Of a stretch of 64,000 nt of DNA, positions 1 to 64,000 are shown piece by piece; the stretch's first letter is position 1; the number at the start of each line of letters is the position of its first letter. The notes beneath the pieces were generated by a model, which was not told the origin of the DNA, ran no database searches, and saw nothing but the letters and a program-made list of their open reading frames with translations. Source of the DNA: Bacteroidia bacterium. GTDB taxonomy: Bacteria; Bacteroidota; Ignavibacteria; SZUA-365. Both the position numbers and the translations under genes were made by a program. Where the stretch lies: the NCBI GenBank assembly GCA_027493955.1, contig JAOSJT010000001.1, forward strand, positions 3,707,131 through 3,771,130. Reading direction: 5' to 3'.

Positions 1-341
1 TCGCTGATCAGATAGGAGATGCCCCCCGTGGCGATCAACCAGCCCAGCCATCCGTGCTCAGGTGAATTGGTATACCACTGGCCCGATACGGAATCCACAT
101 CGCTCCATCGATATCGTTGAAGTGCTATGTTTTTGTCGCGGACATTGAAGGCGGAGGGGAGAGTCCATAGCGTTACCGATGATCGTGTCGCTTCGAGCGG
201 AATGCCCGAAACATGTGTACCATCACGAAGCGCTAGTTCGCAGGATTTCCCCAGGGCTTCTGAAGCGCCGAGAAGGATATGACTCGCTTCTGCATGACCC
301 GCAGGAAACAACGCACGCGGGACGTATTCCGAAGCTCTTTC
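1..341 (-). pseudogene. 3' continuation (other frame) of the secreted-protein gene at 233-667, partial
   Basis: Reading the minus strand, one frame is open from just after a TGA at 344-342 all the way to the left edge (about 113 codons). It reads as natural protein, including SEYVPRALFPAGHAEASHI, a charged middle part, and a hydrophobic WLGWLIATGGISYLI near the edge. It has no ATG start. It lies in the -1 frame relative to the upstream gene 233-667, whose last 35 or so residues look unnatural. The simplest reading is that one longer secreted protein was split by a single-base frameshift near 330-345. Programmed slippage or a sequencing error are the alternatives. The function is unknown and the 3' end is outside the window. 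Confidence 0.5.
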
Positions 342-667
342 TCAAGCACGGGAAAGGGATCCTCCGAGGCCCCCATGGATTCAAATACATCGAAAAAACC
401 GGCAAGCGCTTCGTATTCACAAGCAGACAGCGAGAGAACGTGCTCTACAAACCCGGAGAGCACGATAACGGTCCAGCCGGAATCGTTTGGCAGCACCGTT
501 GCTGCGCAGGGGCGGGTGATATCCGGAAACAGGCCAAAATAGACCACCTCAGCATTATCGATCACACTCCCGACGCGTAGTACGACAGTGTCGCGTCCGG
601 AATTCTGTGCCAAGAGGGGCGAGGCAACGGTCACGATGAGAAGGAGAAACAGAGAGATGGATTTCAT
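233..667 (-). CDS. Secreted protein of unknown function, probably frameshifted near its end
   Basis: The start chosen is the Met that gives a clean signal peptide: MKSIS, a hydrophobic run of leucines and valines, and an LLAQ cleavage site near residue 20. An upstream Met would put 11 polar residues before it. The mature part begins with DTVVLRVGSVIDNAEVVYF, a beta-rich stretch followed by a YFGLFPDI segment. I do not recognise the family. After about residue 110 the reading frame loses protein-like character while the -1 frame becomes well coding and continues off the window. The annotated stop at 233 is therefore probably an artefact of a frameshift. Confidence 0.55.
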   Translation of the reverse strand: MKSISLFLLLIVTVASPLLAQNSGRDTVVLRVGSVIDNAEVVYFGLFPDITRPCAATVLPNDSGWTVIVLSGFVEHVLSLSACEYEALAGFFDVFESMGASEDPFPVLEKELRNTSRVRCFLRVMQKRVISFSALQKPWGNPAN

Positions 668-700
668 GACGGTGTCCGGTAAAATGGCCACATGAATCAC

Positions 701-1028
701 TACGCAAAATAGACACGTTATGCGTCACTTTGTGACGGTTGGCTCTTCCCCATCACGTAGAGACGTTGCTCATGACATGTTTGCATCGGGATCTGTGAAC
801 ACCGTAGAGGACGGACGTGGGCGCTTCGACTTCGTGCTGACCTGTATTTGTACCTTAGACCGAAAACCTACCGCAGCACTTCGCTCAGCGTGACGATATT
901 TGATAGATTTTTCATCCCAAATCGATGTCACACTCGAAATAAACCGGCGTCCGCCTGGGCGGAATGGTTACCTGACTCAGGTCGAAGATCGCAGATTCGC
1001 CGTGGCGGATTCGCCGTGACGCGGCGAT
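701..1028. other. Intergenic, no gene seen; palindromic GC-rich patches
   Basis: The stretch separates a minus-strand start (667) from a minus-strand stop (1029). It holds a 14-nt palindrome TCCGCCTGGGCGGA at 950-963, similar in form to the palindromes found in the tRNA-Ser copies further on, then a CCTGACTCAGG palindrome and a GC-rich patch with a repeated TTCGCCGTG near 993-1020. The last may be part of the terminator of the lipoprotein gene. No open frame looks coding. Confidence 0.4.
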
Positions 1029-1670
1029 CTAGAGATGGACTTTATCGCCGAACTCCTTTTTCAACCGCTGCTTTACAGAATCCGGCAATGGATTGCCAAT
1101 GAGCGACAGGTGGTTGATTTCCGGTAAGTCTGCCCGGGTAAAGTCGAATGTAGTAAGCCGGTTGGAATCCAACTGTAGAAGTCTGCAATGATCGGTAACA
1201 AACAATTCCCTCGGGAAGGACTCAAGCTTATTGTTCTGTAACGACAGCGTCGAAATATACTTGAGATCTTTAAACTCATTCGGAATCGTCTCGATTTCAT
1301 TTCCATCAAGAATCAAATAGCCCAAACCATGCAAAGCACAGATCTGAGGGGGAATGTGTTGAAATTTACAATTCGGTAGCCAGAGAAATCCAATGTGGAG
1401 GTTTGTAATCTCGTCGGGCAGGTACCGAAGGTCGCTGTCATATATTCCGAGGAAAAACACCTTCGTAAGCAGTCCTATCGCAGGAGACAAACTGTCCCCC
1501 ATACGCCATATTCGCAATTCCTCAGCATTTTCCCGGTGATTCAGCGCGTCCTGGAGGGAATAAAAAACTATTTCGGGAGCATCAACAGTGGTCCCATGAT
1601 CGTCGTCACATCCTGTGGGGAGCAACACACAGACTGCAGCGATCAGCAATATTATCTGGATTCTTTTCAT
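1029..1670 (-). CDS. Leucine-rich-repeat lipoprotein
   Basis: The protein starts MKRIQ, followed by a hydrophobic segment and the lipobox LLPTGC around residue 21, so it should be a lipid-anchored envelope protein. An earlier in-frame Met at 1688 would add six residues. From about residue 65 it carries leucine-rich repeats of the bacterial type (LxxLxLxxNxLxxxPxEx): LGYLILDGNEIETIPNEF and ISTLSLQNNKLESFPREL are clear copies. The C-terminus ends with a capping LSLIGNPL repeat. LRR domains bind proteins, but the partner cannot be told from sequence. There is no co-oriented neighbour close by, so it is probably monocistronic. Confidence 0.8.
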   Translation of the reverse strand: MKRIQIILLIAAVCVLLPTGCDDDHGTTVDAPEIVFYSLQDALNHRENAEELRIWRMGDSLSPAIGLLTKVFFLGIYDSDLRYLPDEITNLHIGFLWLPNCKFQHIPPQICALHGLGYLILDGNEIETIPNEFKDLKYISTLSLQNNKLESFPRELFVTDHCRLLQLDSNRLTTFDFTRADLPEINHLSLIGNPLPDSVKQRLKKEFGDKVHL

Positions 1671-2006
1671 CGAAGGCATGTTACGCATTCAGGATAGCAT
1701 TGTCAATACACGGCTTTGCCAAACATCAGCCCATGCATCATTCAGGAGAACCGTTATGCCTTCGGCCTGATGTATCGTTTTCGCAGAACCGTGCTTCACA
1801 GCACAGAAGTCTATAACATGACCAGTTCCCAACTTGTGTGCGTGAAGTAGAAAGCCCCGGGAGCCGCGTTGGCCGTAGTCATGGCGATTGTTTGGCGATT
1901 TCGCGGAAATCCTACCGTGTGAAAATCCATGGTGTCCCCCGTCTCGGATTATGCTTGTCATCTCTGGTCTATCGTGCTGTCAGCCCCGACCGCAGCGCGT
2001 TGTTTT
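1671..2006. other. Intergenic, no supported gene
   Basis: This is the space between the lipoprotein start (minus) and the tRNA-Ser promoter (plus). A minus-strand frame of 90 codons is open here, but it has no signal peptide, no recognisable domain and an odd composition, so I do not call it. No repeat or strong hairpin was seen. Confidence 0.4.
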
Positions 2007-2035
2007 TTGCAAATCCACCAGTTTCACCCTATATT
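2007..2035 (+). promoter_or_regulatory. Promoter of tRNA-Ser(GGA)
   Basis: TTGCAA at 2007-2012 and TATATT at 2030-2035 are spaced by exactly 17 bp, 30 nt before the tRNA 5' end. The same two boxes with the same spacing and the same distance precede the second tRNA-Ser-like gene at 14686, and the surrounding 60-70 nt are also conserved there, which supports a real promoter. Confidence 0.75.
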
Positions 2036-2065
2036 TCCTATCTCTGCTTTTTTGCGGAGGCAATT

Positions 2066-2152
2066 GGAGAGGTGCAGGAGTGGCTGAACTGGCACGCCTG
2101 GAAAGCGTGTGTACGTGAAAGCGTACCGTGGGTTCGAATCCCACCTTCTCCG
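2066..2152 (+). tRNA. tRNA-Ser(GGA)
   Basis: All arms fold: acceptor GGAGAGG with CTTCTCC (one G-U), D-arm CAG/CTG around GAGTGGCTGAA, anticodon stem CACGC/GCGTG with loop CTGGAAA (anticodon GGA), a long variable arm GTACG/CGTAC typical of serine tRNAs, and T-arm GTGGG TTCGAAT CCCAC. The discriminator base is G and CCA is not encoded. It is the only intact copy in the window. Four GIY-YIG-linked, degenerate copies lie at 2465-3433 and 14189-14686. Confidence 0.97.
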
Positions 2153-2159
2153 CGACACG

Positions 2160-2184
2160 AAAGACCCCGGATCCCGGGGTCTTT
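2160..2184 (+). terminator. Terminator hairpin after tRNA-Ser
   Basis: A perfect 11-bp stem, AAAGACCCCGG with CCGGGGTCTTT and loop ATC, begins 8 nt after the tRNA. The same hairpin recurs at 2587-2611 and 3014-3038 in the tandem units. A diverged but equally perfect version follows the second tRNA locus. Confidence 0.7.
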
Positions 2185-2215
2185 CATCTTCATTCATATC
2201 AGTTGGGAGCTGGTC

Positions 2216-2479
2216 ATGTTTTACACGTATGTGCTATGGAGCGCGGTTCTACGCAAGCGCTACATCGGATCGACGAGCGATTTATCTCGACGTCTTGAGC
2301 AACACAATACCGGGCTCAGTACCTTTACCAAACGTGGAATCCCGTGGAGTGTAATCTACTTCGAAGACTTTCCGACGCGTCGGGAAGCAGAGGTGAGGGA
2401 ACGGACGTTGAAGTCCGGACAGGGACGGGCCTGGCTTGACCAGACGTTTCCACAGTATCGTTCCGCAGGAAGTGGCTGA
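2216..2479 (+). CDS. GIY-YIG nuclease family protein, array copy 1
   Basis: This is an 87-residue single-domain GIY-YIG protein (UPF0213/YhbQ-like size). Visible motifs are YTYVL at 3-7 (GIY position), RYIGSTSDLSRRLEQH (YIG and the following catalytic Arg) and EAEVRERTLKSGQGRAWL, which holds the catalytic Glu and the usual C-terminal helix. GIY-YIG domains cut DNA with a divalent metal; the target of this one is unknown. The last five codons and stop lie in sequence copied from the tRNA-Ser D-arm (GGCTGA), so the ORF ends inside the degenerate tRNA. There is no obvious Shine-Dalgarno; the ATG is fixed by conservation with the copy at 14526. Confidence 0.88.
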   Translation: MFYTYVLWSAVLRKRYIGSTSDLSRRLEQHNTGLSTFTKRGIPWSVIYFEDFPTRREAEVRERTLKSGQGRAWLDQTFPQYRSAGSG

Positions 2480-2579
2480 ACTGTCAGCCGGAGGCTGACT
2501 GGAAAGCGTGTGTACGTGTCCGTCTGAGGCGGATGCAAAGCGTATCAGCCTGAGGCCGATTCGAATCCCACCTTCTCCG
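2465..2579 (+). pseudogene. Degenerate tRNA-Ser interrupted by palindromes, copy 1
   Basis: It aligns to tRNA-Ser(GGA) from the D-arm to the discriminator but lacks the acceptor 5' strand. GCACGC (5' strand of the anticodon stem) is replaced by TCAGCCGGAGGCTGA. An 18-nt insertion starting TCCGTCTGAGGCGGA sits in the variable-arm loop. CCGTGGG (5' strand of the T-stem) is replaced by TCAGCCTGAGGCCGA. The anticodon loop and the 3' end are intact. It cannot fold as a tRNA. Confidence 0.85.
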
Positions 2580-2642
2580 CGACACGAAAGACCCCGGATC
2601 CCGGGGTCTTTCATCTTCATTCATATCAGTTGGGAGCTGGTC

Positions 2643-2906
2643 ATGTTTTACACGTATGTGCTATGGAGCGCGGTTCTACGCAAGCGCTACATCGGATCGA
2701 CGAGCGATTTATCTCGACGTCTTGAGCAACACAATACCGGGCTCAGTACCTTTACCAAACGTGGAATCCCGTGGAGTGTAATCTACTTCGAAGACTTTCC
2801 GACGCGTCGGGAAGCAGAGGTGAGGGAACGGACGTTGAAGTCCGGACAGGGACGGGCCTGGCTTGACCAGACGTTTCCACAGTATCGTTCCGCAGGAAGT
2901 GGCTGA
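2643..2906 (+). CDS. GIY-YIG nuclease family protein, array copy 2
   Basis: This 87-residue protein is identical to the copy at 2216-2479, as is the flanking DNA. It is preceded by its own terminator hairpin (2587-2611) and has its stop codon in tRNA D-arm-like sequence. No separate promoter is evident. If expressed, it probably depends on read-through from the tRNA-Ser promoter or on a weak promoter in the 30 nt before the ATG. Confidence 0.87.
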   Translation: MFYTYVLWSAVLRKRYIGSTSDLSRRLEQHNTGLSTFTKRGIPWSVIYFEDFPTRREAEVRERTLKSGQGRAWLDQTFPQYRSAGSG

Positions 2907-3006
2907 ACTGTCAGCCGGAGGCTGACTGGAAAGCGTGTGTACGTGTCCGTCTGAGGCGGATGCAAAGCGTATCAGCCTGAGGCCGATTCGAATCCCACCT
3001 TCTCCG
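2892..3006 (+). pseudogene. Degenerate tRNA-Ser interrupted by palindromes, copy 2
   Basis: Identical to 2465-2579, with the same three palindromic interruptions at the same positions, so the interruptions predate the tandem duplication. Confidence 0.85.
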
Positions 3007-3069
3007 CGACACGAAAGACCCCGGATCCCGGGGTCTTTCATCTTCATTCATATCAGTTGGGAGCTGGTC

Positions 3070-3333
3070 ATGTTTTACACGTATGTGCTATGGAGCGCGG
3101 TTCTACGCAAGCGCTACATCGGATCGACGAGCGATTTATCTCGACGTCTTGAGCAACACAATACCGGGCTCAGTACCTTTACCAAACGTGGAATCCCGTG
3201 GAGTGTAATCTACTTCGAAGACTTTCCGACGCGTCGGGAAGCAGAGGTGAGGGAACGGACGTTGAAGTCCGGACAGGGACGGGCCTGGCTTGACCAGACG
3301 TTTCCACAGTATCGTTCCGCAGGAAGTGGCTGA
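3070..3333 (+). CDS. GIY-YIG nuclease family protein, array copy 3
   Basis: This is the third identical 87-residue GIY-YIG protein. It is the last unit of the array; after its degenerate tRNA the sequence changes to a different terminator (3438-3459), marking the right edge of the amplified segment. Compared with the GIY-YIG protein at 14263-14526 it is about 84% identical (roughly 14 differences in 87 residues, counted by eye). Confidence 0.87.
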   Translation: MFYTYVLWSAVLRKRYIGSTSDLSRRLEQHNTGLSTFTKRGIPWSVIYFEDFPTRREAEVRERTLKSGQGRAWLDQTFPQYRSAGSG

Positions 3334-3433
3334 ACTGTCAGCCGGAGGCTGACTGGAAAGCGTGTGTACGTGTCCGTCTGAGGCGGATGCAAAGCGTATC
3401 AGCCTGAGGCCGATTCGAATCCCACCTTCTCCG
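3319..3433 (+). pseudogene. Degenerate tRNA-Ser interrupted by palindromes, copy 3
   Basis: Identical to the two preceding degenerate copies up to the discriminator base; the sequence after CGCGACA then departs from the array. Its 3' end also forms the left end of the 143-bp dispersed repeat. Confidence 0.85.
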
Positions 3434-3561
3434 CGACATGCCCGGGTAATACCGGGCATTTTGTTTTTCCTTTATGACGGTGGCCGACGAATTACGGACC
3501 TTCGAAAGCGTACCGCGGGTTCTCCCGGAGGGATGCCTCCGGCAGAATCCCACCTTCTCCG
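3419..3561 (+). repeat. 143-bp tRNA-Ser-derived dispersed repeat, copy A
   Basis: It runs from a tRNA-Ser 3' end (AATCCCACCTTCTCC), through a terminator hairpin, to a second tRNA-Ser fragment from the variable arm to the discriminator (3504-3561). That fragment has TCCCGGAGGGA and TGCCTCCGGCA palindromes inserted in the T-loop. A copy of the same length lies at 10644-10786. Neither encodes a protein. Confidence 0.8.
3438..3459 (+). terminator. Terminator hairpin
   Basis: ATGCCCGG and CCGGGCAT form a perfect 8-bp stem around GTAATA, followed by TTTTGTTTTT. It lies directly after the third degenerate tRNA. The same hairpin occurs at 10665-10686 and 10789-10810, again after tRNA-Ser 3' fragments. 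Confidence 0.75.
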
Positions 3562-3702
3562 CGAAATTACGAGACAGCCCGGAATCATCGATTATGGGCT
3601 GTTTTAGTTAATGTTCATGCGCTGGAATCGACCGAATCCACTGGAATCCACTGCATGTTGGACGTTTTTTGTATGTTCTTTCCGTGCGGTAGAATAAGAA
3701 AA

Positions 3703-3724
3703 AGCCCCGATGGTTATCGGGGCT
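3703..3724 (+). terminator. GC-rich hairpin, terminator-like
   Basis: AGCCCCGA and TCGGGGCT form a perfect 8-bp stem with a 6-nt loop followed by CTTCTC. It is nearly the same as the hairpin at 4077-4100. There is no gene directly upstream, so it may be a duplicated terminator. Confidence 0.4.
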
Positions 3725-3885
3725 CTTCTCGTGACTTCGTCACCGGTATCTGAACCTGTGTGCTACGATGTTGATTTACATGCAGTTGGAGTGATTCTTT
3801 CCGGCGGTTTGGGTGCTGCAATGGTGAGATCTGGGAAATGCTGCCGACTTCGCGAAACAACAGGGGCTCGTGAAGCTGGGTATCC

Positions 3886-3973
3886 TGGCGTCTTTGCGCC
3901 TTGGCGTCTTTGCGTTGAATTCCCCTCTGACCTCAGAAGAATGGAACGCAAAGTCGCAAAGACGCAAAGTGTC
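3886..3973. repeat. CTTTGCG inverted repeat
   Basis: The left arm has two copies of GGCGTCTTTGCG and the right arm has CGCAAAG, CGCAAAG and CGCAAAG in the opposite sense, separated by about 30 nt. The transcript could fold into a long imperfect hairpin. This kind of CTTTGCGTCTTTGCG element is a widespread intergenic repeat in environmental bacteria. Confidence 0.65.
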
Positions 3974-4076
3974 TTTAAGTGCGTTTTTCTCGTTTCAATA
4001 TTCAATCAGCTGTCTGTGATGAGGAAACTGTGATTCCTTCCTGCGTCTTGGGTGCTGCAATGGCGAAGTCAGGAAA

Positions 4077-4100
4077 GAGCCCCGATCATTGTCGGGGCTC
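4077..4100 (-). terminator. Terminator hairpin after the 4105 gene
   Basis: A 9-bp perfect stem GAGCCCCGA/TCGGGGCTC starts a few nt after the stop codon at 4105 on the minus strand. The T-run is short (TTTCC), so its strength is uncertain. Confidence 0.55.
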
Positions 4101-4104
4101 TTCT

Positions 4105-4485
4105 CTATTCGGGCGTCTTCTGGATGATTACCCGGCAGATCATGTTGACCTCCGGTAGCATGCGGTCGGGAGCGAGAAATGCATACGCCGGCTTGATCTC
4201 GCTGATTCTGCGATGTCCGAGCAGCCGGCTGTCATCCTGCATCAGCACCCCTTTCATCCACAGGTGGCTCTCAGTGTGCCTGGAGGGTGCATCGTACGAC
4301 TTCACAAGCTGCGGAATAGAATCCTCCATCTGTCTGCAGCGGGAACATACCTCGTCCTGCGATGTGATGTCGATCTGAAGCTGATGAGGACACGTGGTCC
4401 GCGTCGTGGAAGTGACGGAGAATATTTCGAGAGTAGGGACTACGGGTAACGAGTGAAAATAATCTGTCACAACGACACATTGCAC
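4105..4485 (-). CDS. Hypothetical protein translated with the PorV-like gene
   Basis: It starts with GTG two bases after the TGA of the upstream outer-membrane gene, so translation is probably coupled; a terminator hairpin follows the stop. The product is 126 residues with a hydrophilic, cysteine-containing middle (CPHQL, CSRC) and a C-terminal VNMICRVIIQKTPE strand. There is no signal peptide and I do not recognise the family. The VPTLEIFS start and CSRC could suggest a thioredoxin-like fold, but this is speculation. Confidence 0.5.
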   Translation of the reverse strand: MQCVVVTDYFHSLPVVPTLEIFSVTSTTRTTCPHQLQIDITSQDEVCSRCRQMEDSIPQLVKSYDAPSRHTESHLWMKGVLMQDDSRLLGHRRISEIKPAYAFLAPDRMLPEVNMICRVIIQKTPE

Positions 4486-4487
4486 CG

Positions 4488-5621
4488 TCAGAATACCTCT
4501 GCTATCAATTGCAGGCTGAACGCATTCACCTGCTGCGGATCGTCAGTGGGATACCAGTAGTAGTATTTTTCGTCGTCGCTGTTCCATACCGTGTGCGCGT
4601 AATCGATCTGCACAGTGATCGGTAGATCCAAATCAAACAGGTGATCGAGAGGGATATCGAGTCCAGCTCCGTACCGAAGTACCGGGTATTCCGGCCAGTA
4701 ATGATACCGATTGCCCAAGCGGACGATATTCTCGATACCGGCACTGAGCATCAGTACTTCCAGGATGCGCAGTTCAGCAGCGCCGCCTACTGTCCCCCAG
4801 TTCCTGAACTCGTGTTCTGTCCCCTGCAGACTGCTTTCCACCGTCAGAAGTACGGAGAGGACATTCGCGTTCAACATGCGACCCATATCAGGATTCCAGA
4901 AGTATGCCGCTCCTGCGCGGAGAACCTGGTTCAGATGATCCTTCTGCGCTTCATCGATGTACCAGACCTCGGTTCCCAGGATGTTGTCGAGGGTCAGGCC
5001 GTAGCGTACCTCGTCCGATGGACGCCCAAGAAACGTGGCTCCATGCCTGCCATGAACGGAGAGCGAGAGATCCCAAGCTGTTGCAGTCGCGGACGATTCT
5101 TCTCTCAGGGTCCCCAGTGACTGAATGTGTGATTGGTGTCGTCTGATGGCTGCTCCGACGGAAAGCCAGTCGCTCATCTGACGAGCTGCATGGATGCCAA
5201 GCCGCGTTGATCGATGACGAAAGAGGTATGAGTCGTTCGTGTTAATGGGCTCGATATCCAGCTCGTCCCAATCAATTGAAACACCAACTGCGACATTTGT
5301 ACCGGGGATGCTTGCTGCTGCAGCTATGGTGTACGGATTATTGAGTTCTGTGTCTATGTCTGTATTTATCTGACTCCGCCCACTTGAGAACTGTAGACGT
5401 GCCCCCTGTTGAAATGCCAGAGCCGCACTGTTGCTATGCATGGATGCGAGTCCACGACCCACGGCAGTATATGCTCCACCAAGACGGATGGCTTCGGCTT
5501 GATATGGATGTGCATACCACCGTAGAGCACCTGGCTCTTGGGCGAGAAGGCTGAGTGAGGGTGTGAGCAAGAATACGGCGGAAAGAAGAATGGATCGCAT
5601 ATCCCCTCGAAGCTGTTTCAA
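4488..5621 (-). CDS. PorV/PorQ-like (UPF0164) outer-membrane beta-barrel protein
   Basis: The product is 377 residues with a signal peptide ending LLAQ (about residue 28). The mature N-terminus has EAIRLGGAYTAVGRGLASMHSN, the typical start of the PorV/PorQ/UPF0164 family (..GGAYtAvg.d..a...NPA..). The rest alternates aromatic and polar residues as in FadL-like barrels and ends in a strand with terminal Phe (LIAEVF). PorV shuttles T9SS cargo to the sorting machinery, while other family members are plain porin-like proteins; which role applies cannot be told. A second Met at residue 8 preceded by GAGGGG is an alternative start. It is followed immediately by the 4105-4485 gene. Confidence 0.75.
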   Translation of the reverse strand: MKQLRGDMRSILLSAVFLLTPSLSLLAQEPGALRWYAHPYQAEAIRLGGAYTAVGRGLASMHSNSAALAFQQGARLQFSSGRSQINTDIDTELNNPYTIAAAASIPGTNVAVGVSIDWDELDIEPINTNDSYLFRHRSTRLGIHAARQMSDWLSVGAAIRRHQSHIQSLGTLREESSATATAWDLSLSVHGRHGATFLGRPSDEVRYGLTLDNILGTEVWYIDEAQKDHLNQVLRAGAAYFWNPDMGRMLNANVLSVLLTVESSLQGTEHEFRNWGTVGGAAELRILEVLMLSAGIENIVRLGNRYHYWPEYPVLRYGAGLDIPLDHLFDLDLPITVQIDYAHTVWNSDDEKYYYWYPTDDPQQVNAFSLQLIAEVF

Positions 5622-5923
5622 ATGTGGCCATCGGAATATAGTTCTTCCCCGCGATCCCTCGAAAGGGTATTCCTGGTCTCTTTACGGACAATCTTTACGA
5701 CAAGCAAGAAGGGAAAACAAGAAAAACAGGCGACCACCTGCTTTTCTTTACCTCCCCGATCCATGATTCCCACCGATTCACGCAGCGACCCCGGAAGCAT
5801 ATCCTACCTTCGGCTCTTCCAGACGAAAAGTACCGTCAACCCGTTTCCGTGGCCGCTGATCCTGCGAAAAGGCGGGAGCGTCTGACGGCTCCAGATCGAC
5901 AAGTATCGAGTCTGGAAGCGACT
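5622..5923. other. Intergenic, nothing coding seen
   Basis: This lies between the start of the PorV-like gene and the stop of the next minus-strand gene. It carries the promoter region of the first and probably the terminator of the second (GC-rich inverted patches near 5865-5895), but no well-formed element can be assigned. Confidence 0.35.
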
Positions 5924-6820
5924 TTACTCCGAAATCACGAGTTTTGCCGTGTGGCGAACCTCCCGGCCGTTCAACGTGAGAAGGTAGACGCCGGGTGGCA
6001 GTCCGTCGGGCCTCCAGCGAAACTGGTTCGATCCTGCGGTTGCTTCAAGCGTGCGACACATGACGACGGATCCGAGAGTGTTTACAATGGAAATCACCAC
6101 AGTCCCCGGATTCTTCATCACGAAGGGCACCGTTGTTGCTTCACGGAATGGATTCGGGTAGACGGGGAGGAGTACATCGGCATCCGACGGATTCGGCAGC
6201 CGCTCGACATCGACAAGCAATGCGCCGTAGGTGGTTCCCGTCAGCACACAGCCGACGAGCGTGATGTCGTCCTGGCGGGTGCCGGGCGGTTCGCCTCCGA
6301 AGTGGCTGGTGAGCGGACCAAAGCGTTCGGACAGCGTGATCCAGTCGAGCATGAGTCCGTCGCGGCGGAAGGTCAGGGTGCGCGTGGGCAGCTGAAACAC
6401 TTCCGTCGAATCGATGTTCTGCAGCTCAATGGTCCGCTGCCAACCATGCGTTAACGGCCAGGACTCGTCCTGCACCGCATCGAAGCGGAAATACACTTCT
6501 TCTGTGCTGTCTTCCTCGAAATACACGTACATCCGCGTCGAGTCCACACGGATGAAGCGATCACTGCAGAAAGGGAAGGAACTACCGTGTTTCCCGCGCT
6601 GCTCCAGCTCGTAGTAGTCTTTCCCGTTTGCCTGTCTGCCGAAATCGACGATGCGTAGCATGATCGTGTCCCGCGACCCCTCATGTGTTACCCAGTCGAA
6701 ATACGAAGCGGTGTAATCCCAGCGGTTGCCGACCTCGAGCGGAACGTACGGTTGGGCGGGGGCGACATGCACAACGGTCAGCAGGCAGACACAAAAGATT
6801 GATGTCAGAGCGGAGCGCAT
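5924..6820 (-). CDS. Secreted protein with T9SS type-A sorting domain
   Basis: The Met chosen (6820) has AGGA 6-7 nt before it and starts a signal peptide (MRSALTSIFCVCLLTV, then APAQ); upstream in-frame Mets would add about 100 non-natural residues. The mature part opens with YVPLEVGNRWDY, a phrase common in FCB secreted beta-sandwich proteins. It ends with a sorting domain: VYPNPFREATTVPF, then LPPGVYLLTLNG and a basic end (KLVISE). The type IX system should export and attach or release it. The catalytic or binding role of the central 170 residues is unknown. Confidence 0.82.
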   Translation of the reverse strand: MRSALTSIFCVCLLTVVHVAPAQPYVPLEVGNRWDYTASYFDWVTHEGSRDTIMLRIVDFGRQANGKDYYELEQRGKHGSSFPFCSDRFIRVDSTRMYVYFEEDSTEEVYFRFDAVQDESWPLTHGWQRTIELQNIDSTEVFQLPTRTLTFRRDGLMLDWITLSERFGPLTSHFGGEPPGTRQDDITLVGCVLTGTTYGALLVDVERLPNPSDADVLLPVYPNPFREATTVPFVMKNPGTVVISIVNTLGSVVMCRTLEATAGSNQFRWRPDGLPPGVYLLTLNGREVRHTAKLVISE

Positions 6821-7120
6821 TGTGTTCCTCGGATTGAGAATCAAGACAGAAAGGTATCGAATGCGTAACCGCAAGTCAATCGGATGACACACGAGCGGAC
6901 GAATCGTTCCTTTTGCACAGAAACATACGCTCGAAATTACGTGCAACAATGCAACCCTCACCGCTGGCAGATAAATGGGTGGAACGTCGAAGGAACCTGG
7001 AAACAAGGTTCTTTCTCGGAATATCGAGTCTGAAATTTGAATCATCAAACAAAGGTTTTGTATCACAATGGTCCGCGAGCTACTTTCCCACATCGTTGTA
7101 TTGTTTTGTTGGACAGGACC
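6821..7120. other. Divergent intergenic region
   Basis: It holds the promoters of the 6820 (minus) and 7121 (plus) genes. No clear -35/-10 pair, repeat or RNA structure was found. Confidence 0.35.
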
Positions 7121-7528
7121 ATGAAGCACCTCGTCGTCGGCACATTAATTTTTGGCTTTGTGCTTGTAGGGATGACAGACATGCTACTGTCGCAGGGGTA
7201 CAACAGTGGCTCCGATTCGGCACGTCCGTCTGACGGCTACCTCGACAGCCTGTGCGCAAAATATACCAGCTCGCGACTCGATTCCACCGCAGGATCATTG
7301 CTCATGAGAGAATGGCTGGATGGGTTGGCCTCTGAACACCTGGTTTCCAACCGCGACGACTTGACCGAGAATATGAAATGGAACCCCGAACTGCGCTTGT
7401 TCCGCCGACCGCACCACCACCATTTTCCCTCAGCGAGAAAATGGCGTCCATCACGAAGGAACATGTTGGACGTACATGTGTCCTTGACTATTAAGACGGA
7501 GGGAAGCAGATTGTCCGGGTGCTTGTAG
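7121..7528 (+). CDS. Small secreted protein, probably a truncated relative of the 10998 gene
   Basis: The ATG follows GGACAGGA at good spacing and begins a signal peptide (MKHLVVGTLIFGFVL.., cleaved near LLSQ). The following YLDSL....Y....LDS....MREWLD matches, at the same spacing, YLDSL....Y....IDS....MRMLLD in the secreted protein at 10998-11837. It is only 135 residues against 279 there. Another frame just downstream (about 7500-7608) is also protein-like (ILVDVNDEASILEHCRRFC), so the 3' part may be frame-shifted. The function is unknown. Confidence 0.55.
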   Translation: MKHLVVGTLIFGFVLVGMTDMLLSQGYNSGSDSARPSDGYLDSLCAKYTSSRLDSTAGSLLMREWLDGLASEHLVSNRDDLTENMKWNPELRLFRRPHHHHFPSARKWRPSRRNMLDVHVSLTIKTEGSRLSGCL

Positions 7529-7640
7529 CGTAGCGATTCTGGTAGATGTGAACGACGAAGCAAGCATCCTTGAGCATTGCCGGCGATTCTGCGCCGAAGT
7601 CCTCTGACACCACGCAGGAATATGAGAGGAGTGTATGCCC

Positions 7641-9038
7641 ATGTCGAGAATGTTCGTCTTGCTTGCTGTGTTCTTGATCGCGTTGTCGGGATGCAAGGAC
7701 ACACCGACGGAACCGGATCCCGAGCCGGTATTGAAGGCGCTCTGGTTCACCACATATATGGAGGCCAGCGTCATTCGCGCGGGGGATACACTGCATGTGT
7801 GCTGGAGTACCCTCGATCTCGATCGGAGCGAAGTTTTTATCATGGAATACAGCTCCTTCTGGGACGCCAACTGGAAATTCCTTCGGAATGTCGTGATCGG
7901 AGAATACTGCACGGACATTCCTGCGGCTGAAATCCCGGTCGGTGATTTTTGCCTCCGGCTGCGAAATGCAGGGGGCGCGATCTCCGCCACCTCGGCACAG
8001 ATACATGTGACTGCCGGGGATGAACGCGGGACCATTGTGTTTCTTCCCACCGCGTCGGACACGTTGATCTATCATCGTGATGTGCTGCGTTGGAATACGC
8101 TCCCGGACCATGCAGGGGAAGTGCGCGGTGTGTATGTGCAGCAGCAGATTGTCGGGCGCAACTGGGCGTCGCCAAAATGGTTCGATGTTTCGACCAGGGA
8201 ATTCCGTCCAAGCGATCTGATCGGCATCTCTGATGCGGAGCATCTGGATCTCAACCCTCGGAGAAGATTTCGCATCCGTGCGCAGGATGACACGGCGTGG
8301 ACGTATTCCTCCGTTTTCATCGTCATCGATTTCCGTCTCAGCGGACCACCGCCGGGATCGACAATCAAGCGTGGCACCATTGTGTACGGTGGCGCTTCGC
8401 ATCCCACGGGTCCCACCGCGGAGCATTTCTGGTCGACGGACGGAGGGACGACATGGATGAACGTCGAGATGAATGCGTTCTCGACCAAGGGATATGAGAC
8501 ATGCACGCGGCTGTTCCCGCTTCCTCCGGGTCAGCAATGCTATTACGCGATCAAGGGATGGAGAGGCGCCCGGCTCTTCGCTGATACGCTGGGGCCATAT
8601 ATCGTGGTCGACAACACACGGCCTCTCGTTACCTTCAAAACGGGTGACAAGCTGACGTATGAGTTCATGACGGACAGTCAGAGAAATGTCCATCGGGATA
8701 CCGTTACCGCAACGCTCGAGCGGATTGAGCAGACCGGTGACCGCATTGAATACACGTTCCGCACGGTGACCCGCACAGGCGCGGTCAATTCCGAGACGGT
8801 CGTCGAATATCCGTCGGAGATGCATCGTCTGAGCGGCTGGATCTTTGACGAGTTCACAGGGCACCTCAATCTCTACCGTTTCGCCGATACGGGATTGGAT
8901 GAATATTCTCTGTACTGGGATGATGGTGCGTCACGAGCCAGCATGACCATGCGTCTCGGCATCGGGCTTGATACCTATTCGCTTCGATCGACGATGGGTG
9001 GAACCTGGTATGCACGATCAACGACGTATCTCCCTTGA
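7641..9038 (+). CDS. Large lipoprotein of unknown function
   Basis: There are two ATGs (7635, 7641); the second has AGGAG at 9 nt and gives MSRMFVLLAVFLIALSGC, a lipoprotein signal with lipobox ALSGC. The product is 465 residues. The N-terminal half has two Ig/Fn3-like beta-sandwich stretches (LRAGDTLHVCW-type, ISATSAQIHVTAG). The last 130 residues begin FKTGDKLTYEFMTDSQ, a lipocalin- or beta-barrel-like pattern found in other FCB lipoproteins. I do not recognise a named family. It lies upstream of a T9SS-tailed protein in the same direction, 40 nt away, and may be co-transcribed. Confidence 0.72.
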   Translation: MSRMFVLLAVFLIALSGCKDTPTEPDPEPVLKALWFTTYMEASVIRAGDTLHVCWSTLDLDRSEVFIMEYSSFWDANWKFLRNVVIGEYCTDIPAAEIPVGDFCLRLRNAGGAISATSAQIHVTAGDERGTIVFLPTASDTLIYHRDVLRWNTLPDHAGEVRGVYVQQQIVGRNWASPKWFDVSTREFRPSDLIGISDAEHLDLNPRRRFRIRAQDDTAWTYSSVFIVIDFRLSGPPPGSTIKRGTIVYGGASHPTGPTAEHFWSTDGGTTWMNVEMNAFSTKGYETCTRLFPLPPGQQCYYAIKGWRGARLFADTLGPYIVVDNTRPLVTFKTGDKLTYEFMTDSQRNVHRDTVTATLERIEQTGDRIEYTFRTVTRTGAVNSETVVEYPSEMHRLSGWIFDEFTGHLNLYRFADTGLDEYSLYWDDGASRASMTMRLGIGLDTYSLRSTMGGTWYARSTTYLP

Positions 9039-9080
9039 TCACCTGCCGTTGCATCACGAATCTGGAGAAAGGAAATGAGG

Positions 9081-10505
9081 ATGAGAGCTGGAATCGCAGG
9101 CATCGCCATCGGCCTGCTACTCGGAAACGTCCAGACGATGCACGGACAGGGATTCGAGTGGAAACAAGGGTATCCATCCTATGGGTATGGAGTGAATGGC
9201 TATGGCGTTCGAGTATCGCCCGGCGGGATGATATACACGTATTTGCAGTATTGGGACATTCCTCCCTTCCAATGGGATACAGGATCCGTTATCGAAAAAT
9301 ATGATGACGCAGGGCATCGTATCTGGTACCTGTCCTGGAGAGGCAACGGGAGAGAGGTGAAGATCGAGTATCGATGTGACAACGATGAAAACCTCTATGT
9401 GCTGCAGGGAAACAAACTGAGTAAACGCTCCCCGGAGTCTGGCACGTGCTGGGAGACCAGTTTGGCGAACGGCTACGACAAGTTCGAAGTTTCGAGAGAT
9501 CGAATCTTTCTTTTTACACCGCTTGTCGATACAGGCGGGACGGGAATATATCGTGGAGTCTCCATTGTGCAGATCGACACCATGCGCAGGGAGGTATGGA
9601 GAAGGGATACGATGTTTGCTCAGGACGTAGCCATCACGCGAACAGTAACGTACGTGGACAAGAGGGGGAACATGTACGTTTCAGGGGCCATCGAAGCAGA
9701 TGAGAAGGACGTATTCTTCCTCAAGTTTGACATAGATGGGAATCTTATTTGCAGCAAACGGGAACGCGGCCCGGTGGGGCGAAACGAGGAAGGATTTGCG
9801 ATTACCGCTGATGCTGCAGGAAATTTCTACCTTCTTTCGAAGGTGGATAGCAGTGACAACATCAATTCGGCCTGGATTACCAAATATGACCCAGTGGGTC
9901 GAAAGATTTGGTCGAAGTTTTATGAGAAGGAGTGGAACCTCGGAGTTGCGTCCATTCAGACCACACCAGATGACGAGATTCTTGTTGGAGGAGGATTCGG
10001 ACAAGGACCCAACGGCATAGCACATTTCGTGTTTCGTGTCGATACATCCGGTGCGCTGCAATGGCAGCTCCCGACAGAGCCGCGATTCAAGTTTGGGAGC
10101 ATGGCGGTAGGTCCCGACAACGACGTATACTTCATTGGGCTCTGGTTTGCCGGGTTGCATAGCGCTGATGGGCCATATTTCGCGAAGTACAGCCTCCATC
10201 CGGTCTCAGCCGAGATCCTGCCGGACGGGGTGGCCGATCCCGCATCTTGTGTGTTGAAGCAAAACTATCCCAATCCCTTCAACCCTTCGACGACCATCGA
10301 TTTCAACATCCCAAGTCGCGGCGACGTGCGATTAACCGTCTTTGATCACCTGGGACGAGAAGTTGCGGTACTCGCAGATGGCGAATATGAGTCTGGGACA
10401 CACTCCTGTCAGTTCAGCAGCGCGGAGCTACCGTCTGGTGTGTATATGTATCGCCTCCTTTGGAATGGCAATAGCGTAGCTCGAAGAATGGTCCTGCTGC
10501 GATAG
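9081..10505 (+). CDS. Secreted beta-propeller-like protein with T9SS sorting domain
   Basis: The Met at 9081 has AAGGA at about 7 nt (an ATG six bases earlier is too close). The signal peptide ends near MHGQ. The body has SBBP/propeller-like repeats of the form KYDxxGxxIWxxxF (residues about 70-350). The C-terminus is a textbook T9SS type-A domain: LKQNYPNPFNPSTTIDF, then LPSGVYMYRLLWNG and MVLLR. It should be exported to the cell surface or medium, probably with a binding rather than catalytic role. Confidence 0.85.
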   Translation: MRAGIAGIAIGLLLGNVQTMHGQGFEWKQGYPSYGYGVNGYGVRVSPGGMIYTYLQYWDIPPFQWDTGSVIEKYDDAGHRIWYLSWRGNGREVKIEYRCDNDENLYVLQGNKLSKRSPESGTCWETSLANGYDKFEVSRDRIFLFTPLVDTGGTGIYRGVSIVQIDTMRREVWRRDTMFAQDVAITRTVTYVDKRGNMYVSGAIEADEKDVFFLKFDIDGNLICSKRERGPVGRNEEGFAITADAAGNFYLLSKVDSSDNINSAWITKYDPVGRKIWSKFYEKEWNLGVASIQTTPDDEILVGGGFGQGPNGIAHFVFRVDTSGALQWQLPTEPRFKFGSMAVGPDNDVYFIGLWFAGLHSADGPYFAKYSLHPVSAEILPDGVADPASCVLKQNYPNPFNPSTTIDFNIPSRGDVRLTVFDHLGREVAVLADGEYESGTHSCQFSSAELPSGVYMYRLLWNGNSVARRMVLLR

Positions 10506-10997
10506 CGCACAAGCTCCAAATTGTATGCAACTATGCTACTCTTCGCGGTGACTGCTGGACAATCGTGGATGCTTATTGGATGTTCGTGTGTTCGAAATGT
10601 GCTGGAAGCCCTGTAAATAAAGAGGATCGCAGCTTTCAGCAGATAATCCCACCTTCTCCGCGACATGCCCGGGTAATACCGGGCATTTCCTTTTCCCGCA
10701 CAACACCAGCCGACGAGCCGCAGACCTTCGAAAGTGTACCGCGGGTTCTCCCGGAGGGACTCCGGCGGAATCTCACCTTCCCTTCGACATGCCCGGGTAA
10801 TACCGGGCATTTTGTTTATGGCAGCAGTTGAAAAATCAGCCGCCCCGGAAGGCGGGCGTTGACAGATCCGTCACTCCAGAACTTCGCCGCTCCGCTCCCT
10901 GTTTTGCGAAACCCATACCACCGTCATCGTTTGTTTTGCCCGATTTCCACGCTACTTTGCCTGCATATTTTCCTGACGAATCATAGCGGAGGTTCAG
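10506..10997. other. Intergenic, tRNA-Ser relics and terminator hairpins
   Basis: There is no coding gene. It contains the second copy of the 143-bp tRNA-Ser-derived repeat and two ATGCCCGG/CCGGGCAT terminator hairpins (10665-10686, 10789-10810). The last 20 nt contain a strong GGAGG for the following TTG-started gene. Confidence 0.6.
10644..10786 (+). repeat. 143-bp tRNA-Ser-derived dispersed repeat, copy B
   Basis: It has the same length and order as 3419-3561: tRNA-Ser 3' end, ATGCCCGG hairpin, then a second tRNA-Ser fragment (10730-10786) interrupted in the T-loop by TCCCGGAGGGA and a CTCCGGCGGA patch. The outer parts match best. The middle spacer is diverged, and the second fragment is more decayed than in copy A. 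Confidence 0.75.
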
Positions 10998-11837
10998 TTG
11001 TCACGATTGTTCATGCGCCTGATCGTGTTGGTCGTGCTGTTCAGCGTGTTGCCGGCTCAGGTATGCGCGAAGCCGGGTGATCTGGATTCGGCCTCAATCC
11101 GAAACGCACAGGTCTACCTCGACTCCTTGTGGTCCATCTATGACAATATCCCGATTGATTCGGCACGGGCTGTGTCGCGGATGCGAATGCTGCTCGACAA
11201 CTGGTCCGAGCTCACGAAACCCGACACCTCGCGTTTGCCGACAGATGCAGGAATCTGTGAGCAGGTCTTCTCCGATATTTTCAAAGCTCGCTATTACCCT
11301 GATCCTAAAACCGGACGCAAACGTCCGTTTCAGTCAAAGCTCAAGCCCTATGTTGTACTGCGTGACAGCATCAGATATGCGGTGATAACGGATACAGCGC
11401 TCTGGCAGGTGCTTTCCGGCCGCCGGGGCGACTCCCGCCTGCGTTCACGCATACGGTATTACGAACTTCAGTATCAACACATAGCTCCGCAATTGGACGT
11501 CTCGTCTACGGTGCTGCGCTTTGATCCCGCGCGCTATGAGGCGGTCAATGCCTTCATCAACGGTCGACGGAACATATCAGCGACGAACGAGAGGACCCCG
11601 GACCTCCAACGCAGATTCGACTGGTTGAATTCGTACTTCTCTGTTTGTTTTTCGCATGGAGGTGAGCATTATCCCTTATCCACGCTTCCGATCATAGGCA
11701 CCATTCTCCTCAATGGTGATATGACCGAGGCCGTCGTTGTCATGAACTGGGCCTGCTACTCCGGTGAAACGATACTCTGCCGAAAATCCGACGGCATTTG
11801 GACAAGAGTCAGCTCCTATGATCATTGGGACGTTTAG
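10998..11837 (+). CDS. Secreted protein of unknown function
   Basis: It starts with TTG, preceded by a perfect GGAGG 5 nt away; the first ATG is 15 nt further in and badly spaced, so TTG is preferred. The signal peptide is MSRLFMRLIVLVVLFSVLP..AQVCAK. The product is 279 residues, mostly alpha/beta with YLDSLWSIYDNIPIDSARA near residue 37, shared with the shorter protein at 7121. The C-terminal LPIIGTILLNGDMTEAVVVMNW suggests a beta-hairpin domain. No known family is recognised. Confidence 0.7.
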   Translation: MSRLFMRLIVLVVLFSVLPAQVCAKPGDLDSASIRNAQVYLDSLWSIYDNIPIDSARAVSRMRMLLDNWSELTKPDTSRLPTDAGICEQVFSDIFKARYYPDPKTGRKRPFQSKLKPYVVLRDSIRYAVITDTALWQVLSGRRGDSRLRSRIRYYELQYQHIAPQLDVSSTVLRFDPARYEAVNAFINGRRNISATNERTPDLQRRFDWLNSYFSVCFSHGGEHYPLSTLPIIGTILLNGDMTEAVVVMNWACYSGETILCRKSDGIWTRVSSYDHWDV

Positions 11838-12483
11838 CCGCAGCATACATGAGGTGAGCACAAACTCCCTGAGGCACACGGCGGACTGCATTCCGTAATA
11901 GTGGTACCATCCGCAATCGATTAATCAACGATACTGGGTCACATAACTTGGGGGCTTTTCGTAGGGAGGAAATCTGAGAGCAGATGACCACGGACCTGCA
12001 TCGCGCGCCGCTGAGTGAGTGCGGTTCTGTGCCGCAACAGCACTGATCTCTGCCGCTCAGACCTTGCTGATCCGGTCGGTGATGAGTTCGTGAAGTCCTG
12101 GTTGTACGTGCTTCGCCGGATTCTGGAAGCTGATGCACACAACCGGAATCTGCTCAGAGTTCCAATGACAGGAATGCGGGTTGATACCTCGCCGGTTGAT
12201 GAAAAGTATCAACCACGGGTTTTTCTACTGATGGCCATTGAAGTCCGGACAGTGCCTTTGGCCGGGGCGGGCGGTGCTTCAGCAGCTGTTCCATACCGGC
12301 AATCAAGGAAGAGGAAGGTGCCATCATTTGTCCCTCCCGTATCGGTTGAACGAGCCTGCTGACGCAGAAGCCGGTGTATCACTACCGGCAGGGGAAGGTG
12401 GAGGGTAGAACAGACGGGATTATTTATCTTCTGATGTTTATGGTATTTTCCAGATATAGCGGAAAAACATCACGGATATTACT
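11838..12483. other. Long gap without a supported gene
   Basis: Several short open frames exist on both strands, but none has a start signal, signal peptide or domain. A 15-nt exact match to the GIY-YIG gene (TTGAAGTCCGGACAG, coding LKSGQ there) occurs near 12238, perhaps a fossil. A GCCGGT/ACCGGC hairpin lies near 12370. Confidence 0.4.
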
Positions 12484-13341
12484 ATGGAGCGCATGGAGGA
12501 GTCGGGATCACAACGAGCGATTGACGGCACGCTGTCAGTGGACGTGGAAGAATGGTTCTGCGCCCACAATCTTTCTCCGCCGCTGTTGCGCAAGGAATGG
12601 GAGGAATATGAACGACGCGCGGAGGCCAGCACCGTGCGCCTCCTCGATATCATGGATGCGCGACAGGCGCGGGCAACCTTTTTCATGCTGGGGTGGGTGA
12701 TGGAGCGCACTCCAGGACTCGCCGCGGAAATTCATCGTCGGGGTCACGAGGTCGGCACGCATGGGTATGGTCATTATGCGTTGACGGAAATGACGCCGGA
12801 CGAATTCGCGCGGGATCTTGACGCGGCACTGGAGGTCCACGGGCGACAACTCGGTGTTGACGTCCTCGGCTACCGCGCACCGTCATTCACCTTGCGTAAA
12901 GACACCACGTGGGTCATTCCCATCCTTGAGAGTCGTGGGCTTCGCTACAGTTCCTCCGTATTCCCCATGCGCGGACATCCATTATACGGCATACCCGACG
13001 CGCCACTGGAGCCCTGGCGCATCGGAGAGACGCTGATGGAAATTCCACTGACGGTGGCACGACTGGCGTCTTTGCGCGTCCCATGCGCGGGTGGAGCCTA
13101 CATGCGCCTGCTGCCATTCACGCTGATGCGGGGACTGCTGCACAGCGTGCGTCGGGAGGGACGACTGCTGAATCTGTACATGCATCCCTGGGAGTTCGAT
13201 CCCGGTCAACCCCGCGTCGCGATTTCCTTGCAGAAACGCGTGCGTCACTATCACAATCTGCACCGGACCGAGGACCGGCTTCGGCGTCTGTTGTCGGATT
13301 TTCATTTCACCTCGATACAGGAGCTCCCATGTCTGCGATGA
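12484..13341 (+). CDS. Polysaccharide deacetylase family protein (DUF3473-type)
   Basis: This is a NodB-homology deacetylase of 285 residues without a signal peptide. Metal-binding motif 1 is SVDVEEWF (Asp20) and motif 2 is THGYGH (His93, His97). Further family blocks are GYRAPSFTL (about 128-136) and the C-terminal YMHPWEFDP with the catalytic-site His. The layout matches the DUF3473-containing branch found in exopolysaccharide/exosortase clusters, where it removes acetyl groups from N-acetylated sugars of a nascent polysaccharide. It overlaps the following methyltransferase by 13 bp, so the two are translated together. No glycosyltransferases are adjacent, so the polymer is unknown. Confidence 0.9.
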   Translation: MERMEESGSQRAIDGTLSVDVEEWFCAHNLSPPLLRKEWEEYERRAEASTVRLLDIMDARQARATFFMLGWVMERTPGLAAEIHRRGHEVGTHGYGHYALTEMTPDEFARDLDAALEVHGRQLGVDVLGYRAPSFTLRKDTTWVIPILESRGLRYSSSVFPMRGHPLYGIPDAPLEPWRIGETLMEIPLTVARLASLRVPCAGGAYMRLLPFTLMRGLLHSVRREGRLLNLYMHPWEFDPGQPRVAISLQKRVRHYHNLHRTEDRLRRLLSDFHFTSIQELPCLR

Positions 13342-13982
13342 ACAACGATGATGTCCAGAGAGATTATTGGAATCAAGAACTTCCGGCATTTGATGCGATC
13401 TATACCCATAAAAAGGGTACGGTCTCCAACATCCTCGATACCATCTTCCGCAAGGATATGTACCAGCGCTATACCGAAACGCTGAAGGCCTGCGAGCCGG
13501 TGACGGCGCGGAGCTTTCTCGACCTCGGCTGCGGCACGGGGCTGTACGCGCTCGAGCTGGCACGCCGCGGTGCGCAGCGGGTCGTCGGAGTGGACGTTGC
13601 CGACAAAATGGTGGAGACCTGCGAGGAGCGCGCCAGGCAGCTCGGATTAACCAATGTTTCGTTTGTTCACGGAGTGATTCAGGACCTTTCTCCGACGGAG
13701 AAATTTGACGTGAGTTTCGGCATTGGACTTTTCGACTATATCGAAGATGCGGTGCCGACGCTGCGCGGCATGCGCGAACATACGACAGACAGCGTTATAG
13801 CCACTTTCCCGCGCTTGATGACCTGGCGTGCGCCTTTGAGAAAGGCCCGTCTCACGATGCGCGGGTGTCCGGTGTATTTTTACACGAAGCGATCGGTCAC
13901 TGCCGCTCTCACGGACGCCGGTCTCACCCCCGTCCGTGTGCAGCGTCTGGGGAAGCTGTACTTTGTGGTCGCCAAAGTCTGA
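13329..13982 (+). CDS. Class I SAM-dependent methyltransferase
   Basis: It has 217 residues and starts inside the end of the deacetylase gene (ATG at 13329; that gene stops at 13341). SAM-binding motif I is FLDLGCGTGLYALEL, then VVGVDVADKMVETCEERA (acidic loop) and FDVSFGIGLFDYIED (motif II/III region). The C-terminal part (YFYTKRSVTAALTDAGL) resembles small-molecule methyltransferases of the Methyltransf_11/25 type. The substrate is unknown; coupling to the deacetylase suggests action on a cell-surface glycan or its lipid precursor. Confidence 0.88.
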   Translation: MSAMNNDDVQRDYWNQELPAFDAIYTHKKGTVSNILDTIFRKDMYQRYTETLKACEPVTARSFLDLGCGTGLYALELARRGAQRVVGVDVADKMVETCEERARQLGLTNVSFVHGVIQDLSPTEKFDVSFGIGLFDYIEDAVPTLRGMREHTTDSVIATFPRLMTWRAPLRKARLTMRGCPVYFYTKRSVTAALTDAGLTPVRVQRLGKLYFVVAKV

Positions 13983-14155
13983 TACAGCACGCTTCGGAAG
14001 CACGGGTGTCGGTTGCTCTACGGTGCTCCGGCGACATAGCCCAGTGCATAATTGAATGATCTACACGTGGGGGATCCGGAGTTACACCCTGGCAACTTCG
14101 TCGTGACAAATCAACCGCGAAGTACATTTCTGCGAATCTGCTATGAACGCAGAAG

Positions 14156-14180
14156 AAAAACCCCGGGAACCGGGGTTTTT
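14156..14180 (-). terminator. Terminator hairpin downstream of the second GIY-YIG locus
   Basis: A perfect 11-bp stem AAAAACCCCGG/CCGGGGTTTTT with loop GAA follows the tRNA-Ser relic on the minus strand. It is part of the 117-bp direct repeat and is duplicated at 14558-14582. Confidence 0.75.
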
Positions 14181-14188
14181 CAGTGTCG

Positions 14189-14270
14189 CGGAGAAGGTGG
14201 GATTCGAACCCACGGTACGCTTTCACGTACACACGCTTTCCAGTCAGCCTCTGGCTGACAGTTCAGCCAC
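14189..14270 (-). pseudogene. tRNA-Ser 3' copy downstream of GIY-YIG
   Basis: It is identical over 82 nt to the 3' part of the tRNA-like gene at 14591-14686, including the TCAGCCAGAGGCTGA palindrome. It lacks the acceptor 5' strand and part of the D-arm. The GIY-YIG stop codon (14265-14263) lies within its GGCTGA. Confidence 0.85.
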
Positions 14271-14526
14271 CACCTGCAGAACGATATTGTGGAAACGTCT
14301 GGTCAAGCCAGGCGCGTCCGTGTCCGGATTTCAATTGCCGCTCGCGTTGTTCTGCTTCCCGACGTGTAGGATACTGTTCTGAGAAAATCAGAATCCACGG
14401 AATACCGCGTTTGGTGAAGGTGCTGAACCCGTTATTGTGTTGCTCAAGCCGATGAAGAAGATCGCTCGTCGACCCGATGTAGCGCTTGCGTAGAACAGCG
14501 CTCCAAAGCACATATGTGTAGAACAT
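14263..14526 (-). CDS. GIY-YIG nuclease family protein (locus 2)
   Basis: It has 87 residues, the same length and ends as the array copies, and about 84% identity. The YTYVL, RYIGSTSDL and EAEQRERQLKSGHG motifs, including the catalytic Arg and Glu positions, are intact. The changes lie in the middle (PWILIFSEQYPT) and around LLHRLEQHN. Conservation of the frame with mostly conservative changes suggests selection on the protein, not a dead copy. As at locus 1, the C-terminal AGGG-stop is encoded by tRNA D-arm-like sequence. Confidence 0.87.
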   Translation of the reverse strand: MFYTYVLWSAVLRKRYIGSTSDLLHRLEQHNNGFSTFTKRGIPWILIFSEQYPTRREAEQRERQLKSGHGRAWLDQTFPQYRSAGGG

Positions 14527-14557
14527 GACCAGCTCCCGTCTGGTGTGAATGAAGAGG

Positions 14558-14582
14558 AAAAACCCCGGGAACCGGGGTTTTT
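14558..14582 (-). terminator. Terminator hairpin between tRNA-Ser-like gene and GIY-YIG gene
   Basis: The same 11-bp stem as 14156-14180 lies 8 nt after the tRNA-like 3' end on the minus strand. Its position equals that of the hairpin at 2160-2184. Confidence 0.75.
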
Positions 14583-14590
14583 CAGTGTCG

Positions 14591-14686
14591 CGGAGAAGGT
14601 GGGATTCGAACCCACGGTACGCTTTCACGTACACACGCTTTCCAGTCAGCCTCTGGCTGACAGTTCAGCCACTCCTGCACCTCTCC
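14591..14686 (-). pseudogene. tRNA-Ser(GGA)-like gene with palindrome in place of an anticodon-stem strand
   Basis: It matches the intact tRNA-Ser(GGA) base for base except that GCACGC (5' anticodon stem) is replaced by TCAGCCAGAGGCTGA. The acceptor, D-, variable and T-arms and the anticodon loop are unchanged, and the promoter is conserved. Without CACGC the anticodon stem cannot pair with GCGTG, and removing the insert would not restore it. I therefore call it a pseudogene, though tRNA finders may report it as a tRNA with an insertion. Confidence 0.8.
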
Positions 14687-14716
14687 GATTATCTCCGCAA
14701 AAAAGCAGAGATGTAA

Positions 14717-14745
14717 AATATAGAGTGAAACTGGTGGATTTGCAA
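14717..14745 (-). promoter_or_regulatory. Promoter of the tRNA-Ser-like gene
   Basis: On the minus strand TTGCAA (14745-14740) and TATATT (14722-14717) are 17 bp apart and 30 nt upstream of the tRNA-like 5' end, exactly as at 2007-2035. The sequence between and around the boxes is also nearly the same. Confidence 0.75.
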
Positions 14746-14892
14746 AAGACAACACCGCAACGATGGAAAATTTCGAGTCCATGCACCAGGCAAAGGTCTC
14801 TCTCCCCGTAACTTTTTCCGGTGCTTCTTCGTATCTTAAAGGATTGCGGCATTCTGTCGCATCACGCACTCCCACTCGTTCACTGCGGCTGC

Positions 14893-15543
14893 ATGATTCA
14901 GGCGGTTTTTTTTGATCTCGACGGCGTTATTGCCGATACGTTGCATTTCCATTATCTCGCCTGGGAAAAGATGTTCAACGATCTAGGCGGCAGCATTTCC
15001 GAACATTCCGTGCTGATACATGAAGGGCGGGCGTCGCGTGAGATTTTGCCGCGATTCATCGAGGAAGCCGGCGTTTCAATTCCGGAAGAGGAGCGCGAGA
15101 GCTTCATCGACCGCAAGCGCGAGTATTACCGCTCCATCGTCAAGGTGACGTATTTTCCGCATGTGTTCGATGTTATCGCCGCGTTGCGTACGCGGGGTTT
15201 TCACACCGCCCTGGTGACGGCATCGTCGCTGAAGAACATGGAGACGGCGCTCCCGAAGCAGCATCGGGAGTTGTTCGACTTTCTCATTACGGGCGACGAA
15301 GTCCACCGAGCAAAACCCAATCCCGATCCGTACCTTGCCCCCATGCATCACCTCGGCCTCACGCCGGAGCAATGCGTGGTGGTGGAAAACGCACCTCTCG
15401 GCATCGAATCGGCCAAGAACGCGGGCATGACCTGCGTTGCGGTGGAAACCACGCTGGGGCGCGAATACCTGACGCTCGCGGATATGGTCATCCATGAGAT
15501 CCGCGAACTTCTGGACCTCCCGTTCCTCCTTCCGAACCGATGA
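14893..15543 (+). CDS. HAD-superfamily sugar-phosphate phosphatase / beta-phosphoglucomutase-like
   Basis: It has 216 residues from MIQAVFFDLDGVI; an upstream ATG (14821) would run into the tRNA promoter region. HAD motif I is FDLDGVIAD (Asp8 nucleophile, Asp10), motif II Thr/Ser is in LVTASS, motif III Lys is in RAKPNPDPYL and motif IV is VVENAPLGIESAKNAG. The cap domain is the helical type of the beta-phosphoglucomutase/DOG phosphatase branch. The likely substrate is a phosphorylated sugar; mutase and phosphatase cannot be told apart from these motifs. Confidence 0.9.
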   Translation: MIQAVFFDLDGVIADTLHFHYLAWEKMFNDLGGSISEHSVLIHEGRASREILPRFIEEAGVSIPEEERESFIDRKREYYRSIVKVTYFPHVFDVIAALRTRGFHTALVTASSLKNMETALPKQHRELFDFLITGDEVHRAKPNPDPYLAPMHHLGLTPEQCVVVENAPLGIESAKNAGMTCVAVETTLGREYLTLADMVIHEIRELLDLPFLLPNR

Positions 15544-15610
15544 ATGCAATCAAGACAAATGAACTGATTTCAAATACAGCACACATGTTACCATCACGAG
15601 AGGTTATCGT

Positions 15611-16939
15611 ATGAAGACACGCCTCATGTATTTGCTCCTGCTTGTCGCCTTTGTTCTCCCTTTACGCGCGCAGGACTTCAAACCCATTTCGTACGAAGAG
15701 TACACACTGAAGAATGGCCTCACCGTCATTCTCCATGTCGATCGTACCGCTCCCACCGCGATGACGTACTGCCTCTACCGCGTCGGTTCCAAGGATGAGG
15801 TGACCGGTCGGACGGGATTCGCGCACTTTTTCGAACATCTCATGTTCGAGGGGACCAAAAACATCAACCGGGGTCAGATCGACAAAATGATCACCGCAGC
15901 CGGTGGCGTACTGAATGCATCAACCTCGTTCGATCAGACGGATTACTTTTTCAAGGTCCCCATCAACCAGCTCGAGCTGGCTCTGTGGATAGAATCCGAG
16001 CGCATGATGAATCTGGTTGTCAATGAAACCGGTGTGGAAACGCAGCGCGGCGTTGTGAAAGAAGAGCTGAAACAGCGCTACGAGGGCCGTCCCTACGGAA
16101 CACTGTGGGACAACATCGTCAAGACCACGTTCAAGGGTACGCAGTATGAATGGACCCCGATCGGTGTTCCCGAAGACATCAACCGTGCCTCCATCGAGGA
16201 ATTCCTTGCCTTCCACGACAAATACTATCTGCCGAACAACGCCTGCCTCGTTGTTGGCGGGGATCTCGATGTCGCGCAGACGAAAAAATGGATCGAACAG
16301 TATTTCGGCTCCATTCCTTCGGGCACCGAACCCCCCAGGGTCACCGTCACCTTCCCTCCGCAGACCGAGCCCCGCACCGTGCTTATCGAAGAGGAGATGA
16401 CTCCCCTTCCGGCCTATATTCAGACCTATCTCTCCGTGGATTTCCAACACAAAGACGCCTACGCACTCGAGCTCATGGGTGATGTGTTGTCCAGCGGGAA
16501 AAGCTCACGCTTGTATCAGCGGCTGGTGGACAAGGATCAGCTCGCATTACAGGCCGCCAGCTTCAACGTCCCATTGGAAAAGGCCGGGCTGTTCGCGTTT
16601 TACTGCATTGCGAATTCCGGTGTAACATTCGAGCAAGTCGAGAAGGCGATCAACGAAGAAATCGCGCGGATCAAGAAAGATGGCATAACGCAGGAGGAAT
16701 TCCAGAAAGTGCGCAATGCCAAAGAGGCGTCGTTTACACGCAGCTTCATGTCGCTCGACGGCAAACTGCGCAACCTCGCGTCCTACTCGCTGTTCTACGG
16801 CAATACCGCGCTCGTGAACAAGGAAATCGAAATGTACATGAACGTCACGCGTGACGACATCAAACGCGTTGCCAACACCTACCTGCGGCCCGAGCGGCGC
16901 AATGTGGTGAAATACGTCGTCCCCGAAAAACAGAGCTGA
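15611..16939 (+). CDS. M16 family zinc peptidase (active subunit)
   Basis: It has 442 residues with GAGAGG before the ATG and a signal peptide ending LRAQ (about residue 21). The inverted zinc motif is HFFEH (His72, Glu75, His76), with the distal Glu in GVVKEELKQRYEGRPYG, so it is catalytically competent. The second half is the M16 C-terminal domain with SGKSSRLYQRLV. It is followed 31 bp later by a second M16 protein lacking the zinc motif. Such active/inactive pairs are typical of periplasmic M16B peptidases (PqqL/YmxG-like) that work as heterodimers on peptides. Confidence 0.93.
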   Translation: MKTRLMYLLLLVAFVLPLRAQDFKPISYEEYTLKNGLTVILHVDRTAPTAMTYCLYRVGSKDEVTGRTGFAHFFEHLMFEGTKNINRGQIDKMITAAGGVLNASTSFDQTDYFFKVPINQLELALWIESERMMNLVVNETGVETQRGVVKEELKQRYEGRPYGTLWDNIVKTTFKGTQYEWTPIGVPEDINRASIEEFLAFHDKYYLPNNACLVVGGDLDVAQTKKWIEQYFGSIPSGTEPPRVTVTFPPQTEPRTVLIEEEMTPLPAYIQTYLSVDFQHKDAYALELMGDVLSSGKSSRLYQRLVDKDQLALQAASFNVPLEKAGLFAFYCIANSGVTFEQVEKAINEEIARIKKDGITQEEFQKVRNAKEASFTRSFMSLDGKLRNLASYSLFYGNTALVNKEIEMYMNVTRDDIKRVANTYLRPERRNVVKYVVPEKQS

Positions 16940-16970
16940 TGTCCAACCACGCAGACAGAGGAAAAGTACA

Positions 16971-19088
16971 ATGAAGCACACACGCATGTTTATCGTCGCC
17001 CTGATTCTGTTGCTTGCAGGACAGGCGTTCGCGCAGGTGGACCGCAGTAAAAAGCCCGCTCCCGGTCCTGCGCCCAAGGCCTCTTTCCCGGAATTCTATG
17101 AAACCATGCTCGACAACGGCCTCAAGGTCTTTGTCGTGACCAATAAAGCGCAACCGCTGGTGAGCTTCCGGCTGCTTATCAGATCAGGTGCGGAGTTTGA
17201 TGGAGAGCACAGTGGCGTAGCGAATTTTACCACTTCGCTGCTCACTTCAGGTACGAAAAAGCGTACCGCGCTGCAATTCGCATCCGAAGCGGATTTTCTC
17301 GGCCTCAGTGTCGGTGCGGGTTCGGCTGACGACCAGATGTCGTTGAGTGGCTCCGGCCTCAAGAAGCACATGGACAAGTTGCTCGATCTGATGACCGACG
17401 CCTTGTACAATCCCACCTTCCCGCAGGAGGAGTTGGACAAGGAAAAGAAGCAGGCCCTGTCCGGACTGAAAACGGTGAAGAAAAATCCTGACGAAGTAAT
17501 GCAACGACTCGCGATCACTGTAGGCTACAACGTACATCCTTATGCCCGCTTCGGCATCGAGAAGGATGTGGAAGCCATCACGCGTGAACATCTCGTTGCC
17601 TTTCACAAGCAGTATTTCATTCCCAACAACGCATCCATCGCCGTTGTGGGTGATGTTACGCCGAATGAGATACTTCCGATCCTGAAAAAGCACTTCGATG
17701 CCTGGAGCAAGGGCACTCCTCCAAGGGCAAATTTCCCGGCCCCGGAACGTATTGCCGGACGCGGTGTGCATCTTGTGGATCTCGGCAGCACGCAGACGCA
17801 AACAGCGATCAACGCCATGGTTACCGGAGTTCGCCGCAGCGACCCGGATTATCTGCCGTTGAGCATCATGAACTCCATCATCGGCGGCGGATTCAGCGGT
17901 CGTCTTTTCCAGAATCTGCGCGAGACGTACAGCTTCACTTACGGTGCCTACAGCAGCTTCGAATCGCGAAAAACGGCTGGTGTATGGTCCGCCGAGGCCA
18001 GCGTGCGGCGCAGCGCCACCGATTCGGCGTTCACGCAGATCCTGCATGAAATGAACCGCATCCGCGACGAGGTGGTGAGCAGCGAGGAATTGGAAATGCA
18101 CAAGCAAAACGCCTCCGGCCGCTTCCTTCTGGGTTTGGAAAACCCCTCCTCTATCGCCAGCATGGTGCAGAACATTGATCTCTACGGATTGCCGAAGGAT
18201 TACTACAAAAAGTACGTGAGCAACATCATGGCAGTGACGTCCGCCGACGTACAGCGTTTGGCACGCAAGTACCTCACGCCTGATAATATTGCCTTTCTGG
18301 CTGTCGGTGATGCCAGCCAGATCGCGAAGCCGCTCGAATCCTTCGGTGCCGTGAAGATGTACGATGCCGACATGAATCCCGTGACGGCGGCGAAGCAGCT
18401 CGCGGTGGATATCGACGGTGAAACGCTGATGCAAAAGGCCCTGGCTGCCATGGGTGGAAAGGACAAGCTGCTTGCCCTCAAGAGCCGGGTCACCGAAGGG
18501 GAACTCGATCTTTCCTTCGGTCCGATGCAGGCAGCGGGTACCATGACGCTCACGGAGAAAGCTCCGAATAAAGCGCATCAAAAGATGCACATTGCCGTTG
18601 ATATGGGCGGCCAGATGCAGACTGTGGAATCCGAGCGCTGGGTCAATGGCGTGAAAGCCGTCGAGAAAGCGCCTATGGGTCCGCTGCGCGAGCTGACTGG
18701 TGATGAACTCACCGAAGCCCTCGAAGGCGCGATGTTCAACGACTTTGCGCGTTGGAAGGATTTGGGCTACAGCGTCGTCGTGAAGGAGAAAAAGGAGATG
18801 GACGGCCGCGCCGTGTACGTCGCGGAAATGAAGAAAAAACACGGCAGCGACGAGATCATCATCGATGCGACGAGCTTCCTTCTCACCGGGAAAATCGAAG
18901 TTCGCAATACGCCGCAGGGCCCCGTTAGCAGCGTGACGAAGCTCGGCGATTATCGTGAGGTGGATGGCATCATGCTTCCGCATTCCATGATTTCGGAAGC
19001 TGAAACGCAGACCATGAAAATGACTGTCCGTTCCTACAAACACAATAGCGACATCCCCGACAGCGTGTTCGAGAAGACCGTGCAGTAA
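16971..19088 (+). CDS. M16 family protein, inactive partner, with C-terminal LolA-like domain
   Basis: It has 705 residues with GAGGAAAA before the ATG and a signal peptide ending AFAQ. Residues about 40-250 form an M16 N-domain, but where HxxEH is expected the sequence is GVANFTTSLL, so zinc cannot bind. Residues 250-480 form the M16 C-domain and keep the substrate-binding signature LFQNLRETYSFTYGAYSS. Residues about 490-705 are an added domain (MQKALAAMGGKDKLLALKS ... SVVVKEKKEMDGRAVYV ... YREVDGIMLPHS) with the pattern of LolA-like outer-membrane lipoprotein-carrier folds. It probably pairs with the upstream peptidase. A strong terminator follows. Confidence 0.9.
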   Translation: MKHTRMFIVALILLLAGQAFAQVDRSKKPAPGPAPKASFPEFYETMLDNGLKVFVVTNKAQPLVSFRLLIRSGAEFDGEHSGVANFTTSLLTSGTKKRTALQFASEADFLGLSVGAGSADDQMSLSGSGLKKHMDKLLDLMTDALYNPTFPQEELDKEKKQALSGLKTVKKNPDEVMQRLAITVGYNVHPYARFGIEKDVEAITREHLVAFHKQYFIPNNASIAVVGDVTPNEILPILKKHFDAWSKGTPPRANFPAPERIAGRGVHLVDLGSTQTQTAINAMVTGVRRSDPDYLPLSIMNSIIGGGFSGRLFQNLRETYSFTYGAYSSFESRKTAGVWSAEASVRRSATDSAFTQILHEMNRIRDEVVSSEELEMHKQNASGRFLLGLENPSSIASMVQNIDLYGLPKDYYKKYVSNIMAVTSADVQRLARKYLTPDNIAFLAVGDASQIAKPLESFGAVKMYDADMNPVTAAKQLAVDIDGETLMQKALAAMGGKDKLLALKSRVTEGELDLSFGPMQAAGTMTLTEKAPNKAHQKMHIAVDMGGQMQTVESERWVNGVKAVEKAPMGPLRELTGDELTEALEGAMFNDFARWKDLGYSVVVKEKKEMDGRAVYVAEMKKKHGSDEIIIDATSFLLTGKIEVRNTPQGPVSSVTKLGDYREVDGIMLPHSMISEAETQTMKMTVRSYKHNSDIPDSVFEKTVQ

Positions 19089-19112
19089 GCTCGAGGTGTT
19101 GCGTCGTTTCGA

Positions 19113-19142
19113 GGCCCCGCTTTACGGCGGGGTCTTTTTTTT
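19113..19142 (+). terminator. Terminator of the M16 operon
   Basis: GGCCCCGC and GCGGGGTC form an 8-bp stem around a short TTTACG loop, followed by eight T. It lies 24 nt after the M16 stop codon. Confidence 0.9.
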
Positions 19143-19311
19143 GGATATCTGTTGCAGAGGCCCGTTGCTACCGACGGGACACACGAGGCGCCCAGGAAGA
19201 CGCACGGATGACACAAATCCGTTCTGTCGCCGTGAAGCATTGAATCGGGATGTCGGCTTGGGTATTTTCCATATCTGACCGTAGCATTCCTGAAGCAGAA
19301 AGGATAGACGC

Positions 19312-19911
19312 ATGACCATTATCAATCGTACCGCAAGCTCTCCCGTTGTCCGTATGGCCGTAAAATCATTCATCCGCTGTGTCGGACTGTTCAGTCTCAC
19401 GTTACTGTTCTTCGTACAAACCGTCTCCGCGCAATCCGTCGGCTTGTCCGGTGGCAATCAGAAGGTGTGGAAGCCGATGAACGGCCTCTACCTCGTCCTC
19501 GATCAGAGCATCGACATCGCCGACCTGCGCGAGGCCGGCCGCGAAGAGATCGTGCTCGTCAATGATTACAAATTTCTCGAAGAGAAACCAGACGATCCGC
19601 CTGTGTACATGATTCTCCGCCGCGAACCCGACGTGCCTCTGGTGCTCGCGTCAGATCCGGTGGCTGGCGAGGACAAAGACGGCAAGCCCCTGCTGAATAT
19701 CTCGCTTTCCGAAGAGCATGTTGAAACAATGCGCCGTTTCACCGAAGAAAACATCGGGGGCACGGTGGCGATCATGATCAACGCCGAAATTGTTTCCGCG
19801 CACACCATCAAGGCGGCCATCACCGGTGGCAAGCTGCAGATCACCCGCTGCGATAAAAATTCCTGCGAGTATTTTTTAGTGGAGTTACAGAAGGACGCAT
19901 CGGAGAAGTAG
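19312..19911 (+). CDS. Secreted SecD-P1-head-like protein
   Basis: It has 199 residues with AAAGGA before the ATG. One N-terminal hydrophobic segment ends VSAQ (about residue 41), which fits a signal peptide with a long n-region. The C-terminal 70 residues (EENIGGTVAIMINAEIVSAHTIK, ITGGKLQIT) strongly resemble the SecD periplasmic P1 head (GkxlAIvlnGxVisAPxIxexItGGxxqIt). There are no SecD transmembrane helices, so it is not a translocase subunit. It may be a free periplasmic protein using the same fold. Confidence 0.72.
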   Translation: MTIINRTASSPVVRMAVKSFIRCVGLFSLTLLFFVQTVSAQSVGLSGGNQKVWKPMNGLYLVLDQSIDIADLREAGREEIVLVNDYKFLEEKPDDPPVYMILRREPDVPLVLASDPVAGEDKDGKPLLNISLSEEHVETMRRFTEENIGGTVAIMINAEIVSAHTIKAAITGGKLQITRCDKNSCEYFLVELQKDASEK

Positions 19912-19983
19912 AGCGTCGATTCTCCTTAGGACGGGGTGTGTTTCCCAAGCACTTCGCAGAATAACAAACAAGAGAGTATCCGC

Positions 19984-20520
19984 ATGACCACGATTTTCTG
20001 CTCACACAAATTGTCCGCGTTTCTCGGAAGCGAGCGATTCACCCCTGTTGAAACTGCCGAGCCATCACCTCTCGGTGATTGGAATGCACACACCTTTCAC
20101 ATCGGTCGTTCAAGAATACTCGTGTTCGTCAACAACCGCACCTTGTATTGTGTGTTCATGCATGATGTGAAGAAGGCGGATTTACGGGATATCGAGACCG
20201 CCTTTCTCCGCCGAATGATGGAGCAACTCTTCTATGAACATATCGTTCGACCGGCGGAGGCGATGAAGATCGACCGAATGATGCGACCGATTGTCCTTGC
20301 CCGTTCAAACAACGATAAGCGAACCATCGGTGTGATGAACGAATTTGTATGGCAGCTCAAGGCGCAGCTCGCGAGCGAGTATCATTATCGCACCGCCTTC
20401 GCGGAGCTCAACCGATTGGCCAATGTGTTGCCAGTGGGAAGGGGAAAATCCGGCGGCAAGAAGTATCTCATGCCGGGAGAAGAGATGATGGCGCTCATAG
20501 ACGGCAGCGGGATTCGCTGA
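19984..20520 (+). CDS. DUF6933-like cytoplasmic protein
   Basis: It has 178 residues from the ATG after AAGAGAG (an earlier in-frame ATG at 19936 adds 16 unlikely residues). The layout TTIFCSHKLSAFLG, then WNAHTFHIGRSRILVFVNNRTLYCVFM, fits the DUF6933 family as I recall it (short proteins starting with an FxCSxKL strand and a hydrophobic FVNxxTLY core). No enzymatic motif is visible. The family is uncharacterised. Confidence 0.65.
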   Translation: MTTIFCSHKLSAFLGSERFTPVETAEPSPLGDWNAHTFHIGRSRILVFVNNRTLYCVFMHDVKKADLRDIETAFLRRMMEQLFYEHIVRPAEAMKIDRMMRPIVLARSNNDKRTIGVMNEFVWQLKAQLASEYHYRTAFAELNRLANVLPVGRGKSGGKKYLMPGEEMMALIDGSGIR

Positions 20521-20523
20521 ACC

Positions 20524-20575
20524 CCGGCTTGAAATGCCGGAGCGGTGTCCCCGGGAAATGCCGTTGAAAGACGGC
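20524..20575 (+). terminator. Two hairpins between convergent genes
   Basis: CCGGC/GCCGG (20524-20540, loop TTGAAAT) and GCCGT/ACGGC (20560-20575, loop TGAAAG-like) lie between genes converging at 20520 and 20631. They probably end transcription from one or both sides, although T-runs are absent. Confidence 0.4.
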
Positions 20576-20630
20576 GAAGTACCGCGCTAAGAGTGCATTC
20601 GGTTTCTTCAAGCGCGCCCGGGAATCTCGT

Positions 20631-21407
20631 CTACACGCTCAGGACCTCACTCACATCATAGCGTGATGCGATATGCACACGGGGGCGGAAATCCGGGCGC
20701 TCGTTGAGCAGCGAGGTGATTTCGCTTTCGACTAACGCCGGCGTGTTGTTGTTTTCACTGAGATGGCCCAGAAGCAGGGTGTGCAAGCGGCCGTCGCAAT
20801 GCGTGCGGATGAGATCCATCGCCTGCCGATTCGAGAGATGCCCGTGGTCGGAACGAATGCGTGCCTTGAGATGCTCCGGATAGCCGCCGGTGTCGAGCAT
20901 GTGTTCGTCATAATTGCTTTCGAGCAACAGGGCATCCACCGTTGGAAGCATGGATACCAGTTCCTGATTATGTATGCCGAGATCGGTGACGTACAGAAAA
21001 CGCTTGCCGGAAATGCGCACATCGAAGTACACTGGGTCCCGCGCGTCGTGCTGCTTGCTGTACGCCCGTACCTCGATGTCGCCGAGTGTGACAGTGTGAC
21101 CGGGATCGATGAAATGAAATCCCTTGTGCGGTTTGTGCATCCACATCCCGCGGTAGGTTTCTTCGGTGAGATACACCGGGGTGCGGTACATTTTTGTCAC
21201 CACGGGAATTCCGCGTACATGATCCGCATGCTCGTGCGTCACGAAAATACCGGCGATATGCTGCGGCGTGCGTCCGTGAATCTTCAGACGAAGTTCCACC
21301 TGTCTGCGCGAGATGCCGCAGTCGAGCAGTACTCCGCGACCGCTGGCGGCGGATTCGACATAGACAGCGTTGCCGTTGCTGCCGGAATTCAGCACAATAA
21401 TGTGCAT
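20631..21407 (-). CDS. MBL-fold metallohydrolase, YycJ/WalJ-like
   Basis: It has 258 residues from MHIIVLNSGSNGNAVYV, the standard start of the YycJ/PhnP-type branch of metallo-beta-lactamase-fold proteins. Metal ligands are in VTHEHADHVRG (His58, His60, Asp62, His63), with a further Asp in VTDLGIHN and a terminal His in LLGHLSENN. YycJ-like proteins are suspected 5'-exonucleases or tRNA/DNA nucleases. A perfect hairpin GGCCGGCG/CGCCGGCC sits directly before the ATG and no Shine-Dalgarno is visible. It may double as terminator of the S46 gene upstream (stop at 21451) or hide the start. Confidence 0.88.
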   Translation of the reverse strand: MHIIVLNSGSNGNAVYVESAASGRGVLLDCGISRRQVELRLKIHGRTPQHIAGIFVTHEHADHVRGIPVVTKMYRTPVYLTEETYRGMWMHKPHKGFHFIDPGHTVTLGDIEVRAYSKQHDARDPVYFDVRISGKRFLYVTDLGIHNQELVSMLPTVDALLLESNYDEHMLDTGGYPEHLKARIRSDHGHLSNRQAMDLIRTHCDGRLHTLLLGHLSENNNTPALVESEITSLLNERPDFRPRVHIASRYDVSEVLSV

Positions 21408-21450
21408 GGCCGGCGATGCGCCGGCCATGTCGGACTTCCAGAGTGTGGAG

Positions 21451-23583
21451 TTAATTGACACCGAGTTCTTTCAGCAAAAAATCCGCACCACCGAGATACT
21501 TGGCCACAAAAAGCACATAGCGGATATCGGCACCGATGGAGCGGCTGTAATCCTCGCTCCACTGATAGTCGTTGACCGTGGCTTCGAAGGCGCGGTCGAA
21601 ATTCACGCCCACCAGCTCGCCGCGCGCATTCAACACCGGACTGCCCGAATTGCCGCCGGTGGTATCCATATTGTACAGCATGGCCACGGGAACGTCTTTG
21701 AGCAGCTCGTCTTCGAGGGACCTGTCGTAGTTTTTGTTGTTGAACAGTGCGATAAGCTGCGGCGGCAGATCAAAGGGCTCCTCGCCGGTGTATTTGTCGA
21801 TCAGGCCGCGCAGAGTGGTTTGCGGCGAGTGATAGGTCGCATCGGCGGGCGCGTAGCCGCGGATGTAGCCGTAGGTCAGGCGCAGCGTGCTGTTGGCGTC
21901 GGGGATGAAGTCCTTCTGCTGCCAGGCCATTTTTGCGTCGATGTATTCGGCCTCGAGGCGCTTGAGTTCGCCGTCGCGCACGCGGCGGCGCTTGACTATT
22001 TCCTCGTTGATGGCGGCGACGTCGCGGGCAAGCGCGATGAAGGGATCCTTGCTTGCGGCAATGGCGGCCTTATTCAGATCGATGAGTGCGAGTAGCTTCT
22101 GCACGTCGCCCGCTGCGCTGCCGTCGAACGCTTTACGTAGGCGCTCGATGGCTGCGTCCTCGGTCTCGACAGCAGCCGTAGCGAAGGCCGCCGCTGCGGC
22201 GGGCCGCTGGTCGGCGGGGAGGGTGTTGAGTTGAAGGATCAATGTCGCGAGAAACTGGCTTTCGGTGCCTCTGTGAATATCTCCGTAATGCTTTTGTATC
22301 GCGTCGCGCAGCCGGTCGCGTTTTTCGGCGTCGGGCTCGCTTTCGAGTAGTTTCACCACGGACGTGAGCATGGCCATGTACTCGTTGCGGCCGAGCATGG
22401 TCAGGGTCAGCTCCTGTTTGGCGAAGCGCTCGTAGTCGGTGTACACCTGGGCGATCTGCGCAAGCGTGTTTCCGTACTTGCCCTTCAGTGTCTTGTCCGC
22501 GTTCACGAAACGCTGCAATTCCGTTTCCTCTGCAATGCGCTTGTTGACAAGACCGAGGCGGCGCAAGCCCTGAATTTTTCCTTTGTAATTCTTGGTCGCG
22601 TTGGCCAGTCCCTTGATATTGTCCGCGAAACGCAGTTGCAGCGCTCGATCATTGCGTGAAGCGGATTCCATGGTCTCGATCATGTAATCGTAGCGTTTGG
22701 AGAGGAAGGGCAGGATGGTTTTTTCCCACAAGCCGATGTAATGCGAGGTCTTGTGCCGATAGGTGCGGCCGGGATAGCCGAGGATAAACACGAAATCCCC
22801 TTCACTCACACCCTTGGGTGCCACCTTGATGAAACGCTTCGGTTTGAAGGGCACGTTGTCCTTCGAGTAATCGGCGGTTTTTCCGTCCGGGGCCACGTAG
22901 GCGCGCAGGAAAGAAAAATCACCCGTATGCCGCGGCCATACCCAGTTATCAATTTCACCGCCATAGTTGCCGACGCTTTGCGGAGGCACGTAGACCAACC
23001 GCACATCCTTGATGATGCGGTAGGTGAAGAGCACATAGCTCTTGCCCGGAAACATCTCGGAAACCTCGCAGGAAATATTCTCGCGACCGGCCTCTTCCTT
23101 TTTCGCCAACGAGCGCATCTGGCTGATGATGGCGTCGCTGCGTTTGTCCGGTGCCATGTCGGCGGTTACCACGCTCAACACCTCCGCCGATACGTCGCGA
23201 TACGATTCCGTGATGCGGCAGATGTAGCCTTTGGCCGGAAGCTCTTCGGCGCGGGTGCGGGCCGTGAAGCCGTCGCGCAAATAGTCGTTTTCCGGCGTGC
23301 TCGCATCCGCCACACCCGAGAAGGCGATGTGATGGTTCGTAAGAATGAGTCCATCCGCCGACACGAATTCCCCGGTACCACCGCCTACCTGGCAGATGGC
23401 GTCCACTAGGCTGACGCCGTCGGGATTGTAGATTTCCTTGATATCAATTTCGAGCCCTTTGGCTTTGAGATCGAGCCGGGAAATCTCGCTTAGCGGATAC
23501 ATCCCCTCGTCGGCCGTGAGTGTGACGGCGAGCAAAGCGGAAACGGAAAGAATCAGGGCAAGAGAAAAACGTCGCATCATCAT
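21451..23583 (-). CDS. S46 family dipeptidyl peptidase, DPP11-like
   Basis: It has 710 residues with GAGGAG 6 nt before the ATG and a signal peptide MMMRRFSLALILSVSALLA. The serine-protease fold motifs are TNHHIAFSG (catalytic His near 85) and GNSGSPVL (Ser646), matching the S46 family. Eighteen residues after the Ser is an Arg (VNFDRAF). At this place DPP11 has Arg (Asp/Glu at P1) while DPP7 has Gly (hydrophobic P1), as I recall the family, so an acidic-P1 specificity is predicted. It acts in the periplasm, taking dipeptides from oligopeptides, and fits the other peptidases nearby. Confidence 0.93.
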   Translation of the reverse strand: MMMRRFSLALILSVSALLAVTLTADEGMYPLSEISRLDLKAKGLEIDIKEIYNPDGVSLVDAICQVGGGTGEFVSADGLILTNHHIAFSGVADASTPENDYLRDGFTARTRAEELPAKGYICRITESYRDVSAEVLSVVTADMAPDKRSDAIISQMRSLAKKEEAGRENISCEVSEMFPGKSYVLFTYRIIKDVRLVYVPPQSVGNYGGEIDNWVWPRHTGDFSFLRAYVAPDGKTADYSKDNVPFKPKRFIKVAPKGVSEGDFVFILGYPGRTYRHKTSHYIGLWEKTILPFLSKRYDYMIETMESASRNDRALQLRFADNIKGLANATKNYKGKIQGLRRLGLVNKRIAEETELQRFVNADKTLKGKYGNTLAQIAQVYTDYERFAKQELTLTMLGRNEYMAMLTSVVKLLESEPDAEKRDRLRDAIQKHYGDIHRGTESQFLATLILQLNTLPADQRPAAAAAFATAAVETEDAAIERLRKAFDGSAAGDVQKLLALIDLNKAAIAASKDPFIALARDVAAINEEIVKRRRVRDGELKRLEAEYIDAKMAWQQKDFIPDANSTLRLTYGYIRGYAPADATYHSPQTTLRGLIDKYTGEEPFDLPPQLIALFNNKNYDRSLEDELLKDVPVAMLYNMDTTGGNSGSPVLNARGELVGVNFDRAFEATVNDYQWSEDYSRSIGADIRYVLFVAKYLGGADFLLKELGVN

Positions 23584-23838
23584 GTGCTGCTCCTCGGTAC
23601 ATAAACGAAACCTGACGACCCGCAGGTCGTATAGGAAAAGATACGGAAAAGAGCCGTACGGATATATCGGAGTATGCTGTCGATTTACAATTTTTTTCTC
23701 TGATACCCGTTCGCTATATTTTTTTCAAAGCACAAGCATCCCGGCGTAGATACGCACAGAGCAGGAGAGGGCAGCCTCGAACAGACGTGTGATTGTGTCG
23801 CCGGAAGAGCATTACCTTTCACCTGACGTGAACCTGTT

Positions 23839-25644
23839 ATGAGACGCTTCTCCCTGTTTTTCGCAGTCGCGCTGTTTTGCGCGTCCATCCCCTCCATTGC
23901 GCAAAGCGTTACCGAGACCACCGTGCCGATGTCCGATGCGGTGACGCTGGACGCATTCGTCTGCAGACCGGAGTCCCCCGCTCCGTCCGGCGGTTACCCC
24001 GCTGTGCTCTTCGTCCACGGTTTCGGCGGATCGAAAAACGACGTACGCTCGCTGGCGATGAACTATGCCGCCGACGGCTATGTGACCGTCGGGTACAGCG
24101 TGCGGGGACAAGGGCGCTCGGGCGGTGTGTTTGATTTTTTCAATTCGGAGAGACTGCTCGGCGACCTCCGCGCCATGATCGACTACACGGCCACGCAGTC
24201 GCAGGTCAATGCGTCCCGCGTCGCCGTGGTGGGTGGGTCGCAGGGCGGACTGCACGCCTGGTTCGCGGCGGCATACGACATGCCGGTACGCACGGTCGTG
24301 TCCATTATCGCCAACGGTCGCTTCGCCGACAACTGGTTGGAGAACAATGCGCTGAATTTCATGTTTTCCTACGCGGGACAGGCATCAGGCATCAACATGG
24401 ATCCGACGCTCAAGGATCTGCTGAATCGGGCGAGGACTTCGGGAAAATATGACGATGTGCGCTCCTTCCTGACGCAGTACTCCACGGCCGCGCTCGAAAC
24501 AGAAGTGAAAATTCCTGTAGCCATCATGGTGGCGGGACACGACATCTTTTTCAATCAAAATGCGGCCATTCGGCAATTCTCAAATCTGACCGAACCCTCG
24601 CGTTTCATCCTCTATCCGGGTGATCATGATTTGCCCGCGGAGAAGGGACAGAACAATTACGTCATGGATGTGACCAGACGCTGGTTGGCCTGGTGGCTCA
24701 AGGACGATGCCGCGGTTGCGAGCGTGGCCTCTCCCGACAGCGCCGTCGTACATTTTGACGGAGCGACGGGAGAGAGGCGCGTTTTCCGTCTGGCGGATGA
24801 GGGTTTATGGCTGGCGCCGGATGTGTCGCGGCCGGAGGTTGAGGAATTGCGACTGTACTTCAGCAACCGCGGACTGATGACGGACAAACCGGTCAATCAG
24901 GGGTATAGCAGTCTCAACTACGTACCCTTCATGGGATCGCAGCTCGCGGTATTCCGCAGCGAACCCAAAACGCGCGACGTAACCATCGCGCCCTTCAGCG
25001 GTCTCGTGACGATGTACGCCTCCGCCACGGGTGTGTCGTATCAGGTGAATGTGCAGCTCTTCGATCTCGATCCGGCGGGTGAGCGACAAGCGATCGGTCG
25101 CGGCCACATGCAGGTGGACGGCAATACCGGCGGGACGCAGTTGCTGCAATTCGAGCTGACACGCATGCTGCACACACTTCGGGCAGGACATGTTCTTGAA
25201 GCGCAGGTGCACGGCGGCATAGCCCTGATACCTGACCTGTCGATGAATTTCGGCAATATCGTCGTGGCTCCCACAGTGGCGTCGGACATCACGCTCTGGT
25301 GGGGAGGCGACGTAGCTTCCATGCTGCGCCTGTATACGATCGAGGCGGCGCCCGTATCGGTCGGAGCGGATGCTCCGGTCACCGGCTTCGCGCTTTCCGC
25401 GAATTATCCCAATCCCTTCAGCGCGACCACCTACCTTCCCGTGCAGCTTTCTTCCGCGCAACATGTTCGTGTTCGGGTGTACTCCGCGGCCGGCCGCGAG
25501 GTCGCTGTGCTGCACGACGGAATAATGGAGCCGGGTCGCCACGTACTGCGCTTCGACGCGGGCACTCTGCCCTCGGGGATGTATTTCTGCCGACTGGAAA
25601 GTGCTTCGGGGGTGCAGTCGCGGCAGATCATGTTGCTGCGCTGA
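23839..25644 (+). CDS. S15/CocE-like alpha/beta hydrolase with T9SS sorting domain
   Basis: It has 601 residues with a signal peptide ending SIAQ (about 22). The hydrolase domain (35-330) has VLFVHGFGGSKND (oxyanion region), SVRGQGRSGG, the nucleophile elbow VVGGSQGG, an Asp in MVAGHDIFFNQ and a His in PGDHDLPAEKG. This resembles X-Pro dipeptidyl-peptidase (S15)/CocE esterases, and residues 340-500 form the jelly-roll C-domain usual for that family. The end is a T9SS type-A domain (NYPNPFSATTYLP, LPSGMYFCRLES, IMLLR). It should act outside the cell on peptides or acyl esters. Confidence 0.9.
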   Translation: MRRFSLFFAVALFCASIPSIAQSVTETTVPMSDAVTLDAFVCRPESPAPSGGYPAVLFVHGFGGSKNDVRSLAMNYAADGYVTVGYSVRGQGRSGGVFDFFNSERLLGDLRAMIDYTATQSQVNASRVAVVGGSQGGLHAWFAAAYDMPVRTVVSIIANGRFADNWLENNALNFMFSYAGQASGINMDPTLKDLLNRARTSGKYDDVRSFLTQYSTAALETEVKIPVAIMVAGHDIFFNQNAAIRQFSNLTEPSRFILYPGDHDLPAEKGQNNYVMDVTRRWLAWWLKDDAAVASVASPDSAVVHFDGATGERRVFRLADEGLWLAPDVSRPEVEELRLYFSNRGLMTDKPVNQGYSSLNYVPFMGSQLAVFRSEPKTRDVTIAPFSGLVTMYASATGVSYQVNVQLFDLDPAGERQAIGRGHMQVDGNTGGTQLLQFELTRMLHTLRAGHVLEAQVHGGIALIPDLSMNFGNIVVAPTVASDITLWWGGDVASMLRLYTIEAAPVSVGADAPVTGFALSANYPNPFSATTYLPVQLSSAQHVRVRVYSAAGREVAVLHDGIMEPGRHVLRFDAGTLPSGMYFCRLESASGVQSRQIMLLR

Positions 25645-25698
25645 CCAATACGATACGAAGCTGGAATCTGTCGTCGGTGGCTTCGGCTACGCTAAGCT

Positions 25699-25798
25699 AC
25701 CGCCGAAGGGACACTCAGCTACCGCCGAAGGGACACTCAGCCACCGCCGAAGGGACACTCAGACACCGCCGAAGGGAAGCTCAACTACCGTCGAGGGG
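25699..25798. repeat. 22-bp tandem repeat, five units
   Basis: Units beginning ACCGCCGAAGGG start at 25699, 25721, 25743, 25765 and (as ACCGTCGAGGGG) 25787. The unit is about ACCGCCGAAGGGACACTCAG plus CT or similar, with the last units drifting. It lies between the converging genes ending at 25644 and 26003; the rest of that gap is empty. Confidence 0.85.
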
Positions 25799-26002
25799 GC
25801 TTGCGCAGTCTCATGTGGGGGCATCTCACATACCTCTCACATTCACCCATTCCATCAAACGAGCGAAATTTTCCCTGCACCGCGCAGTGATGAAAGAAGT
25901 TTGCACAGTTGTCATAAACGCAAAACAGGAGAGTGTTTGGCTCTCCTGTTCTGAATTTTTCTGTTCCTTCTGTCTATTCTGTGGTCTGTATATTCTGTGG
26001 TT

Positions 26003-27694
26003 CTAGTCCACAAACTGCTTCGCATAATACTTCGCAGTCAGCTTCTCGCCGGTCGCGGCGGTGATCATGTCGTTCCAGAGTTTCGTGCGGCCGGGTTCGA
26101 AGATGTTTTTACGCAGCCAGGCACCGACCTCGGCTTTGCCGGCGAAGGATTCGCGGACGGGATCGGTGGATTTCACGACATTCGTGCAGAGATATGAATG
26201 CAGTTGCGAGGCCAGAAGCTCGCCCATCAGATAGTTGTGGTAGTAGGCGGGATACAGCGCCACGTGAATTTTCGACGCCCAATCGGGAGCATTGCGTCCT
26301 TCTGGCTTGCGTATCATCTGATAGCGCTCCACGAGCTGCCACCACAGCGCATTCAGATCCTGATCGGGATTGTCGTACATCGCCTTCTCGAAGCGGTACA
26401 TCACCTGCGCCCAGCGGCTGAAGACCAACTGTTCGAGGCGCAGGGAGTTTTTCATGTCCAGCGCGGCCTTATCCACCTCCGCTGCGGGCACGCCTGCCAC
26501 GTCCATGAGCCAGCCGGGATTGCTTGCCTGGCGTCCGAAGAGCATGGCGATGGCTTCGGTGGTGAAGGTGTGCGCTGGTTCACGAAGCAGATACGGGAGT
26601 TTCTTGTCGCTGAATTTGTCGTACACCGCATGACCGAATTCATGCAGGTTGGTATTCATCCAGTTGTACGTGGGCTTGATGTTGCACACCACGCGCACGT
26701 CGCCTTCGCGGTCGATGTCCGTGCAGTACGCGTGCTGATACTTGCCTTCCTTTTCGAAGAGATCGCTGTTTTTCACGAGATCCTCGATGGGCAATTGCAA
26801 GCCGGCGAAGTAGCTGTTCGTGAGCGCAACGATGTCTTTGTCCTTATAAAATGCATCCAGGTCTACATCGTAAATGCGCGGGGCCTCCTGGAAAAAGCGA
26901 TTCTGATAATGCCAGGGCATGAGCTTTTCGGGAGCGATGTTGTACCGGGCAGCCAATTCGGCGTCCATGTCGCGCTTGAGTTCTGCGAAGGTGCCGCGGG
27001 TGAGTTCGTCGAGTTCGTCGAAGAGCAGGGCGATCTCTTCGGGATCCTGTTCGTCGAGCTCGAGGCGCATGGAGTGGTAATTGTCGAAGCCCAGCTCGCG
27101 CGCGGCCTCGTTGCGCATTTTCACCAGCGCGATGACGTCGCCCGACACCACGCCGCCGATGGCCTTGCTGGCCGTCCACACTTCTTCGAGCTCTTTGCTG
27201 TCGGTGGAGGTACGCAGAACGGTTTCGATGTCGTTGTCGGAAATCGCCTTGCCTTTCACAGTTGCGCGGAACGTCGAGAACTTCTTCTCCATCTCGTTCT
27301 GCATGCGGATCATGGTTTCGAGGCGCTGCTCGTCTATCTGTTTTTCGAGGAAATCGGAATACAGCACATCGAGCTGGCGTTCGAGCAGCGGCTCGGTGAT
27401 CTGGCCCGATTTCTTCCACTCCTGAAGTCGCGCGAAGGCGTCCTTGTCGGTGAACAGTTTGGTCAGTTCCACTTCCAGATCGGCCGCGCGCGTGTAGTCT
27501 TCGTCCTTGCCGGAAATGGTTGCATTGAAATATGCCAGATGCGCCTCTTTGGCGAGGGGAATGAGTTTCGACTCGAACTCGTCGAGAAAGCTTGTGAATT
27601 CCTTGTTCATGCGGTCCTTTTCAGATGAGCTACAAGCAATGAGAAGCACTGCCGCGATGGCGGTGAGAACAGTGCTGCGCAGGTACGTGAACAT
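26003..27694 (-). CDS. M2/M3-like zinc metallopeptidase lipoprotein
   Basis: It has 563 residues with AGGAG before the ATG. The signal ends in lipobox LLIAC (Cys21), so it is membrane-anchored. The zinc motif is LHEFGHAVYDKF, with the third ligand in HTFTTEAIAMLFGR. The mostly helical build and the HEFGH...TEA spacing match the peptidase M2 (ACE)/M3 clan, closest by eye to bacterial M2-like proteins. It should cleave oligopeptides at the periplasmic face. Codon and strand context fit the neighbouring peptide-degradation genes, but it is its own unit. Confidence 0.9.
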   Translation of the reverse strand: MFTYLRSTVLTAIAAVLLIACSSSEKDRMNKEFTSFLDEFESKLIPLAKEAHLAYFNATISGKDEDYTRAADLEVELTKLFTDKDAFARLQEWKKSGQITEPLLERQLDVLYSDFLEKQIDEQRLETMIRMQNEMEKKFSTFRATVKGKAISDNDIETVLRTSTDSKELEEVWTASKAIGGVVSGDVIALVKMRNEAARELGFDNYHSMRLELDEQDPEEIALLFDELDELTRGTFAELKRDMDAELAARYNIAPEKLMPWHYQNRFFQEAPRIYDVDLDAFYKDKDIVALTNSYFAGLQLPIEDLVKNSDLFEKEGKYQHAYCTDIDREGDVRVVCNIKPTYNWMNTNLHEFGHAVYDKFSDKKLPYLLREPAHTFTTEAIAMLFGRQASNPGWLMDVAGVPAAEVDKAALDMKNSLRLEQLVFSRWAQVMYRFEKAMYDNPDQDLNALWWQLVERYQMIRKPEGRNAPDWASKIHVALYPAYYHNYLMGELLASQLHSYLCTNVVKSTDPVRESFAGKAEVGAWLRKNIFEPGRTKLWNDMITAATGEKLTAKYYAKQFVD

Positions 27695-28044
27695 GATTTC
27701 TCCTGTTTGGGTTCAGGTGGTCTACACACTAAAGTACACAGGAGCGAAACAAGACCATAGACCTTGGAAGCGTTCATGGATGCGGACGCAACCAAAGGAA
27801 AATTGACGAGCGTCGGGTCCGGCCCGATGAGAGAGAGGATCATGCAACACTCGTTCATGGTCTGTGGGACGGTTGGTGCATCGCTTCATATCAAACGGGT
27901 TACCCACCCGCTTTTACGGGTAGCATGCCGGGCGCAGCCAGGCCGGCCTCCCTGGAGGTAAAGCGGATAGCATTGCTTTTCCACACAGGTGGGCGTATGT
28001 TTCATGCTTGGACCTTTCGGAAGAGAAATTCATATAGACAGCGC
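27695..28044. other. Divergent intergenic region before uvrA
   Basis: It holds promoters for the M2/M3 gene (minus) and uvrA (plus). An imperfect hairpin (GGGTTACCC...GGGTAG) lies near 27897-27925. The uvrA frame stays open upstream to 27925, but those residues do not resemble UvrA, so the start is placed at 28045. No LexA-like box was recognised. Confidence 0.4.
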
Positions 28045-30876
28045 ATGACAACCAGGACGCGCAAAACTCCGGCCAGGAAACAGAAAAAGGATACAGCGGC
28101 AGTGACGCTTGATGCGTTGACCGTGCACGGCGCACGTGTCAACAACCTCAAGAACATTTCCCTGGAGTTGCCGCACAACGCGCTGATTGTCATTACCGGC
28201 GTGAGCGGTTCGGGTAAATCGAGTCTCGCGTTCGACACCATTTATGCCGAAGGGCAACGACGCTATGTGGAGAGTCTCTCGGCATATGCGCGCCAGTTCC
28301 TGGAGCGCATGAATAAACCCGATGTGGATTTTATTCAGGGTATCGCCCCGGCCATTGCGATCGAGCAGAAAACGATAGCCCGTAATCCCAGGTCCACCGT
28401 CGGCACCACCACGGAGATTTACGATTACCTGCGCCTGCTCTATGCGCGCATAGGTAAAACGTACTGTCACAACGACGGAGAACAGGTACAGCGCGACTCC
28501 GTCAGAACAGTGCTGGAGTACTGCGACGGACTTGCGGAAGGAAGCAGATTATACGTCCTGTTCCCCATGCATGCGCATGAGGGTCACACTCTTGAAGAAG
28601 AAATTGAAAATCTCCGGAAACAGGGATTTATCCGCATTGTCGTCGGTGGCGAAGTAGTCAATCTCGATGAGGTCGCCGCGATCGGGGCGGAAAAACAGGA
28701 TGTGTTCGTGCTCGTGGACCGCGTCGTATGGCATGGCAGTACGGACGTCTCGCGGCTCACGGATTCCATTGAAACTGCGTTTGTCGAGGGGGATGGCCGG
28801 ATGCGGCTCTACAGACTTGATACCGCAGAGTTCCGCGATTTCACAACGCGCTACGCCTGCTCATTGTGCGACACGCCGTACATGGAGCCGGAACCGCAGC
28901 TCTTCTCGTTCAACAGTCCCGCCGGCGCCTGTCCCACTTGTCAGGGATTTGGCCGGACCACCGGCATCGATCCGAACCTCGTCATTCCCAATACGATGAA
29001 GTCGCTGCGCGATGGCGCTGTGCAGCCCTGGACCACGCCGAAACACAGCAAGCATCAGCGGGACATGCTGAAGGTCGCCACTACGGCAGGGGTACGCGTT
29101 TCCGTGCCGTACCGCGACCTTTCGGACGACGAGCGACAGTTCGTATGGAATGGAAGCAAGGGATTTCTGGGTATCCGTGGCTTTTTCGACATGGTGGAGT
29201 CCAAGAATTACAAAATGCACTATCGCATCCTGATGGCCCGCTACCGCGGCTATACCACCTGCGAAGCATGCGGAGGATCGAGATTACAAAAGGACGCACT
29301 TGCCGTGCGCGTGGCCGGCAAGACCCTCGGCGAATTGACGCATATGCCGGTAGAGCGGCTGAAGGACTTTTTTGAAGGCGCAGACTTCTCACGGTTTGAA
29401 TTGGACATCGCGGATCGTCTGCTGACGGAAATCCGAAAGAGATTGAACATTCTTCACCAAATCGGTCTGGGATACCTCACGCTGGACCGCCTCTCGCATA
29501 CGCTTTCTGGCGGCGAATCACAGCGCATCAATATCGCAACATCTCTCGGCTCTTCACTGACCGGGACGCTGTATGTCCTCGATGAACCAACGATAGGGCT
29601 GCATCCACGGGACAATACGAGACTCATAGCCATCCTGCAGTCGCTCCGCGACGCGGGCAATACCGTCATCGTCGTGGAGCATGATGCGGAGATGATGCAG
29701 GTCGCAGATCGCATCGTGGACATCGGTCCCGCAGCCGGCGAGAACGGAGGGAATATCATCGCGAACGGGACGCCCTCGGAAGTGAAGAAAATCCGGGAGT
29801 CGCTCACGGGTCAGTATCTTTCCGGCAAGCTTCGCATTCCAATCCCGCGGTCGCGCCGCAAGGCGAAGGCGCAAGTGCTCGTGCATGACGCGAGACAAAA
29901 CAACCTGCGGGGCTTCGATGTGGCAATTCCGCTCGGCATATTTACCTGTGTCACCGGAGTGAGTGGTTCGGGGAAGAGTACGCTCGTTCACGATATTCTG
30001 TATGCCGGATTGAAAAAGGAGCTGGAAGGCGCCTTTGAGGATGAGATCGGCAGTTTCTCCGGCTTCACCGGAGCACAGCGTATCGAGCATGTGGAGATGG
30101 TGGATCAGTCGCCCATCGGCCGCACGCCCAGATCCAATCCCGTAACGTATCTCAAAGCATTCGACGGTATTCGGGATCTCTTCGCGTCCACCACGGCGGC
30201 CAAGCTTCGCGGGCATGGACCCGGAGCGTTCTCCTTCAATGTCCCGGGTGGGCGTTGTGACGTTTGCGAAGGTGACGGCGTGATCAAGGTGGAGATGCAA
30301 TTCATGGCCGACCTGTACCTGGAATGCGAGGCCTGCAAAGGTGCACGATATAAGCGTGAAATACTTGACATTCGCTACAACGGTAAAAACATCGTCGATG
30401 TACTCGGGATGACGGTGACCGAGGCCCTCGCCTTTTTCTCCCACGTGCCACGCGTCGCAAACAAGTTACAGGTGCTCGACGATGTCGGCCTCGGCTATAT
30501 GCGCCTGGGCCAGGCCGCGACCACACTATCCGGGGGCGAGGCGCAGCGCCTCAAACTTGCCTTGCATTTGACTCTCAAGAGCGATGGTCACACGCTGTTC
30601 ATTTTCGACGAGCCCACCACGGGCCTGCATATTCATGACATCGGTAAGCTCCTGCGCTGCTTTACCGCTCTTATCGATGCGGGCCACAGCGTTCTGATTA
30701 TCGAGCACAACCTCGATGTCATTAAATGCGCGGACTGGATAATCGATCTCGGTCCGGAGGGGGGCGAACACGGTGGCGCCGTTGTTGCACAGGGCACGCC
30801 GGAGCAGATCGCTAAAATACAGGACAGTCATACCGGACGATTTCTTTCTCACGTACTGCAACAGCGTGGAGGATAA
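28045..30876 (+). CDS. uvrA: Excinuclease ABC subunit A (paralogue 1)
   Basis: It has 943 residues, the damage-recognition ATPase of nucleotide excision repair. The family layout is complete: Walker [20 protein letters not shown], zinc fingers CSLC...CPTC and [14 protein letters not shown] with [12 protein letters not shown], a second Walker [14 protein letters not shown], the zinc module CDVCEGDG...CEACKG, and LSGGEAQR with [12 protein letters not shown]. An extra basic N-terminus ([15 protein letters not shown]) precedes the domain. A second complete uvrA lies at 39521. The [15 protein letters not shown] form is the one seen in many Bacteroidota UvrA. It is followed without a gap by a VOC gene. 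Confidence 0.95.
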
Positions 30877-31242
30877 ATGAATACGATAAATTGGTTTGAA
30901 ATTCCCGTCATGGGTTTCCGGCGCGCCAGGGAATTCTATGAAGGGGTGCTGGGCATTACGATTACAGAGCAGCGTATCGGAGGTGCCGTGATGGGCTTTC
31001 TCGGTGATCCCGCCGAGGGCGTGACCGGAGCCATCGTCAAGCACGAGTGGTATCAGCCTTCCGAAAACGGTGTGTTGATTTACCTGAACGCCGGAGACGA
31101 TCTTTCGCCAGCCTTGACACGCGCGGAAGCTCTCGGCGCGACCGTTCTTGTACCAAAAACCCGAATTTCGGATACGGCCGGTTATATGGCGGTATTCCGC
31201 GATCCGGAGGGCAACCGCATTGCGCTGCGCTCACCTCATTGA
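30877..31242 (+). CDS. VOC (glyoxalase/bleomycin-resistance-like) family protein
   Basis: It has 121 residues; the ATG follows the uvrA stop directly, and GGAGG inside the uvrA end serves it, so the two are co-translated. The single VOC domain starts INWFEIPVMGFRRAREFYEGVLG and ends YMAVFRDPEGNRIALRS, where the metal-ligand Glu position is present. The family includes lyases, dioxygenases and binding proteins; this short DUF-like type is most often annotated as a glyoxalase-like protein with unknown substrate. Confidence 0.9.
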   Translation: MNTINWFEIPVMGFRRAREFYEGVLGITITEQRIGGAVMGFLGDPAEGVTGAIVKHEWYQPSENGVLIYLNAGDDLSPALTRAEALGATVLVPKTRISDTAGYMAVFRDPEGNRIALRSPH

Positions 31243-31371
31243 AAGGCCCCACCGTGCCGTCACATCACTTCGTTCCCGAACCGCGCCATGGGCAGATTCT
31301 GAATATCCATTCTTGTGTGGCGGACGATCTGTTCCGCCTCCGGCACGGCTCAACTTTTAACGCATCGCGCC

Positions 31372-32262
31372 GTGCCGTTTCAGGGTGAACTCGCCGCCTT
31401 ATTGACCGCGTTTCTCTGGTCGGGAACCTCGATTGTGTTCACCGAGGCGACGACGCGTGTCGGCTCCATCATGGTCAACATCACCCGCATGGTGATCGCG
31501 TTGTTGTTGCTCGGAGTTTCGATACCGTTGTTGGGGCTCGACTTTTCGTTGAGCGCCACACAGATGTCCAATCTGGTCATCAGTGGCGTGCTCGGGCTGG
31601 TGCTCGGAGACACCTTCCTTTTCAGGGCGTTCAAGGACATCGGTGCGCGCGTCAGCATGCTTCTCATGGCGCTGGTGCCGGGAATGACCGCTTTGCTCGC
31701 CTGGATATTTCTGGGGGAAGCATTATCGTTGCAAAGTATCGCCGGCATGCTCGTGACAATGGCGGGAATAGCTGTTGTCATACTCGAACGTCCGGCAGTC
31801 GGGGGGCAGGTCCGAGCGATAAATCTTCGGGGAATCGTTCTGGGGGTTCTCGCTGCGTTGGGGCAGGCGTCAGGATTGATCTTCGCAAAATTCGCGCTGA
31901 ATGAAGCGCCGATTCACGGTATGGTGGCAACAGCTGTCCGCATCGGTGCTTCCGTCGCCATATTTTTACCGCTGGCTGTTCTTCTCAAGTGGTATGGCAA
32001 TCCCTTCCGCGTTTATGCGCGGGACAGGAAAGCCCTGGCTTTCACCAGCATCGGCGCGGTGATAGGGCCGTATCTGGGGATCACCTTCAGTCTTGTTGCG
32101 ATTGCGAATACGGAGGTCGCAGTCGCCACCACCATCATGTCCCTGCCGCCGATTCTCATGCTGCCTTTGGTGCGTACTGTCTATAAGGAACGTCTGACGG
32201 CACGCGCAATCGGTGGCGCCGTACTCGCGGTGGCCGGGGTTGCTCTACTGTTTCTGCGCTGA
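31372..32262 (+). CDS. EamA/DMT-family transporter
   Basis: There are about 10 hydrophobic helices in two EamA halves (LAALLTAFLWSGTSIVF.. and LRGIVLGVLAALGQASGLIFAKF..). The start is placed at GTG (MPFQGELAALL); the open frame extends to an ATG at 31315, adding 19 residues without transporter character. DMT proteins export amino acids, nucleosides or other metabolites; the substrate is not predictable. The following TauE-like gene starts 18 nt after the stop, so they may share a transcript. Confidence 0.88.
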   Translation: MPFQGELAALLTAFLWSGTSIVFTEATTRVGSIMVNITRMVIALLLLGVSIPLLGLDFSLSATQMSNLVISGVLGLVLGDTFLFRAFKDIGARVSMLLMALVPGMTALLAWIFLGEALSLQSIAGMLVTMAGIAVVILERPAVGGQVRAINLRGIVLGVLAALGQASGLIFAKFALNEAPIHGMVATAVRIGASVAIFLPLAVLLKWYGNPFRVYARDRKALAFTSIGAVIGPYLGITFSLVAIANTEVAVATTIMSLPPILMLPLVRTVYKERLTARAIGGAVLAVAGVALLFLR

Positions 32263-32280
32263 GCTCAGGGAGGTCCGCTT

Positions 32281-33030
32281 TTGAGTGATGTCCTGACGTA
32301 TACGCTTCTCCTTGCAGCCGGTTTTTTTGGCGGATTGGTTGATTCAATGGCCGGTGGCGGTGGTCTGATTACTCTTCCATCGCTCATCGCGGCGGGACTG
32401 CCGCCGCATGTCGCCCTCGCATCGAACAAGGTACAGAGTGCTATCGGAACGACGGTGAGCACCTGGAGATATCTGCGAAGCGGGTGGGTGTTGCCGCTTC
32501 TCGGCGTGATAGGATTTGCCAGCGCCTTCGCCGGATCCTGGAGTGGCGCACGCGTCGTGATGCTGATTCCCGCTTCGTCGCTCGAGGCCGTCATACCATT
32601 TTTGATCGTTGTCGTGGCGGCCATTACATTTCTCAGAAAGGACTTCGGGGTACACGAGCGGGAGCCGCATATCGGAGTTCGGGAGTATGCCATTGCCGCG
32701 GTATTTGCATTCGCGTTAGGTTTTTACGACGGATTCTTCGGCCCCGGCACAGGAAGTTTCCTGGCATTCGGTTTCGTACTGGTTTTTCGATTCGGTTTCC
32801 TCCGGGCAACAGCACATGCGAAGCTGCTGAACCTTGCGAGCAACTATGCCGCCATATTGGCTTTCGTCTTTGTTGTGGATATTGAATGGGGTGTGGCGGT
32901 GCCCATGGGACTTGCGAATATTGCAGGAGCATGGACGGGAGCGGGACTCGCGATCAAGGGCGGCTCGAAAGTAATCAAGCCGGTTTTCGGACTGGTGCTT
33001 CTCGCTTTACTGGTCAGACTCCTGTGGTAA
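32281..33030 (+). CDS. TauE/SafE (TSUP) family sulfite/anion exporter
   Basis: It has 249 residues and a TTG start with GGGAGG 7-8 nt before. Two repeated halves carry the TSUP signatures: GFFGGLVDSMAGGGGLITLP and ASNKVQSAIGTTVST in the first, YDGFFGPGTGSFL and KLLNLASNYAA in the second, with about eight membrane helices. Members move sulfite, sulfoacetate or related organic anions. No sulfur genes are nearby, so the substrate stays open. Confidence 0.92.
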   Translation: MSDVLTYTLLLAAGFFGGLVDSMAGGGGLITLPSLIAAGLPPHVALASNKVQSAIGTTVSTWRYLRSGWVLPLLGVIGFASAFAGSWSGARVVMLIPASSLEAVIPFLIVVVAAITFLRKDFGVHEREPHIGVREYAIAAVFAFALGFYDGFFGPGTGSFLAFGFVLVFRFGFLRATAHAKLLNLASNYAAILAFVFVVDIEWGVAVPMGLANIAGAWTGAGLAIKGGSKVIKPVFGLVLLALLVRLLW

Positions 33031-33227
33031 GAGTCCTTATGCCTTCGAGCAGCATGAACGCAGTGCTGTACACCGATGGTCGAGTCCGTATTCGGATCCT
33101 CGCGGATTCCAACGATGCTGCGGTTCATGGATACAGCTGACGGGGCTCAATGTCTGTGGAAAGCGATTCGCCTTGAATCTTGCTTCGTCTTCTCCTATGT
33201 TACAAGACTTGTAATCACTGGTGATTC

Positions 33228-33743
33228 ATGAAAACGACAACAACACTTCTACTGACACTCACAATCATTATCACTGCCGCCTGCGGAGTCGGAGGCGCCA
33301 AGGGACTCTTCGAACAAGCACAGGATCTGGAGAAGCAGGGAAAACATGCCGAAGCCCTCGAACTCTACGAGCAGCTGGTGCGCGAGCATCCGAAATCGGA
33401 CGAAGCTCCGGAGGCGCTGTATCAGAGCGCGGTTCTCTACTACAACATTCAGAAAGATCCGCTCAAGGCAGCAACGACCTACGAAAGGGTGTACGACAGC
33501 TATCCTGAAAGCGGCGTTGCGCATAAGGGATTGTTTGCGGCCGGATTCACGTATGCGAATGAGATCGGGAACATCGAACGCGCGCGTCAGGCGTATGAGC
33601 GCTACCTCAAGCTTTTTCCCGACAGTTCCATGGCGGAAACAGCGCGCTTCGAACTCGAGCATCTCGGACAGACGCCGGAGCAGATTTTGGAGAATCTGCA
33701 GAAAAACACACCACCCGAACCCCTCGTGGACGAAGGTCAGTAA
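33228..33743 (+). CDS. TPR-containing lipoprotein (BamD/YbgF-like)
   Basis: It has 171 residues; lipobox IITAAC at about residue 19 predicts an outer-membrane lipoprotein. Three or four TPR-like helix pairs follow: AQDLEKQGKHAEALELYEQL, APEALYQSAVLYYNIQKDP and ARQAYERYLKLFPDSSMAE. The pattern of repeats each ending in a P-x-S is that of BamD/CpoB tetratrico proteins, but at 171 residues it is shorter than BamD. It ends by overlapping the ATG of the DUF58 gene (TAATG). Confidence 0.85.
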   Translation: MKTTTTLLLTLTIIITAACGVGGAKGLFEQAQDLEKQGKHAEALELYEQLVREHPKSDEAPEALYQSAVLYYNIQKDPLKAATTYERVYDSYPESGVAHKGLFAAGFTYANEIGNIERARQAYERYLKLFPDSSMAETARFELEHLGQTPEQILENLQKNTPPEPLVDEGQ

Positions 33744-34648
33744 TGCCGGAATTGAATGACCGGTCCTATCTCCAGCCGGAGGTCGTGTCACGCCTTTCTT
33801 CGATGGAAATGCGCGCACGCCTTGTGGTTGAGGGTTTCATCACTGGTCTTCATAAAAGTCCCTATCACGGATTCAGTGTGGAGTTTGCCGAGCATCGGCA
33901 GTACATGCCCGGCGACGAAATACGCCGTATTGACTGGAAGGTGCTCGGACGCACAGATCGCTACTACATCAAGCAGTTCGAAGAAGAAACGAATCTCAAG
34001 GCCTATCTCGTCATCGACACCAGCAGATCGATGGCGTTCAAAGGTGAAGGTCCTATCAGCAAATTGCAATACGCTTCGTATCTTGCCGCTGCCCTTGCGT
34101 ATCTCCTCACGCGGCAGCAGGACGCGGTCGGTTTGGTGACGTACGACGACGAGCTTCGAAAGTATCTGCCGCCACATGCCACGAAGGTCTATTTACAGAC
34201 CATTCTGCGTGAACTGGAACAGCTCGAAGCAGTCAATTCTACCGGGACCGAACGCGCACTCAACATGGCGGCCGAGCGTATCAGCAGACGCGGTCTCGTC
34301 ATGCTCTTCAGTGACCTGTTCGATGATCCGAACGACGTGATGACGGCACTGAAGCATTTTCGCTACAACCAGCACGAAGTCATTCTTTTCCACATACTCG
34401 ATCCGCGTGAGCGCTACTTCGACTTTGGTCGCGATGCGATGTTCAGGGATATGGAAACAAACGAACAGATGCTGACGCAACCCTGGCAGATCCAACGCTC
34501 GTATCAGGAAGCGATGCGCGATTTCATCGCACGGTACAAGAAAGAGTGCCGCGAGCAACGCATAGACTATGTGTTGATGGATACGTCCATGTCCTTCGAC
34601 ACGGCGCTCTTTGAATATTTGAACAAGAGAAGAAAAATCGGGGGATAA
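33743..34648 (+). CDS. DUF58 family protein
   Basis: It has 301 residues, no signal and no membrane segment. The DUF58 signature EFAEHRQYMPGDEIRRIDWKVLGRTDRYYIKQFEEE is complete (about residues 49-84), followed by a von Willebrand-A-like region starting YLVIDTSRSMAF (MIDAS DxSxS). DUF58 proteins usually act with a MoxR AAA+ ATPase in metal or cofactor insertion, or in envelope complexes; no moxR is next to this gene. It is translationally coupled to the TPR lipoprotein. Confidence 0.92.
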   Translation: MPELNDRSYLQPEVVSRLSSMEMRARLVVEGFITGLHKSPYHGFSVEFAEHRQYMPGDEIRRIDWKVLGRTDRYYIKQFEEETNLKAYLVIDTSRSMAFKGEGPISKLQYASYLAAALAYLLTRQQDAVGLVTYDDELRKYLPPHATKVYLQTILRELEQLEAVNSTGTERALNMAAERISRRGLVMLFSDLFDDPNDVMTALKHFRYNQHEVILFHILDPRERYFDFGRDAMFRDMETNEQMLTQPWQIQRSYQEAMRDFIARYKKECREQRIDYVLMDTSMSFDTALFEYLNKRRKIGG

Positions 34649-34683
34649 TTACTGTCACCGCCACCGGTATGGAGATACACACC

Positions 34684-35760
34684 ATGAGAGCAACTATCTA
34701 CCAGCTATTCGCCATCCTCCTCGTCACCATTCTCTTACAGGCCTGCGGCAGCAAGGCTGTGAACGAACCTGGTGTTGACATACAAGCACCGTCAATAACC
34801 ATACTGTCACCTTCACAGGGTGATTCCGTGGGTACCGCCGACATCTTGGTACAGGTTCAGGCAACGGACAATGACAAAGTTGAACGTGTCGAGATCTACC
34901 TCAATTCCATCACCGTTCCGTTCAGGGTGCTGAACGCTGCTCCGTGGGAGGTCAGCATACCCGCATCGGAATTTCCCGATGGCAATCATACGCTTCTTGC
35001 CCGAGCGTTCGATCCGACAGGAAACGTCAGCAGTCCCCGGAGCGTCGGCATCCGAAAGGGGCAGGCGGTAATTGAAGAAGTGCAACGCATGACTCTGGCG
35101 GAATTAGTGACCAGCGCCAACTGTGCTCCCTGCGGTTTGCAGAATGAAACATGGCAGCATGAAACGGAATCCTCACAGTTTGCGGCACGAACTGCAACGA
35201 TTCGCTACCATGTGTGGTGGCCGCGTCCAACCGACCGGTTATGGCATGAGAGTACCGAGTGGTCGCGTCCGAGAACGATGTACTTGTTCAGCCCCATGCC
35301 GGAAAATGAATTCGCGGCGCCGAAAGGTTGGATTGGTGGCCAGATGATAGGACCCCGCGCCACAGATTGGATCGCGGCGGCCAATACCGATATGGCCAAA
35401 GCAGCCGGAGCGAAAATCGAGTTGTCCGCCTCACGCGACGCAAGCGCTGTGACGCTCACGATAACGGTCAAGGGTATCACCACCTCGGCATATCAGGATC
35501 TGCGCCTGCATACCGTTATAACGGAAAGCGACATCGAGTACAATGACGGCAATTCGGAATTCGTTCACTTCAATGTGATGCGCAGGATGTATCCCGACGC
35601 AAGCGGTGAGTTGGTCAGCATTGCTAACGGTCAAACGGCGACCTTCCAGCGTGTCATGCCGATTGAATCACACTGGAATCCTGAAAAACTTGACGTGGTT
35701 GTGTTTCTCCAATCAAACGGCAGCAAGGAAATTCTGCAGGCGGCAAAGTCAAAACTTTGA
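34684..35760 (+). CDS. Omp28-like lipoprotein with Ig-like domain
   Basis: It has 358 residues from the second Met, which gives MRATIYQLFAILLVTILLQAC (lipobox LLQAC). Residues about 35-125 are an Ig-like domain (PSITILSPSQGDSVGTADI ... VERVEIYLN ... LLARAFDPTGNVS). Residues from about 135 (VQRMTLAELVTSANCAPCG) match the thioredoxin-like start of Omp28-related outer-membrane lipoproteins, with a CAPC pair, and YHVWWPRPTDRLW follows. The role is probably surface binding or disulfide chemistry. Confidence 0.78.
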   Translation: MRATIYQLFAILLVTILLQACGSKAVNEPGVDIQAPSITILSPSQGDSVGTADILVQVQATDNDKVERVEIYLNSITVPFRVLNAAPWEVSIPASEFPDGNHTLLARAFDPTGNVSSPRSVGIRKGQAVIEEVQRMTLAELVTSANCAPCGLQNETWQHETESSQFAARTATIRYHVWWPRPTDRLWHESTEWSRPRTMYLFSPMPENEFAAPKGWIGGQMIGPRATDWIAAANTDMAKAAGAKIELSASRDASAVTLTITVKGITTSAYQDLRLHTVITESDIEYNDGNSEFVHFNVMRRMYPDASGELVSIANGQTATFQRVMPIESHWNPEKLDVVVFLQSNGSKEILQAAKSKL

Positions 35761-36062
35761 TTCCTTCCCGGAATCAGCATCGCATATCGGGCACGGAAAG
35801 GTGCATCGTTTCGCCGCGGCGCTCGTATAGGGCGACCGCGGCGAGGCGTTCATGGCCGTAGCTCGGATGGACAAACGCTTCCCGGGAAAGGCAGCTCAGC
35901 GACGGTCGTGCGCTTGAACGCTGACGAATACTCCGAAAGCGTTCAGTCGCCAGAGGCTTGCTGCGCGGAAAGACTTCTACCGGTGAGGAACTCTCCCGGA
36001 GGAATTTCCCGTTGATAGGCAGCATCAGTATCCGCAACGTACTCTCAAGAACGAGGCAATCC
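35761..36062. other. Intergenic, nothing certain
   Basis: A minus-strand frame across 35774-36163 ends in a fairly protein-like stretch (FVHPSYGHERLAAVALYERRG), but it has no start signal and overlaps the next gene's signal peptide. I leave it uncalled. No hairpin or repeat was seen. Confidence 0.35.
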
Positions 36063-37817
36063 ATGCTCCTCCGCGTACTCGGCTTCGCAATCATTATGGT
36101 GCTTTTCTGCACGGAGAGCCGCACGCAACCCTGTGCGCCGCCCGACCAGACGGGAAGTTCCATCGTGGGATGGAACTCCGTGACTCTGCAGCGGTCCGGC
36201 AGAACTTTGAACTGCCGGTTGTACTATCCCGCAGTGACGGCGGGACAGAACAGTGCTGTAGCGGTGTCAAGCGGACCATATCCGATGATCGCATTCGGAC
36301 ACGGTTTTGCCATGCAAACCAGCTATTACAACAGTTACTACGAGCATCTCGCATCCCATGGCTACATCGTCATCGCACCACAGTTCCCCGATACGCAGCA
36401 CGGTGAACTCGCCCAGGATCTTCTGGCTTGTCTTGACTGGCTGAGACAACGTAACAGCGACGCACAACACGCGCTGTACGGTGCGGTGGATACATCTCGT
36501 GCGGCCGTGTCCGGTCATTCGATGGGCGGCGGGGCGAGCTTGCTCGCCGCATCGTATGACAGCCGCATCAAGGCGGCGGCGCCAATGTGTCCGGCCGAAA
36601 CAACGCCATCGGTTATCGCCCGCATGGGACAGATTGCAGGAGCAGTATGCATCATTGCAGGCTCGAATGACGGTATAACACCTTTGGCCACGCATCAGCA
36701 GCCCATGTACAATGCGGCGCTGCCAGGGAAGAGTCTGGCAGTGTTGCAGGGTGGGAATCATACGCGTTGCATGGACACACCGCTGTTTGATTTTACCGAT
36801 CCGGGAGGCGGCATGACGCGTCCGATACAGAAGCAACTCACCAGACGGTACATGACAGCACTGTTCAATCTCTTTCTCAAAGACGACAGTTGTGGTTGGA
36901 GTTACAGCTATGGCATCAACGCGTCACACCCATCCGTGAGCCTCAGTTCCGCCCTGCGTGCAATGACCCCCTCTGCGTTTTCTCTCCTCGCGCCTCTCTC
37001 GGGATTGGTTCCTGTTCCCGCGCCACTGCGGTGGCAGAGATCCCGGTCGTTGAATCCCTCCGACTCCATACGGTACACCGTTCAGACATCCTCCAATGCA
37101 TCGTTTTCTCCTCTGCGCTATGAGACGACATTGAGTGATACAACATTTCAGCTTCCCGCTATGGGACTCGATACGGTGACGTATTGGCGGGTCATTTCAT
37201 GGACTGCGGCGAATCAAAAAACCATGAGCAGCAATGTCGGTCGTATTCAGTCCACGATACCGGTCCGTCTCACGTCCTTCTCTGCACGGAGGCATGGCAG
37301 CGTAGCACGACTGCAGTGGGTAACGGAAAGTGAAGAAAACAGCTTTGGTTTCGAGGTTCAGCGATCCACCGACGGAGCCTCCTTTGCGGCACAGTCTTTT
37401 GTGCTCAGCAAAGGCAATGGTATGTGGAGACGTCAGTATTCGTTCGACGATACGTTTCGGGGAGCTGCATGGTACAGACTCAGGCAGGTCGATTTCGGTG
37501 GCCAGACAGAAATATTTGGTGCAGTCTTTGTGCCGGAAGCGGCTGCAGATCAGATGGATCTGCTGGTAACGCCGAATATAGCCCGTTCCGGTGAAGCGGT
37601 AACATTACGTACGGACAAGATGGACGACGGCGTCGTCGAGGTCTCGTTCTGGGCACGTAACGGTTCGAGAGTTGCAGTAACAACCGATTCAGCTGCGCAC
37701 ACTGCGGGCAATACTGGTTCATGGGTAGTACAGGTACCACCAGTGGCAGCAGGGTTCTACCTGGTCGTCGTCAAGAGTGCGAAGAATTTTCGTACCGGAA
37801 TGTTCATTGTGCGCTGA
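36063..37817 (+). CDS. PETase/cutinase-like alpha/beta hydrolase with T9SS-type C-terminus
   Basis: It has 584 residues. The Met at 36063 starts a signal peptide (MLLRVLGFAIIMVLFC..); earlier Mets give a polar leader. The hydrolase domain (about 35-310) has MIAFGHGFAMQTSYY (oxyanion loop), GHSMGGGASL (Ser153), AGSNDGITP (Asp203) and GGNHTRCMD (His233), the arrangement of dienelactone-hydrolase/chlorophyllase/PETase-type esterases. Residues about 330-410 are Fn3-like; 410-500 (LTSFSARRHGSVARLQWVTE) is a repeat shared with the protein at 38022. The end (AAGFYLVVVKS..MFIVR) is a degenerate T9SS sorting domain. The likely role is an extracellular esterase. Confidence 0.82.
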   Translation: MLLRVLGFAIIMVLFCTESRTQPCAPPDQTGSSIVGWNSVTLQRSGRTLNCRLYYPAVTAGQNSAVAVSSGPYPMIAFGHGFAMQTSYYNSYYEHLASHGYIVIAPQFPDTQHGELAQDLLACLDWLRQRNSDAQHALYGAVDTSRAAVSGHSMGGGASLLAASYDSRIKAAAPMCPAETTPSVIARMGQIAGAVCIIAGSNDGITPLATHQQPMYNAALPGKSLAVLQGGNHTRCMDTPLFDFTDPGGGMTRPIQKQLTRRYMTALFNLFLKDDSCGWSYSYGINASHPSVSLSSALRAMTPSAFSLLAPLSGLVPVPAPLRWQRSRSLNPSDSIRYTVQTSSNASFSPLRYETTLSDTTFQLPAMGLDTVTYWRVISWTAANQKTMSSNVGRIQSTIPVRLTSFSARRHGSVARLQWVTESEENSFGFEVQRSTDGASFAAQSFVLSKGNGMWRRQYSFDDTFRGAAWYRLRQVDFGGQTEIFGAVFVPEAAADQMDLLVTPNIARSGEAVTLRTDKMDDGVVEVSFWARNGSRVAVTTDSAAHTAGNTGSWVVQVPPVAAGFYLVVVKSAKNFRTGMFIVR

Positions 37818-37973
37818 TCTACCGATTTCATTAGACGCGGCGAGTGTACCGTTTTGGGAGAATATCCAGAAATATAAGTTCGGATTCCGGTCAGCGTAAT
37901 CTTACAATCCTGTAATACGACGCATTTTCGCCGTTTATATCTCTGAATCGCAGTTTGGGGAAGTTGTAAAAAT

Positions 37974-37990
37974 TTGGCACGTAACTTGAT
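37974..37990 (+). promoter_or_regulatory. Sigma-54-like promoter
   Basis: TTGGCACG, four bases (TAAC), then TTGAT matches the -24/-12 consensus TTGGCACG-N4-TTGCW with one mismatch (A for C at the -12 GC). It lies 32 nt before the ATG of the 38022 gene and about right for a start near 38000. No activator gene is nearby. Confidence 0.5.
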
Positions 37991-38021
37991 TCATAGTCGG
38001 TGAATAACCAAGGAAACCGAC

Positions 38022-39281
38022 ATGAACCGTCACATACTTCTTTCCTCGCTCCTTCTCTTTTCCTTTTTTTCCCTGGCGCAGTTTTCCATGCAAGCGCAGG
38101 AGAGCTGGCCGGGCACATCCACGAACATGGGTGTAGGCTGGATCGGATACCTCTATGCCAATACAACTCCTGTGCAGGATCCGACGAATGATATTGGCAA
38201 GAATGTTGAGAAATGGGATCTGACGTTCGTCGAACCCGGCGCACGGTACACTGTACAAGCTGCCGCAAGCAGCTCGACAGCGTTCTTTCGTCTGCAGGTG
38301 ACTTCTCTGACGGCGCTGGATGGCCCCGGTACGTACTACGTTTTCATAGCGAATGCATCGAATACGCAAATTGGGATGGTCTATCTGACCATAGCGGGAA
38401 ATAACACCTGGGATCTCATTGTCAGGAATTCTTCCAGTGTAGAGGCCATCGTGGCTTCGAATGTAGCCGGCTATACCCGGGTCGTTCAAACCGGATATGC
38501 CGGCACGGCGTTCGTCGATTTTCAGGTGCCGCTGACGACTTTGTACAACACGCTCGGCATCAACGCTAACACGGTGATCAAATTCTATTCCGGTACATCT
38601 TCGGGGACAGGGAATATCGGAAATGTCAATCTCGATTTTATGACTCCCGGAAACACCATCGATTTTTCCACTCTCGCAACGGTCACCGTGTCTGCGCTGA
38701 ATATCGGACTTCTCCCGGTGGAGCTCAGCAGCTTCACGGCACATACCAAGAGTGGGACGACGCTTCTCAAATGGAACACGACCACCGAAGTGAATAACTA
38801 TGGCTTCGAAGTGCAGCGGTCGTTCAGAAAGGACGAGTGGGAAGCGATCGCCTTCGTCCATGGCCACGGTACCACCAACAGCCCGCGCAGCTATTCGTAC
38901 GAGGACAGACTCCCGTCTCACGCCGCAGCGGAAATTCGCTATCGCCTTCGGCAGATCGATCGTGACGGAAGCGAAGAGTATTCACCTGTCGTTATGGTAC
39001 GCGGCATAGCACAGACGACCTTCGGCATAGCGGATGCCTTCCCCAATCCGTTCAATCCCTCCACCACCCTCTCGTTGAATCTGGATGTCGAGAGCCCCGT
39101 CACAGTGAAACTGCATGACGTCACAGGCCGCGAAGTAATGACACTCCTTGAGAACACGATCCTCTCGGAGGGGTCGCATTCCGTGCTTATTCAAGCCCCT
39201 TCGCTCCCGAGTGGTCGATATCTCGCGGTGATGACCGCGGGATCGCAACACAGCATTTACCCGATTGTTTTATCGAAATAA
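38022..39281 (+). CDS. Secreted protein with T9SS type-A sorting domain
   Basis: It has 419 residues with AAGGAAA 7 nt before the ATG and a signal peptide ending MQAQ. Residues 28-230 are a beta-sandwich of unknown function rich in Ser, Thr and Asn (SSSTAFFRLQVTSLTALDG). Residues 235-330 are the VELSSFTAHTKSGTTLLKWNT domain also seen in the 36063 protein and in many FCB surface proteins. The end is AFPNPFNPSTTLSL ... LPSGRYLAVMTAG. A sigma-54-like promoter and a strong terminator bracket it as a single-gene unit. Confidence 0.88.
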   Translation: MNRHILLSSLLLFSFFSLAQFSMQAQESWPGTSTNMGVGWIGYLYANTTPVQDPTNDIGKNVEKWDLTFVEPGARYTVQAAASSSTAFFRLQVTSLTALDGPGTYYVFIANASNTQIGMVYLTIAGNNTWDLIVRNSSSVEAIVASNVAGYTRVVQTGYAGTAFVDFQVPLTTLYNTLGINANTVIKFYSGTSSGTGNIGNVNLDFMTPGNTIDFSTLATVTVSALNIGLLPVELSSFTAHTKSGTTLLKWNTTTEVNNYGFEVQRSFRKDEWEAIAFVHGHGTTNSPRSYSYEDRLPSHAAAEIRYRLRQIDRDGSEEYSPVVMVRGIAQTTFGIADAFPNPFNPSTTLSLNLDVESPVTVKLHDVTGREVMTLLENTILSEGSHSVLIQAPSLPSGRYLAVMTAGSQHSIYPIVLSK

Positions 39282-39304
39282 ACTTCACCGAAACAGTGAG
39301 CGCT

Positions 39305-39337
39305 CCCCCCGGTGTTTTCATCGGGGGGGTTTTTTTT
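39305..39337 (+). terminator. Strong rho-independent terminator
   Basis: A 10-bp stem CCCCCCGGTG/CATCGGGGGG with loop TTTT is followed by G and eight T, 23 nt after the 39281 stop. Confidence 0.95.
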
Positions 39338-39520
39338 GGAGGCGTGTGAACGCCTGCATGAGGGGCCGGACGGCGTCCCTTCCGGTACGGTGTTACGTGC
39401 ACGTCGCGGGTAGAGCGACGCTGATGCCAAGGAGCTCCAGACATGTATTTGGCGGACGTTTTCATTCTTTGCAGGTAATGACGATTTTAGAAGATTGGTC
39501 CTGAAGTAACTGTCTGCGAC

Positions 39521-42427
39521 ATGAAGCACGAATACATCGTTGTCCGCGGAGCCCGCGAACATAATCTTAAAAACATTGACGTCGAAATCCCGCGCAACAA
39601 ATTGGTTGTCATCACCGGTCTGTCTGGTTCAGGGAAATCGAGTCTCGCCTTCGATACGATTTATGCCGAAGGACAGCGACGGTATGTCGAGTGTCTCTCC
39701 GCCTATGCGCGACAATTTCTCGGCACAATGGAACGTCCCGACGTGGATCATATCGATGGACTCTCGCCGGCGATTTCTATTGAGCAAAAAACCATCAGCC
39801 GCAACCCACGCTCCACAGTAGGCACGGTGACGGAAATCTACGACTACCTGCGTCTGCTCTTCGCCCGTGCCGGAGTTCAACACTGCTACAAAGATGGATC
39901 GCCGGTGCAGCGGCAAAGTCTCGATCAAATGGTGGATCGGCTACTGGATCATGAGCAAGGGACACGGATTGTGATTCTCGCGCCCGTTGTTCGTGGTCGC
40001 AAAGGGCATTACAGAGAACTGTTCGATCAGATTTCCCGCGACGGTTTCACGAAAGTGCGTGTCGACGGTGTATTGCGCGAAATTCATGATGATATGCGGG
40101 TGGATCGCTACAAAATCCATAATATAGAAATTGTCGTGGACCGACTCGTCATTCATCCCGACGCCCGCGCCCGGATGACAGATTCCCTGGAGATCGCACT
40201 GAAATTCGGGGAAGGCGTGGTCATCGTTGACGTCAACGGCAGCGACTTACTGATGAGTCAGAAGAATTCGTGTCCGCTGTGCGGCAGCAGTTACGAGGAG
40301 GCTGCACCGAATTCATTTTCGTTCAACTCTCCCTATGGAGCGTGTCAGACATGTGACGGATTGGGTGAGACCCGGGAATTCGACCTGGATCTCATTATTC
40401 CTGATGTATCCAAGTCTCTCAATCACGAAGGAATTGTTCCCCTCGGGAAGCCACGCGGAACCTGGTGGTGGGCGCAGGTTCGGACTGTTGCCGACAAATT
40501 TGGGTTCACCCTGGACACTCCGTTATCCGACGTATCCGAGGAAGCAATGAAGGTGCTTCTGTACGGAAGCGGTAAGGAGAAGTACAGTATCACGTACACG
40601 AATCCCGATGGGAGAACACAAAAGTATACCCACAGCATTGCCGGCGTACTCGCCAGCTTGCGGCAATATTATCAGAACACCACTTCCGCCGGAATTCGTG
40701 AATGGGCGGAATCCTTCATGTCGACCAAGCGTTGTCCCGATTGCGGCGGCGGCCGGCTGCGTCCGGAAAGCCTGGCGGTGAAAATCGACGGCGCGTCGAT
40801 TCATGATATCGCTGCGGTCTCGATTAAGGATGCCTTGCTCTTTTTCCAACAGATGCGTCTCACACCGCGACAGCGGGAGATCGCAACGCAGATTGTCAAG
40901 GAAATTTCATCCCGGCTCGAATTCCTGGTGAATGTCGGTCTGGACTACCTTACACTGGGCCGCTCGTCCCGATCGCTTTCGGGCGGCGAGGCGCAGCGTA
41001 TCCGGCTTGCCACGCAAATCGGAACGCAGCTCGTCGGTGTTCTCTACATTCTAGATGAACCATCCATCGGCCTGCATCAGCGCGACAACACCCGACTGAT
41101 CACATCGCTGAAACAGTTGCGCGATCTTGGCAACTCGGTCATCGTCGTGGAACACGACCGTGAGATGATAGAAAGTGCGGATCATATCATCGATCTGGGA
41201 CCCGCGGCGGGAGAATTTGGCGGCGAGGTCGTTGCCCAGGGCAACCTCGAGGAATTGCTCCGCGTCAACGGCAACGGAAAAAGAAACGGGACGCTGCTGC
41301 GCAAGGCGAATTCGAGCACAGAAGAAGAAATGCTCCGGCGCATCTCTGCCAAGGGATCATTGACTGCAGCGTATCTGCAGGGGAAGCATAGCATCGGCAT
41401 TCCGTCGCAACGACGCGAAGGCCACGGCACGTCGGTGATTTTACGCGGTGCGTGTGGACATAACCTGAAGAACATCGATCTCGAGCTGCCGCTTGGGACG
41501 TTCATTTGTGTCACCGGTGTGAGTGGCTCAGGCAAATCGAGTCTTGTAAATGAAACCCTGTATCCCGTACTCGCGCGGCATTTCTACAAATCAAACATCG
41601 CCACATTGCCGCATGCTGGTGTGGAGGGCCTGGAGCACATAGACAAAGTCATCGATATAGATCAGACACCGATCGGACGTACTCCGCGCTCGAATCCCGC
41701 GACGTACACCGGTCTTTTCACTTTTATCCGCGATTTGTTCACCAGCTTGTCCGAAGCCAAGATACGTGGGTACAGTGCAGGCAGGTTCAGCTTCAATGTG
41801 GATGGCGGCCGTTGTGATGCCTGCAAAGGCGACGGTGTGCGCAAGATTGAGATGAATTTCCTTCCGGATGTATACGTCCTCTGTGAAGTGTGCAAGGGAA
41901 ACCGCTACAACCGTGAGACCCTTGAAGTGCGGTATCACGGCAAATCCATTGCCGATGTTCTGGGCATGTCCGTCGCGGAAGCGCTCGACTTCTTCAGCGA
42001 AATTCCGCGCGTTCAACGAAAACTGCAGACTCTCTACGACGTGGGCCTGGGGTACATTCGTCTTGGGCAGCAGGCCACAACGCTTTCCGGCGGCGAGGCG
42101 CAACGCGTAAAACTGTCGACCGAACTCTCGAAAATCGGCACGGGAAGTACCCTGTACATTCTCGACGAACCCACCACCGGACTGCACTTTGAGGATGTTC
42201 GTATGCTCCTGAATGTACTCGGGAAACTCGCCGATAAAGGCAACACAGTCGTTGTCATCGAACATAATCTCGATGTGATAAAATGCGCGGATTGGGTAAT
42301 TGATCTCGGTCCCGAAGGCGGAGAAGGCGGTGGCTACATCGTCGCGCAGGGACCACCGGAGCACATCGCGGATATGGCGGATAGCTACACCGGGCGCTAT
42401 CTTGAAACGGAGCTTCACCGTGTCTGA
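39521..42427 (+). CDS. uvrA: Excinuclease ABC subunit A (paralogue 2)
   Basis: It has 968 residues and is complete: Walker [22 protein letters not shown]/zinc module [20 protein letters not shown] with [29 protein letters not shown] with [13 protein letters not shown], a second Walker [14 protein letters not shown], the C-terminal zinc module CDACKGDG...CEVCKG, and [15 protein letters not shown] with [13 protein letters not shown]. These forms are the classical UvrA ones, so this copy is the better candidate for the housekeeping enzyme working with UvrB and UvrC. It differs from the 28045 copy mainly in an insert around 610-660 and in the C-terminal signature. No clear Shine-Dalgarno precedes the ATG. 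Confidence 0.96.
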
Positions 42428-42661
42428 CTCCCGAAGCTAAAACGCAATAGATTCTCTTCGTTGCGCGACGGCTGTTCTGCTCGGCCTGCGATTTGGATGC
42501 AGGAAATCGCCATGCGACACCAGCGGCTGTATCACCACGGCAACGTCTGTTTCCGCCCACCTTCCAATGAACCTTTCTCACTTCAAAGGAATCCTCGTAT
42601 TTTACAAGATTGTGGCACACAGTACCGCGTGTCCCGTTAACAACCATATACATGAGCATCC

Positions 42662-45106
42662 ATGCGCTATCCGTTTAGTGAAATCGAACCGAAATGGCAG
42701 AACTTCTGGGAAAACAACAAAGTATTCAAGGCGGGGATCGACAAATCCAAACCGAAGTACTATGTGCTCGACATGTTTCCGTATCCATCCGGTGCGGGTT
42801 TGCACGTCGGACATCCCGAGGGATACACCGCGACGGATATTATCGCCCGCTTTAAGCGCATGCGTGGTTTCAACGTACTGCATCCGATGGGCTGGGATGC
42901 CTTCGGTCTTCCCGCCGAACAGTACGCGGTAAAGACGGGCGTTCATCCTGCCATCACTACACGCCAGAACATCGAGACATTCCGGCGCCAGCTCAAAATG
43001 ATCGGTTTTTCTTACGATTGGGATCGTGAAGTCAACACGACCGATCCGCGCTATGTAAAATGGACGCAATGGATTTTCATGCAGCTCTACAAGAAGGGCC
43101 TCGCATACATGGCGGAAGTGCCGGTGAACTGGTGTCCGGAGCTTGGCACCGTCCTCGCGAACGAGGAGGTTCCCGAGCAGATCGAGAAAGGCTTCACCGT
43201 AATTCGCAAACCGATGCGGCAGTGGATGCTTCGTATTACAGCGTACGCGGAACGACTGCTTACGGATCTCGACGAGCTGGAATGGCCGGAAAGTCTCAAG
43301 GAAATGCAGCGTAATTGGATCGGCAGATCCGAAGGTGCCGAAGTGCGCTTCGCCGTTGACGGACAAGATGAAGCGATTACCGTATTCACTACACGACCGG
43401 ATACACTCTGGGGTGCAACGTACATGGTGCTCGCTCCGGAGCATCCACTGGTGCAGACTATTGTCGCGGATGTGCAACGCGATGCGGTGCAGAAATACAT
43501 TGAGGCGTCATCCAGGAAAAACGACCTCGAGCGAACCGAACTCTCGAAAGAAAAGACCGGCGTCTTCACAGGTGCCTTTGCGGTCAATCCCATGAATGCA
43601 GAGCGCATTCCTATATGGATAGCGGACTATGTTCTCCTCAGCTATGGAACCGGAGCCATTATGGCGGTACCGGGACACGACGAGCGCGACTGGGAATTCG
43701 CGCGCGCATTCGGATTGCCCATACGCGAGGTGATCGCCGGCGGTAATGTCGAGGAAGCCGCGTTTACGGACACGGAACACGGTATTGCGGTACATTCGGA
43801 TTTTATCAACGGACTCGGATACCGGGAGGCCTTCGAGGCTGTCGTCCGGTATCTCGAGGAGAAGAAGCTTGGCTGCCGCAAGGTGAATTACAAGCTTCGC
43901 GATTGGTTGTTTTCCCGACAGCGCTACTGGGGCGAGCCCTTCCCCATCCTGCACGTCCAGCACCCCAATGGTCAGGAGGAAATCACGCTGCTCCCGGAGG
44001 ATGCGCTTCCGCTCACACTGCCCGATGTGGAATCCTACAAACCCAGCGGCACAGGTGAATCTCCGCTCGCCACGATAAGCGAATGGGTCGAGACAACGGA
44101 TCCTGTAAGCGGATATCCCGCACGCAGGGAGACCAACACTATGCCGCAATGGGCTGGATCGTGCTGGTACTACCTTCGTTTCATGGATCCGGACAATGAC
44201 GGAGTATTTGTCGGCAAGGAAGCGGAATCCTACTGGGGTCCGGTCGATCTTTATGTGGGCGGCACCGAACATGCCGTGCTGCACCTGCTCTATGCGCGAT
44301 TCTGGCACAAAGTGCTCTTCGATCTCGGCCATGTGTCCACCAGGGAGCCTTTCATGCGTCTCGTCAATCAGGGCATGATACTCGGAGAGGACGGCCGGAA
44401 GATGTCAAAATCCTTCGGCAACGTCATCAATCCTGATGACGTCATTCGGGAGTATGGTGCCGATACCTTGCGCCTGTTCGAAATGTTCATGGGGCCGCTG
44501 GAACAGGTGAAACCATGGAATACCAAAGGTGTCGAAGGCGTACACCGCTTTCTGAACCGTGTGTGGCGACTCTTTGTTCAGGAGGACGCGCAAGAGGAAA
44601 CTGCAACGCTCGATGGTTCCATCAGGGACGCCGAAGCCGACACGGACACCTTGCGCCTCCTGCATAAAACGATTCGAAAAATCACCGAAGATATCGAGGG
44701 GCTGCGTTTCAACACAGCAATATCGCAGATGATGATTTTCGTCAATGAAATGAACAAGAAGGAACTGCGTCCACGCGCGGTGATGGACCCCTTTGTGCTG
44801 CTGCTCTCCCCCTTCGCTCCCCATCTCGCCGAAGAACTCTGGCAGCTGCTCGGGCACAATACCTCGCTGGCATACGAACCCTGGCCGGAATATGATGCAG
44901 CACTTACCGCGGATGACGAGATAGAACTCGTCCTCCAGGTGAACGGGAAAGTGCGGGACAAAATTCGTGTACCAACCGGTCTCGACAAACAAGCCCTCGA
45001 AGGAGTGGCCCGAGAAAGCGAAATCATTCGCCGTCATACCGAGGGCAAGAACATTATCAAAATCATCGCCGTACCGGACAAGCTGGTGAATGTCGTTGTT
45101 CGATGA
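42662..45106 (+). CDS. leuS: Leucine--tRNA ligase
   Basis: It has 814 residues and is a full class I synthetase. HIGH motif region: [21 protein letters not shown] (HVGH, about residues 48-51). The editing (CP1) domain carries the threonine-rich [12 protein letters not shown] and the Asp-containing [13 protein letters not shown]. The KMSKS loop is [16 protein letters not shown]. The C-terminal anticodon-binding domain ends with [14 protein letters not shown]-like sequence ([11 protein letters not shown]). It charges tRNA-Leu in the cytoplasm. The 234-nt leader has no recognisable T-box. Confidence 0.98.
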
Positions 45107-45243
45107 AATGAAAGCTGCGCACGCAACGGTCTGCAAGGTCGGGTCTGTGTCAGTTACTCCTTCAGCACCATCACAGCCGCTCCTCGGGTGCGTCCATACT
45201 ACGGCGATGGCTTCATTTGGCAATTCGAGGTAAGCACTATCGC

Positions 45244-45903
45244 ATGACTGGCAAGACACATCTGGCCGGTGGAACGCTCGCGGCGGCCGCTGTCGCAGTC
45301 GTCGCTCCAGGATTTCTCGACGGAGCAGCGCTGCTCGGGGGGGAGATCCTGCTTGCCGGTATTGCGGTACCCGTTGTCGCGCTCGGCACAGGGGTGTGTC
45401 TTCTGGCATCGCTGCTTCCGGATATCGATGAACCGGATTCACTGATCGTCAACTCACCCGCCGCACTGCGGAAACGCCTTCCTCGAGGCAGGAGTGTGCA
45501 GACAAAATCCGCAGCCTCTCTCTCGGGCGTTCTCTTTGGCGCGTTTCGATGGATCCTTCGCGGTGTTTCAGGAATAATCCGCCTCCTTGCGGGGGGACAC
45601 AGGGGGGCGACGCACTGGTTGCTTATCGCCGCGGTTCTCTCCTATGGAATGTGGCATGTGGGATCCCTGTTGGGATATCCGGCATTGTGGCTTTGGTTCT
45701 CGGCAGGGTATATCAGCCATCTCATACTCGATATGCTGACTCCCGCAGGTCTCGAGGTGTTGCGTCCCATCACCCCTGCTCCGATACATCTTCTTCCCGG
45801 TTTCATGCGCATTCGCACCGGTGGTGGAGGGGATACCCTTGTCCGCGTTTTGTTGTTCATGGGAGCGGGTGCCCTCGCGTATCAGCCTCTCCTTGGTATA
45901 TAA
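45244..45903 (+). CDS. YdjM-like (DUF457) membrane-bound metal-dependent hydrolase
   Basis: It has 219 residues; the ATG (GAGGTAAG about 9 nt before) replaces a TTG 27 nt upstream. Family marks are MTGKTHLAGG (His6), LLPDIDEPDS (Asp-rich), HRGATHWLL (HRGxTH) and the C-terminal SHLILDMLTPAGLEVLRP. There are four or five membrane helices. YdjM-type proteins are predicted metal-dependent membrane hydrolases. It overlaps the next gene by one base (TAATG), indicating coupled translation with the PAP2 phosphatase. Confidence 0.9.
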   Translation: MTGKTHLAGGTLAAAAVAVVAPGFLDGAALLGGEILLAGIAVPVVALGTGVCLLASLLPDIDEPDSLIVNSPAALRKRLPRGRSVQTKSAASLSGVLFGAFRWILRGVSGIIRLLAGGHRGATHWLLIAAVLSYGMWHVGSLLGYPALWLWFSAGYISHLILDMLTPAGLEVLRPITPAPIHLLPGFMRIRTGGGGDTLVRVLLFMGAGALAYQPLLGI

Positions 45904-46622
45904 TGCGCATGAAGCATGATGCACCGATAGCGCACATGAAACGTTTCGCTCCGGCGATCATCAGTCTTTCGCTTTTCTCTGTTATCGCGGTACTTCAGGC
46001 GGGCGGAATGCTTCAGCAAGTGGATGAGTCTGTTCTTCTGATGATTCGCGGCGCGCATCCGGATCATCCGCCAGCATCCTCGTGGTTGTTGCCCTTGCTG
46101 TATGTTGTTACGTGGTTCGGGGATTTTCCAGCATTGCTGTTTGTTGCCACGATCGCAACAGGGCTTCTTCTGTTTTCAAAGCGCAAACCCGAAGCGTCTT
46201 CGTTCGCCTGCTCCGCTATCCTCGGAGTACTTTTGATGCTCGTTCTCAAAGAGGTATTCGCACGTCCAAGACCTCAGGTCGTTCCGGCTCTCGCGGACGT
46301 GAGCACGCTCAGCTTTCCGAGCGGACACGCTCTGATGTCTGTTGCGGTGTACGTACCTCTGGCAATGATACTGCTACGGACGTTCCCGCAGAAGAACGCA
46401 CAATGTTTCACGGCATTCGGTCTGTTTTTGCTGGTGATCGGTTTCAGCCGTCTCTATCTCGGCGTTCATTATCTGACAGATGTTCTGGCGGGTTGGGTGC
46501 TGGGCGTGTTCGTCGTGGTCGTTTGCCGGCGGTCAATCGCCGGTTCTGTCGGCTCAACGGTGCCGACGCACAATACTGTCGAGTTGACGGGGGGGAATCC
46601 CACGGAGACGGACGAGGAGTGA
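45903..46622 (+). CDS. PAP2-family phosphatase
   Basis: It has 239 residues and starts at the ATG overlapping the previous stop. About six membrane helices. The acid-phosphatase signature is complete: KEVFARPRP (KxxxxxxRP), SFPSGHALMS (PSGH) and SRLYLGVHYLTDVLAGW (SRxxxxxHxxxD). Members dephosphorylate phosphatidic acid, PGP or undecaprenyl pyrophosphate at the outer face of the inner membrane. Which lipid it uses cannot be told. The polar tail of about 25 residues after the last helix is not part of the family. Confidence 0.93.
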   Translation: MRMKHDAPIAHMKRFAPAIISLSLFSVIAVLQAGGMLQQVDESVLLMIRGAHPDHPPASSWLLPLLYVVTWFGDFPALLFVATIATGLLLFSKRKPEASSFACSAILGVLLMLVLKEVFARPRPQVVPALADVSTLSFPSGHALMSVAVYVPLAMILLRTFPQKNAQCFTAFGLFLLVIGFSRLYLGVHYLTDVLAGWVLGVFVVVVCRRSIAGSVGSTVPTHNTVELTGGNPTETDEE

Positions 46623-46669
46623 CAAACCGCGGCAGGTCCAACGACCGGCTGGCGGCAGGGAGGAGATCA

Positions 46670-47662
46670 TCAGGTTCCGACAACGATGCGGCCGCTGCTT
46701 ATGCGCCCGTTATGCTGCAACACCCACGGATAGATACCGGAAGCTAAGCGGTTTGTGCGTACCTCCAACGTGACCCCGCCGTTGGAAACCATGCCGCGAT
46801 GCACATCACGGATACGGCGTCCGAGTACATCGTAGATGGAGAAAATGATCGCACCAGGGGAATCGAGATCAATCCTAATCGTTACATGATCACGTGCCGG
46901 CTGTGGGTACATTTGCACCGATGGTCGGGGTCGGGAATTGCGTGACAACACCGCTGTCGTGCTTCCGAGCATTTCCGGAATGCGTGCCTCGGCTGCACGC
47001 TGCGCCAGTACCGCGTGACCCGCGTCGTTCAAATGAATTCCATCACCGAAATCAGCCCAGGGCGCGATGCTTCCATCACTGGTCGCCAGTCCGGTCCAGA
47101 AATCGAGACCGCGCTCCGCAAACCTGCCTTGGAGCCAGTCGCGCATGGTGATGAGATTCTGCCGCTGGGCCTGTGTCAGATTTCTCGGCTGCGTCGTGCT
47201 TACCCACATTCGGACACCAGCCGACGACGCCTCGGCGTCAATGCGTTCAAAATTTTCTATTTGCTCCAGCGTGCTCATGTCCCAGGCGGCATCGTTCGAA
47301 GGCAGGGTCAGAATGATGGCATCGGGAAGAAGGGACAAAGCTTTGGTGATGTTCCGTGCCGAGTCGGGAGCGGGCCTTCCTTCGGGAGGGATGAAGCCGC
47401 TGGACTGCAGATGAAAAGATGTGTATCCTCCTCGCGCCAAATTGATAACCTCGTAAGCGGGATTTTGCCGGCGCAGCACTTCAGCATAACGCCGGACCCA
47501 CGCGCTGTCAGGCGTGGATGCACCGACACCCTCGGCCGTGCTCGAACCAAGCACGACGATGCGCAGGCGGTCCGGTACTTGTTGCGCGCGGAGCGACGTC
47601 TGGAAGAGAAGAAGAACGAGGAAGCAAATGGCTAGCGCAAAGCGCCCGCGAACCGATGTCAT
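46670..47662 (-). CDS. SGNH/GDSL hydrolase with T9SS-type C-terminal domain
   Basis: It has 330 residues with a signal peptide ending LRAQ. SGNH block I is VVLGSSTAEGVG (Ser41 in place of the GDS serine), block II is GGYTS, block III is LPSNDA (Asn), and block V is GDGIHLNDAGH (Asp...His, about 212). The domain is therefore a complete esterase or lipase fold. Residues 250-330 form a T9SS sorting domain (QMYPQPARDHVTIRI, LASGIYPWVLQHNG, IVV). The N-terminal 4 bp overlap the end of the TlpA-like gene, so the two form an operon. The substrate (acyl or acetyl sugar, lipid) is unknown. Confidence 0.88.
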   Translation of the reverse strand: MTSVRGRFALAICFLVLLLFQTSLRAQQVPDRLRIVVLGSSTAEGVGASTPDSAWVRRYAEVLRRQNPAYEVINLARGGYTSFHLQSSGFIPPEGRPAPDSARNITKALSLLPDAIILTLPSNDAAWDMSTLEQIENFERIDAEASSAGVRMWVSTTQPRNLTQAQRQNLITMRDWLQGRFAERGLDFWTGLATSDGSIAPWADFGDGIHLNDAGHAVLAQRAAEARIPEMLGSTTAVLSRNSRPRPSVQMYPQPARDHVTIRIDLDSPGAIIFSIYDVLGRRIRDVHRGMVSNGGVTLEVRTNRLASGIYPWVLQHNGRISSGRIVVGT

Positions 47663-49011
47663 TGGGCGAGCAACTCCTGAATCTTCCTTTCGGTCTTGTC
47701 GTAATCGCTGGCGCCGACTTTCACATACTGGATTTTGCCCTGGCGATCGATAAGGACGACGTGCGGAATACCCTGCACCTCGTAATCGAGCATCGTTTGA
47801 CGGCCGCCCTTTTCTACACCCACAGGCCAGGTAATACTGTGTTTCGGAATGAAATCGTCACGCAGCTTCGCAAATTCCTCTTCGGGTTTCTGACTCGCTC
47901 CATCATAGCGCCCTTGATAATTTGTCAGTCCGACGATCACCAGCCCTTTGGCTTCGTACTTTTCCTGCCACTGTTTGAGATAGGGAAAGGCCATGATGCA
48001 CGGACGGCACCAGGTAGCGAAAAAGTCCACGAGGACAACCTTGCCCTTGAGAGCAGCGAGTGAGAGTGGCTTGCTTCCGATCCACTGATGCTCTTTCCAT
48101 TCCGCGGCGGGTTGGTTCAGAGCGCTTTTATCCTTCTCGATACGCGTCAGTTGTTCATTCATTGCGCGCTCGAAAGCCGGCCATGCATTCTCTTCGGCAA
48201 GGGCTTTCATCAGCAATTGCCGGTATTGCTCGAGCACATGCGCGTCTCCGGCTTCCTTGAGTACATAGAGAATTTCAGCCGCCGAGCTGCCAGTTTGCTG
48301 TGCGAGGTACGCTTCGATCTGCGGATACTGATCCTTGTTGAGTCCGGTCCGGGCGGAACGGAGGGCCTCACCGCTGGACTTCATGGCGAGAAGACTGTAT
48401 TCACGGGCGCGTTCAGGGTCCTTTCGTCCTGCATATGCACCACTCATGCTGTTGAAAAGCATCACGCGTTGCATGTGCTCGGCGGAATCCAGCGCGCCGT
48501 CTTTGAGCATGCCTTCTGCCAGCTCCAGTCTGTCGGCGAAAACCGCGAATTGTGCCGACTCCGCGCTCATGCTCCGTATCGAATCCGGATCCTTCACCAG
48601 TTGAACGAGCGAAAGGTTGACGTCAAGGGCCGAGGAAAAATTCTGCGCGATGGTGGTAGCATATTTCAACACCCTGAGTTCGTCAATGCCATAGTCGTCG
48701 AACTCCGTAATATCCTTGAGATCGGAAGGAAGTTTTTGCGGTATGGTCTGATACAATTCGTAAAACCTCGTCATTTTATCGCCGAGCAGCTCCTGCATTT
48801 TCATGGGGTCGTTCGCCGCTTCAGGATTCTCATCCTGCAGTTTTTGCATCGCATGCATGATCATGTCGAATTCGGCAATGCTCGCTTTGAATTCCTTCCA
48901 TTCGGGTGTGGTCAGCTTTTCCGCGACCTGTGCCGAAGCCGTCCAGGTCAGAATGGCAACGAATGACACGGTCAGCGTGATGTATCGCATGAGGTTTCGA
49001 ATAAAGGTCAT
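47659..49011 (-). CDS. TlpA-like periplasmic thiol-disulfide protein
   Basis: It has 450 residues with AGGA 6 nt before the ATG and a signal peptide ending ASAQ. Residues 30-300 are an all-helical region rich in charged residues, typical of the N-terminal extension in Bacteroidota TlpA-like proteins. Residues about 310-450 are a thioredoxin domain with WCRPC (Cys335, Cys338) and cis-Pro in GIPHVV. It should reduce disulfides in periplasmic proteins such as apocytochromes c; a multiheme cytochrome lies 6 kb away. It is co-transcribed with the SGNH hydrolase (4-bp overlap). Confidence 0.92.
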   Translation of the reverse strand: MTFIRNLMRYITLTVSFVAILTWTASAQVAEKLTTPEWKEFKASIAEFDMIMHAMQKLQDENPEAANDPMKMQELLGDKMTRFYELYQTIPQKLPSDLKDITEFDDYGIDELRVLKYATTIAQNFSSALDVNLSLVQLVKDPDSIRSMSAESAQFAVFADRLELAEGMLKDGALDSAEHMQRVMLFNSMSGAYAGRKDPERAREYSLLAMKSSGEALRSARTGLNKDQYPQIEAYLAQQTGSSAAEILYVLKEAGDAHVLEQYRQLLMKALAEENAWPAFERAMNEQLTRIEKDKSALNQPAAEWKEHQWIGSKPLSLAALKGKVVLVDFFATWCRPCIMAFPYLKQWQEKYEAKGLVIVGLTNYQGRYDGASQKPEEEFAKLRDDFIPKHSITWPVGVEKGGRQTMLDYEVQGIPHVVLIDRQGKIQYVKVGASDYDKTERKIQELLAQ

Positions 49012-49198
49012 TGCATATCCTGTAAAGAAAAATGGTCTTCAGTGTTTCGTCACTGTTTGATGATTCTGGCCGACATCGGTTGCAGAGCAGAACCCAAGAC
49101 GGAAAACTAGCATTTACTGCGGCAAAAAACTATGCAAAACTGCGCACCTGCGGGTTGGTATGGACTCTCCGCGCTGTAGCGCGACGGATCGATTCGTA

Positions 49199-50446
49199 TT
49201 ACAGAGGCGATGCGTCACGGAGCACGGGGAGCGTCATGCAGCGGCATCCGCCGCCGCCTCGGGATAGTTCCGCACCTTCGATACTGACGGCACAGCGCCC
49301 GAGAGTGGAAAGATCCACCCCACCGTCGTACAGCTCACCGAAGCGGACAATCCGGAATCCCCGACTGTCCAATTCCTCGAACGTCCGCTTATTACGACCG
49401 TAGCCGATGATTTTACCCGGCGCGAACGCGAAAAAGTTTGCTCCCGAGGTCCATTGTTCGCGCTCCTGCCGAACAGGATCGCTTCCCCCGCAGGGGATGG
49501 GTTCCAGATCGAGGCCGATACTTTTCAGAGCCGTGAGCAGATTCGTTCTGTCGCGTATTGAGCGTACGCGCCCGTTGTCTATTTCCACATGAATGGTTCT
49601 GCATGCGCGATGGCCGGTGATCAGCGGCGGGAAGACGACGCAGGCATCGCTGTCCACCATGGTAAAAATCATGTCGAGGTGAATGGTGGCTCTTTCCTTC
49701 GGCAATTCCACGACAATAACGTGCCGGATAGTACCTCCCTCAGCGAAGGACTGAATCAGCGTATCAATACCTCGTATGGACGTCCGTTCGCTGTTTCCTA
49801 TACAGACAACGTCTTCCCGGAGGATCAGCACGTCGCCACCTTCGATCGTGAGATCGGCACTGCTGTCCAAAGTACCGTCGACATAGAAGCTTCCCGGAGA
49901 AAATCCGGGATGCCAACGAAAAATATGCTCCATGATGATGGCCTCGGCGACGCGGACGCGATTGGCCATGGAGCCGGTAATGATTTTGTCGTTGACGCAC
50001 ATTGCCGCATCGCGCATGAAGAAGAAATTCGGAAGAGGCGGAAGGGCGTACAACCCGGGACTCAGATAGCGCTCCAGCGTGTCGTTGCGCTTCAACGTCC
50101 CTGTCATCAGTGCGAATACCAGATCAACGGAGGAAAGCGCGCGGAGCGACGCTATTTCATCGGGATAGCCCACCGCGGTGCAGAGGCGTGTGAGCAGACT
50201 TTCCCGCGCCTCGTCGATTTCCATGGTTTCCCGCAGCAAATCCATGACCTCGCAGGTCTCGCTCACCTGCGACAAGACGTACTCCAGCTGATTGTGCTCC
50301 TGCAGTGCTCTGGGAAGGTGCAAAATATCGTCGTACAGCACTTCGGCCGCATTGGACGGCGTCATGCGTTCGATTTCCTGTCCAGGCGCGTGCAGTATCA
50401 CGCGACGAAGTTGTCCGATTTCAGAATTGATGGATATGGAGCGCAT
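49199..50446 (-). CDS. arcA: Arginine deiminase
   Basis: It has 415 residues from MRSISINSEIGQLRRVILH (a Met six codons earlier is possible). Arginine deiminase marks in order are RRVILHAPG, the substrate loop FFFMRDAAM, EGGDVLILREDVVCIGNSERTS, HLDMIFTMVD (catalytic His) and GGGGCRCM (nucleophile Cys403). It converts arginine to citrulline and ammonia. The usual partners arcB and arcC are not in the window, so it may serve arginine catabolism for nitrogen or acid protection. It is transcribed divergently from the aromatic hydroxylase. Confidence 0.93.
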   Translation of the reverse strand: MRSISINSEIGQLRRVILHAPGQEIERMTPSNAAEVLYDDILHLPRALQEHNQLEYVLSQVSETCEVMDLLRETMEIDEARESLLTRLCTAVGYPDEIASLRALSSVDLVFALMTGTLKRNDTLERYLSPGLYALPPLPNFFFMRDAAMCVNDKIITGSMANRVRVAEAIIMEHIFRWHPGFSPGSFYVDGTLDSSADLTIEGGDVLILREDVVCIGNSERTSIRGIDTLIQSFAEGGTIRHVIVVELPKERATIHLDMIFTMVDSDACVVFPPLITGHRACRTIHVEIDNGRVRSIRDRTNLLTALKSIGLDLEPIPCGGSDPVRQEREQWTSGANFFAFAPGKIIGYGRNKRTFEELDSRGFRIVRFGELYDGGVDLSTLGRCAVSIEGAELSRGGGGCRCMTLPVLRDASPL

Positions 50447-50609
50447 AGGGTGTCCGACCTTCATTCATGAGGCATGCAACAAGGTACGGTTTTCGTACTT
50501 TTCTCCGAAAAAGAAATTCGTATATTTCATGTCCAGAACAGAACGCACCTGTACTACCCATACCATCCCCGTGATGGAGTTTTTCCAGAAGTCAGCAAGG
50601 AACAACGCC

Positions 50610-51452
50610 ATGGCCGACGATACTCTGAATTCTGCCGCCACCAGCGATGCCGACAGCAAATCCGCCTACGCTCGATATGCCGAACAGGAGGATATCGATC
50701 CCCGCTGCATTCCGATCAAACTGGACGGACCGGTTCCGGAGCACGATGCCATCACGTATCCGGATTACCCTCCGCACGATCATGAGACCTGGCGCGCACT
50801 GTACGAACGCCAGGCGCAGCAGCTTCCAGGCCGGGCCTGCGACGAGTATCTCGAAGGGATGCGTATACTCGATCTGCGTCCGGACAGGCTCCCAAGTCTG
50901 CGTGACATCAGTCTGACACTGGATGCGATGGTCGGCTGGCGAGTGGCGCGCATACCGGGTTTGCTGGACACGAACGATTTTTTCAGTTTCATGGCACGGG
51001 CGCACTTCCCTTCCACCGATTATATCCGTCAACCGGAGGAGCTGGAGTACACCCCCGCTCCTGACTGTTTTCACGATATTTTCGGGCACATGCCCACGCT
51101 GACGAATCCCTTTTTCTCCAAGTTTTTTCAGTTTTTCGCGCAGACCTTTCTCAACGTGAGTGAACCGCGGGAAATACGCATGCTCGAACGCTTTTACTGG
51201 TTCACAGTGGAGTTCGGCCTGATAAACACCGGTCAGGGACGTCGTATTTACGGCGCCGGTATCCTCAGTTCTCCGAAGGAAGTCCTGCACTCGCTATCCG
51301 ATCAGGTGGAAGTCCTGCCTTTCGATCCTGCCCGCCTCGGGTCGCAGGAGTACGACGTTTGGCATCTTCAGCCGATTCTCTTTGCGATTGAAAGTTTTGA
51401 GCAACTGGACAGTGAATTTCGGGACTGGGCGCGGTTTATGAAATGGAATTGA
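50610..51452 (+). CDS. phhA: Phenylalanine 4-monooxygenase (aromatic amino acid hydroxylase)
   Basis: It has 280 residues with AAGGA 8 nt before the ATG at 50610; earlier in-frame starts (50529, 50574) have weaker sites. The iron ligands are in PDCFHDIFGHMPTL (two His) and FYWFTVEFGLI (Glu), and PSLRDIS and VGWRVARIPGLL are further family blocks. There is no regulatory ACT domain, as in bacterial enzymes. With a pterin cofactor it turns phenylalanine into tyrosine. Neither pterin recycling (phhB) nor tyrosine degradation genes are adjacent. A strong bidirectional terminator follows. Confidence 0.92.
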   Translation: MADDTLNSAATSDADSKSAYARYAEQEDIDPRCIPIKLDGPVPEHDAITYPDYPPHDHETWRALYERQAQQLPGRACDEYLEGMRILDLRPDRLPSLRDISLTLDAMVGWRVARIPGLLDTNDFFSFMARAHFPSTDYIRQPEELEYTPAPDCFHDIFGHMPTLTNPFFSKFFQFFAQTFLNVSEPREIRMLERFYWFTVEFGLINTGQGRRIYGAGILSSPKEVLHSLSDQVEVLPFDPARLGSQEYDVWHLQPILFAIESFEQLDSEFRDWARFMKWN

Positions 51453-51478
51453 ATTCCGCAGAACAGCAGAGCATTTGC

Positions 51479-51511
51479 AACAGCCCCCGGCACGACAAAC
51501 CGGGGGCTGTT
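51479..51511. terminator. Bidirectional terminator
   Basis: A perfect 12-bp stem AACAGCCCCCGG/CCGGGGGCTGTT with a 9-nt loop lies between genes converging at 51452 and 51530. Confidence 0.9.
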
Positions 51512-51529
51512 GCGATTTTCTTTCCTCCG

Positions 51530-52507
51530 TTACTTTGATCGTTTTGACCAAAAAGCGTCCTTGCCTCCTTCGATAAAATCCAGCGGATCCGTCGAGGTCC
51601 GCACCTGTCTGCCTTGCGGTTCGATCTGTCCGTTCTTTACTTTGAACTCCCAAACGCCGTACGTTTTCCCGTCGAATTCGACGACAACTTCGTAGGTCCC
51701 GTTTTTGAGCAATTCCTCGGCCTTCAGGGAGGTGTGCCAGAGTTTGCTGTTGAACTGCGTGGTTTTGAATTGACCGAAGGTTATCTCATACCGGACCCAA
51801 TCCGCCGAGAGCGAATAATTGAGGGGGAATTCCCCGAAGCGCGCCAGTTCCTTGCCACCCTGACGCAGAGCTCCGGTAACCTTGACGTCCTGACGTTTCT
51901 CCTTTCCGGTGTTTCTGAGCCAGATCTTGAACATCAGCGGCTTGCTGACGTCCGCATCGGCATAGAGTAAATACGCGTAATCGTTCCACGCGCCATTGAG
52001 GCGATAGATGGGTTGAGGATTGTACGGGTCATTGCTCCCGAGCACTTCGAGAGAAAAAGGATAGCGGTAGAAGATTTTACCATCGAGCAAAAACTCGACG
52101 ACATAGTCTCCGGCAGTGGTGAGCTTGAACTGCGGATTTGCATCCCATCCGCTGCCCGGCTCTCGCACCTTGTAACTGCCCAGCAACCAGTATGGCGGCT
52201 TGAGCTTCTCGGCATACCATACAAATTCAGCCACTGTGCTGCCGTCAGCGCGCTTTAAAATGGACGTGAGCGTCCCGCCGTTTTCGGGACTGTAAATATA
52301 CACGTCGTTACTTGGGATCTCTGGAAGAAAGACCGCCTGAATCTGGTAAAGTCTGAAAACCCCCTGGATCGGATGAACCTGAACACCATTCAGCAGGGTC
52401 GAAAACATGATGCTGGGAGGATAGCTTGCCGGTTGGGCGGAAACGATTGCGGGCGTACTCAATGCGAGCCCGAATACGAAGGTAAGGACAAGAGCGATGC
52501 TTCTCAT
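51530..52507 (-). CDS. Secreted protein of unknown function
   Basis: The Met at 52507 begins a clear signal peptide (MRSIALVLTFVFGLALSTPAIVSAQ); 15 earlier residues in the open frame are not signal-like. The mature part, about 300 residues, is beta-rich with two similar sandwich halves, for example FKLTTAGDYVVEFLLDGKIFYRYPF and ELLKNGTYEVVVEFDGKTYGVWEFKV. These look like Ig-like or carbohydrate-binding modules. There is no sorting domain and no lipobox, so it is probably periplasmic. No family is recognised. Confidence 0.75.
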   Translation of the reverse strand: MRSIALVLTFVFGLALSTPAIVSAQPASYPPSIMFSTLLNGVQVHPIQGVFRLYQIQAVFLPEIPSNDVYIYSPENGGTLTSILKRADGSTVAEFVWYAEKLKPPYWLLGSYKVREPGSGWDANPQFKLTTAGDYVVEFLLDGKIFYRYPFSLEVLGSNDPYNPQPIYRLNGAWNDYAYLLYADADVSKPLMFKIWLRNTGKEKRQDVKVTGALRQGGKELARFGEFPLNYSLSADWVRYEITFGQFKTTQFNSKLWHTSLKAEELLKNGTYEVVVEFDGKTYGVWEFKVKNGQIEPQGRQVRTSTDPLDFIEGGKDAFWSKRSK

Positions 52508-52632
52508 GCGAGGTACTCCGGATATGGAAGGTGGTACGGCTTTGTGAAGCAATAATAGCGCATTCCGTTGTCCGAATCAAGTGGTTTGTGATGAGCCGGC
52601 ATCATTCGTATACTGGCGTTGTTGTGTGTGAC

Positions 52633-53328
52633 ATGAGTGATACGCTGATGACCCTTGATGCAGTTATATGGCCAGAAGTCCTGGAGAGGGCGGACTATGC
52701 GATGATTGGTCTTCATGGCCGAAACGCGAACAAGTACGCGTTTTTTCCGTTTGTCCGGCAAATGGGATTTCTGCACACGCGATGGGTGCTTCCGAGTGCG
52801 ACCTTCGCGTCCGATACTTCTCCCGAAGTGCGTTGGTGGTTCGATAATGAACGCAAAGATCCCGTCGAGATTCAGCAGAGCAGAGTGCTCATTGAACAGC
52901 TGATCGGGGAACAAATCGATCACGGGATTGCGCCGGAGAACATTTTCCTCGTCGGTTTTTCGCAGGGTGCCGTCATGTGTATCGAAACAGCGTTGCGTTA
53001 TCCGCGTCGTCTCGGCGGCGTTGTGTCCCTCTCGGGATACGTGTTGCGCCCCGAGCATCTGCGGGAAGAGAAACATCCGGCCAACGCCCGCATTCCCATT
53101 TTCCTCGCACATGGTTTACGGGACGCCATCCTGCCCATCACCATCGGAAGGGAGAACAACCTCGCATTGCGCGATCTCGACTACGATGTGGAGTACCACG
53201 AATACGATACCGCACATCGCGTCAGCAGCGAGGAAACGCGCGACATCCGTGCCTTTCTTCACAGGCACATGTACGGAATCGCCATGGACGATCCCCGACG
53301 CTTGGATGAGCATGTCGTCACGTTCTGA
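52633..53328 (+). CDS. Serine esterase (phospholipase/carboxylesterase family)
   Basis: It has 231 residues from MSDTLMTL. This is a cytoplasmic COG0400-type esterase: LHGRNANKYAFFPF (oxyanion region), FLVGFSQGAVMCIE (Ser110), AHGLRDAILP (Asp164) and YDTAHRVSSEE (His195). Members cleave carboxyl esters or lysophospholipids. It overlaps the next gene by 23 bp. The pairing with a metal-receptor-like protein is not one I recognise. Confidence 0.92.
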   Translation: MSDTLMTLDAVIWPEVLERADYAMIGLHGRNANKYAFFPFVRQMGFLHTRWVLPSATFASDTSPEVRWWFDNERKDPVEIQQSRVLIEQLIGEQIDHGIAPENIFLVGFSQGAVMCIETALRYPRRLGGVVSLSGYVLRPEHLREEKHPANARIPIFLAHGLRDAILPITIGRENNLALRDLDYDVEYHEYDTAHRVSSEETRDIRAFLHRHMYGIAMDDPRRLDEHVVTF

Positions 53329-54151
53329 AGTCATCTTCGATGCGCGTGGCCGCGTCTTCTCGCCTCTCCATCGTCCGGTCAGAATTGTGTCGTTGGTCCC
53401 CAGTCTCACGGAGCTGCTCTTCGATCTCGGCCTTTCGAACGATGAAATCGTGGGGCGGACCAAGTTCTGTATTCATCCGGACGAGGCGGTCCGCGCTGTA
53501 CCCATTGTCGGTGGAACGAAAACGGTGCACGTGCAGCGTGTTCTGGCGCTGCGTCCGGATCTCGTCGTCGCGAATAGAGAGGAAAATGAGCGTGCCACGG
53601 TTGAAGAACTTGAGGCGGCTGATCCTTCTGTGCCGGTATTTGTTACGAATCCCGGGAACATCGAAGAGTCACTGGACCTTGTCCACAATTTCGGAGGCCT
53701 GTTTCGGGCGCGAACCGATGCAAACGCAGTGCGACTCCGCCTCGATACCATTCTTGCGCAACTGTACGGGTGCAGTCGCGGGCGGGTGGTCTATCTTATC
53801 TGGCGACAACCGTACATGACCATCACACCGGTGACCTATATTCACAGCGTGCTCGAGCACCTGGGCTACCACAATGTCGTCAGTAACGCGTGGCTGGCCG
53901 ACCGATACGGATCAGGCGGTGAAATTCCGCGGTATCCCCGCATAACGATCTCCGACATCGCCGATCTTTCTCCGGACAAGGTGCTGTTTTCCAGCGAGCC
54001 CTTTCCCTTCGCAGAAAAACATGTTGACCATTTCAAACGAGAATTGGTACGAAAAGGTATCAGACTTCCGGATTGCAGTATTGTGGATGGTGAGCTCTTT
54101 TCATGGTATGGAAGCCGCTTGCTCCATCTCACACATTTCAATATCGGCTAG
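53306..54151 (+). CDS. Helical-backbone metal receptor (BtuF-like), without signal peptide
   Basis: It has 281 residues and begins inside the esterase gene. It has the BtuF/FepB fold pattern: IVSLVPSLTELLFDLGL, IVGRTKFCIHP, IVGGTKTVHVQRVLALRPDLVVANREEN, and the late GGEIPRYPRITISDIADLSPDKVLFSSEPFPF. ABC partners receive cobalamin or iron chelates, but this one has no signal peptide or lipobox and no permease or ATPase next to it. It may be a cytosolic member, as known for some Bacteroidota, or the start may be misplaced. Confidence 0.82.
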   Translation: MSMSSRSEVIFDARGRVFSPLHRPVRIVSLVPSLTELLFDLGLSNDEIVGRTKFCIHPDEAVRAVPIVGGTKTVHVQRVLALRPDLVVANREENERATVEELEAADPSVPVFVTNPGNIEESLDLVHNFGGLFRARTDANAVRLRLDTILAQLYGCSRGRVVYLIWRQPYMTITPVTYIHSVLEHLGYHNVVSNAWLADRYGSGGEIPRYPRITISDIADLSPDKVLFSSEPFPFAEKHVDHFKRELVRKGIRLPDCSIVDGELFSWYGSRLLHLTHFNIG

Positions 54152-54382
54152 CGATGGTCTGTATGTCTCTACGCCCGGGACGGCTTCCGGTCCTGCCTCT
54201 GTGCAGTGCCGTGAGCGCATGTTGCAGCAGGGATTCGGCACCTCGTGGCGTGTGCTTTGCCAGGACGACAGGGTGCGACCACGCATTACGCTCGCCCCGC
54301 TGTTTGTCATGCGTAGCGGGGAGCGACTGACGCGGAAACGTATCCTGAAGGGAAGAAACTCTTGTCAGGTGGGGAAACTGTA

Positions 54383-54592
54383 TTAATCAAAGTAATCCGG
54401 CTGGGTGCGAGCGACGGGAAACACCACGCGACCGGTTTCGAGCATGCGCTCCACGTACGGCTTGCAGAGACCACAGCGGAGACCAAAATCCACGTGTTGC
54501 TGAAGCGCATCGAGACAATGCGTATCACTTCTGTCTGCGATGGCCTTGAGCTCGGCGAAGGTAATATTGAAACAGATGCAACGGTCAACCAT
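54383..54592 (-). CDS. BFD-type (2Fe-2S)-binding protein
   Basis: It has only 69 residues, but all four cluster ligands fit the bacterioferritin-associated-ferredoxin (BFD) domain: Cys5-x-Cys7 and Cys40-x2-Cys43 (CICF.. and CGLC). The helix between, ITFAELKAIAD, is also typical. Domains of this type move electrons for iron release or are fused to nitrite reductases and oxidoreductases. It stands alone and converges on the 53306 gene; the 230-bp gap between them has no clear gene. Confidence 0.8.
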   Translation of the reverse strand: MVDRCICFNITFAELKAIADRSDTHCLDALQQHVDFGLRCGLCKPYVERMLETGRVVFPVARTQPDYFD

Positions 54593-54776
54593 GCGTGTAC
54601 GTCTGGGAGGTCGGTTGTTCTTTGATCGGAATGAGAATCACATACTCCACTGTAACATCGCGGAGGAAAGAAAAAGTTCTGCCAGCCGGTGCATTTTTCC
54701 GGAAAATTAATTAAGATTCATGTATCCACTGAATCTGCACGCTCTGCGACACGTGCATCCCTGTAAGGAAGCCATC

Positions 54777-56693
54777 ATGAAACCACTCGCGCAACTGTTG
54801 ATTCCCGTGATATCCGCACTTGTTTTTCTTGCCACCTCGGTATATGCCCAACGCGATCTCTCGACAGACCGGTCTGTCCTGTTCAGCGGCGCCGGAAACT
54901 GCACCCTGTGTCATGGCCCGGGGAGCAATGCCAACGTCACTGCCGCTGGAAAGGATGTATCACCACCGAATCTCTGGCGCTCAACGATGATGGCAAACGC
55001 CGCACGCGATCCTTTCTGGCAGGCGGTGGTTGAACGGGAGTCGGCAAAGTACCCTCAACTGGCCGGAATTATCGAGGATCGCTGTACCAATTGTCATGCT
55101 CCTATGGGGCATGAACAGGCGCGGCAGGATGGAGATGCGGAGTTCCGGTTGGGCGAAGCCGAAGGCAGTTCCCTCGCAATGGATGGCGTGAGTTGTACCC
55201 TCTGTCATCAGATCGAAGGACAGAATTTCGGCAACACCTCAAGTTTTTCGGGCGGGTACGAAATAGCCACGAGCCGAGTGACCTATGGTCCGTACAACAA
55301 TCCTCTCATTCAACCGATGAGAAATGTCAGCGGTTATACTCCGGTGTACTCGACTCATATCGAAGAATCGGGATTGTGCGCAACATGCCATACGCTGTTC
55401 ACACCCTATATTGACGATCAGGGAAACATCGCTGGAGAGTTTCCAGAACAGGTTCCGTTTCTCGAGTGGAAGGAGAGCGTCTACCCCGCGCATGGGAGAA
55501 GCTGCCAGAGCTGCCATATGCCCGCCATTGACGAAGCTATACGGATCTCCAGTCTTCCGTCGACATCACCTCCGCGCTCACCGTACTTCCAACATCATTT
55601 CGTGGGTGGAAATACGTTGCTGCAAACCATCCTTAAAACGCATGGCGAAGAGCTTGGGGTTACCGCGCTGGACGAGCACTTCGATTCGACGTATGCGAGA
55701 ACAAGAAGGCAGCTGATCGAGGATGTTGTGTCTCTCGACGGAGGAGCATGGCTGCTGCAGGATACTCTTCAAGTGCTGTGTCGCGTAGAAAATCGGACCG
55801 GGCACAAATTCCCAACGGGCTTCCCGAGCCGACGCGCATGGCTGCACCTCACGGTACGGGACAATAGCGGTCGTGTCCTTTTTGAATCCGGTGCGGTGGA
55901 TGCGGACAGCGAAATTGTCGGTCTTGATACGCCGTATGAGCCGCATCACTCAGTCATCACCGATCAGGGACAGGTGCAGGTGTACGAATCGGTGATGGGC
56001 GATGTCAATGCGGCCGTCACCACGGATCTTCTGCGAGCCTCACAGTATGTGAAGGACAACCGTATTCCGCCGAAAGGTTTCAGTGTAAAGGCAATGGAAA
56101 ACGACACCATTGGTGTTTTTGGCGCAGCGAGGTCAGACCCGGATTTTGGCCGTCAAGGTGCGCTTGAAGGTACCGCTGCGGATGAGACGCACTATCGAAT
56201 CCAGGTCGATCCTGCCGGTTATCCCTTTCGCGTCAGTGCCGAAGTGGTGTATCAAAGCATCAAACCGGAATTCGTTCGTGGACTCGGTGAAGGTGATCAA
56301 CCTAAAGGCACAAGAATGCTGCGCTACTGGCAGGAGACGGCCAGCAGGCAGATCATCATCGCGCAGCAAGAGTGGAGCAGCACAATCGTCGGCGTGGATG
56401 ATCTTTCCGTAGCGACAGCTGTGGACGTAGGAACGCCCTGGCCGATGCCGCTGCTCGCCGGTCAATCGGGTCTCCTGCATATACCTCTCGTTGTCCATCG
56501 TCCCGCGCATGCAACCCTTGAGCTGATGGACGTTCTTGGCCGTCGCGCGCGGATCATGGATCTTGGAATACTTACCTCAGGCACGTCCATGTTGACGCTT
56601 CCGATGTCGCCGATGCCGAGGGGAATGTATTTGTTGCGACTTCGTGTTGATAATACGGATGTTCTGCTTCGCTTACTCTGTTCGGATAGGTGA
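54777..56693 (+). CDS. Pentaheme c-type cytochrome with T9SS-like C-terminus
   Basis: It has 638 residues with AAGGA before the ATG and a signal peptide ending VYAQ (about 25). Five CxxCH heme sites: CTLCH 42-46, CTNCH 103-107, CTLCH 140-144, CATCH 201-205 and CQSCH 243-247. Residues 300-560 are a long beta-rich part (CRVENRTGHKFPTGFPSRRAW, usual in surface multiheme cytochromes). The end (HATLELMDVLGRRARI, MPRGMYLLRLRVDN, LLCSDR) is a degenerate T9SS sorting domain. It should carry electrons outside or at the outer membrane. It is not one of the standard named cytochrome families. Confidence 0.88.
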   Translation: MKPLAQLLIPVISALVFLATSVYAQRDLSTDRSVLFSGAGNCTLCHGPGSNANVTAAGKDVSPPNLWRSTMMANAARDPFWQAVVERESAKYPQLAGIIEDRCTNCHAPMGHEQARQDGDAEFRLGEAEGSSLAMDGVSCTLCHQIEGQNFGNTSSFSGGYEIATSRVTYGPYNNPLIQPMRNVSGYTPVYSTHIEESGLCATCHTLFTPYIDDQGNIAGEFPEQVPFLEWKESVYPAHGRSCQSCHMPAIDEAIRISSLPSTSPPRSPYFQHHFVGGNTLLQTILKTHGEELGVTALDEHFDSTYARTRRQLIEDVVSLDGGAWLLQDTLQVLCRVENRTGHKFPTGFPSRRAWLHLTVRDNSGRVLFESGAVDADSEIVGLDTPYEPHHSVITDQGQVQVYESVMGDVNAAVTTDLLRASQYVKDNRIPPKGFSVKAMENDTIGVFGAARSDPDFGRQGALEGTAADETHYRIQVDPAGYPFRVSAEVVYQSIKPEFVRGLGEGDQPKGTRMLRYWQETASRQIIIAQQEWSSTIVGVDDLSVATAVDVGTPWPMPLLAGQSGLLHIPLVVHRPAHATLELMDVLGRRARIMDLGILTSGTSMLTLPMSPMPRGMYLLRLRVDNTDVLLRLLCSDR

Positions 56694-56761
56694 CGAATAA
56701 CTGGCTTGACATAATGGAACATCACAAATATTTTTCAGCATACCATTGGAGCAATTCGGCC

Positions 56762-57445
56762 ATGAACTTCGCGTGGAAAATATTCATCCCTTTTGTGCTT
56801 CTCCTGATCGCCACACCAATCCGTGCGCAGGATGGAGGACGAATCATTTTCACCGATCCGAAGAGTTCAGATGAGAAAGTGCTCTCCGAGGAGGATCTTC
56901 AGCCGCGGACGCATGCCTGGGGCGCGGATCTCATGATCGGGACGGACGGCTTTGGTCTCGGATTCTTTTACTCCCATGCGCTTTCCAACGTAACCACGGC
57001 GTTTGCCAATCTGAGTTTTTCCGAAGCGAAAGACGACAGACAGCGGGACTTTGTCGACCCCTGGTATGGCCAGTATTCGCTGAACAAGACAAACTATGTG
57101 TTCCGCGTACCCTTGTTTCTCGGACTGCAATATCGTTTATTTGCCGAGACCATCACCGATAACTTCCGACCATTTCTCAACGCGGGGGCTGGACCGGTCA
57201 TGCTCTATATCACGCCGGCGAAGGGTGATTTCCTCTCAAGCCTCGGCGGTGGTCATACGCGCTACACGTACGGAGGTTTTCTCGGAGTCGGAGCCAATTT
57301 CGGTTTTGACCGCAGCAGTGTTTTCGGAGTGAATGTTCGCTATTTCCTGATCCCGATACCAGAAGGTATTCGAAGTGTCGAGCAGGGGACCATGTCCAAC
57401 GCCAACGGATTTTACATCACTCTCAATTTCGGATCAGCGTTCTAA
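56762..57445 (+). CDS. Outer-membrane beta-barrel protein
   Basis: It has 227 residues. The Met at 56762 gives a signal peptide (MNFAWKIFIPFVLLLIATPIRAQ); upstream Mets add 24 polar residues. The mature chain has about eight amphipathic strands (DLMIGTDGFGLGFFYSHAL, NYVFRVPLFLGLQYRLF) and ends in a strand with terminal Phe (YITLNFGSAF), as barrels recognised by the BAM complex do. It lies 68 nt after the pentaheme cytochrome, so an outer-membrane partner role is possible. No family name can be given. Confidence 0.8.
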   Translation: MNFAWKIFIPFVLLLIATPIRAQDGGRIIFTDPKSSDEKVLSEEDLQPRTHAWGADLMIGTDGFGLGFFYSHALSNVTTAFANLSFSEAKDDRQRDFVDPWYGQYSLNKTNYVFRVPLFLGLQYRLFAETITDNFRPFLNAGAGPVMLYITPAKGDFLSSLGGGHTRYTYGGFLGVGANFGFDRSSVFGVNVRYFLIPIPEGIRSVEQGTMSNANGFYITLNFGSAF

Positions 57446-57619
57446 TGGGTGTGCAATCAGTTGATCACCTATTCAGTGAATTGAACAGTTTTCGTTAAAA
57501 AACACCCTCATCGAAGCCTCGCATGCAGGAATCTATTCAGTTGATTGCATAGTTGAAAAAAAGTTGGAAAAAAAATAATCCCCGTATGTTGTTGTAAATA
57601 AATAAGTTACCGGTATTTT

Positions 57620-57895
57620 GCCTGTGAGCGGCGTGTTAGAAAATTGTTTTTCTTTTGTGACAGATGTATGTTTGAGCATGAAGAACTTTGATTTTCCTCT
57701 CTCATCTTCTTACCCCACCTGCGTTGACACAGGGGGCTCTAAACAACTTCGCATGTCTGCTCTTGCAGACACTTACCTCGCGAACCCCTTCTATACCGCA
57801 CCCCCAGTGGTATAGCTAACCAACCGCCATTTCTTTTGAGGGCTTAACACCTCGAGCCGCCGCAAGCAGACCCCCCTTGCGGCGGTCCACTTTTT
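57620..57895 (+). ncRNA. Candidate structured RNA
   Basis: This non-coding stretch of about 520 bp between 57445 and 57965 carries nested perfect stems: TTCGC (57748-57752)/GCGAA (57780-57784) enclosing TGTCTGC/GCAGACA (57754-57771, loop TCTT). Then CTATACC/GGTATAG (57791-57815) follows, and finally a 10-bp terminator at 57857-57885. An AT-rich segment with a TATTTTG box lies before it (57590-57620). The 5' end is a guess. I do not recognise 6S, tmRNA or RNase P. Confidence 0.4.
57857..57895 (+). terminator. Terminator of the candidate RNA
   Basis: CCGCCGCAAG/CTTGCGGCGG is a perfect 10-bp stem with a 9-nt loop, followed by TCCACTTTTT. Confidence 0.8.
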
Positions 57896-57907
57896 GGGCA
57901 AAATGAA

Positions 57908-57933
57908 AGCGCCGGGACTACAAGCCCGGCGCT
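57908..57933 (-). terminator. Terminator of the OsmC-family gene
   Basis: On the minus strand AGCGCCGGG/CCCGGCGCT (9 bp, loop CTTGTAGT) is followed by TTCATTTT, 32 nt after the stop codon at 57965. Confidence 0.85.
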
Positions 57934-57964
57934 CATGGAAGCTCTTCCAGCCGAGGGTCGGGTG

Positions 57965-58399
57965 TTATTCCACCTCGACGATGCGGTAGCTGTGCGTAAT
58001 ATCCATTGCTTTCTCGAGCATTGCCGTCACGCCACAGTAACGTGTCTGTGACAGTTCGATCGCGCGTTCGACATCCTTCGCTTCAATTCCCTTGCCACGG
58101 AATACATACTCCACATGCATGCTCGAGAATACCTTCGGATGCTCTTCGGTTTCCTCGGCGGTGACGATCATCTCGAAACCATCGAGCGTAACACGCTTCT
58201 TCGAAAGTATGGAAGCTACGTCGCTCCCGGTACAGCCGGCTAAGGAGAGCAGAAGAAGCTCTTTCGGCCGAATTCCGGCATCATTTCCGCCGAAGGAAGT
58301 AGGGCCATCCATCATCAGCCAGTGTTTCGAATCGGTATGCCCTGCGAATGTAATAGAGTTCTTTCCTACTTGTGTGACGTGTGCCGTTTTGGTCGCCAT
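57965..58399 (-). CDS. OsmC/Ohr family peroxiredoxin-like protein
   Basis: It has 144 residues with AGGAG 5 nt before the ATG. The OsmC fold carries the two redox cysteines: Cys56 in LLSLAGCTGSDVASIL and Cys122 in SQTRYCGVTAML. The layout (KNSITFAGHTDSKH, GGNDAGIRPKELLLLSLAGC) is that of the YhfA-like OsmC subgroup rather than Ohr. It probably reduces hydroperoxides or acts in thiol stress. It is a single-gene unit with its own terminator. Confidence 0.93.
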   Translation of the reverse strand: MATKTAHVTQVGKNSITFAGHTDSKHWLMMDGPTSFGGNDAGIRPKELLLLSLAGCTGSDVASILSKKRVTLDGFEMIVTAEETEEHPKVFSSMHVEYVFRGKGIEAKDVERAIELSQTRYCGVTAMLEKAMDITHSYRIVEVE

Positions 58400-58619
58400 T
58401 GTGACTCCTAGTGTGAAATTGCTTCATGGTAGGTAAGATGCGCTATCCCTGGAATTGGTGCAACCGGTGCACCTCTTTTCATAGGATATCATGGCCTGAT
58501 ATACGAGCGTTATTTTTGCAGGATTTGTGCTGCACGGTAATATTACTAGATTGCAGATATTGGCGAAATGGAGCATGACGCGGTGATCTTCCGCGTCTCA
58601 CCCTGCGTGAGGATGCCTG

Positions 58620-59183
58620 ATGAAAGTTGTGTCTTTGCTTGTCCTGTTTCTGGTATCGGTACTGTGCGTCCAGGCACATGCGCAATACGGTAGGCCTCGG
58701 GATTCATGGCTGCAACCGAAACTGCGATCCGTGCATCTTGAAGGTTTGCTGCTGGGCATTCCGTCACTGGGCGTCGGGGTCGACATGGATCTTTCGCGCG
58801 GCTATGAGTATGCGGATTCGAGCAGTTCGTATGGTGTTGGTGTACGTTCTTCACTGGGCGCGGGCTATGTCGAGTCTTCATTCGGTGCAAAGTATGCTCC
58901 GGATTGGTATGCCGATGCCGATGTGCTCCTTCGTGGATCGCTTGTGGTGGAGGGATTTTCCGCGGCTATACTGAGCGGCTATGGTTACCGCATCTGGCAT
59001 GGCGAATCCGCGTACCCATCCGGTCACCGGCTGAAGTTTGGTGCGGAATTGAACTACGTTGTCTATCAAGGGCGTATCGCGTTACGCTTTCGCGTTATGG
59101 GAGCCGCACTGGGTACGAACGGGAATGTGGAAGTCGGTCCGCTCGCCCTGGGCGTAGCGTTCGGATGGTTCAGGAGGAAGTGA
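58620..59183 (+). CDS. Secreted beta-rich (barrel-like) protein
   Basis: It has 187 residues with GAGGAT before the ATG and a signal peptide ending AHAQ. The mature part alternates hydrophobic and polar residues in 8-10 strands (GVGVRSSLGAGYVESSFGAKY, LKFGAELNYVVYQGRIALRF) and ends GVAFGWFRRK, which looks like a small outer-membrane barrel, although the last residues are basic rather than aromatic. No family is recognised. Confidence 0.72.
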   Translation: MKVVSLLVLFLVSVLCVQAHAQYGRPRDSWLQPKLRSVHLEGLLLGIPSLGVGVDMDLSRGYEYADSSSSYGVGVRSSLGAGYVESSFGAKYAPDWYADADVLLRGSLVVEGFSAAILSGYGYRIWHGESAYPSGHRLKFGAELNYVVYQGRIALRFRVMGAALGTNGNVEVGPLALGVAFGWFRRK

Positions 59184-59325
59184 AAAAGACGTCAGGGAAA
59201 AGGAAAATCCTCTGAAAGTCGGTACCGACGCTCTACCCGCTACGCAGAAGCTGTGGTCTTGGAGCGGATGTGTTTCGGAAGTGTTGCTCACGTCCGTTCG
59301 TGTTCCGATCTCTGTAATCGAGATT

Positions 59326-62300
59326 TTACAATTGCATAACAATCCTCAGCTCGGCCTCGGGTTGATACCAACCATCCACGCCGAGCATGCGGTACGTGTT
59401 GAATCCACGTTGGCTGTCCCAATGCGTGTTGTAACGAAAGCGGATGAACAGAACCGGATGCGGATACATATCCAGATGGATGTTGGTCCGCAGCGTCCGT
59501 CTGCTGTTGCTGCTCGGGGGCGCAAGGTAGAAGGTCTGCCGACGCTCCTCAATCAGGTAATCCGTATCGAGTCGCAACTCCGCGCGACGAACGATCGGCG
59601 CATCGTCGAATGTGAAGGTTGTGGTAGCTGAGGGACGAAGTGTGTACCCTTCCCATACGCCATAACTGTTTTCGCTTCTGCTCGTGGTCGTGTTGAAGGC
59701 GACCCGCGCGAGCAGAAGGCGGGAAAATCTTCTCTCGACCCAAATAGCCGGCTGCGTTTCAGTGTTCGTACCGCTGTAGAGCCGTTTCATCAGCTGAAAC
59801 TGAAACGCGTATTGTGTACGATTGTCCGGGCGCCATTCGGCGTAGTGTATCATGTTCCAGTTACCGCTGTTGGCCGTGGAGTTGTAGAGCTTGCTTGTGG
59901 ATTCCCTGTACATACCGGCGACGGAATAAAGTAATCCCGATATCGGACGCCATTCCAAACGAGATTCATACCCGGTGACCGTGCTTCCGCTTCGAGGTTC
60001 GCCCGTGTTTCCGGAGAAGAGGGAGAGCAGAAAACCTCGTTGGTCTGCAGCATTCGCGGCGTATCCGGTCACGGCATAATTCACGGTTGCAAAGAAAACC
60101 ACGGGCCGGAGCGCCGGCACCCAGGTGCCTGGTGCGACACGGACATTCGTCAGCAGGGATGTTACGGAGGAACGGTCGAACAACATCGGGGAGGCCTGCA
60201 TGCTTCTCAGCTCCCGCGTGAGTCGGCCTCCGAGAATCAGTCCATCCATGTTCTCCATGAGGATGTCGAGATTCGCTCTTTCTATCTGGTATTCGCGGGT
60301 AAACAGGCCCGCGCGTACTTTCTTTTCGCGTAAATCTCCCTGATACCAGAAATTGAGGGAGAAAAGCGGCCGCGGATTGAGCACCGTACGGAGGAAGTAG
60401 TTCTGTGACCGGTAGAGTCCGTTTCGCAAAGATCCCATTGTTTCCTCACCGGTAATCCTGGCATATGCGGAAATACGGGCGGCGGAGAAACCCGTAAGAG
60501 CGAGCAACCCGGCGGAGGGTGTCCATACTGCGTCGACCCGTCCTCCACGACGCGAGCGTTTTTCCGACCAAGCGGTCACATCGAGTAATTCGCTGCGCAG
60601 CGTAAGCGAGGGATAATCCTGGCGTGACCATTGCACGCCACCGGAAAACGTCTCCTCGCTGCTTTCCGTCCCTAAAAGGGAGTCTTGGCCTGCACGTCCG
60701 TGATACCGCGCGAAGGCGCGCAGCTCAGGAGTAATATCGTACTCCGCGCTGACGAGATGGTCTGCATGCAGAGGTCCGGCAGAGTATTGGGCGGGAACGG
60801 CTTCACTATACCCGTTTGAGCGCAGCGATGAGAGTATGGAAACTCTCGCAGCTTCCGTGCTGAGGGAAGCGGATAAACCGGCCGCTGCTCCGCTGGACAA
60901 ATCGCTCACGGTATGTCTGTACTCGGGGCGGACTCGAAGATCGAGACGTTGCGTTTGCCACCGGACCTCGCCGGCGGCCTGCGCAAAGTGAACAGACGAT
61001 GTGCGTCCTTGTGGGGTGAAGCTGCCTCCACCGAGGGATAATTGCGCAAGATCCGATGGCGAGTACGTGAGATTGGCTTGTGTAAAGCGCTCTTCCGCGA
61101 TGTTTCGCACATACTCATACGTAATCTCGACGCGGCTATCGTCAAATACCGCCCCGTCGCGAGTAAAAAGAAGGTGACCGGAGCTGTAATCAAGAACGTA
61201 GTCTTCGCCAGGACGGACGGGAATGCCATCCACCGTGATGCGCTCCGAGCCTCGTATCACGCGCCGTTTGCTGAGTGCGTAGCTGCCGGAGTTATGTGTC
61301 TCGTATCGCACTTCCATCATATAGGTCGCAACCGGAGGGCGTTGGTAGGCAGTCTGCGGAAACGGAAGGGCTTCGGGGAAGCGCAGCAATCCTTTTGCAA
61401 AATCCACGAATTCCGCGTCGACGCGTCTGTCGCCGTCGTTGTCGAGACCGAATTGCGAAAGAGGCACTTCGGTATCTCCGGGCCCGAGAATACGCAAGCG
61501 CAGCGTTGCCGGTATAATGTCGCTCCCTATGCTGTAATGGTTGCGGATTTCAAGATACTGTGTGGTGGAATCTCGCAAAAGCAATTCTTCCGTTACACCG
61601 TTTCTGTGTATCCGGACGGCGACGACCTCATCACTTACCCATCGAAGATGGATAATGCCGCTGGAGAGATCTATGGTATACTGATCTCCTTCGTTGTGCC
61701 GACGCCAGTCGCCGCTTACGCCGGCAATGGAGGTGGACAGCAGATCGTCGCGGCTGCGACGCACAGTGGAAGCTGACAGAAGGCTAAAGACTTCGACCGT
61801 CGCATCGCCAAGCTTCCCCACCTGACGGTCGGCACGAAGATGGTACAGCGATCTTTCCAGCCAGTCGGCATCCGTCAAGGACAATTGCCTACCCCGGTTT
61901 AGACCATCAAATACATCGGTGTGCGTGGATGTGGTTTTGTGTCCGCTCTGCGCCTGAACTTCGAGCATGCTGCGGCCGTATTTTTCCGTGCGGTCGCCGA
62001 GCACCGCTCGACCTCCCACACCGAATATTCCGAAATCCTGCTGCAATCGGCTCCCGCTTCCCTGTACGCGCATGTCGCCCCATTGCAGAGACTGTACCAT
62101 ATCGTCGCGAGCGCCGCGATACTCAGCGCCGTACACTACCGTTTCGAAATCCGCATCGTTGTACACGGCGCTGATACGCCTGCCCCCTCCGAGGTCGAGT
62201 CGCGCTTTCAGATCATTGCGATAGAAAAACTTGCCGCTTTCGTAATCCCTCTGACCCAGGGGATCACGAGAGAGCCATGAACTGCGACTGCCGCTGAGAT

Positions 62301-63465
62301 CCAGACGGACACCCTCTCCGAAGTCGATATAGCTACCCTTTCCGGGATCGAGTGAAAAAGCGGCCGTACCTCCTTCGTCGTCCCCATGCAGGGGAAGCTC
62401 GTACCATCTGTCCTCATACTCCAGAAAATAGACCAGCGACGTTTCGGTAAATGTCGCGACACCGATGTCGAGAGGGAACAGAACACGGACATCGATATCC
62501 GGCATGCCCCCTGCCGAGGTATAGTAGGTCCAAGTACCGCTGCCGCGATCAAAACGCGACAGACCGCTTGCGGTGCTGAACCAGAGTTTGCTCCCATCCG
62601 CGGTGAGCGCCACGGCCTTGAGTTCCTTGTCGGGTAGTTGCGACAATTCTGGGAAGGCCCGCAATCCGTCCGTGGAGGGATCGTACAAGAAGAGATCTCC
62701 GGAGGTCAGCAACCAGAAAGCGCTTCCCTGAATGATGATTTCTCTGACGTCTCCGCCTCCGAAGGTGTGGAGGGCATAGGGAGAAAACACCCGCGCGATC
62801 ATGTCAAAACGCAGGAGATCCGTGTCGCGCAGCAACCACAACTGTCCTCCCGCAATAAAGGCATCGTGAATGCGACTCTCGCCCGGAGGTAGAAAGTGTC
62901 GCCAACGTTCATAACGCGGATCGTACTCACTGATTCCCGTATCGGTGGCGAGGTACACACGGTCTTCATTCAGGGTGATGGCATGCACAATGCTGCCCGC
63001 AAGCGCTTTCTCCGCGCCTATCGTCTGCCATTCTTCGATCAGCCTGTCGTAGCGCGCTGCGCCATGTTGTCCTCCAGCCCAGACATAATCCGTCTCGAAG
63101 ACGACGGCTCTCGTCGCACCGATGTTCAGTCCACGACCGCTGTCGTAGTGCAGCATGGTGTTGCTCCGCTGATCAAAGGCGGTGAGTCCGGCGCTTTGAC
63201 CAACCCACAGCACGTCGCCGGAGAGATCGAGCGAAGTGATGCGTGAGGACAAGAGCCCGTTTTGTCTGCCGTATGCGGACCACACGTTATCTTCGCTACG
63301 ATAGCGATGTAATCCGTTGGGCGTTCCGATCCACACCGAACCGCTGGTTGAGAGCAGAGACCAGGAGCGGTCGGGATACTGCACCCTGACCTGTGCCGGC
63401 GCATCACATACGGCAAAGGACAGACAGATGAGGAACGCGGCAATACAGCTGCGCGGTATACTCAA
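59326..63465 (-). CDS. Giant propeller/SprA-like/beta-barrel outer-membrane protein
   Basis: It has 1379 residues from a TTG start five bases after the DUF362 stop, which gives a signal peptide (MSIPRSCIAAFLICLSFAVCDAPAQ); the open frame further upstream overlaps the DUF362 gene. Residues 30-390 contain 7-9 two-component-propeller repeats (GSVWIGTPNGLHRY, VWAGGQHGAARYD, RVYLATDTGISEYD, LWFSTASGLSRFD). A linker of beta-strands follows. Residues about 725-790 (VIRGSERITVDGIPVRPGEDY, LDYSSGHLLFT) are the repeat typical of SprA-like T9SS translocon proteins. Residues 800-1379 look like a large outer-membrane barrel ending LRIVMQL. The combination is unusual; the role is unknown. Confidence 0.85.
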   Translation of the reverse strand: MSIPRSCIAAFLICLSFAVCDAPAQVRVQYPDRSWSLLSTSGSVWIGTPNGLHRYRSEDNVWSAYGRQNGLLSSRITSLDLSGDVLWVGQSAGLTAFDQRSNTMLHYDSGRGLNIGATRAVVFETDYVWAGGQHGAARYDRLIEEWQTIGAEKALAGSIVHAITLNEDRVYLATDTGISEYDPRYERWRHFLPPGESRIHDAFIAGGQLWLLRDTDLLRFDMIARVFSPYALHTFGGGDVREIIIQGSAFWLLTSGDLFLYDPSTDGLRAFPELSQLPDKELKAVALTADGSKLWFSTASGLSRFDRGSGTWTYYTSAGGMPDIDVRVLFPLDIGVATFTETSLVYFLEYEDRWYELPLHGDDEGGTAAFSLDPGKGSYIDFGEGVRLDLSGSRSSWLSRDPLGQRDYESGKFFYRNDLKARLDLGGGRRISAVYNDADFETVVYGAEYRGARDDMVQSLQWGDMRVQGSGSRLQQDFGIFGVGGRAVLGDRTEKYGRSMLEVQAQSGHKTTSTHTDVFDGLNRGRQLSLTDADWLERSLYHLRADRQVGKLGDATVEVFSLLSASTVRRSRDDLLSTSIAGVSGDWRRHNEGDQYTIDLSSGIIHLRWVSDEVVAVRIHRNGVTEELLLRDSTTQYLEIRNHYSIGSDIIPATLRLRILGPGDTEVPLSQFGLDNDGDRRVDAEFVDFAKGLLRFPEALPFPQTAYQRPPVATYMMEVRYETHNSGSYALSKRRVIRGSERITVDGIPVRPGEDYVLDYSSGHLLFTRDGAVFDDSRVEITYEYVRNIAEERFTQANLTYSPSDLAQLSLGGGSFTPQGRTSSVHFAQAAGEVRWQTQRLDLRVRPEYRHTVSDLSSGAAAGLSASLSTEAARVSILSSLRSNGYSEAVPAQYSAGPLHADHLVSAEYDITPELRAFARYHGRAGQDSLLGTESSEETFSGGVQWSRQDYPSLTLRSELLDVTAWSEKRSRRGGRVDAVWTPSAGLLALTGFSAARISAYARITGEETMGSLRNGLYRSQNYFLRTVLNPRPLFSLNFWYQGDLREKKVRAGLFTREYQIERANLDILMENMDGLILGGRLTRELRSMQASPMLFDRSSVTSLLTNVRVAPGTWVPALRPVVFFATVNYAVTGYAANAADQRGFLLSLFSGNTGEPRSGSTVTGYESRLEWRPISGLLYSVAGMYRESTSKLYNSTANSGNWNMIHYAEWRPDNRTQYAFQFQLMKRLYSGTNTETQPAIWVERRFSRLLLARVAFNTTTSRSENSYGVWEGYTLRPSATTTFTFDDAPIVRRAELRLDTDYLIEERRQTFYLAPPSSNSRRTLRTNIHLDMYPHPVLFIRFRYNTHWDSQRGFNTYRMLGVDGWYQPEAELRIVMQL

Positions 63466-63470
63466 ACGAT

Positions 63471-64000
63471 TTACCCAAGCGAGGTTCGTACGATTTGTTC
63501 CATCGGCACCTGCAGAGTGCCCACACCACGTTCGGCGGCGAGTGCGATATGCCGCACATCGGCCGGGGTTAGCGTGCGGCCATTCCATTGAGTCAGTCCA
63601 AGGGTTGCGGCATCAACAGCCACAGGGTCGCTGCCGGCGAGTATGGTATTGAGCGTTTTCACAGTTCCGGGGCCTTGCGGACCGTTATCCAGCATGCAGT
63701 GTACGGCATCCATAATGGTCAGCTGCGGTCGGATGACGCCGGCGAGGTCGGCGACGGCGCTGCTGAGATTGTAGTCGCCGTGAAATACGCGGCGGTCATG
63801 AATCAGGCCCATCAGATTCTTCATACCGAAACTCACCGTAGTACCACCGTGTGCTTTCGCTGTTGGCAAATTGATGAGCACGTCAGCCTTGCGCGCGAGC
63901 TTTGCGACGGCGACTTCCTTGAACTCGATGGCTTTCGGTGTCGGTACGGATTCGAATTGCTGTTCCTCGCCAAGTTCGACAAAGGTCAGCTCGGGCATGG
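63471..64000 (-). CDS. DUF362 family protein, partial
   Basis: The 5' part lies beyond the right edge; at least 175 C-terminal residues are present. DUF362 marks are KADVLINLPTAKAHGGTTVSFGMKNLMGLI (the conserved KxH...KNxxG core) and AGSDPVAVDAATLGL. Members are sometimes fused to 4Fe-4S domains and are of unknown function; no cysteine cluster is visible in this part. It is in the same direction and 5 bp before the giant outer-membrane gene, so they form an operon. Confidence 0.9.
   Translation of the reverse strand, partial: MPELTFVELGEEQQFESVPTPKAIEFKEVAVAKLARKADVLINLPTAKAHGGTTVSFGMKNLMGLIHDRRVFHGDYNLSSAVADLAGVIRPQLTIMDAVHCMLDNGPQGPGTVKTLNTILAGSDPVAVDAATLGLTQWNGRTLTPADVRHIALAAERGVGTLQVPMEQIVRTSLG

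What the first reader, a model, noticed from the sequence alone, without database searches (positions are those of the whole stretch)
2066..3433. tRNA-Ser gene followed by a perfect triple tandem of a GIY-YIG nuclease/tRNA-Ser module
Seen directly: an intact tRNA-Ser(GGA), then three identical 427-bp units, each consisting of a terminator hairpin, an 87-residue GIY-YIG gene and a tRNA-Ser copy lacking its 5' end. The same module recurs at 14.2-14.7 kb. Known: GIY-YIG domains include homing endonucleases, and tRNA genes are common integration sites. Inference: the nuclease cuts tRNA-Ser genes in the D-arm region, and the module spreads by repair or unequal exchange using the tRNA 3' end. I know of no described element with this structure.
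Basis: partly seen in the sequence, partly recalled or inferred. Interest (0 to 1): 0.85.

Follow-up and report, generated by a model that had tools for sequence, protein, structure and literature searches.

The report
Tiny nuclease elements embedded in tRNA genes
A very small DNA-cutting-enzyme gene lies inside duplicated tRNA genes in many Bacteroidota-type bacteria, where each branch of the enzyme family sticks to one kind of tRNA, and it looks like a minimal selfish element that invades a tRNA gene while carrying a spare copy so that the cell keeps a working tRNA.

Summary
An intact tRNA-Ser(GGA) (2066-2153) is followed by three identical 427-bp units. Each unit has a terminator, an 87-aa GIY-YIG gene and a tRNA-Ser copy lacking its 5' end. 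The copies are also broken by three short hairpins. The insertion really ends at 3562: a same-family genome has the orthologous empty site, with tRNA-Ser directly followed by the sequence that starts at window 3563.

The phenomenon is much larger than one locus. Of 216 relatives, 172 lie within 400 nt of an intact same-strand tRNA gene and most of the rest have tRNA fragments; a sister GIY-YIG family from the same genomes scores 0/30. At least 17 isotypes occur, not only Ser. The nuclease tree follows tRNA isotype better than host family. In 73% of testable loci the other side of the gene carries a degenerate copy of the same tRNA, eroded at the gene-proximal end and disarmed by hairpins, often by exact replacement of the anticodon arm. 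Empty and filled orthologous sites exist. The nuclease is under purifying selection.

Best explanation: a minimal homing-like element that inserts into tRNA genes and supplies a replacement tRNA body. Cleavage and movement are inferred. No published description was found; phage SegB is closest.

The parts
2066..2153 (+). intact tRNA-Ser(GGA), the functional copy
   Evidence: ARAGORN; Rfam 51.6 bits; 99% identical to the tRNA-Ser(GGA) of same-family genome G005
2160..2184 (+). terminator-like hairpin after the tRNA (repeated at +427 and +854)
   Evidence: read directly
2216..2479 (+). GIY-YIG nuclease gene, copy 1 (87 aa); its last codons lie inside the next tRNA copy
2465..2580 (+). tRNA-Ser copy 1, positions about 9-88, lacking the 5' acceptor strand, with three palindromes (2484-2498, 2519-2533, 2545-2559)
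2643..2906 (+). GIY-YIG gene, copy 2 (identical)
2892..3007 (+). tRNA-Ser copy 2 with the same three palindromes
3070..3333 (+). GIY-YIG gene, copy 3 (identical)
3319..3434 (+). tRNA-Ser copy 3 with the same three palindromes
3504..3562 (+). terminal tRNA-Ser 3' fragment (positions 52-88) with a hairpin insert in the T-loop; joins directly to the native flank
   Evidence: orthologous empty site in G005
3563..3670 (+). native downstream flank of the tRNA-Ser gene, directly adjacent to tRNA-Ser in the empty site of G005
   Evidence: blastn 84% over 127 nt (window 3545-3670, tRNA 3' end included), E 5e-34
10645..10821 (+). remnant: two tRNA-Ser 3' fragments with terminators and a T-loop hairpin, no nuclease gene
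14590..14686 (-). tRNA-Ser pseudogene with palindrome TCAGCCAGAGGCTGA replacing the 5' strand of the anticodon stem (ARAGORN's 'GCT' anticodon is an artefact)
   Evidence: Rfam 25.2 bits, below cut-off 29
14263..14526 (-). GIY-YIG gene of the inverted module, dN/dS 0.17 against copy 1
14188..14278 (-). downstream tRNA-Ser copy of the inverted module (positions 8-97)

Best explanation
It is a minimal homing-like mobile element whose only protein is a bare GIY-YIG nuclease domain and whose insertion site is a tRNA gene. The element consists of the nuclease gene plus a nearly complete copy of its target tRNA. After insertion the tRNA is rebuilt from one end of the host gene plus the element's copy, so the cell keeps a working tRNA. 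The body of the old host tRNA is left on the far side of the nuclease gene as a dead copy, which then decays from the gene-proximal end and is further broken by genome-resident palindromic hairpins. Proposed cycle: the nuclease breaks (or nicks) an unoccupied tRNA gene of its own isotype; recombination repair through the flanking tRNA homology copies the element in; unequal exchange between the tRNA direct repeats expands the module into tandem arrays or deletes it. Shown here: anatomy, tRNA specificity of nuclease clades, empty and filled orthologous sites, purifying selection, tandem arrays. Inferred: DNA cleavage, target choice and repair-driven copying.
For: tRNA linkage: 172 of 216 hits lie <400 nt from an intact same-strand tRNA gene and about 35 of the other 44 have tRNA fragments; a sister single-domain GIY-YIG family from the same 100-genome sample has 0/30. 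Degenerate copy of the same tRNA on the other side in 117/160 loci vs 1% in shuffles. Downstream copies keep acceptor-3' 0.89 and T-arm 0.83 but acceptor-5' 0.16; upstream copies keep acceptor-5' 0.91 and D-arm 0.90 but acceptor-3' 0.04. Isotype label: 43 changes on the protein tree vs 117 shuffled (0/200); host family 71 vs 114. Empty sites: window locus vs G005; tRNA-Gln upstream of prs in one genus, 4 filled and 3 empty. Purifying selection: dN/dS 0.17 between the two window genes, median 0.14 over 60 pairs; catalytic-type residues present in 201-205 of 206. Tandem nuclease copies in 39 of 189 loci, spacing mostly 300-450 bp. Fold: pLDDT 94, nearest SLX1, UPF0213, I-TevI. Precedent: phage SegB, a GIY-YIG homing endonuclease, cuts inside tRNA genes and its activity is required for tandem amplification of a tRNA-segB segment (PMC13096335).
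Against: No cleavage or movement was observed. The 87-aa protein has no separate DNA-binding domain, unlike I-TevI-type homing endonucleases. In tRNA-Gln the intact tRNA of a filled site is identical to an empty-site tRNA (G021 vs G066), so there is no obvious sequence change protecting the functional copy. Isotype-specific clades could also arise by vertical inheritance at a few old loci. Empty/filled comparisons are between species, not strains. No homologue was found in phages or plasmids, so a transfer vehicle is unknown. About 9 of 216 hits show no convincing tRNA.
Confidence: 0.6

Rival explanations
1. A vertically inherited, domesticated tRNA-linked nuclease. The gene has sat next to particular tRNA genes since ancient times; arrays and remnants come from ordinary unequal recombination between tRNA repeats, with losses producing the empty sites. 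No homing.
For: Isotype clades are compatible with ancient fixed loci; the four g13 Gln elements form one clade; perfect identity of the three units is what recent unequal exchange gives; nuclease-less tandem units of tRNA-Met 3' half plus terminator exist in the same genome.
Against: The Ser-type element of the window has no close relative among 11 same-family genomes, and the same-family tRNA-Ser genes that were fetched are empty, while its relatives are in other families. The consistent retention of the flank-side tRNA end and loss of the gene-side end is the signature of insertion into a tRNA.
Confidence: 0.22
2. An RNA-level toxin-antitoxin-like module: the GIY-YIG protein cleaves the tRNA itself and the hairpin-modified tRNA copies act as uncleavable decoys; the order tRNA, terminator, nuclease resembles type III systems.
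For: Isotype matching, tandem copies, terminator between RNA and gene, exact replacement of the anticodon arm by hairpins in Gln, Pro, Val, Ala, Gly and Lys copies.
Against: Dead copies cannot close the acceptor stem (mean 4.6 of 7 pairs vs 4.2 in mismatched controls and 6.8 in intact tRNAs); upstream-type copies keep only the 5' part; the disrupted arm differs between clades; characterised GIY-YIG enzymes act on DNA (general knowledge).
Confidence: 0.08
3. A satellite mobilised in trans by a tyrosine integrase that uses tRNA genes as attachment sites; the nuclease is a passenger.
For: tRNA genes are classic integrase sites and the tRNA end is regenerated (general knowledge).
Against: No integrase in the unit; most of the tRNA body, not just a short core at the 3' end, is duplicated; the mirrored arrangement also occurs (54 of 167 tree rows); the nuclease is under purifying selection and isotype-specific.
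Confidence: 0.07
4. Assembly or binning artefact.
For: Many relatives are metagenome bins and tandem repeats often sit at contig ends.
Against: The window is inside one complete 5.24-Mb contig; cultured isolates show the same structure (e.g. Gillisia limnaea, Draconibacterium sediminis, Psychroflexus curvus).
Confidence: 0.02

Closest known systems
Phage T4/T6 SegB and other Seg GIY-YIG free-standing homing endonucleases (PMC13096335)
   Same: GIY-YIG catalytic domain; genes beside tRNA genes of many isotypes; cuts inside tRNA genes; nuclease-dependent tandem amplification of a tRNA plus nuclease segment by homologous recombination
   Different: Phage-encoded; SegB association was reported not to favour particular isotypes, and no replacement tRNA body or hairpin-disarmed tRNA remnants were described in the sections read. 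Here the elements are chromosomal, 87 aa, and clades are isotype-specific
Mobile GIY-YIG ORFs of fungal mitochondria that carry a replacement 3' end of their target gene (Allomyces atp6 case; from memory, not checked here)
   Same: Nuclease ORF inserted next to a gene whose end it supplies, leaving the displaced original end downstream
   Different: Organellar, protein-coding target, single cases; here tRNA targets across a bacterial phylum
UPF0213 / single-domain GIY-YIG proteins (PDB 1ywl, 1zg2)
   Same: Closest solved sequences (E 4e-13); similar size
   Different: Deposited as hypothetical proteins; the sister single-domain family tested here is not tRNA-linked
SLX1 structure-specific endonuclease
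   Same: Closest fold in the PDB by Foldseek E-value
   Different: SLX1 works with SLX4 on branched DNA; no tRNA link
tRNA-integrating islands and phages (tyrosine integrase att sites)
   Same: Insertion in a tRNA gene with regeneration of the tRNA
   Different: No integrase, unit of only 300-450 bp, most of the tRNA body carried
REP palindromes with RAYT transposases (PMC3733652); mitochondrial repetitive hairpin elements (PMC2800124)
   Same: Short genome-wide palindromes; the window genome's only Y1 transposase lies beside two TCAGCC-TGA-GGCTGA copies
   Different: That a RAYT places hairpins in tRNA copies is not shown; insertion in tRNA loops and whole-arm replacement is an extra observation

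Membership tests
GIY-YIG nuclease superfamily (PF01541) | GIY-YIG fold and catalytic-type residues (Tyr, YIG, Arg, Glu) | tested here: met
   Pfam E 2e-14; Y5, Y16, G18, R26, H30, E62 in 201-205 of 206; model pLDDT 94
Homing endonuclease (I-TevI type) | separate DNA-binding region next to the catalytic domain | tested here: not met
   87 aa, Pfam domain covers residues 1-67 and the model ends one helix later
Homing endonuclease (any) | cleaves alleles lacking the gene and is copied into them | not testable with these tools
   empty and filled alleles exist; cleavage untested
SegB-like free-standing GIY-YIG endonuclease | tRNA-gene association | tested here: met
   172/216 plus fragments; control 0/30
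SegB-like free-standing GIY-YIG endonuclease | tandem amplification of nuclease plus tRNA | tested here: met
   39 of 189 loci, though the amplified tRNA copies are mostly dead
SegB-like free-standing GIY-YIG endonuclease | sequence relationship to phage SegB | not tested
   no phage match to the window protein at E 1e-5; SegB itself not aligned
tRNA-integrating island | integrase gene within the element | tested here: not met
   the 427-bp unit has only the GIY-YIG gene
Group I intron in tRNA | inserted inside a tRNA that is made functional by splicing | tested here: not met
   the functional tRNA is uninterrupted; no intron family in the Rfam scan
REP/RAYT (for the hairpins) | genome-wide palindromes associated with a Y1 transposase gene | tested here: met
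   67 palindromes vs 4 control; the only Y1_Tnp lies beside two of them
REP/RAYT (for the hairpins) | GTAG or CGTC tag at the palindrome foot | tested here: inconclusive
   CGTC precedes the palindrome next to the transposase; the tRNA-embedded copies mostly lack it
Type III toxin-antitoxin | RNA repeats that fold and bind the toxin | tested here: inconclusive
   acceptor stem not restored in dead copies; binding not testable

The most novel reading that the evidence does not exclude
A new class of chromosomal selfish element, as small as about 300 bp, in which a bare 80-90-aa GIY-YIG nuclease has diversified into many tRNA-isotype-specific lineages across Bacteroidota and neighbouring phyla. 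Each carries a replacement body of its own target tRNA, so that an essential gene is invaded without loss of function, and leaves behind tRNA remnants whose arms have been swapped for hairpins.
Probability: 0.5. Interest if true: 0.9.

Novelty: new variant of a known kind. Interest (0 to 1): 0.82.

Why it matters
If right, essential tRNA genes of a whole bacterial phylum are repeatedly invaded by one of the smallest mobile elements with its own protein, one that solves the problem of breaking an essential gene by bringing its own copy. It would give a natural series of short nucleases with different tRNA-gene targets, useful for asking how a bare GIY-YIG domain chooses its site, and it would explain many GIY-YIG genes and pseudo-tRNAs annotated beside tRNA genes in Bacteroidota. 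The exact swap of tRNA arms for hairpins is a striking DNA-repair or transposition footprint in its own right.

Tried and rejected
tRNA-Ser specificity: rejected, many isotypes. D-arm cutting: no support, clades differ in the disrupted arm. Protective change in the intact tRNA: the Gln copy of filled genome G021 is identical to that of empty genome G066. In Ser, the window tRNA differs from same-family tRNAs at one acceptor-stem base, but the terminal remnant carries the same base, so it is lineage-specific and not evidence that the copy is foreign. Functional tRNA-like decoy: acceptor stem not restored. Phage or plasmid carriage: no match. A second empty-site test at tRNA-Pro in genus g20 was unclear because the region appears inverted. 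A 12-sequence alignment was too diverse for the genome-contig scan, so a 5-sequence one was used, which biases the named set towards relatives of the Ser type. The loop preference of hairpin inserts is modest (58/72 at unpaired junctions, 59% expected) and depends on alignment; whole-arm replacements are more convincing. Literature searches found no description; the library lacks most subscription journals and preprints. The 2006 phylogenomic survey of GIY-YIG nucleases mentions tRNA only in passing.

Full report
OBSERVATION. The window holds an intact tRNA-Ser(GGA) at 2066-2153 followed by a tandem array of period 427, 3.1 copies, 100% identical. Each unit contains a terminator-like hairpin, an 87-aa GIY-YIG gene (PF01541, E 2.2e-14) and a tRNA-Ser copy starting near tRNA position 9. 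The last codons and the stop of the nuclease gene lie inside the tRNA copy (...GCAGGAAGTGGCTGA). The copies also carry three palindromes that destroy the 5' strand of the anticodon stem and interrupt the variable arm and T-stem. A 59-nt tRNA 3' fragment at 3504-3562 with a T-loop hairpin closes the array. An inverted, 84% identical module lies at 14.1-14.75 kb; its first tRNA is probably a pseudogene (Rfam 25.2 bits against a cut-off of 29). A nuclease-less remnant lies at 10645-10821.

EMPTY SITE OF THIS LOCUS. In same-family genome G005 the tRNA-Ser(GGA) is directly followed by a flank that aligns to window 3545-3670 (84%, E 5e-34), while the tRNA itself aligns to 2065-2153 (99%). So 2154-3562 is an insertion in, or immediately at, the tRNA gene, with the tRNA 3' end present on both sides. 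Nine of ten genomes searched with the tRNA-Ser region gave a match, eight of them other than the window's own, each with one tRNA-Ser(GGA). None of the 11 same-family genomes shows a Ser-type nuclease among the loci placed on the tree.

THE FAMILY. The protein has five matches in its own 5.24-Mb single-contig genome, the fifth being a TGA-broken copy beside tRNA-Asp. 62 of 100 relatives have matches. I fetched about 110 loci from these and 80 named loci from a scan of one genome per species: Ignavibacteria, Melioribacteraceae, Flavobacteriaceae, Prolixibacteraceae, Crocinitomicaceae, Chitinophagaceae, and single Patescibacteria, Neomarinimicrobiota and Lentisphaerales bins.

tRNA LINKAGE. Of 216 non-redundant hits, 172 have an intact tRNA on the same strand within 400 nt (116 upstream of the gene, 56 downstream), covering Ser, Arg, Val, Met, Pro, Asp, Phe, Ala, Gln, Leu, Asn, Cys, Gly, His, Trp, Lys and Glu. 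Of the 44 others, many are array members or lie at contig ends, and about 35 have tRNA fragments nearby (the same fragment test gives 3 of 30 in the control family). That control is a sister single-domain GIY-YIG family from the same 100-genome sample: 0 of 30 loci have a tRNA within 400 nt, or anywhere in the fetched stretches of about 3 kb.

ANATOMY OF THE DEAD COPY. In 117 of 160 loci with enough sequence, the far side of the nuclease gene carries a degenerate copy of the same tRNA (shuffled-tRNA control 1%). Retention is polar. Copies downstream of the gene keep acceptor-3' 0.89, T-arm 0.83, variable 0.72, anticodon arm 0.43, D-arm 0.47, acceptor-5' 0.16. Copies upstream keep acceptor-5' 0.91, D-arm 0.90, anticodon arm 0.44, variable 0.24, T-arm 0.14, acceptor-3' 0.04. 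The end that touches the chromosomal flank is kept and the end that touches the nuclease gene is lost, as expected if the gene plus a replacement tRNA body entered the tRNA gene. The nuclease-side acceptor strand is not compensated (4.6 of 7 pairs, mismatched controls 4.2, intact tRNAs 6.8), so these copies do not look like maintained tRNA-like RNAs.

HAIRPINS. Dead copies are interrupted by short palindromes: 72 pure insertions (mean folding energy -0.42 kcal/mol per nt, shuffled -0.21; 58 of 72 at unpaired junctions, 59% expected) and 89 replacements. In Gln, Pro(CGG), Val(TAC), Ala, Gly and Lys copies the whole anticodon arm is replaced exactly, or nearly so, by a hairpin (L014, L019, L021, L029, L034, L036, L047, L049, L064, L071, L107, L112 and others). 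The disrupted arm is clade-consistent (41 changes on the tree, shuffled mean 55, lowest 49 of 300). The palindromes belong to genome-wide families: 67 in the window genome vs 4 for the reversed pattern, and TCCCGA...TCGGGA palindromes in the genus with Gln elements and in two other genera. The window genome's single Y1 transposase (RAYT-like) lies beside two of them. A REP/RAYT origin is plausible; why they end up in loops and arms of dead tRNA copies is unexplained.

SPECIFICITY. On a tree of 206 proteins the isotype label needs 43 changes (shuffled mean 117, none of 200 as low); the host-family label needs 71 (shuffled 114). Many nodes are weak (73 columns), and vertical descent at old loci can contribute, but nuclease lineages clearly keep to one tRNA across host families.

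EMPTY AND FILLED SITES IN ONE GENUS. Upstream of prs (named here from its sequence), genomes G031, G066 and G084 have a plain tRNA-Gln(TTG); G021, G040 and G073 have tRNA-Gln, nuclease and dead tRNA-Gln, and G090 has the same with two nuclease units in tandem. The intact tRNA of filled G021 equals that of empty G066, so nothing in that tRNA sequence protects it; this is the main difficulty for simple sequence-specific homing. Possible ways out (inference): low expression, nicking, or recognition of a structure (nearest fold SLX1).

SELECTION AND DYNAMICS. dN/dS is 0.17 between the two window genes and has a median of 0.14 over 60 pairs. Catalytic-type residues are present in 201-205 of 206. 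39 of 189 loci have tandem nuclease copies, mostly 300-450 bp apart. The window genome also has a nuclease-less tandem array of tRNA-Met 3'-half plus terminator units with varying hairpins, split by a transposase-like insertion, so array growth does not need the gene in every unit.

MECHANISM. Best reading: a homing-like element that invades tRNA genes and restores them, followed by recombination between tRNA repeats. Steps shown: insertion relative to empty sites, an intact tRNA kept at the site, polarity of remnants, isotype tracking, selection on the nuclease, amplification. Steps inferred: cleavage, target choice, copying by repair, transfer between species. The nearest experimental precedent is phage SegB, which cuts within tRNA genes and whose catalytic activity is needed for tandem amplification of a tRNA-segB segment by homologous recombination (PMC13096335).

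LIMITS. Most relatives are metagenome bins; isolates (Gillisia limnaea, Draconibacterium sediminis, Psychroflexus curvus and others) show the same structure. No reads were available. The literature held is incomplete.

Noticed in passing
L225 1230-3930 (G000:C1:1534.2-1536.9 kb): tRNA-Met followed by about nine tandem 120-142-bp units of tRNA-Met 3' half plus terminator, without a GIY-YIG gene; units differ in their hairpins (one palindrome or two), and the array is split by a probable transposase gene.
   Followed up: partly
G000:C1:4215382-4215988 (L284): The genome's only Y1-family (RAYT-like) transposase lies beside two TCAGCCTGAGGCTGA palindromes, with CGTC at the foot on one strand; suggests the palindromes are REPs.
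   Followed up: partly
G000:C1:2016214-2016465 (L005): A fifth nuclease copy, with an in-frame TGA, beside tRNA-Asp(GTC) and a hairpin-split tRNA-Asp fragment.
   Followed up: no
Flavobacteriaceae loci L164-L178, L190, L205, L210, L220: A conserved sub-type with the nuclease domain ending 16 nt before an intact tRNA-Arg(ACG) or (TCG), often with a tRNA-Arg 5' fragment bearing CCCGCCCGA...TCGGGCGGG-type hairpins upstream.
   Followed up: no
L042 (G040:C33) 2299-2369 on the gene strand: ARAGORN calls a 'tRNA-Cys(ACA)' that is really a tRNA-Pro copy with its anticodon arm swapped; odd tRNAs annotated near GIY-YIG genes may often be such copies.
   Followed up: no
window 25695-25798: Tandem repeat of a 22-bp unit (AGCTACCGCCGAAGGGACACTC), 4.7 copies, 89% matches.
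   Followed up: no

Follow-up and report, generated by a model that had tools for sequence, protein, structure and literature searches.

By sequence and structural model, 54777..56693 on the plus strand of the window (the whole analysed stretch of 64,000 nucleotides) encodes a c-type cytochrome with five hemes that belongs to the widespread PHC family (ExtKL / Gsu2801 / c552), and a T9SS tail at the C-terminus of this protein is supported by a profile built from its own genome, by the predicted fold and by the above-cut-off tails of its homologs. Since the cytochrome carries a T9SS tag, it probably ends up outside the cell, and we regard its export to the surface as quite likely. The combined reading, in which a PHC cytochrome is exported by its T9SS tail and exchanges electrons with an extracellular partner that is left open, is held with somewhat more confidence than doubt. 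Extracellular electron transfer is plausible, and for transfer to solids or partners as its actual use the arguments are about evenly balanced. The parts themselves are ordinary, and it is their combination, recurring across several phyla, that is unusual.

The open reading frame spans positions 54720-56693 (+), the best start being the ATG at 54777 with an AAGGA site just ahead, and the resulting five-heme cytochrome with a C-terminal sorting domain has 638 aa. The following features are all on the plus strand. A Sec-type signal peptide without a lipobox (residues 1-24, MKPLAQ...VYA; 54777..54848), read from the sequence, is followed by the PHC domain (residues 32-535; 54870..56381), delimited by the fold match to 5ze8 and composed of a helical five-heme part and then a beta-rich part with the stretch GHKFPTG (residues 342-348; 55800..55820). 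The CxxCH motifs, located by motif scan and alignment, are CTLCH (residues 42-46; 54900..54914), CTNCH (103-107; 55083..55097), CTLCH (140-144; 55194..55208), CATCH (201-205; 55377..55391) and CQSCH (243-247; 55503..55517). The AlphaFold model (mean pLDDT 91.4, pTM 0.82) includes a separate beta-sandwich at residues 566-635, behind a poorly ordered linker in which residues 541-546 and 560-563 have pLDDT below 50. The T9SS type-A-like C-terminal domain was placed at residues 566-638 (56472..56690) by the own-genome tail profile, the AlphaFold model and the fold search. Downstream, after a spacer of 68 nt (56694-56761), the ATG at 56762 starts a small outer-membrane beta-barrel of 227 aa (56762..57445). 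The earlier note had described five CxxCH within the first 250 residues, a beta-rich part after them with a T9SS-like end, and a barrel 68 nt 3' of the cytochrome; the motifs at 42, 103, 140, 201 and 243 and the measured spacer agree with this, as do sequence and model for the beta-rich part and the end, which is divergent.

In 20,000 shuffles of the cytochrome protein the CxxCH count never exceeded one, and within the window this was the only ORF of at least 100 aa with two or more such motifs. The cysteine and histidine columns of all five motifs were invariant among the aligned relatives (60/60). The fold search with the model placed residues 32-535 on Thermochromatium tepidum c552 (5ze8) with Z 25.8 and rmsd 2.9 over 352 aligned residues at 21% identity, and the profile of the 60 relatives matched, among PDB sequences, 5ze8 (E 4e-9) and the multiheme selenoprotein MccSep (9wt8, E 2.7e-4). 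Searched alone, the heme core gave 5ze8 (Z 13.7), followed by NrfA (Z 6.6-9.4; 8bcx 9.4, the others about 7) and the extracellular cytochrome OcwA (Z 6.9). Where its PDB sequence matches included MauG and reaction-centre cytochromes, these were attributed to the likeness of the CxxCH motifs, and membership in MtrC/MtrF through PF22113 (31.3 bits, cut-off 30) was rejected, as other PHCs and other multihemes match the same model.

The ExtKL equivalog model NF040886 gave 29.6 bits against a curated cut-off of 250, so that the protein was assigned to the PHC family and not to ExtKL. Outside the motifs, H273 and H343 were invariant among the 60 aligned sequences and H390 and H194 were present in 98 and 87%, respectively, the model itself being without hemes. 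Also M72 and M181 were invariant among the aligned relatives, as was K344 beside H343 (60/60). The selenocysteine position of MccSep corresponds to F349 and is occupied by Y, F, I, H or V in 60/60 aligned sequences, so the MccSep chemistry is not kept. The PHC family was defined with ExtKL, Gsu2801 and cable-bacteria proteins and linked to c552 in PMC11976967, which counts PHCs among the potentially catalytic cytochromes with a pentacoordinated heme and, via the work of another group, ties them to the AvECN nanowire by a common heme arrangement and a beta hairpin.

For the tail, the curated profile TIGR04183 gave 16.3 bits (E 0.0069), under its cut-off of 23, and the Pfam sorting-tail domains had no match in the protein at E<=1; by the curated rule, no T9SS tail is therefore called. 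The profile built from 24 further tails encoded in this genome, with the tail of the nonaheme cytochrome (see below) excluded, scored the window tail at about 40 bits (39-40.3), the best shuffled tail among 6565 reported reaching 7.7 bits. With the same profile, five other ORFs of the window scored 63-119 bits, one 18.8 and the rest at most 3.1. The five ORFs with T9SS-type tails scoring 63-119 bits are located at 9075-10505, 23839-25644 and 38022-39281 (+) and at 5924-7129 and 46670-47662 (-). In the fold search, residues 544-638 aligned with the PorU CTD (residues 1054-1158 of 6za2; Z 8.1, rmsd 2.8, 87 aligned), a match with which other Ig-like folds tie. The tail of the family profile matched the solved T9SS CTD 8glk (E 0.0083) and, more weakly, RemZ 8gl8, gingipain 7pq4, 5ag9 and 5hfs (E 0.19-0.42), while phmmer with the window tail alone found no T9SS CTD among PDB sequences. 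Six of the ten relatives scanned with NCBIfam exceeded the TIGR04183 cut-off with a tail at the same position (L080 33.7, L078 34.3, L082 37.4, L135 42.4, L118 43.3 and L099 24.0 bits), and no TIGR04183 match was listed for L139, L097, L144 and L122. For the sorting-domain profile, whose lack in a periplasmic protein would refute the earlier note, the answer is divided: the curated version missed the tail, whereas the own-genome profile and the T9SS-tail fold argue for it.

The genome of the window consists of one contig of 5.24 Mb and contains at least 150 sorting-tail matches, all above cut-off, SprA (1050 bits) and three heme-copper oxidases. Two CxxCH-spacing scans together with a PHC paralog yielded 13 other multiheme ORFs, a non-exhaustive set (L240 gave no clean ORF). 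Of the 14 multiheme ORFs examined, three have a T9SS tail by the own-genome profile: the window cytochrome (40.3 bits), an octaheme (88.4) and a nonaheme (95.7); the other 11 scored at most -0.3 bits or were unreported. The octaheme (C1:3255209-3256804; L192:4210-5805) was above cut-off also with curated models (TIGR04183 23.5 bits; PF18962 29.6, cut-off 27), as was the nonaheme with its nine CxxCH (C1:2641100-2643112; L238:3101-5110; TIGR04183 49.6-53.9 bits). Relatives of the octaheme occur in the class at 39-50% identity, and the nonaheme tail is the top-scoring T9SS tail of the genome. Within the window, an ORF of 1420 aa at 59326-63588 (-) weakly matches the PorZ propeller (PF21544, E 0.019) and, over a short stretch, SprA (31.9 bits, cut-off 200). 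The suggestion of the earlier note that a multiheme cytochrome reaches the surface by T9SS thus gains support from the own-genome profile, the PorU-like predicted fold, the tails of homologs, the presence of SprA and the two further tailed multihemes.

The relatives were studied as the best 80 of at least 579 found in a scan of named genomes; 41 loci were assigned to T9SS-type lineages (Bacteroidota, Ignavibacteria, KSB1, Marinimicrobia, Calditrichota, FCB) and 38 to other lineages, one (L099) being left unassigned. Within these best 80, a C-terminal extension was present in 36/36 complete relatives from T9SS-type lineages versus 1/36 complete others; the sequence after the conserved DNR motif has 194-273 residues in all of the former and 101-122 in 35/36 of the latter, the sole extended exception (L144) having an Ig-like extension. 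Likewise among the complete proteins of the best 80, the tail profile reached at least 8 bits in 31/36 from T9SS-type lineages (five being lower) versus 0/36 others. In two of these five, the Bacteroidota relatives L093 and L097, a different C-terminal domain of about 170-200 aa takes the place where the T9SS tail would be. SprA was above cut-off in 33/35 genomes of T9SS-type lineages (the misses being G081 and G087) versus 0/36 of the others. In a tree built from the cytochrome part (60 rows, 514 columns), two changes are required for the tail, of which the starred branches force only one. Since tail and SprA are distributed along the tree by one or two changes, the counts lack independence; the two are strongly associated, but the association comes close to a single event.

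Ahead of heme 1, a lipobox-like motif was present in 18/37 tail-less relatives, at least two of them doubtful, versus 4/41 from T9SS-type lineages, none convincing. In one genome of the window's family (G003, L043:7027-10542), the tailed pentaheme is preceded, at a distance of about 10 bases, by a tail-less one of 532 aa; this pair may consist of one periplasmic and one surface copy. Another genome (G036, L054:6246-10229) has an ORF of 1327 aa whose residues 739-1282 are PHC-like and which contains six CxxCH and no T9SS tail. A homolog is present in Lewinella cohaerens, which is aerobic. The search of viral contigs found no relatives of the cytochrome.

Among the 37 listed loci of T9SS-type lineages, many of which have short flanks, 16 (L115-L119, L122, L124, L126, L128, L129, L135, L139, L142, L146, L152, L153) have an FG-GAP/ASPIC-UnbV protein next to the cytochrome, in 11 cases directly downstream on the same strand. 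Most of these proteins appear to end in a T9SS-like tail themselves. Counting that of L090 (Sumerlaeota) there are 17 such neighbours; Pfam was checked for five, and Por_Secre_tail was present in four, the fifth, from L090, being without a tail. The adjacency of two genes for T9SS cargo is in keeping with a surface role of the cytochrome. In the genome of the window, both ASPIC proteins lie away from the cytochrome locus, and such a protein is therefore no partner there.

The barrel was considered as the other half of a two-gene outer-membrane electron conduit, an explanation that we now find very improbable. The two genes are on the same strand and 68 nt apart, and they were adjacent in 7/7 cytochrome-bearing genomes of the window's family (G000, G002, G003, G005, G006, G007, partial, and G011). 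Of the 12 genomes of this family (f1), seven had both genes, two the barrel only (G001, G004), three neither (G008-G010, fragmented assemblies) and none the cytochrome only, a degree of co-occurrence for which linkage alone can account. Against a partnership, the barrel family was present in 54/61 genomes of the class, mostly with other neighbours; in G001 the barrel follows an esterase and the cytochrome is absent, and outside the family (G015, G017, G019, G035) different genes flank the cytochrome while the barrel lies on separate contigs. Being class-wide and beside the cytochrome in one family only, it is a common outer-membrane protein of the class and not a large dedicated porin encoded with the cytochrome. 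With about 205 mature residues the barrel is also small for a heme-filled porin, and an export tail would be needless for a cytochrome plugged into a conduit. As to the co-conservation proposed as a check, the two genes showed some co-occurrence within the family and were unlinked in the cytochrome-bearing genomes outside it, and the barrel was dropped as an unsupported partner. Also the idea that the T9SS serves instead of a porin-cytochrome conduit became doubtful, as the same genome has a porin-cytochrome-like cluster (C1:1195633-1198836; L190:5637-8837, -) of a 427-aa barrel, an 11-heme protein of 383 aa and a 5-heme protein of 275 aa with a lipobox-like LLFAACSS; the T9SS cytochromes would thus stand beside, not replace, a possible conduit. 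A tail-less pentaheme paralog (L194:4008-6737, -; ExtKL model 49.1 bits) adjoins a barrel that itself has a single CxxCH close to the N-terminus, and relatives of this pentaheme occur in many genomes of the class.

Two further explanations concern the protein itself. That the tail is a mere Ig-like accessory domain and the cytochrome stays periplasmic would fit the failure of the curated profiles, the many Ig-like folds that tie with PorU, and the periplasmic place described for Geobacter ExtKL (PMC6148476). We judge it improbable in view of the 40 bits with the own-genome profile, the canonical tails at the same position in homologs, the joint occurrence of extension and SprA across relatives, and the above-cut-off tails of two other multihemes of the genome. 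A more serious possibility, still the less probable one, keeps the T9SS export and makes the protein a surface redox enzyme, one open-site heme acting on nitrite, peroxide, selenite or a sulfur compound with no electron path to solids. The nearness of the heme core to NrfA nitrite reductases in fold (Z up to 9.4) and to MccSep/ExtKL suits such an enzyme, and as only H273 and H343 are invariant among the non-motif histidines, not every heme need be bis-His. The Lewinella cohaerens homolog and the three heme-copper oxidases of the genome point in the same direction, and the placement of PHCs among potential catalytic cytochromes (PMC11976967) is as compatible with an enzyme as with a wire. However, the MccSep chemistry is not kept, the neighbours suggest no substrate, and the same genome has other surface-type multihemes and a conduit-like cluster.

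For the preferred reading, a surface PHC cytochrome exchanging electrons outside the cell, sequence and model contain a signal peptide, five heme sites, the PHC fold, a linker and a T9SS-type tail, and the genome contains SprA. The protein would be exported by Sec and receive its hemes in the periplasm, after which the folded holo-protein would be taken by its tail through SprA and be kept on, or released from, the outer surface. There it could pass electrons between the cell and a mineral, humic matter, another surface cytochrome or a small oxidant, or alternatively act at the surface as a reductase or as an enzyme of peroxidase-like kind. One candidate source of its electrons is the conduit-like cluster, and the adjacent barrel would not be needed for T9SS export. 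Geobacter ExtKL, periplasmic, is linked to selenite reduction and growth on Fe(III) in PMC5877670, so that the family leans to redox work in the envelope without thereby pointing to one substrate. As the tail-less PHC relatives of other phyla are periplasmic, like Geobacter ExtKL, or often have a lipobox-like sequence, it would be the FCB-type bacteria that coupled this redox module to T9SS export.

The usual explanations for cytochromes at the surface are porin complexes, lipoprotein export or T2SS. The occurrence of tagged relatives in bacteria with T9SS suggests another, little-noticed means by which redox proteins get to the cell surface, and no report of a T9SS-tailed multiheme cytochrome was found among the open-licence PMC papers listed, as judged by titles and abstract openings. 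If true, the T9SS route would explain outside multihemes in Bacteroidota, Ignavibacteria, KSB1, Marinimicrobia and Calditrichota, it would imply T9SS transport of proteins to which several hemes are covalently bound, and CxxCH plus a sorting tail would become a sequence rule for predicting T9SS-exported multihemes. The widest version, with T9SS as the general surface route for folded multihemes in FCB-type bacteria and the PHC module forming AvECN-like surface filaments, is hardly to be expected.

Compared with the known PHC family (cable-bacteria sPHC/lPHC, Geobacter ExtKL and Gsu2801, c552 5ze8, MccSep 9wt8), the window protein is alike in its five CxxCH and in the helical heme part followed by a beta-rich part with a GH.xP.G stretch, the 5ze8 fold extending over 352 residues, but differs in its T9SS tail and in having no selenocysteine at the MccSep position. 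ExtKL differs from it also in being periplasmic and adjoining the porin ExtI, as described in PMC6148476 and PMC5877670. With T9SS type-A cargo (TIGR04183 / PF18962) the protein shares an N-terminal Sec signal, a terminal beta-sandwich after a linker, the D.LG and G.Y positions and SprA in the genome, whereas its first tail motif is degenerate (PWPMPL, not YPNPF), its score is below the curated cut-off and the cargo is a multiheme cytochrome. The archaeal cytochrome nanowire AvECN, absent among the fold matches listed for the whole model and for the heme core, has four hemes, as against the five heme sites of the window protein, and forms filaments. Cytochromes of the OmcA/MtrC, OmcB and OcwA type reach the surface as lipoproteins of porin complexes, by T2SS or in a Gram-positive wall. 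The window protein resembles them in being multiheme and probably at the cell surface, with a core arrangement weakly similar to that of OcwA, but differs from both the porin-cytochrome type and OcwA in its predicted route, a T9SS tail.
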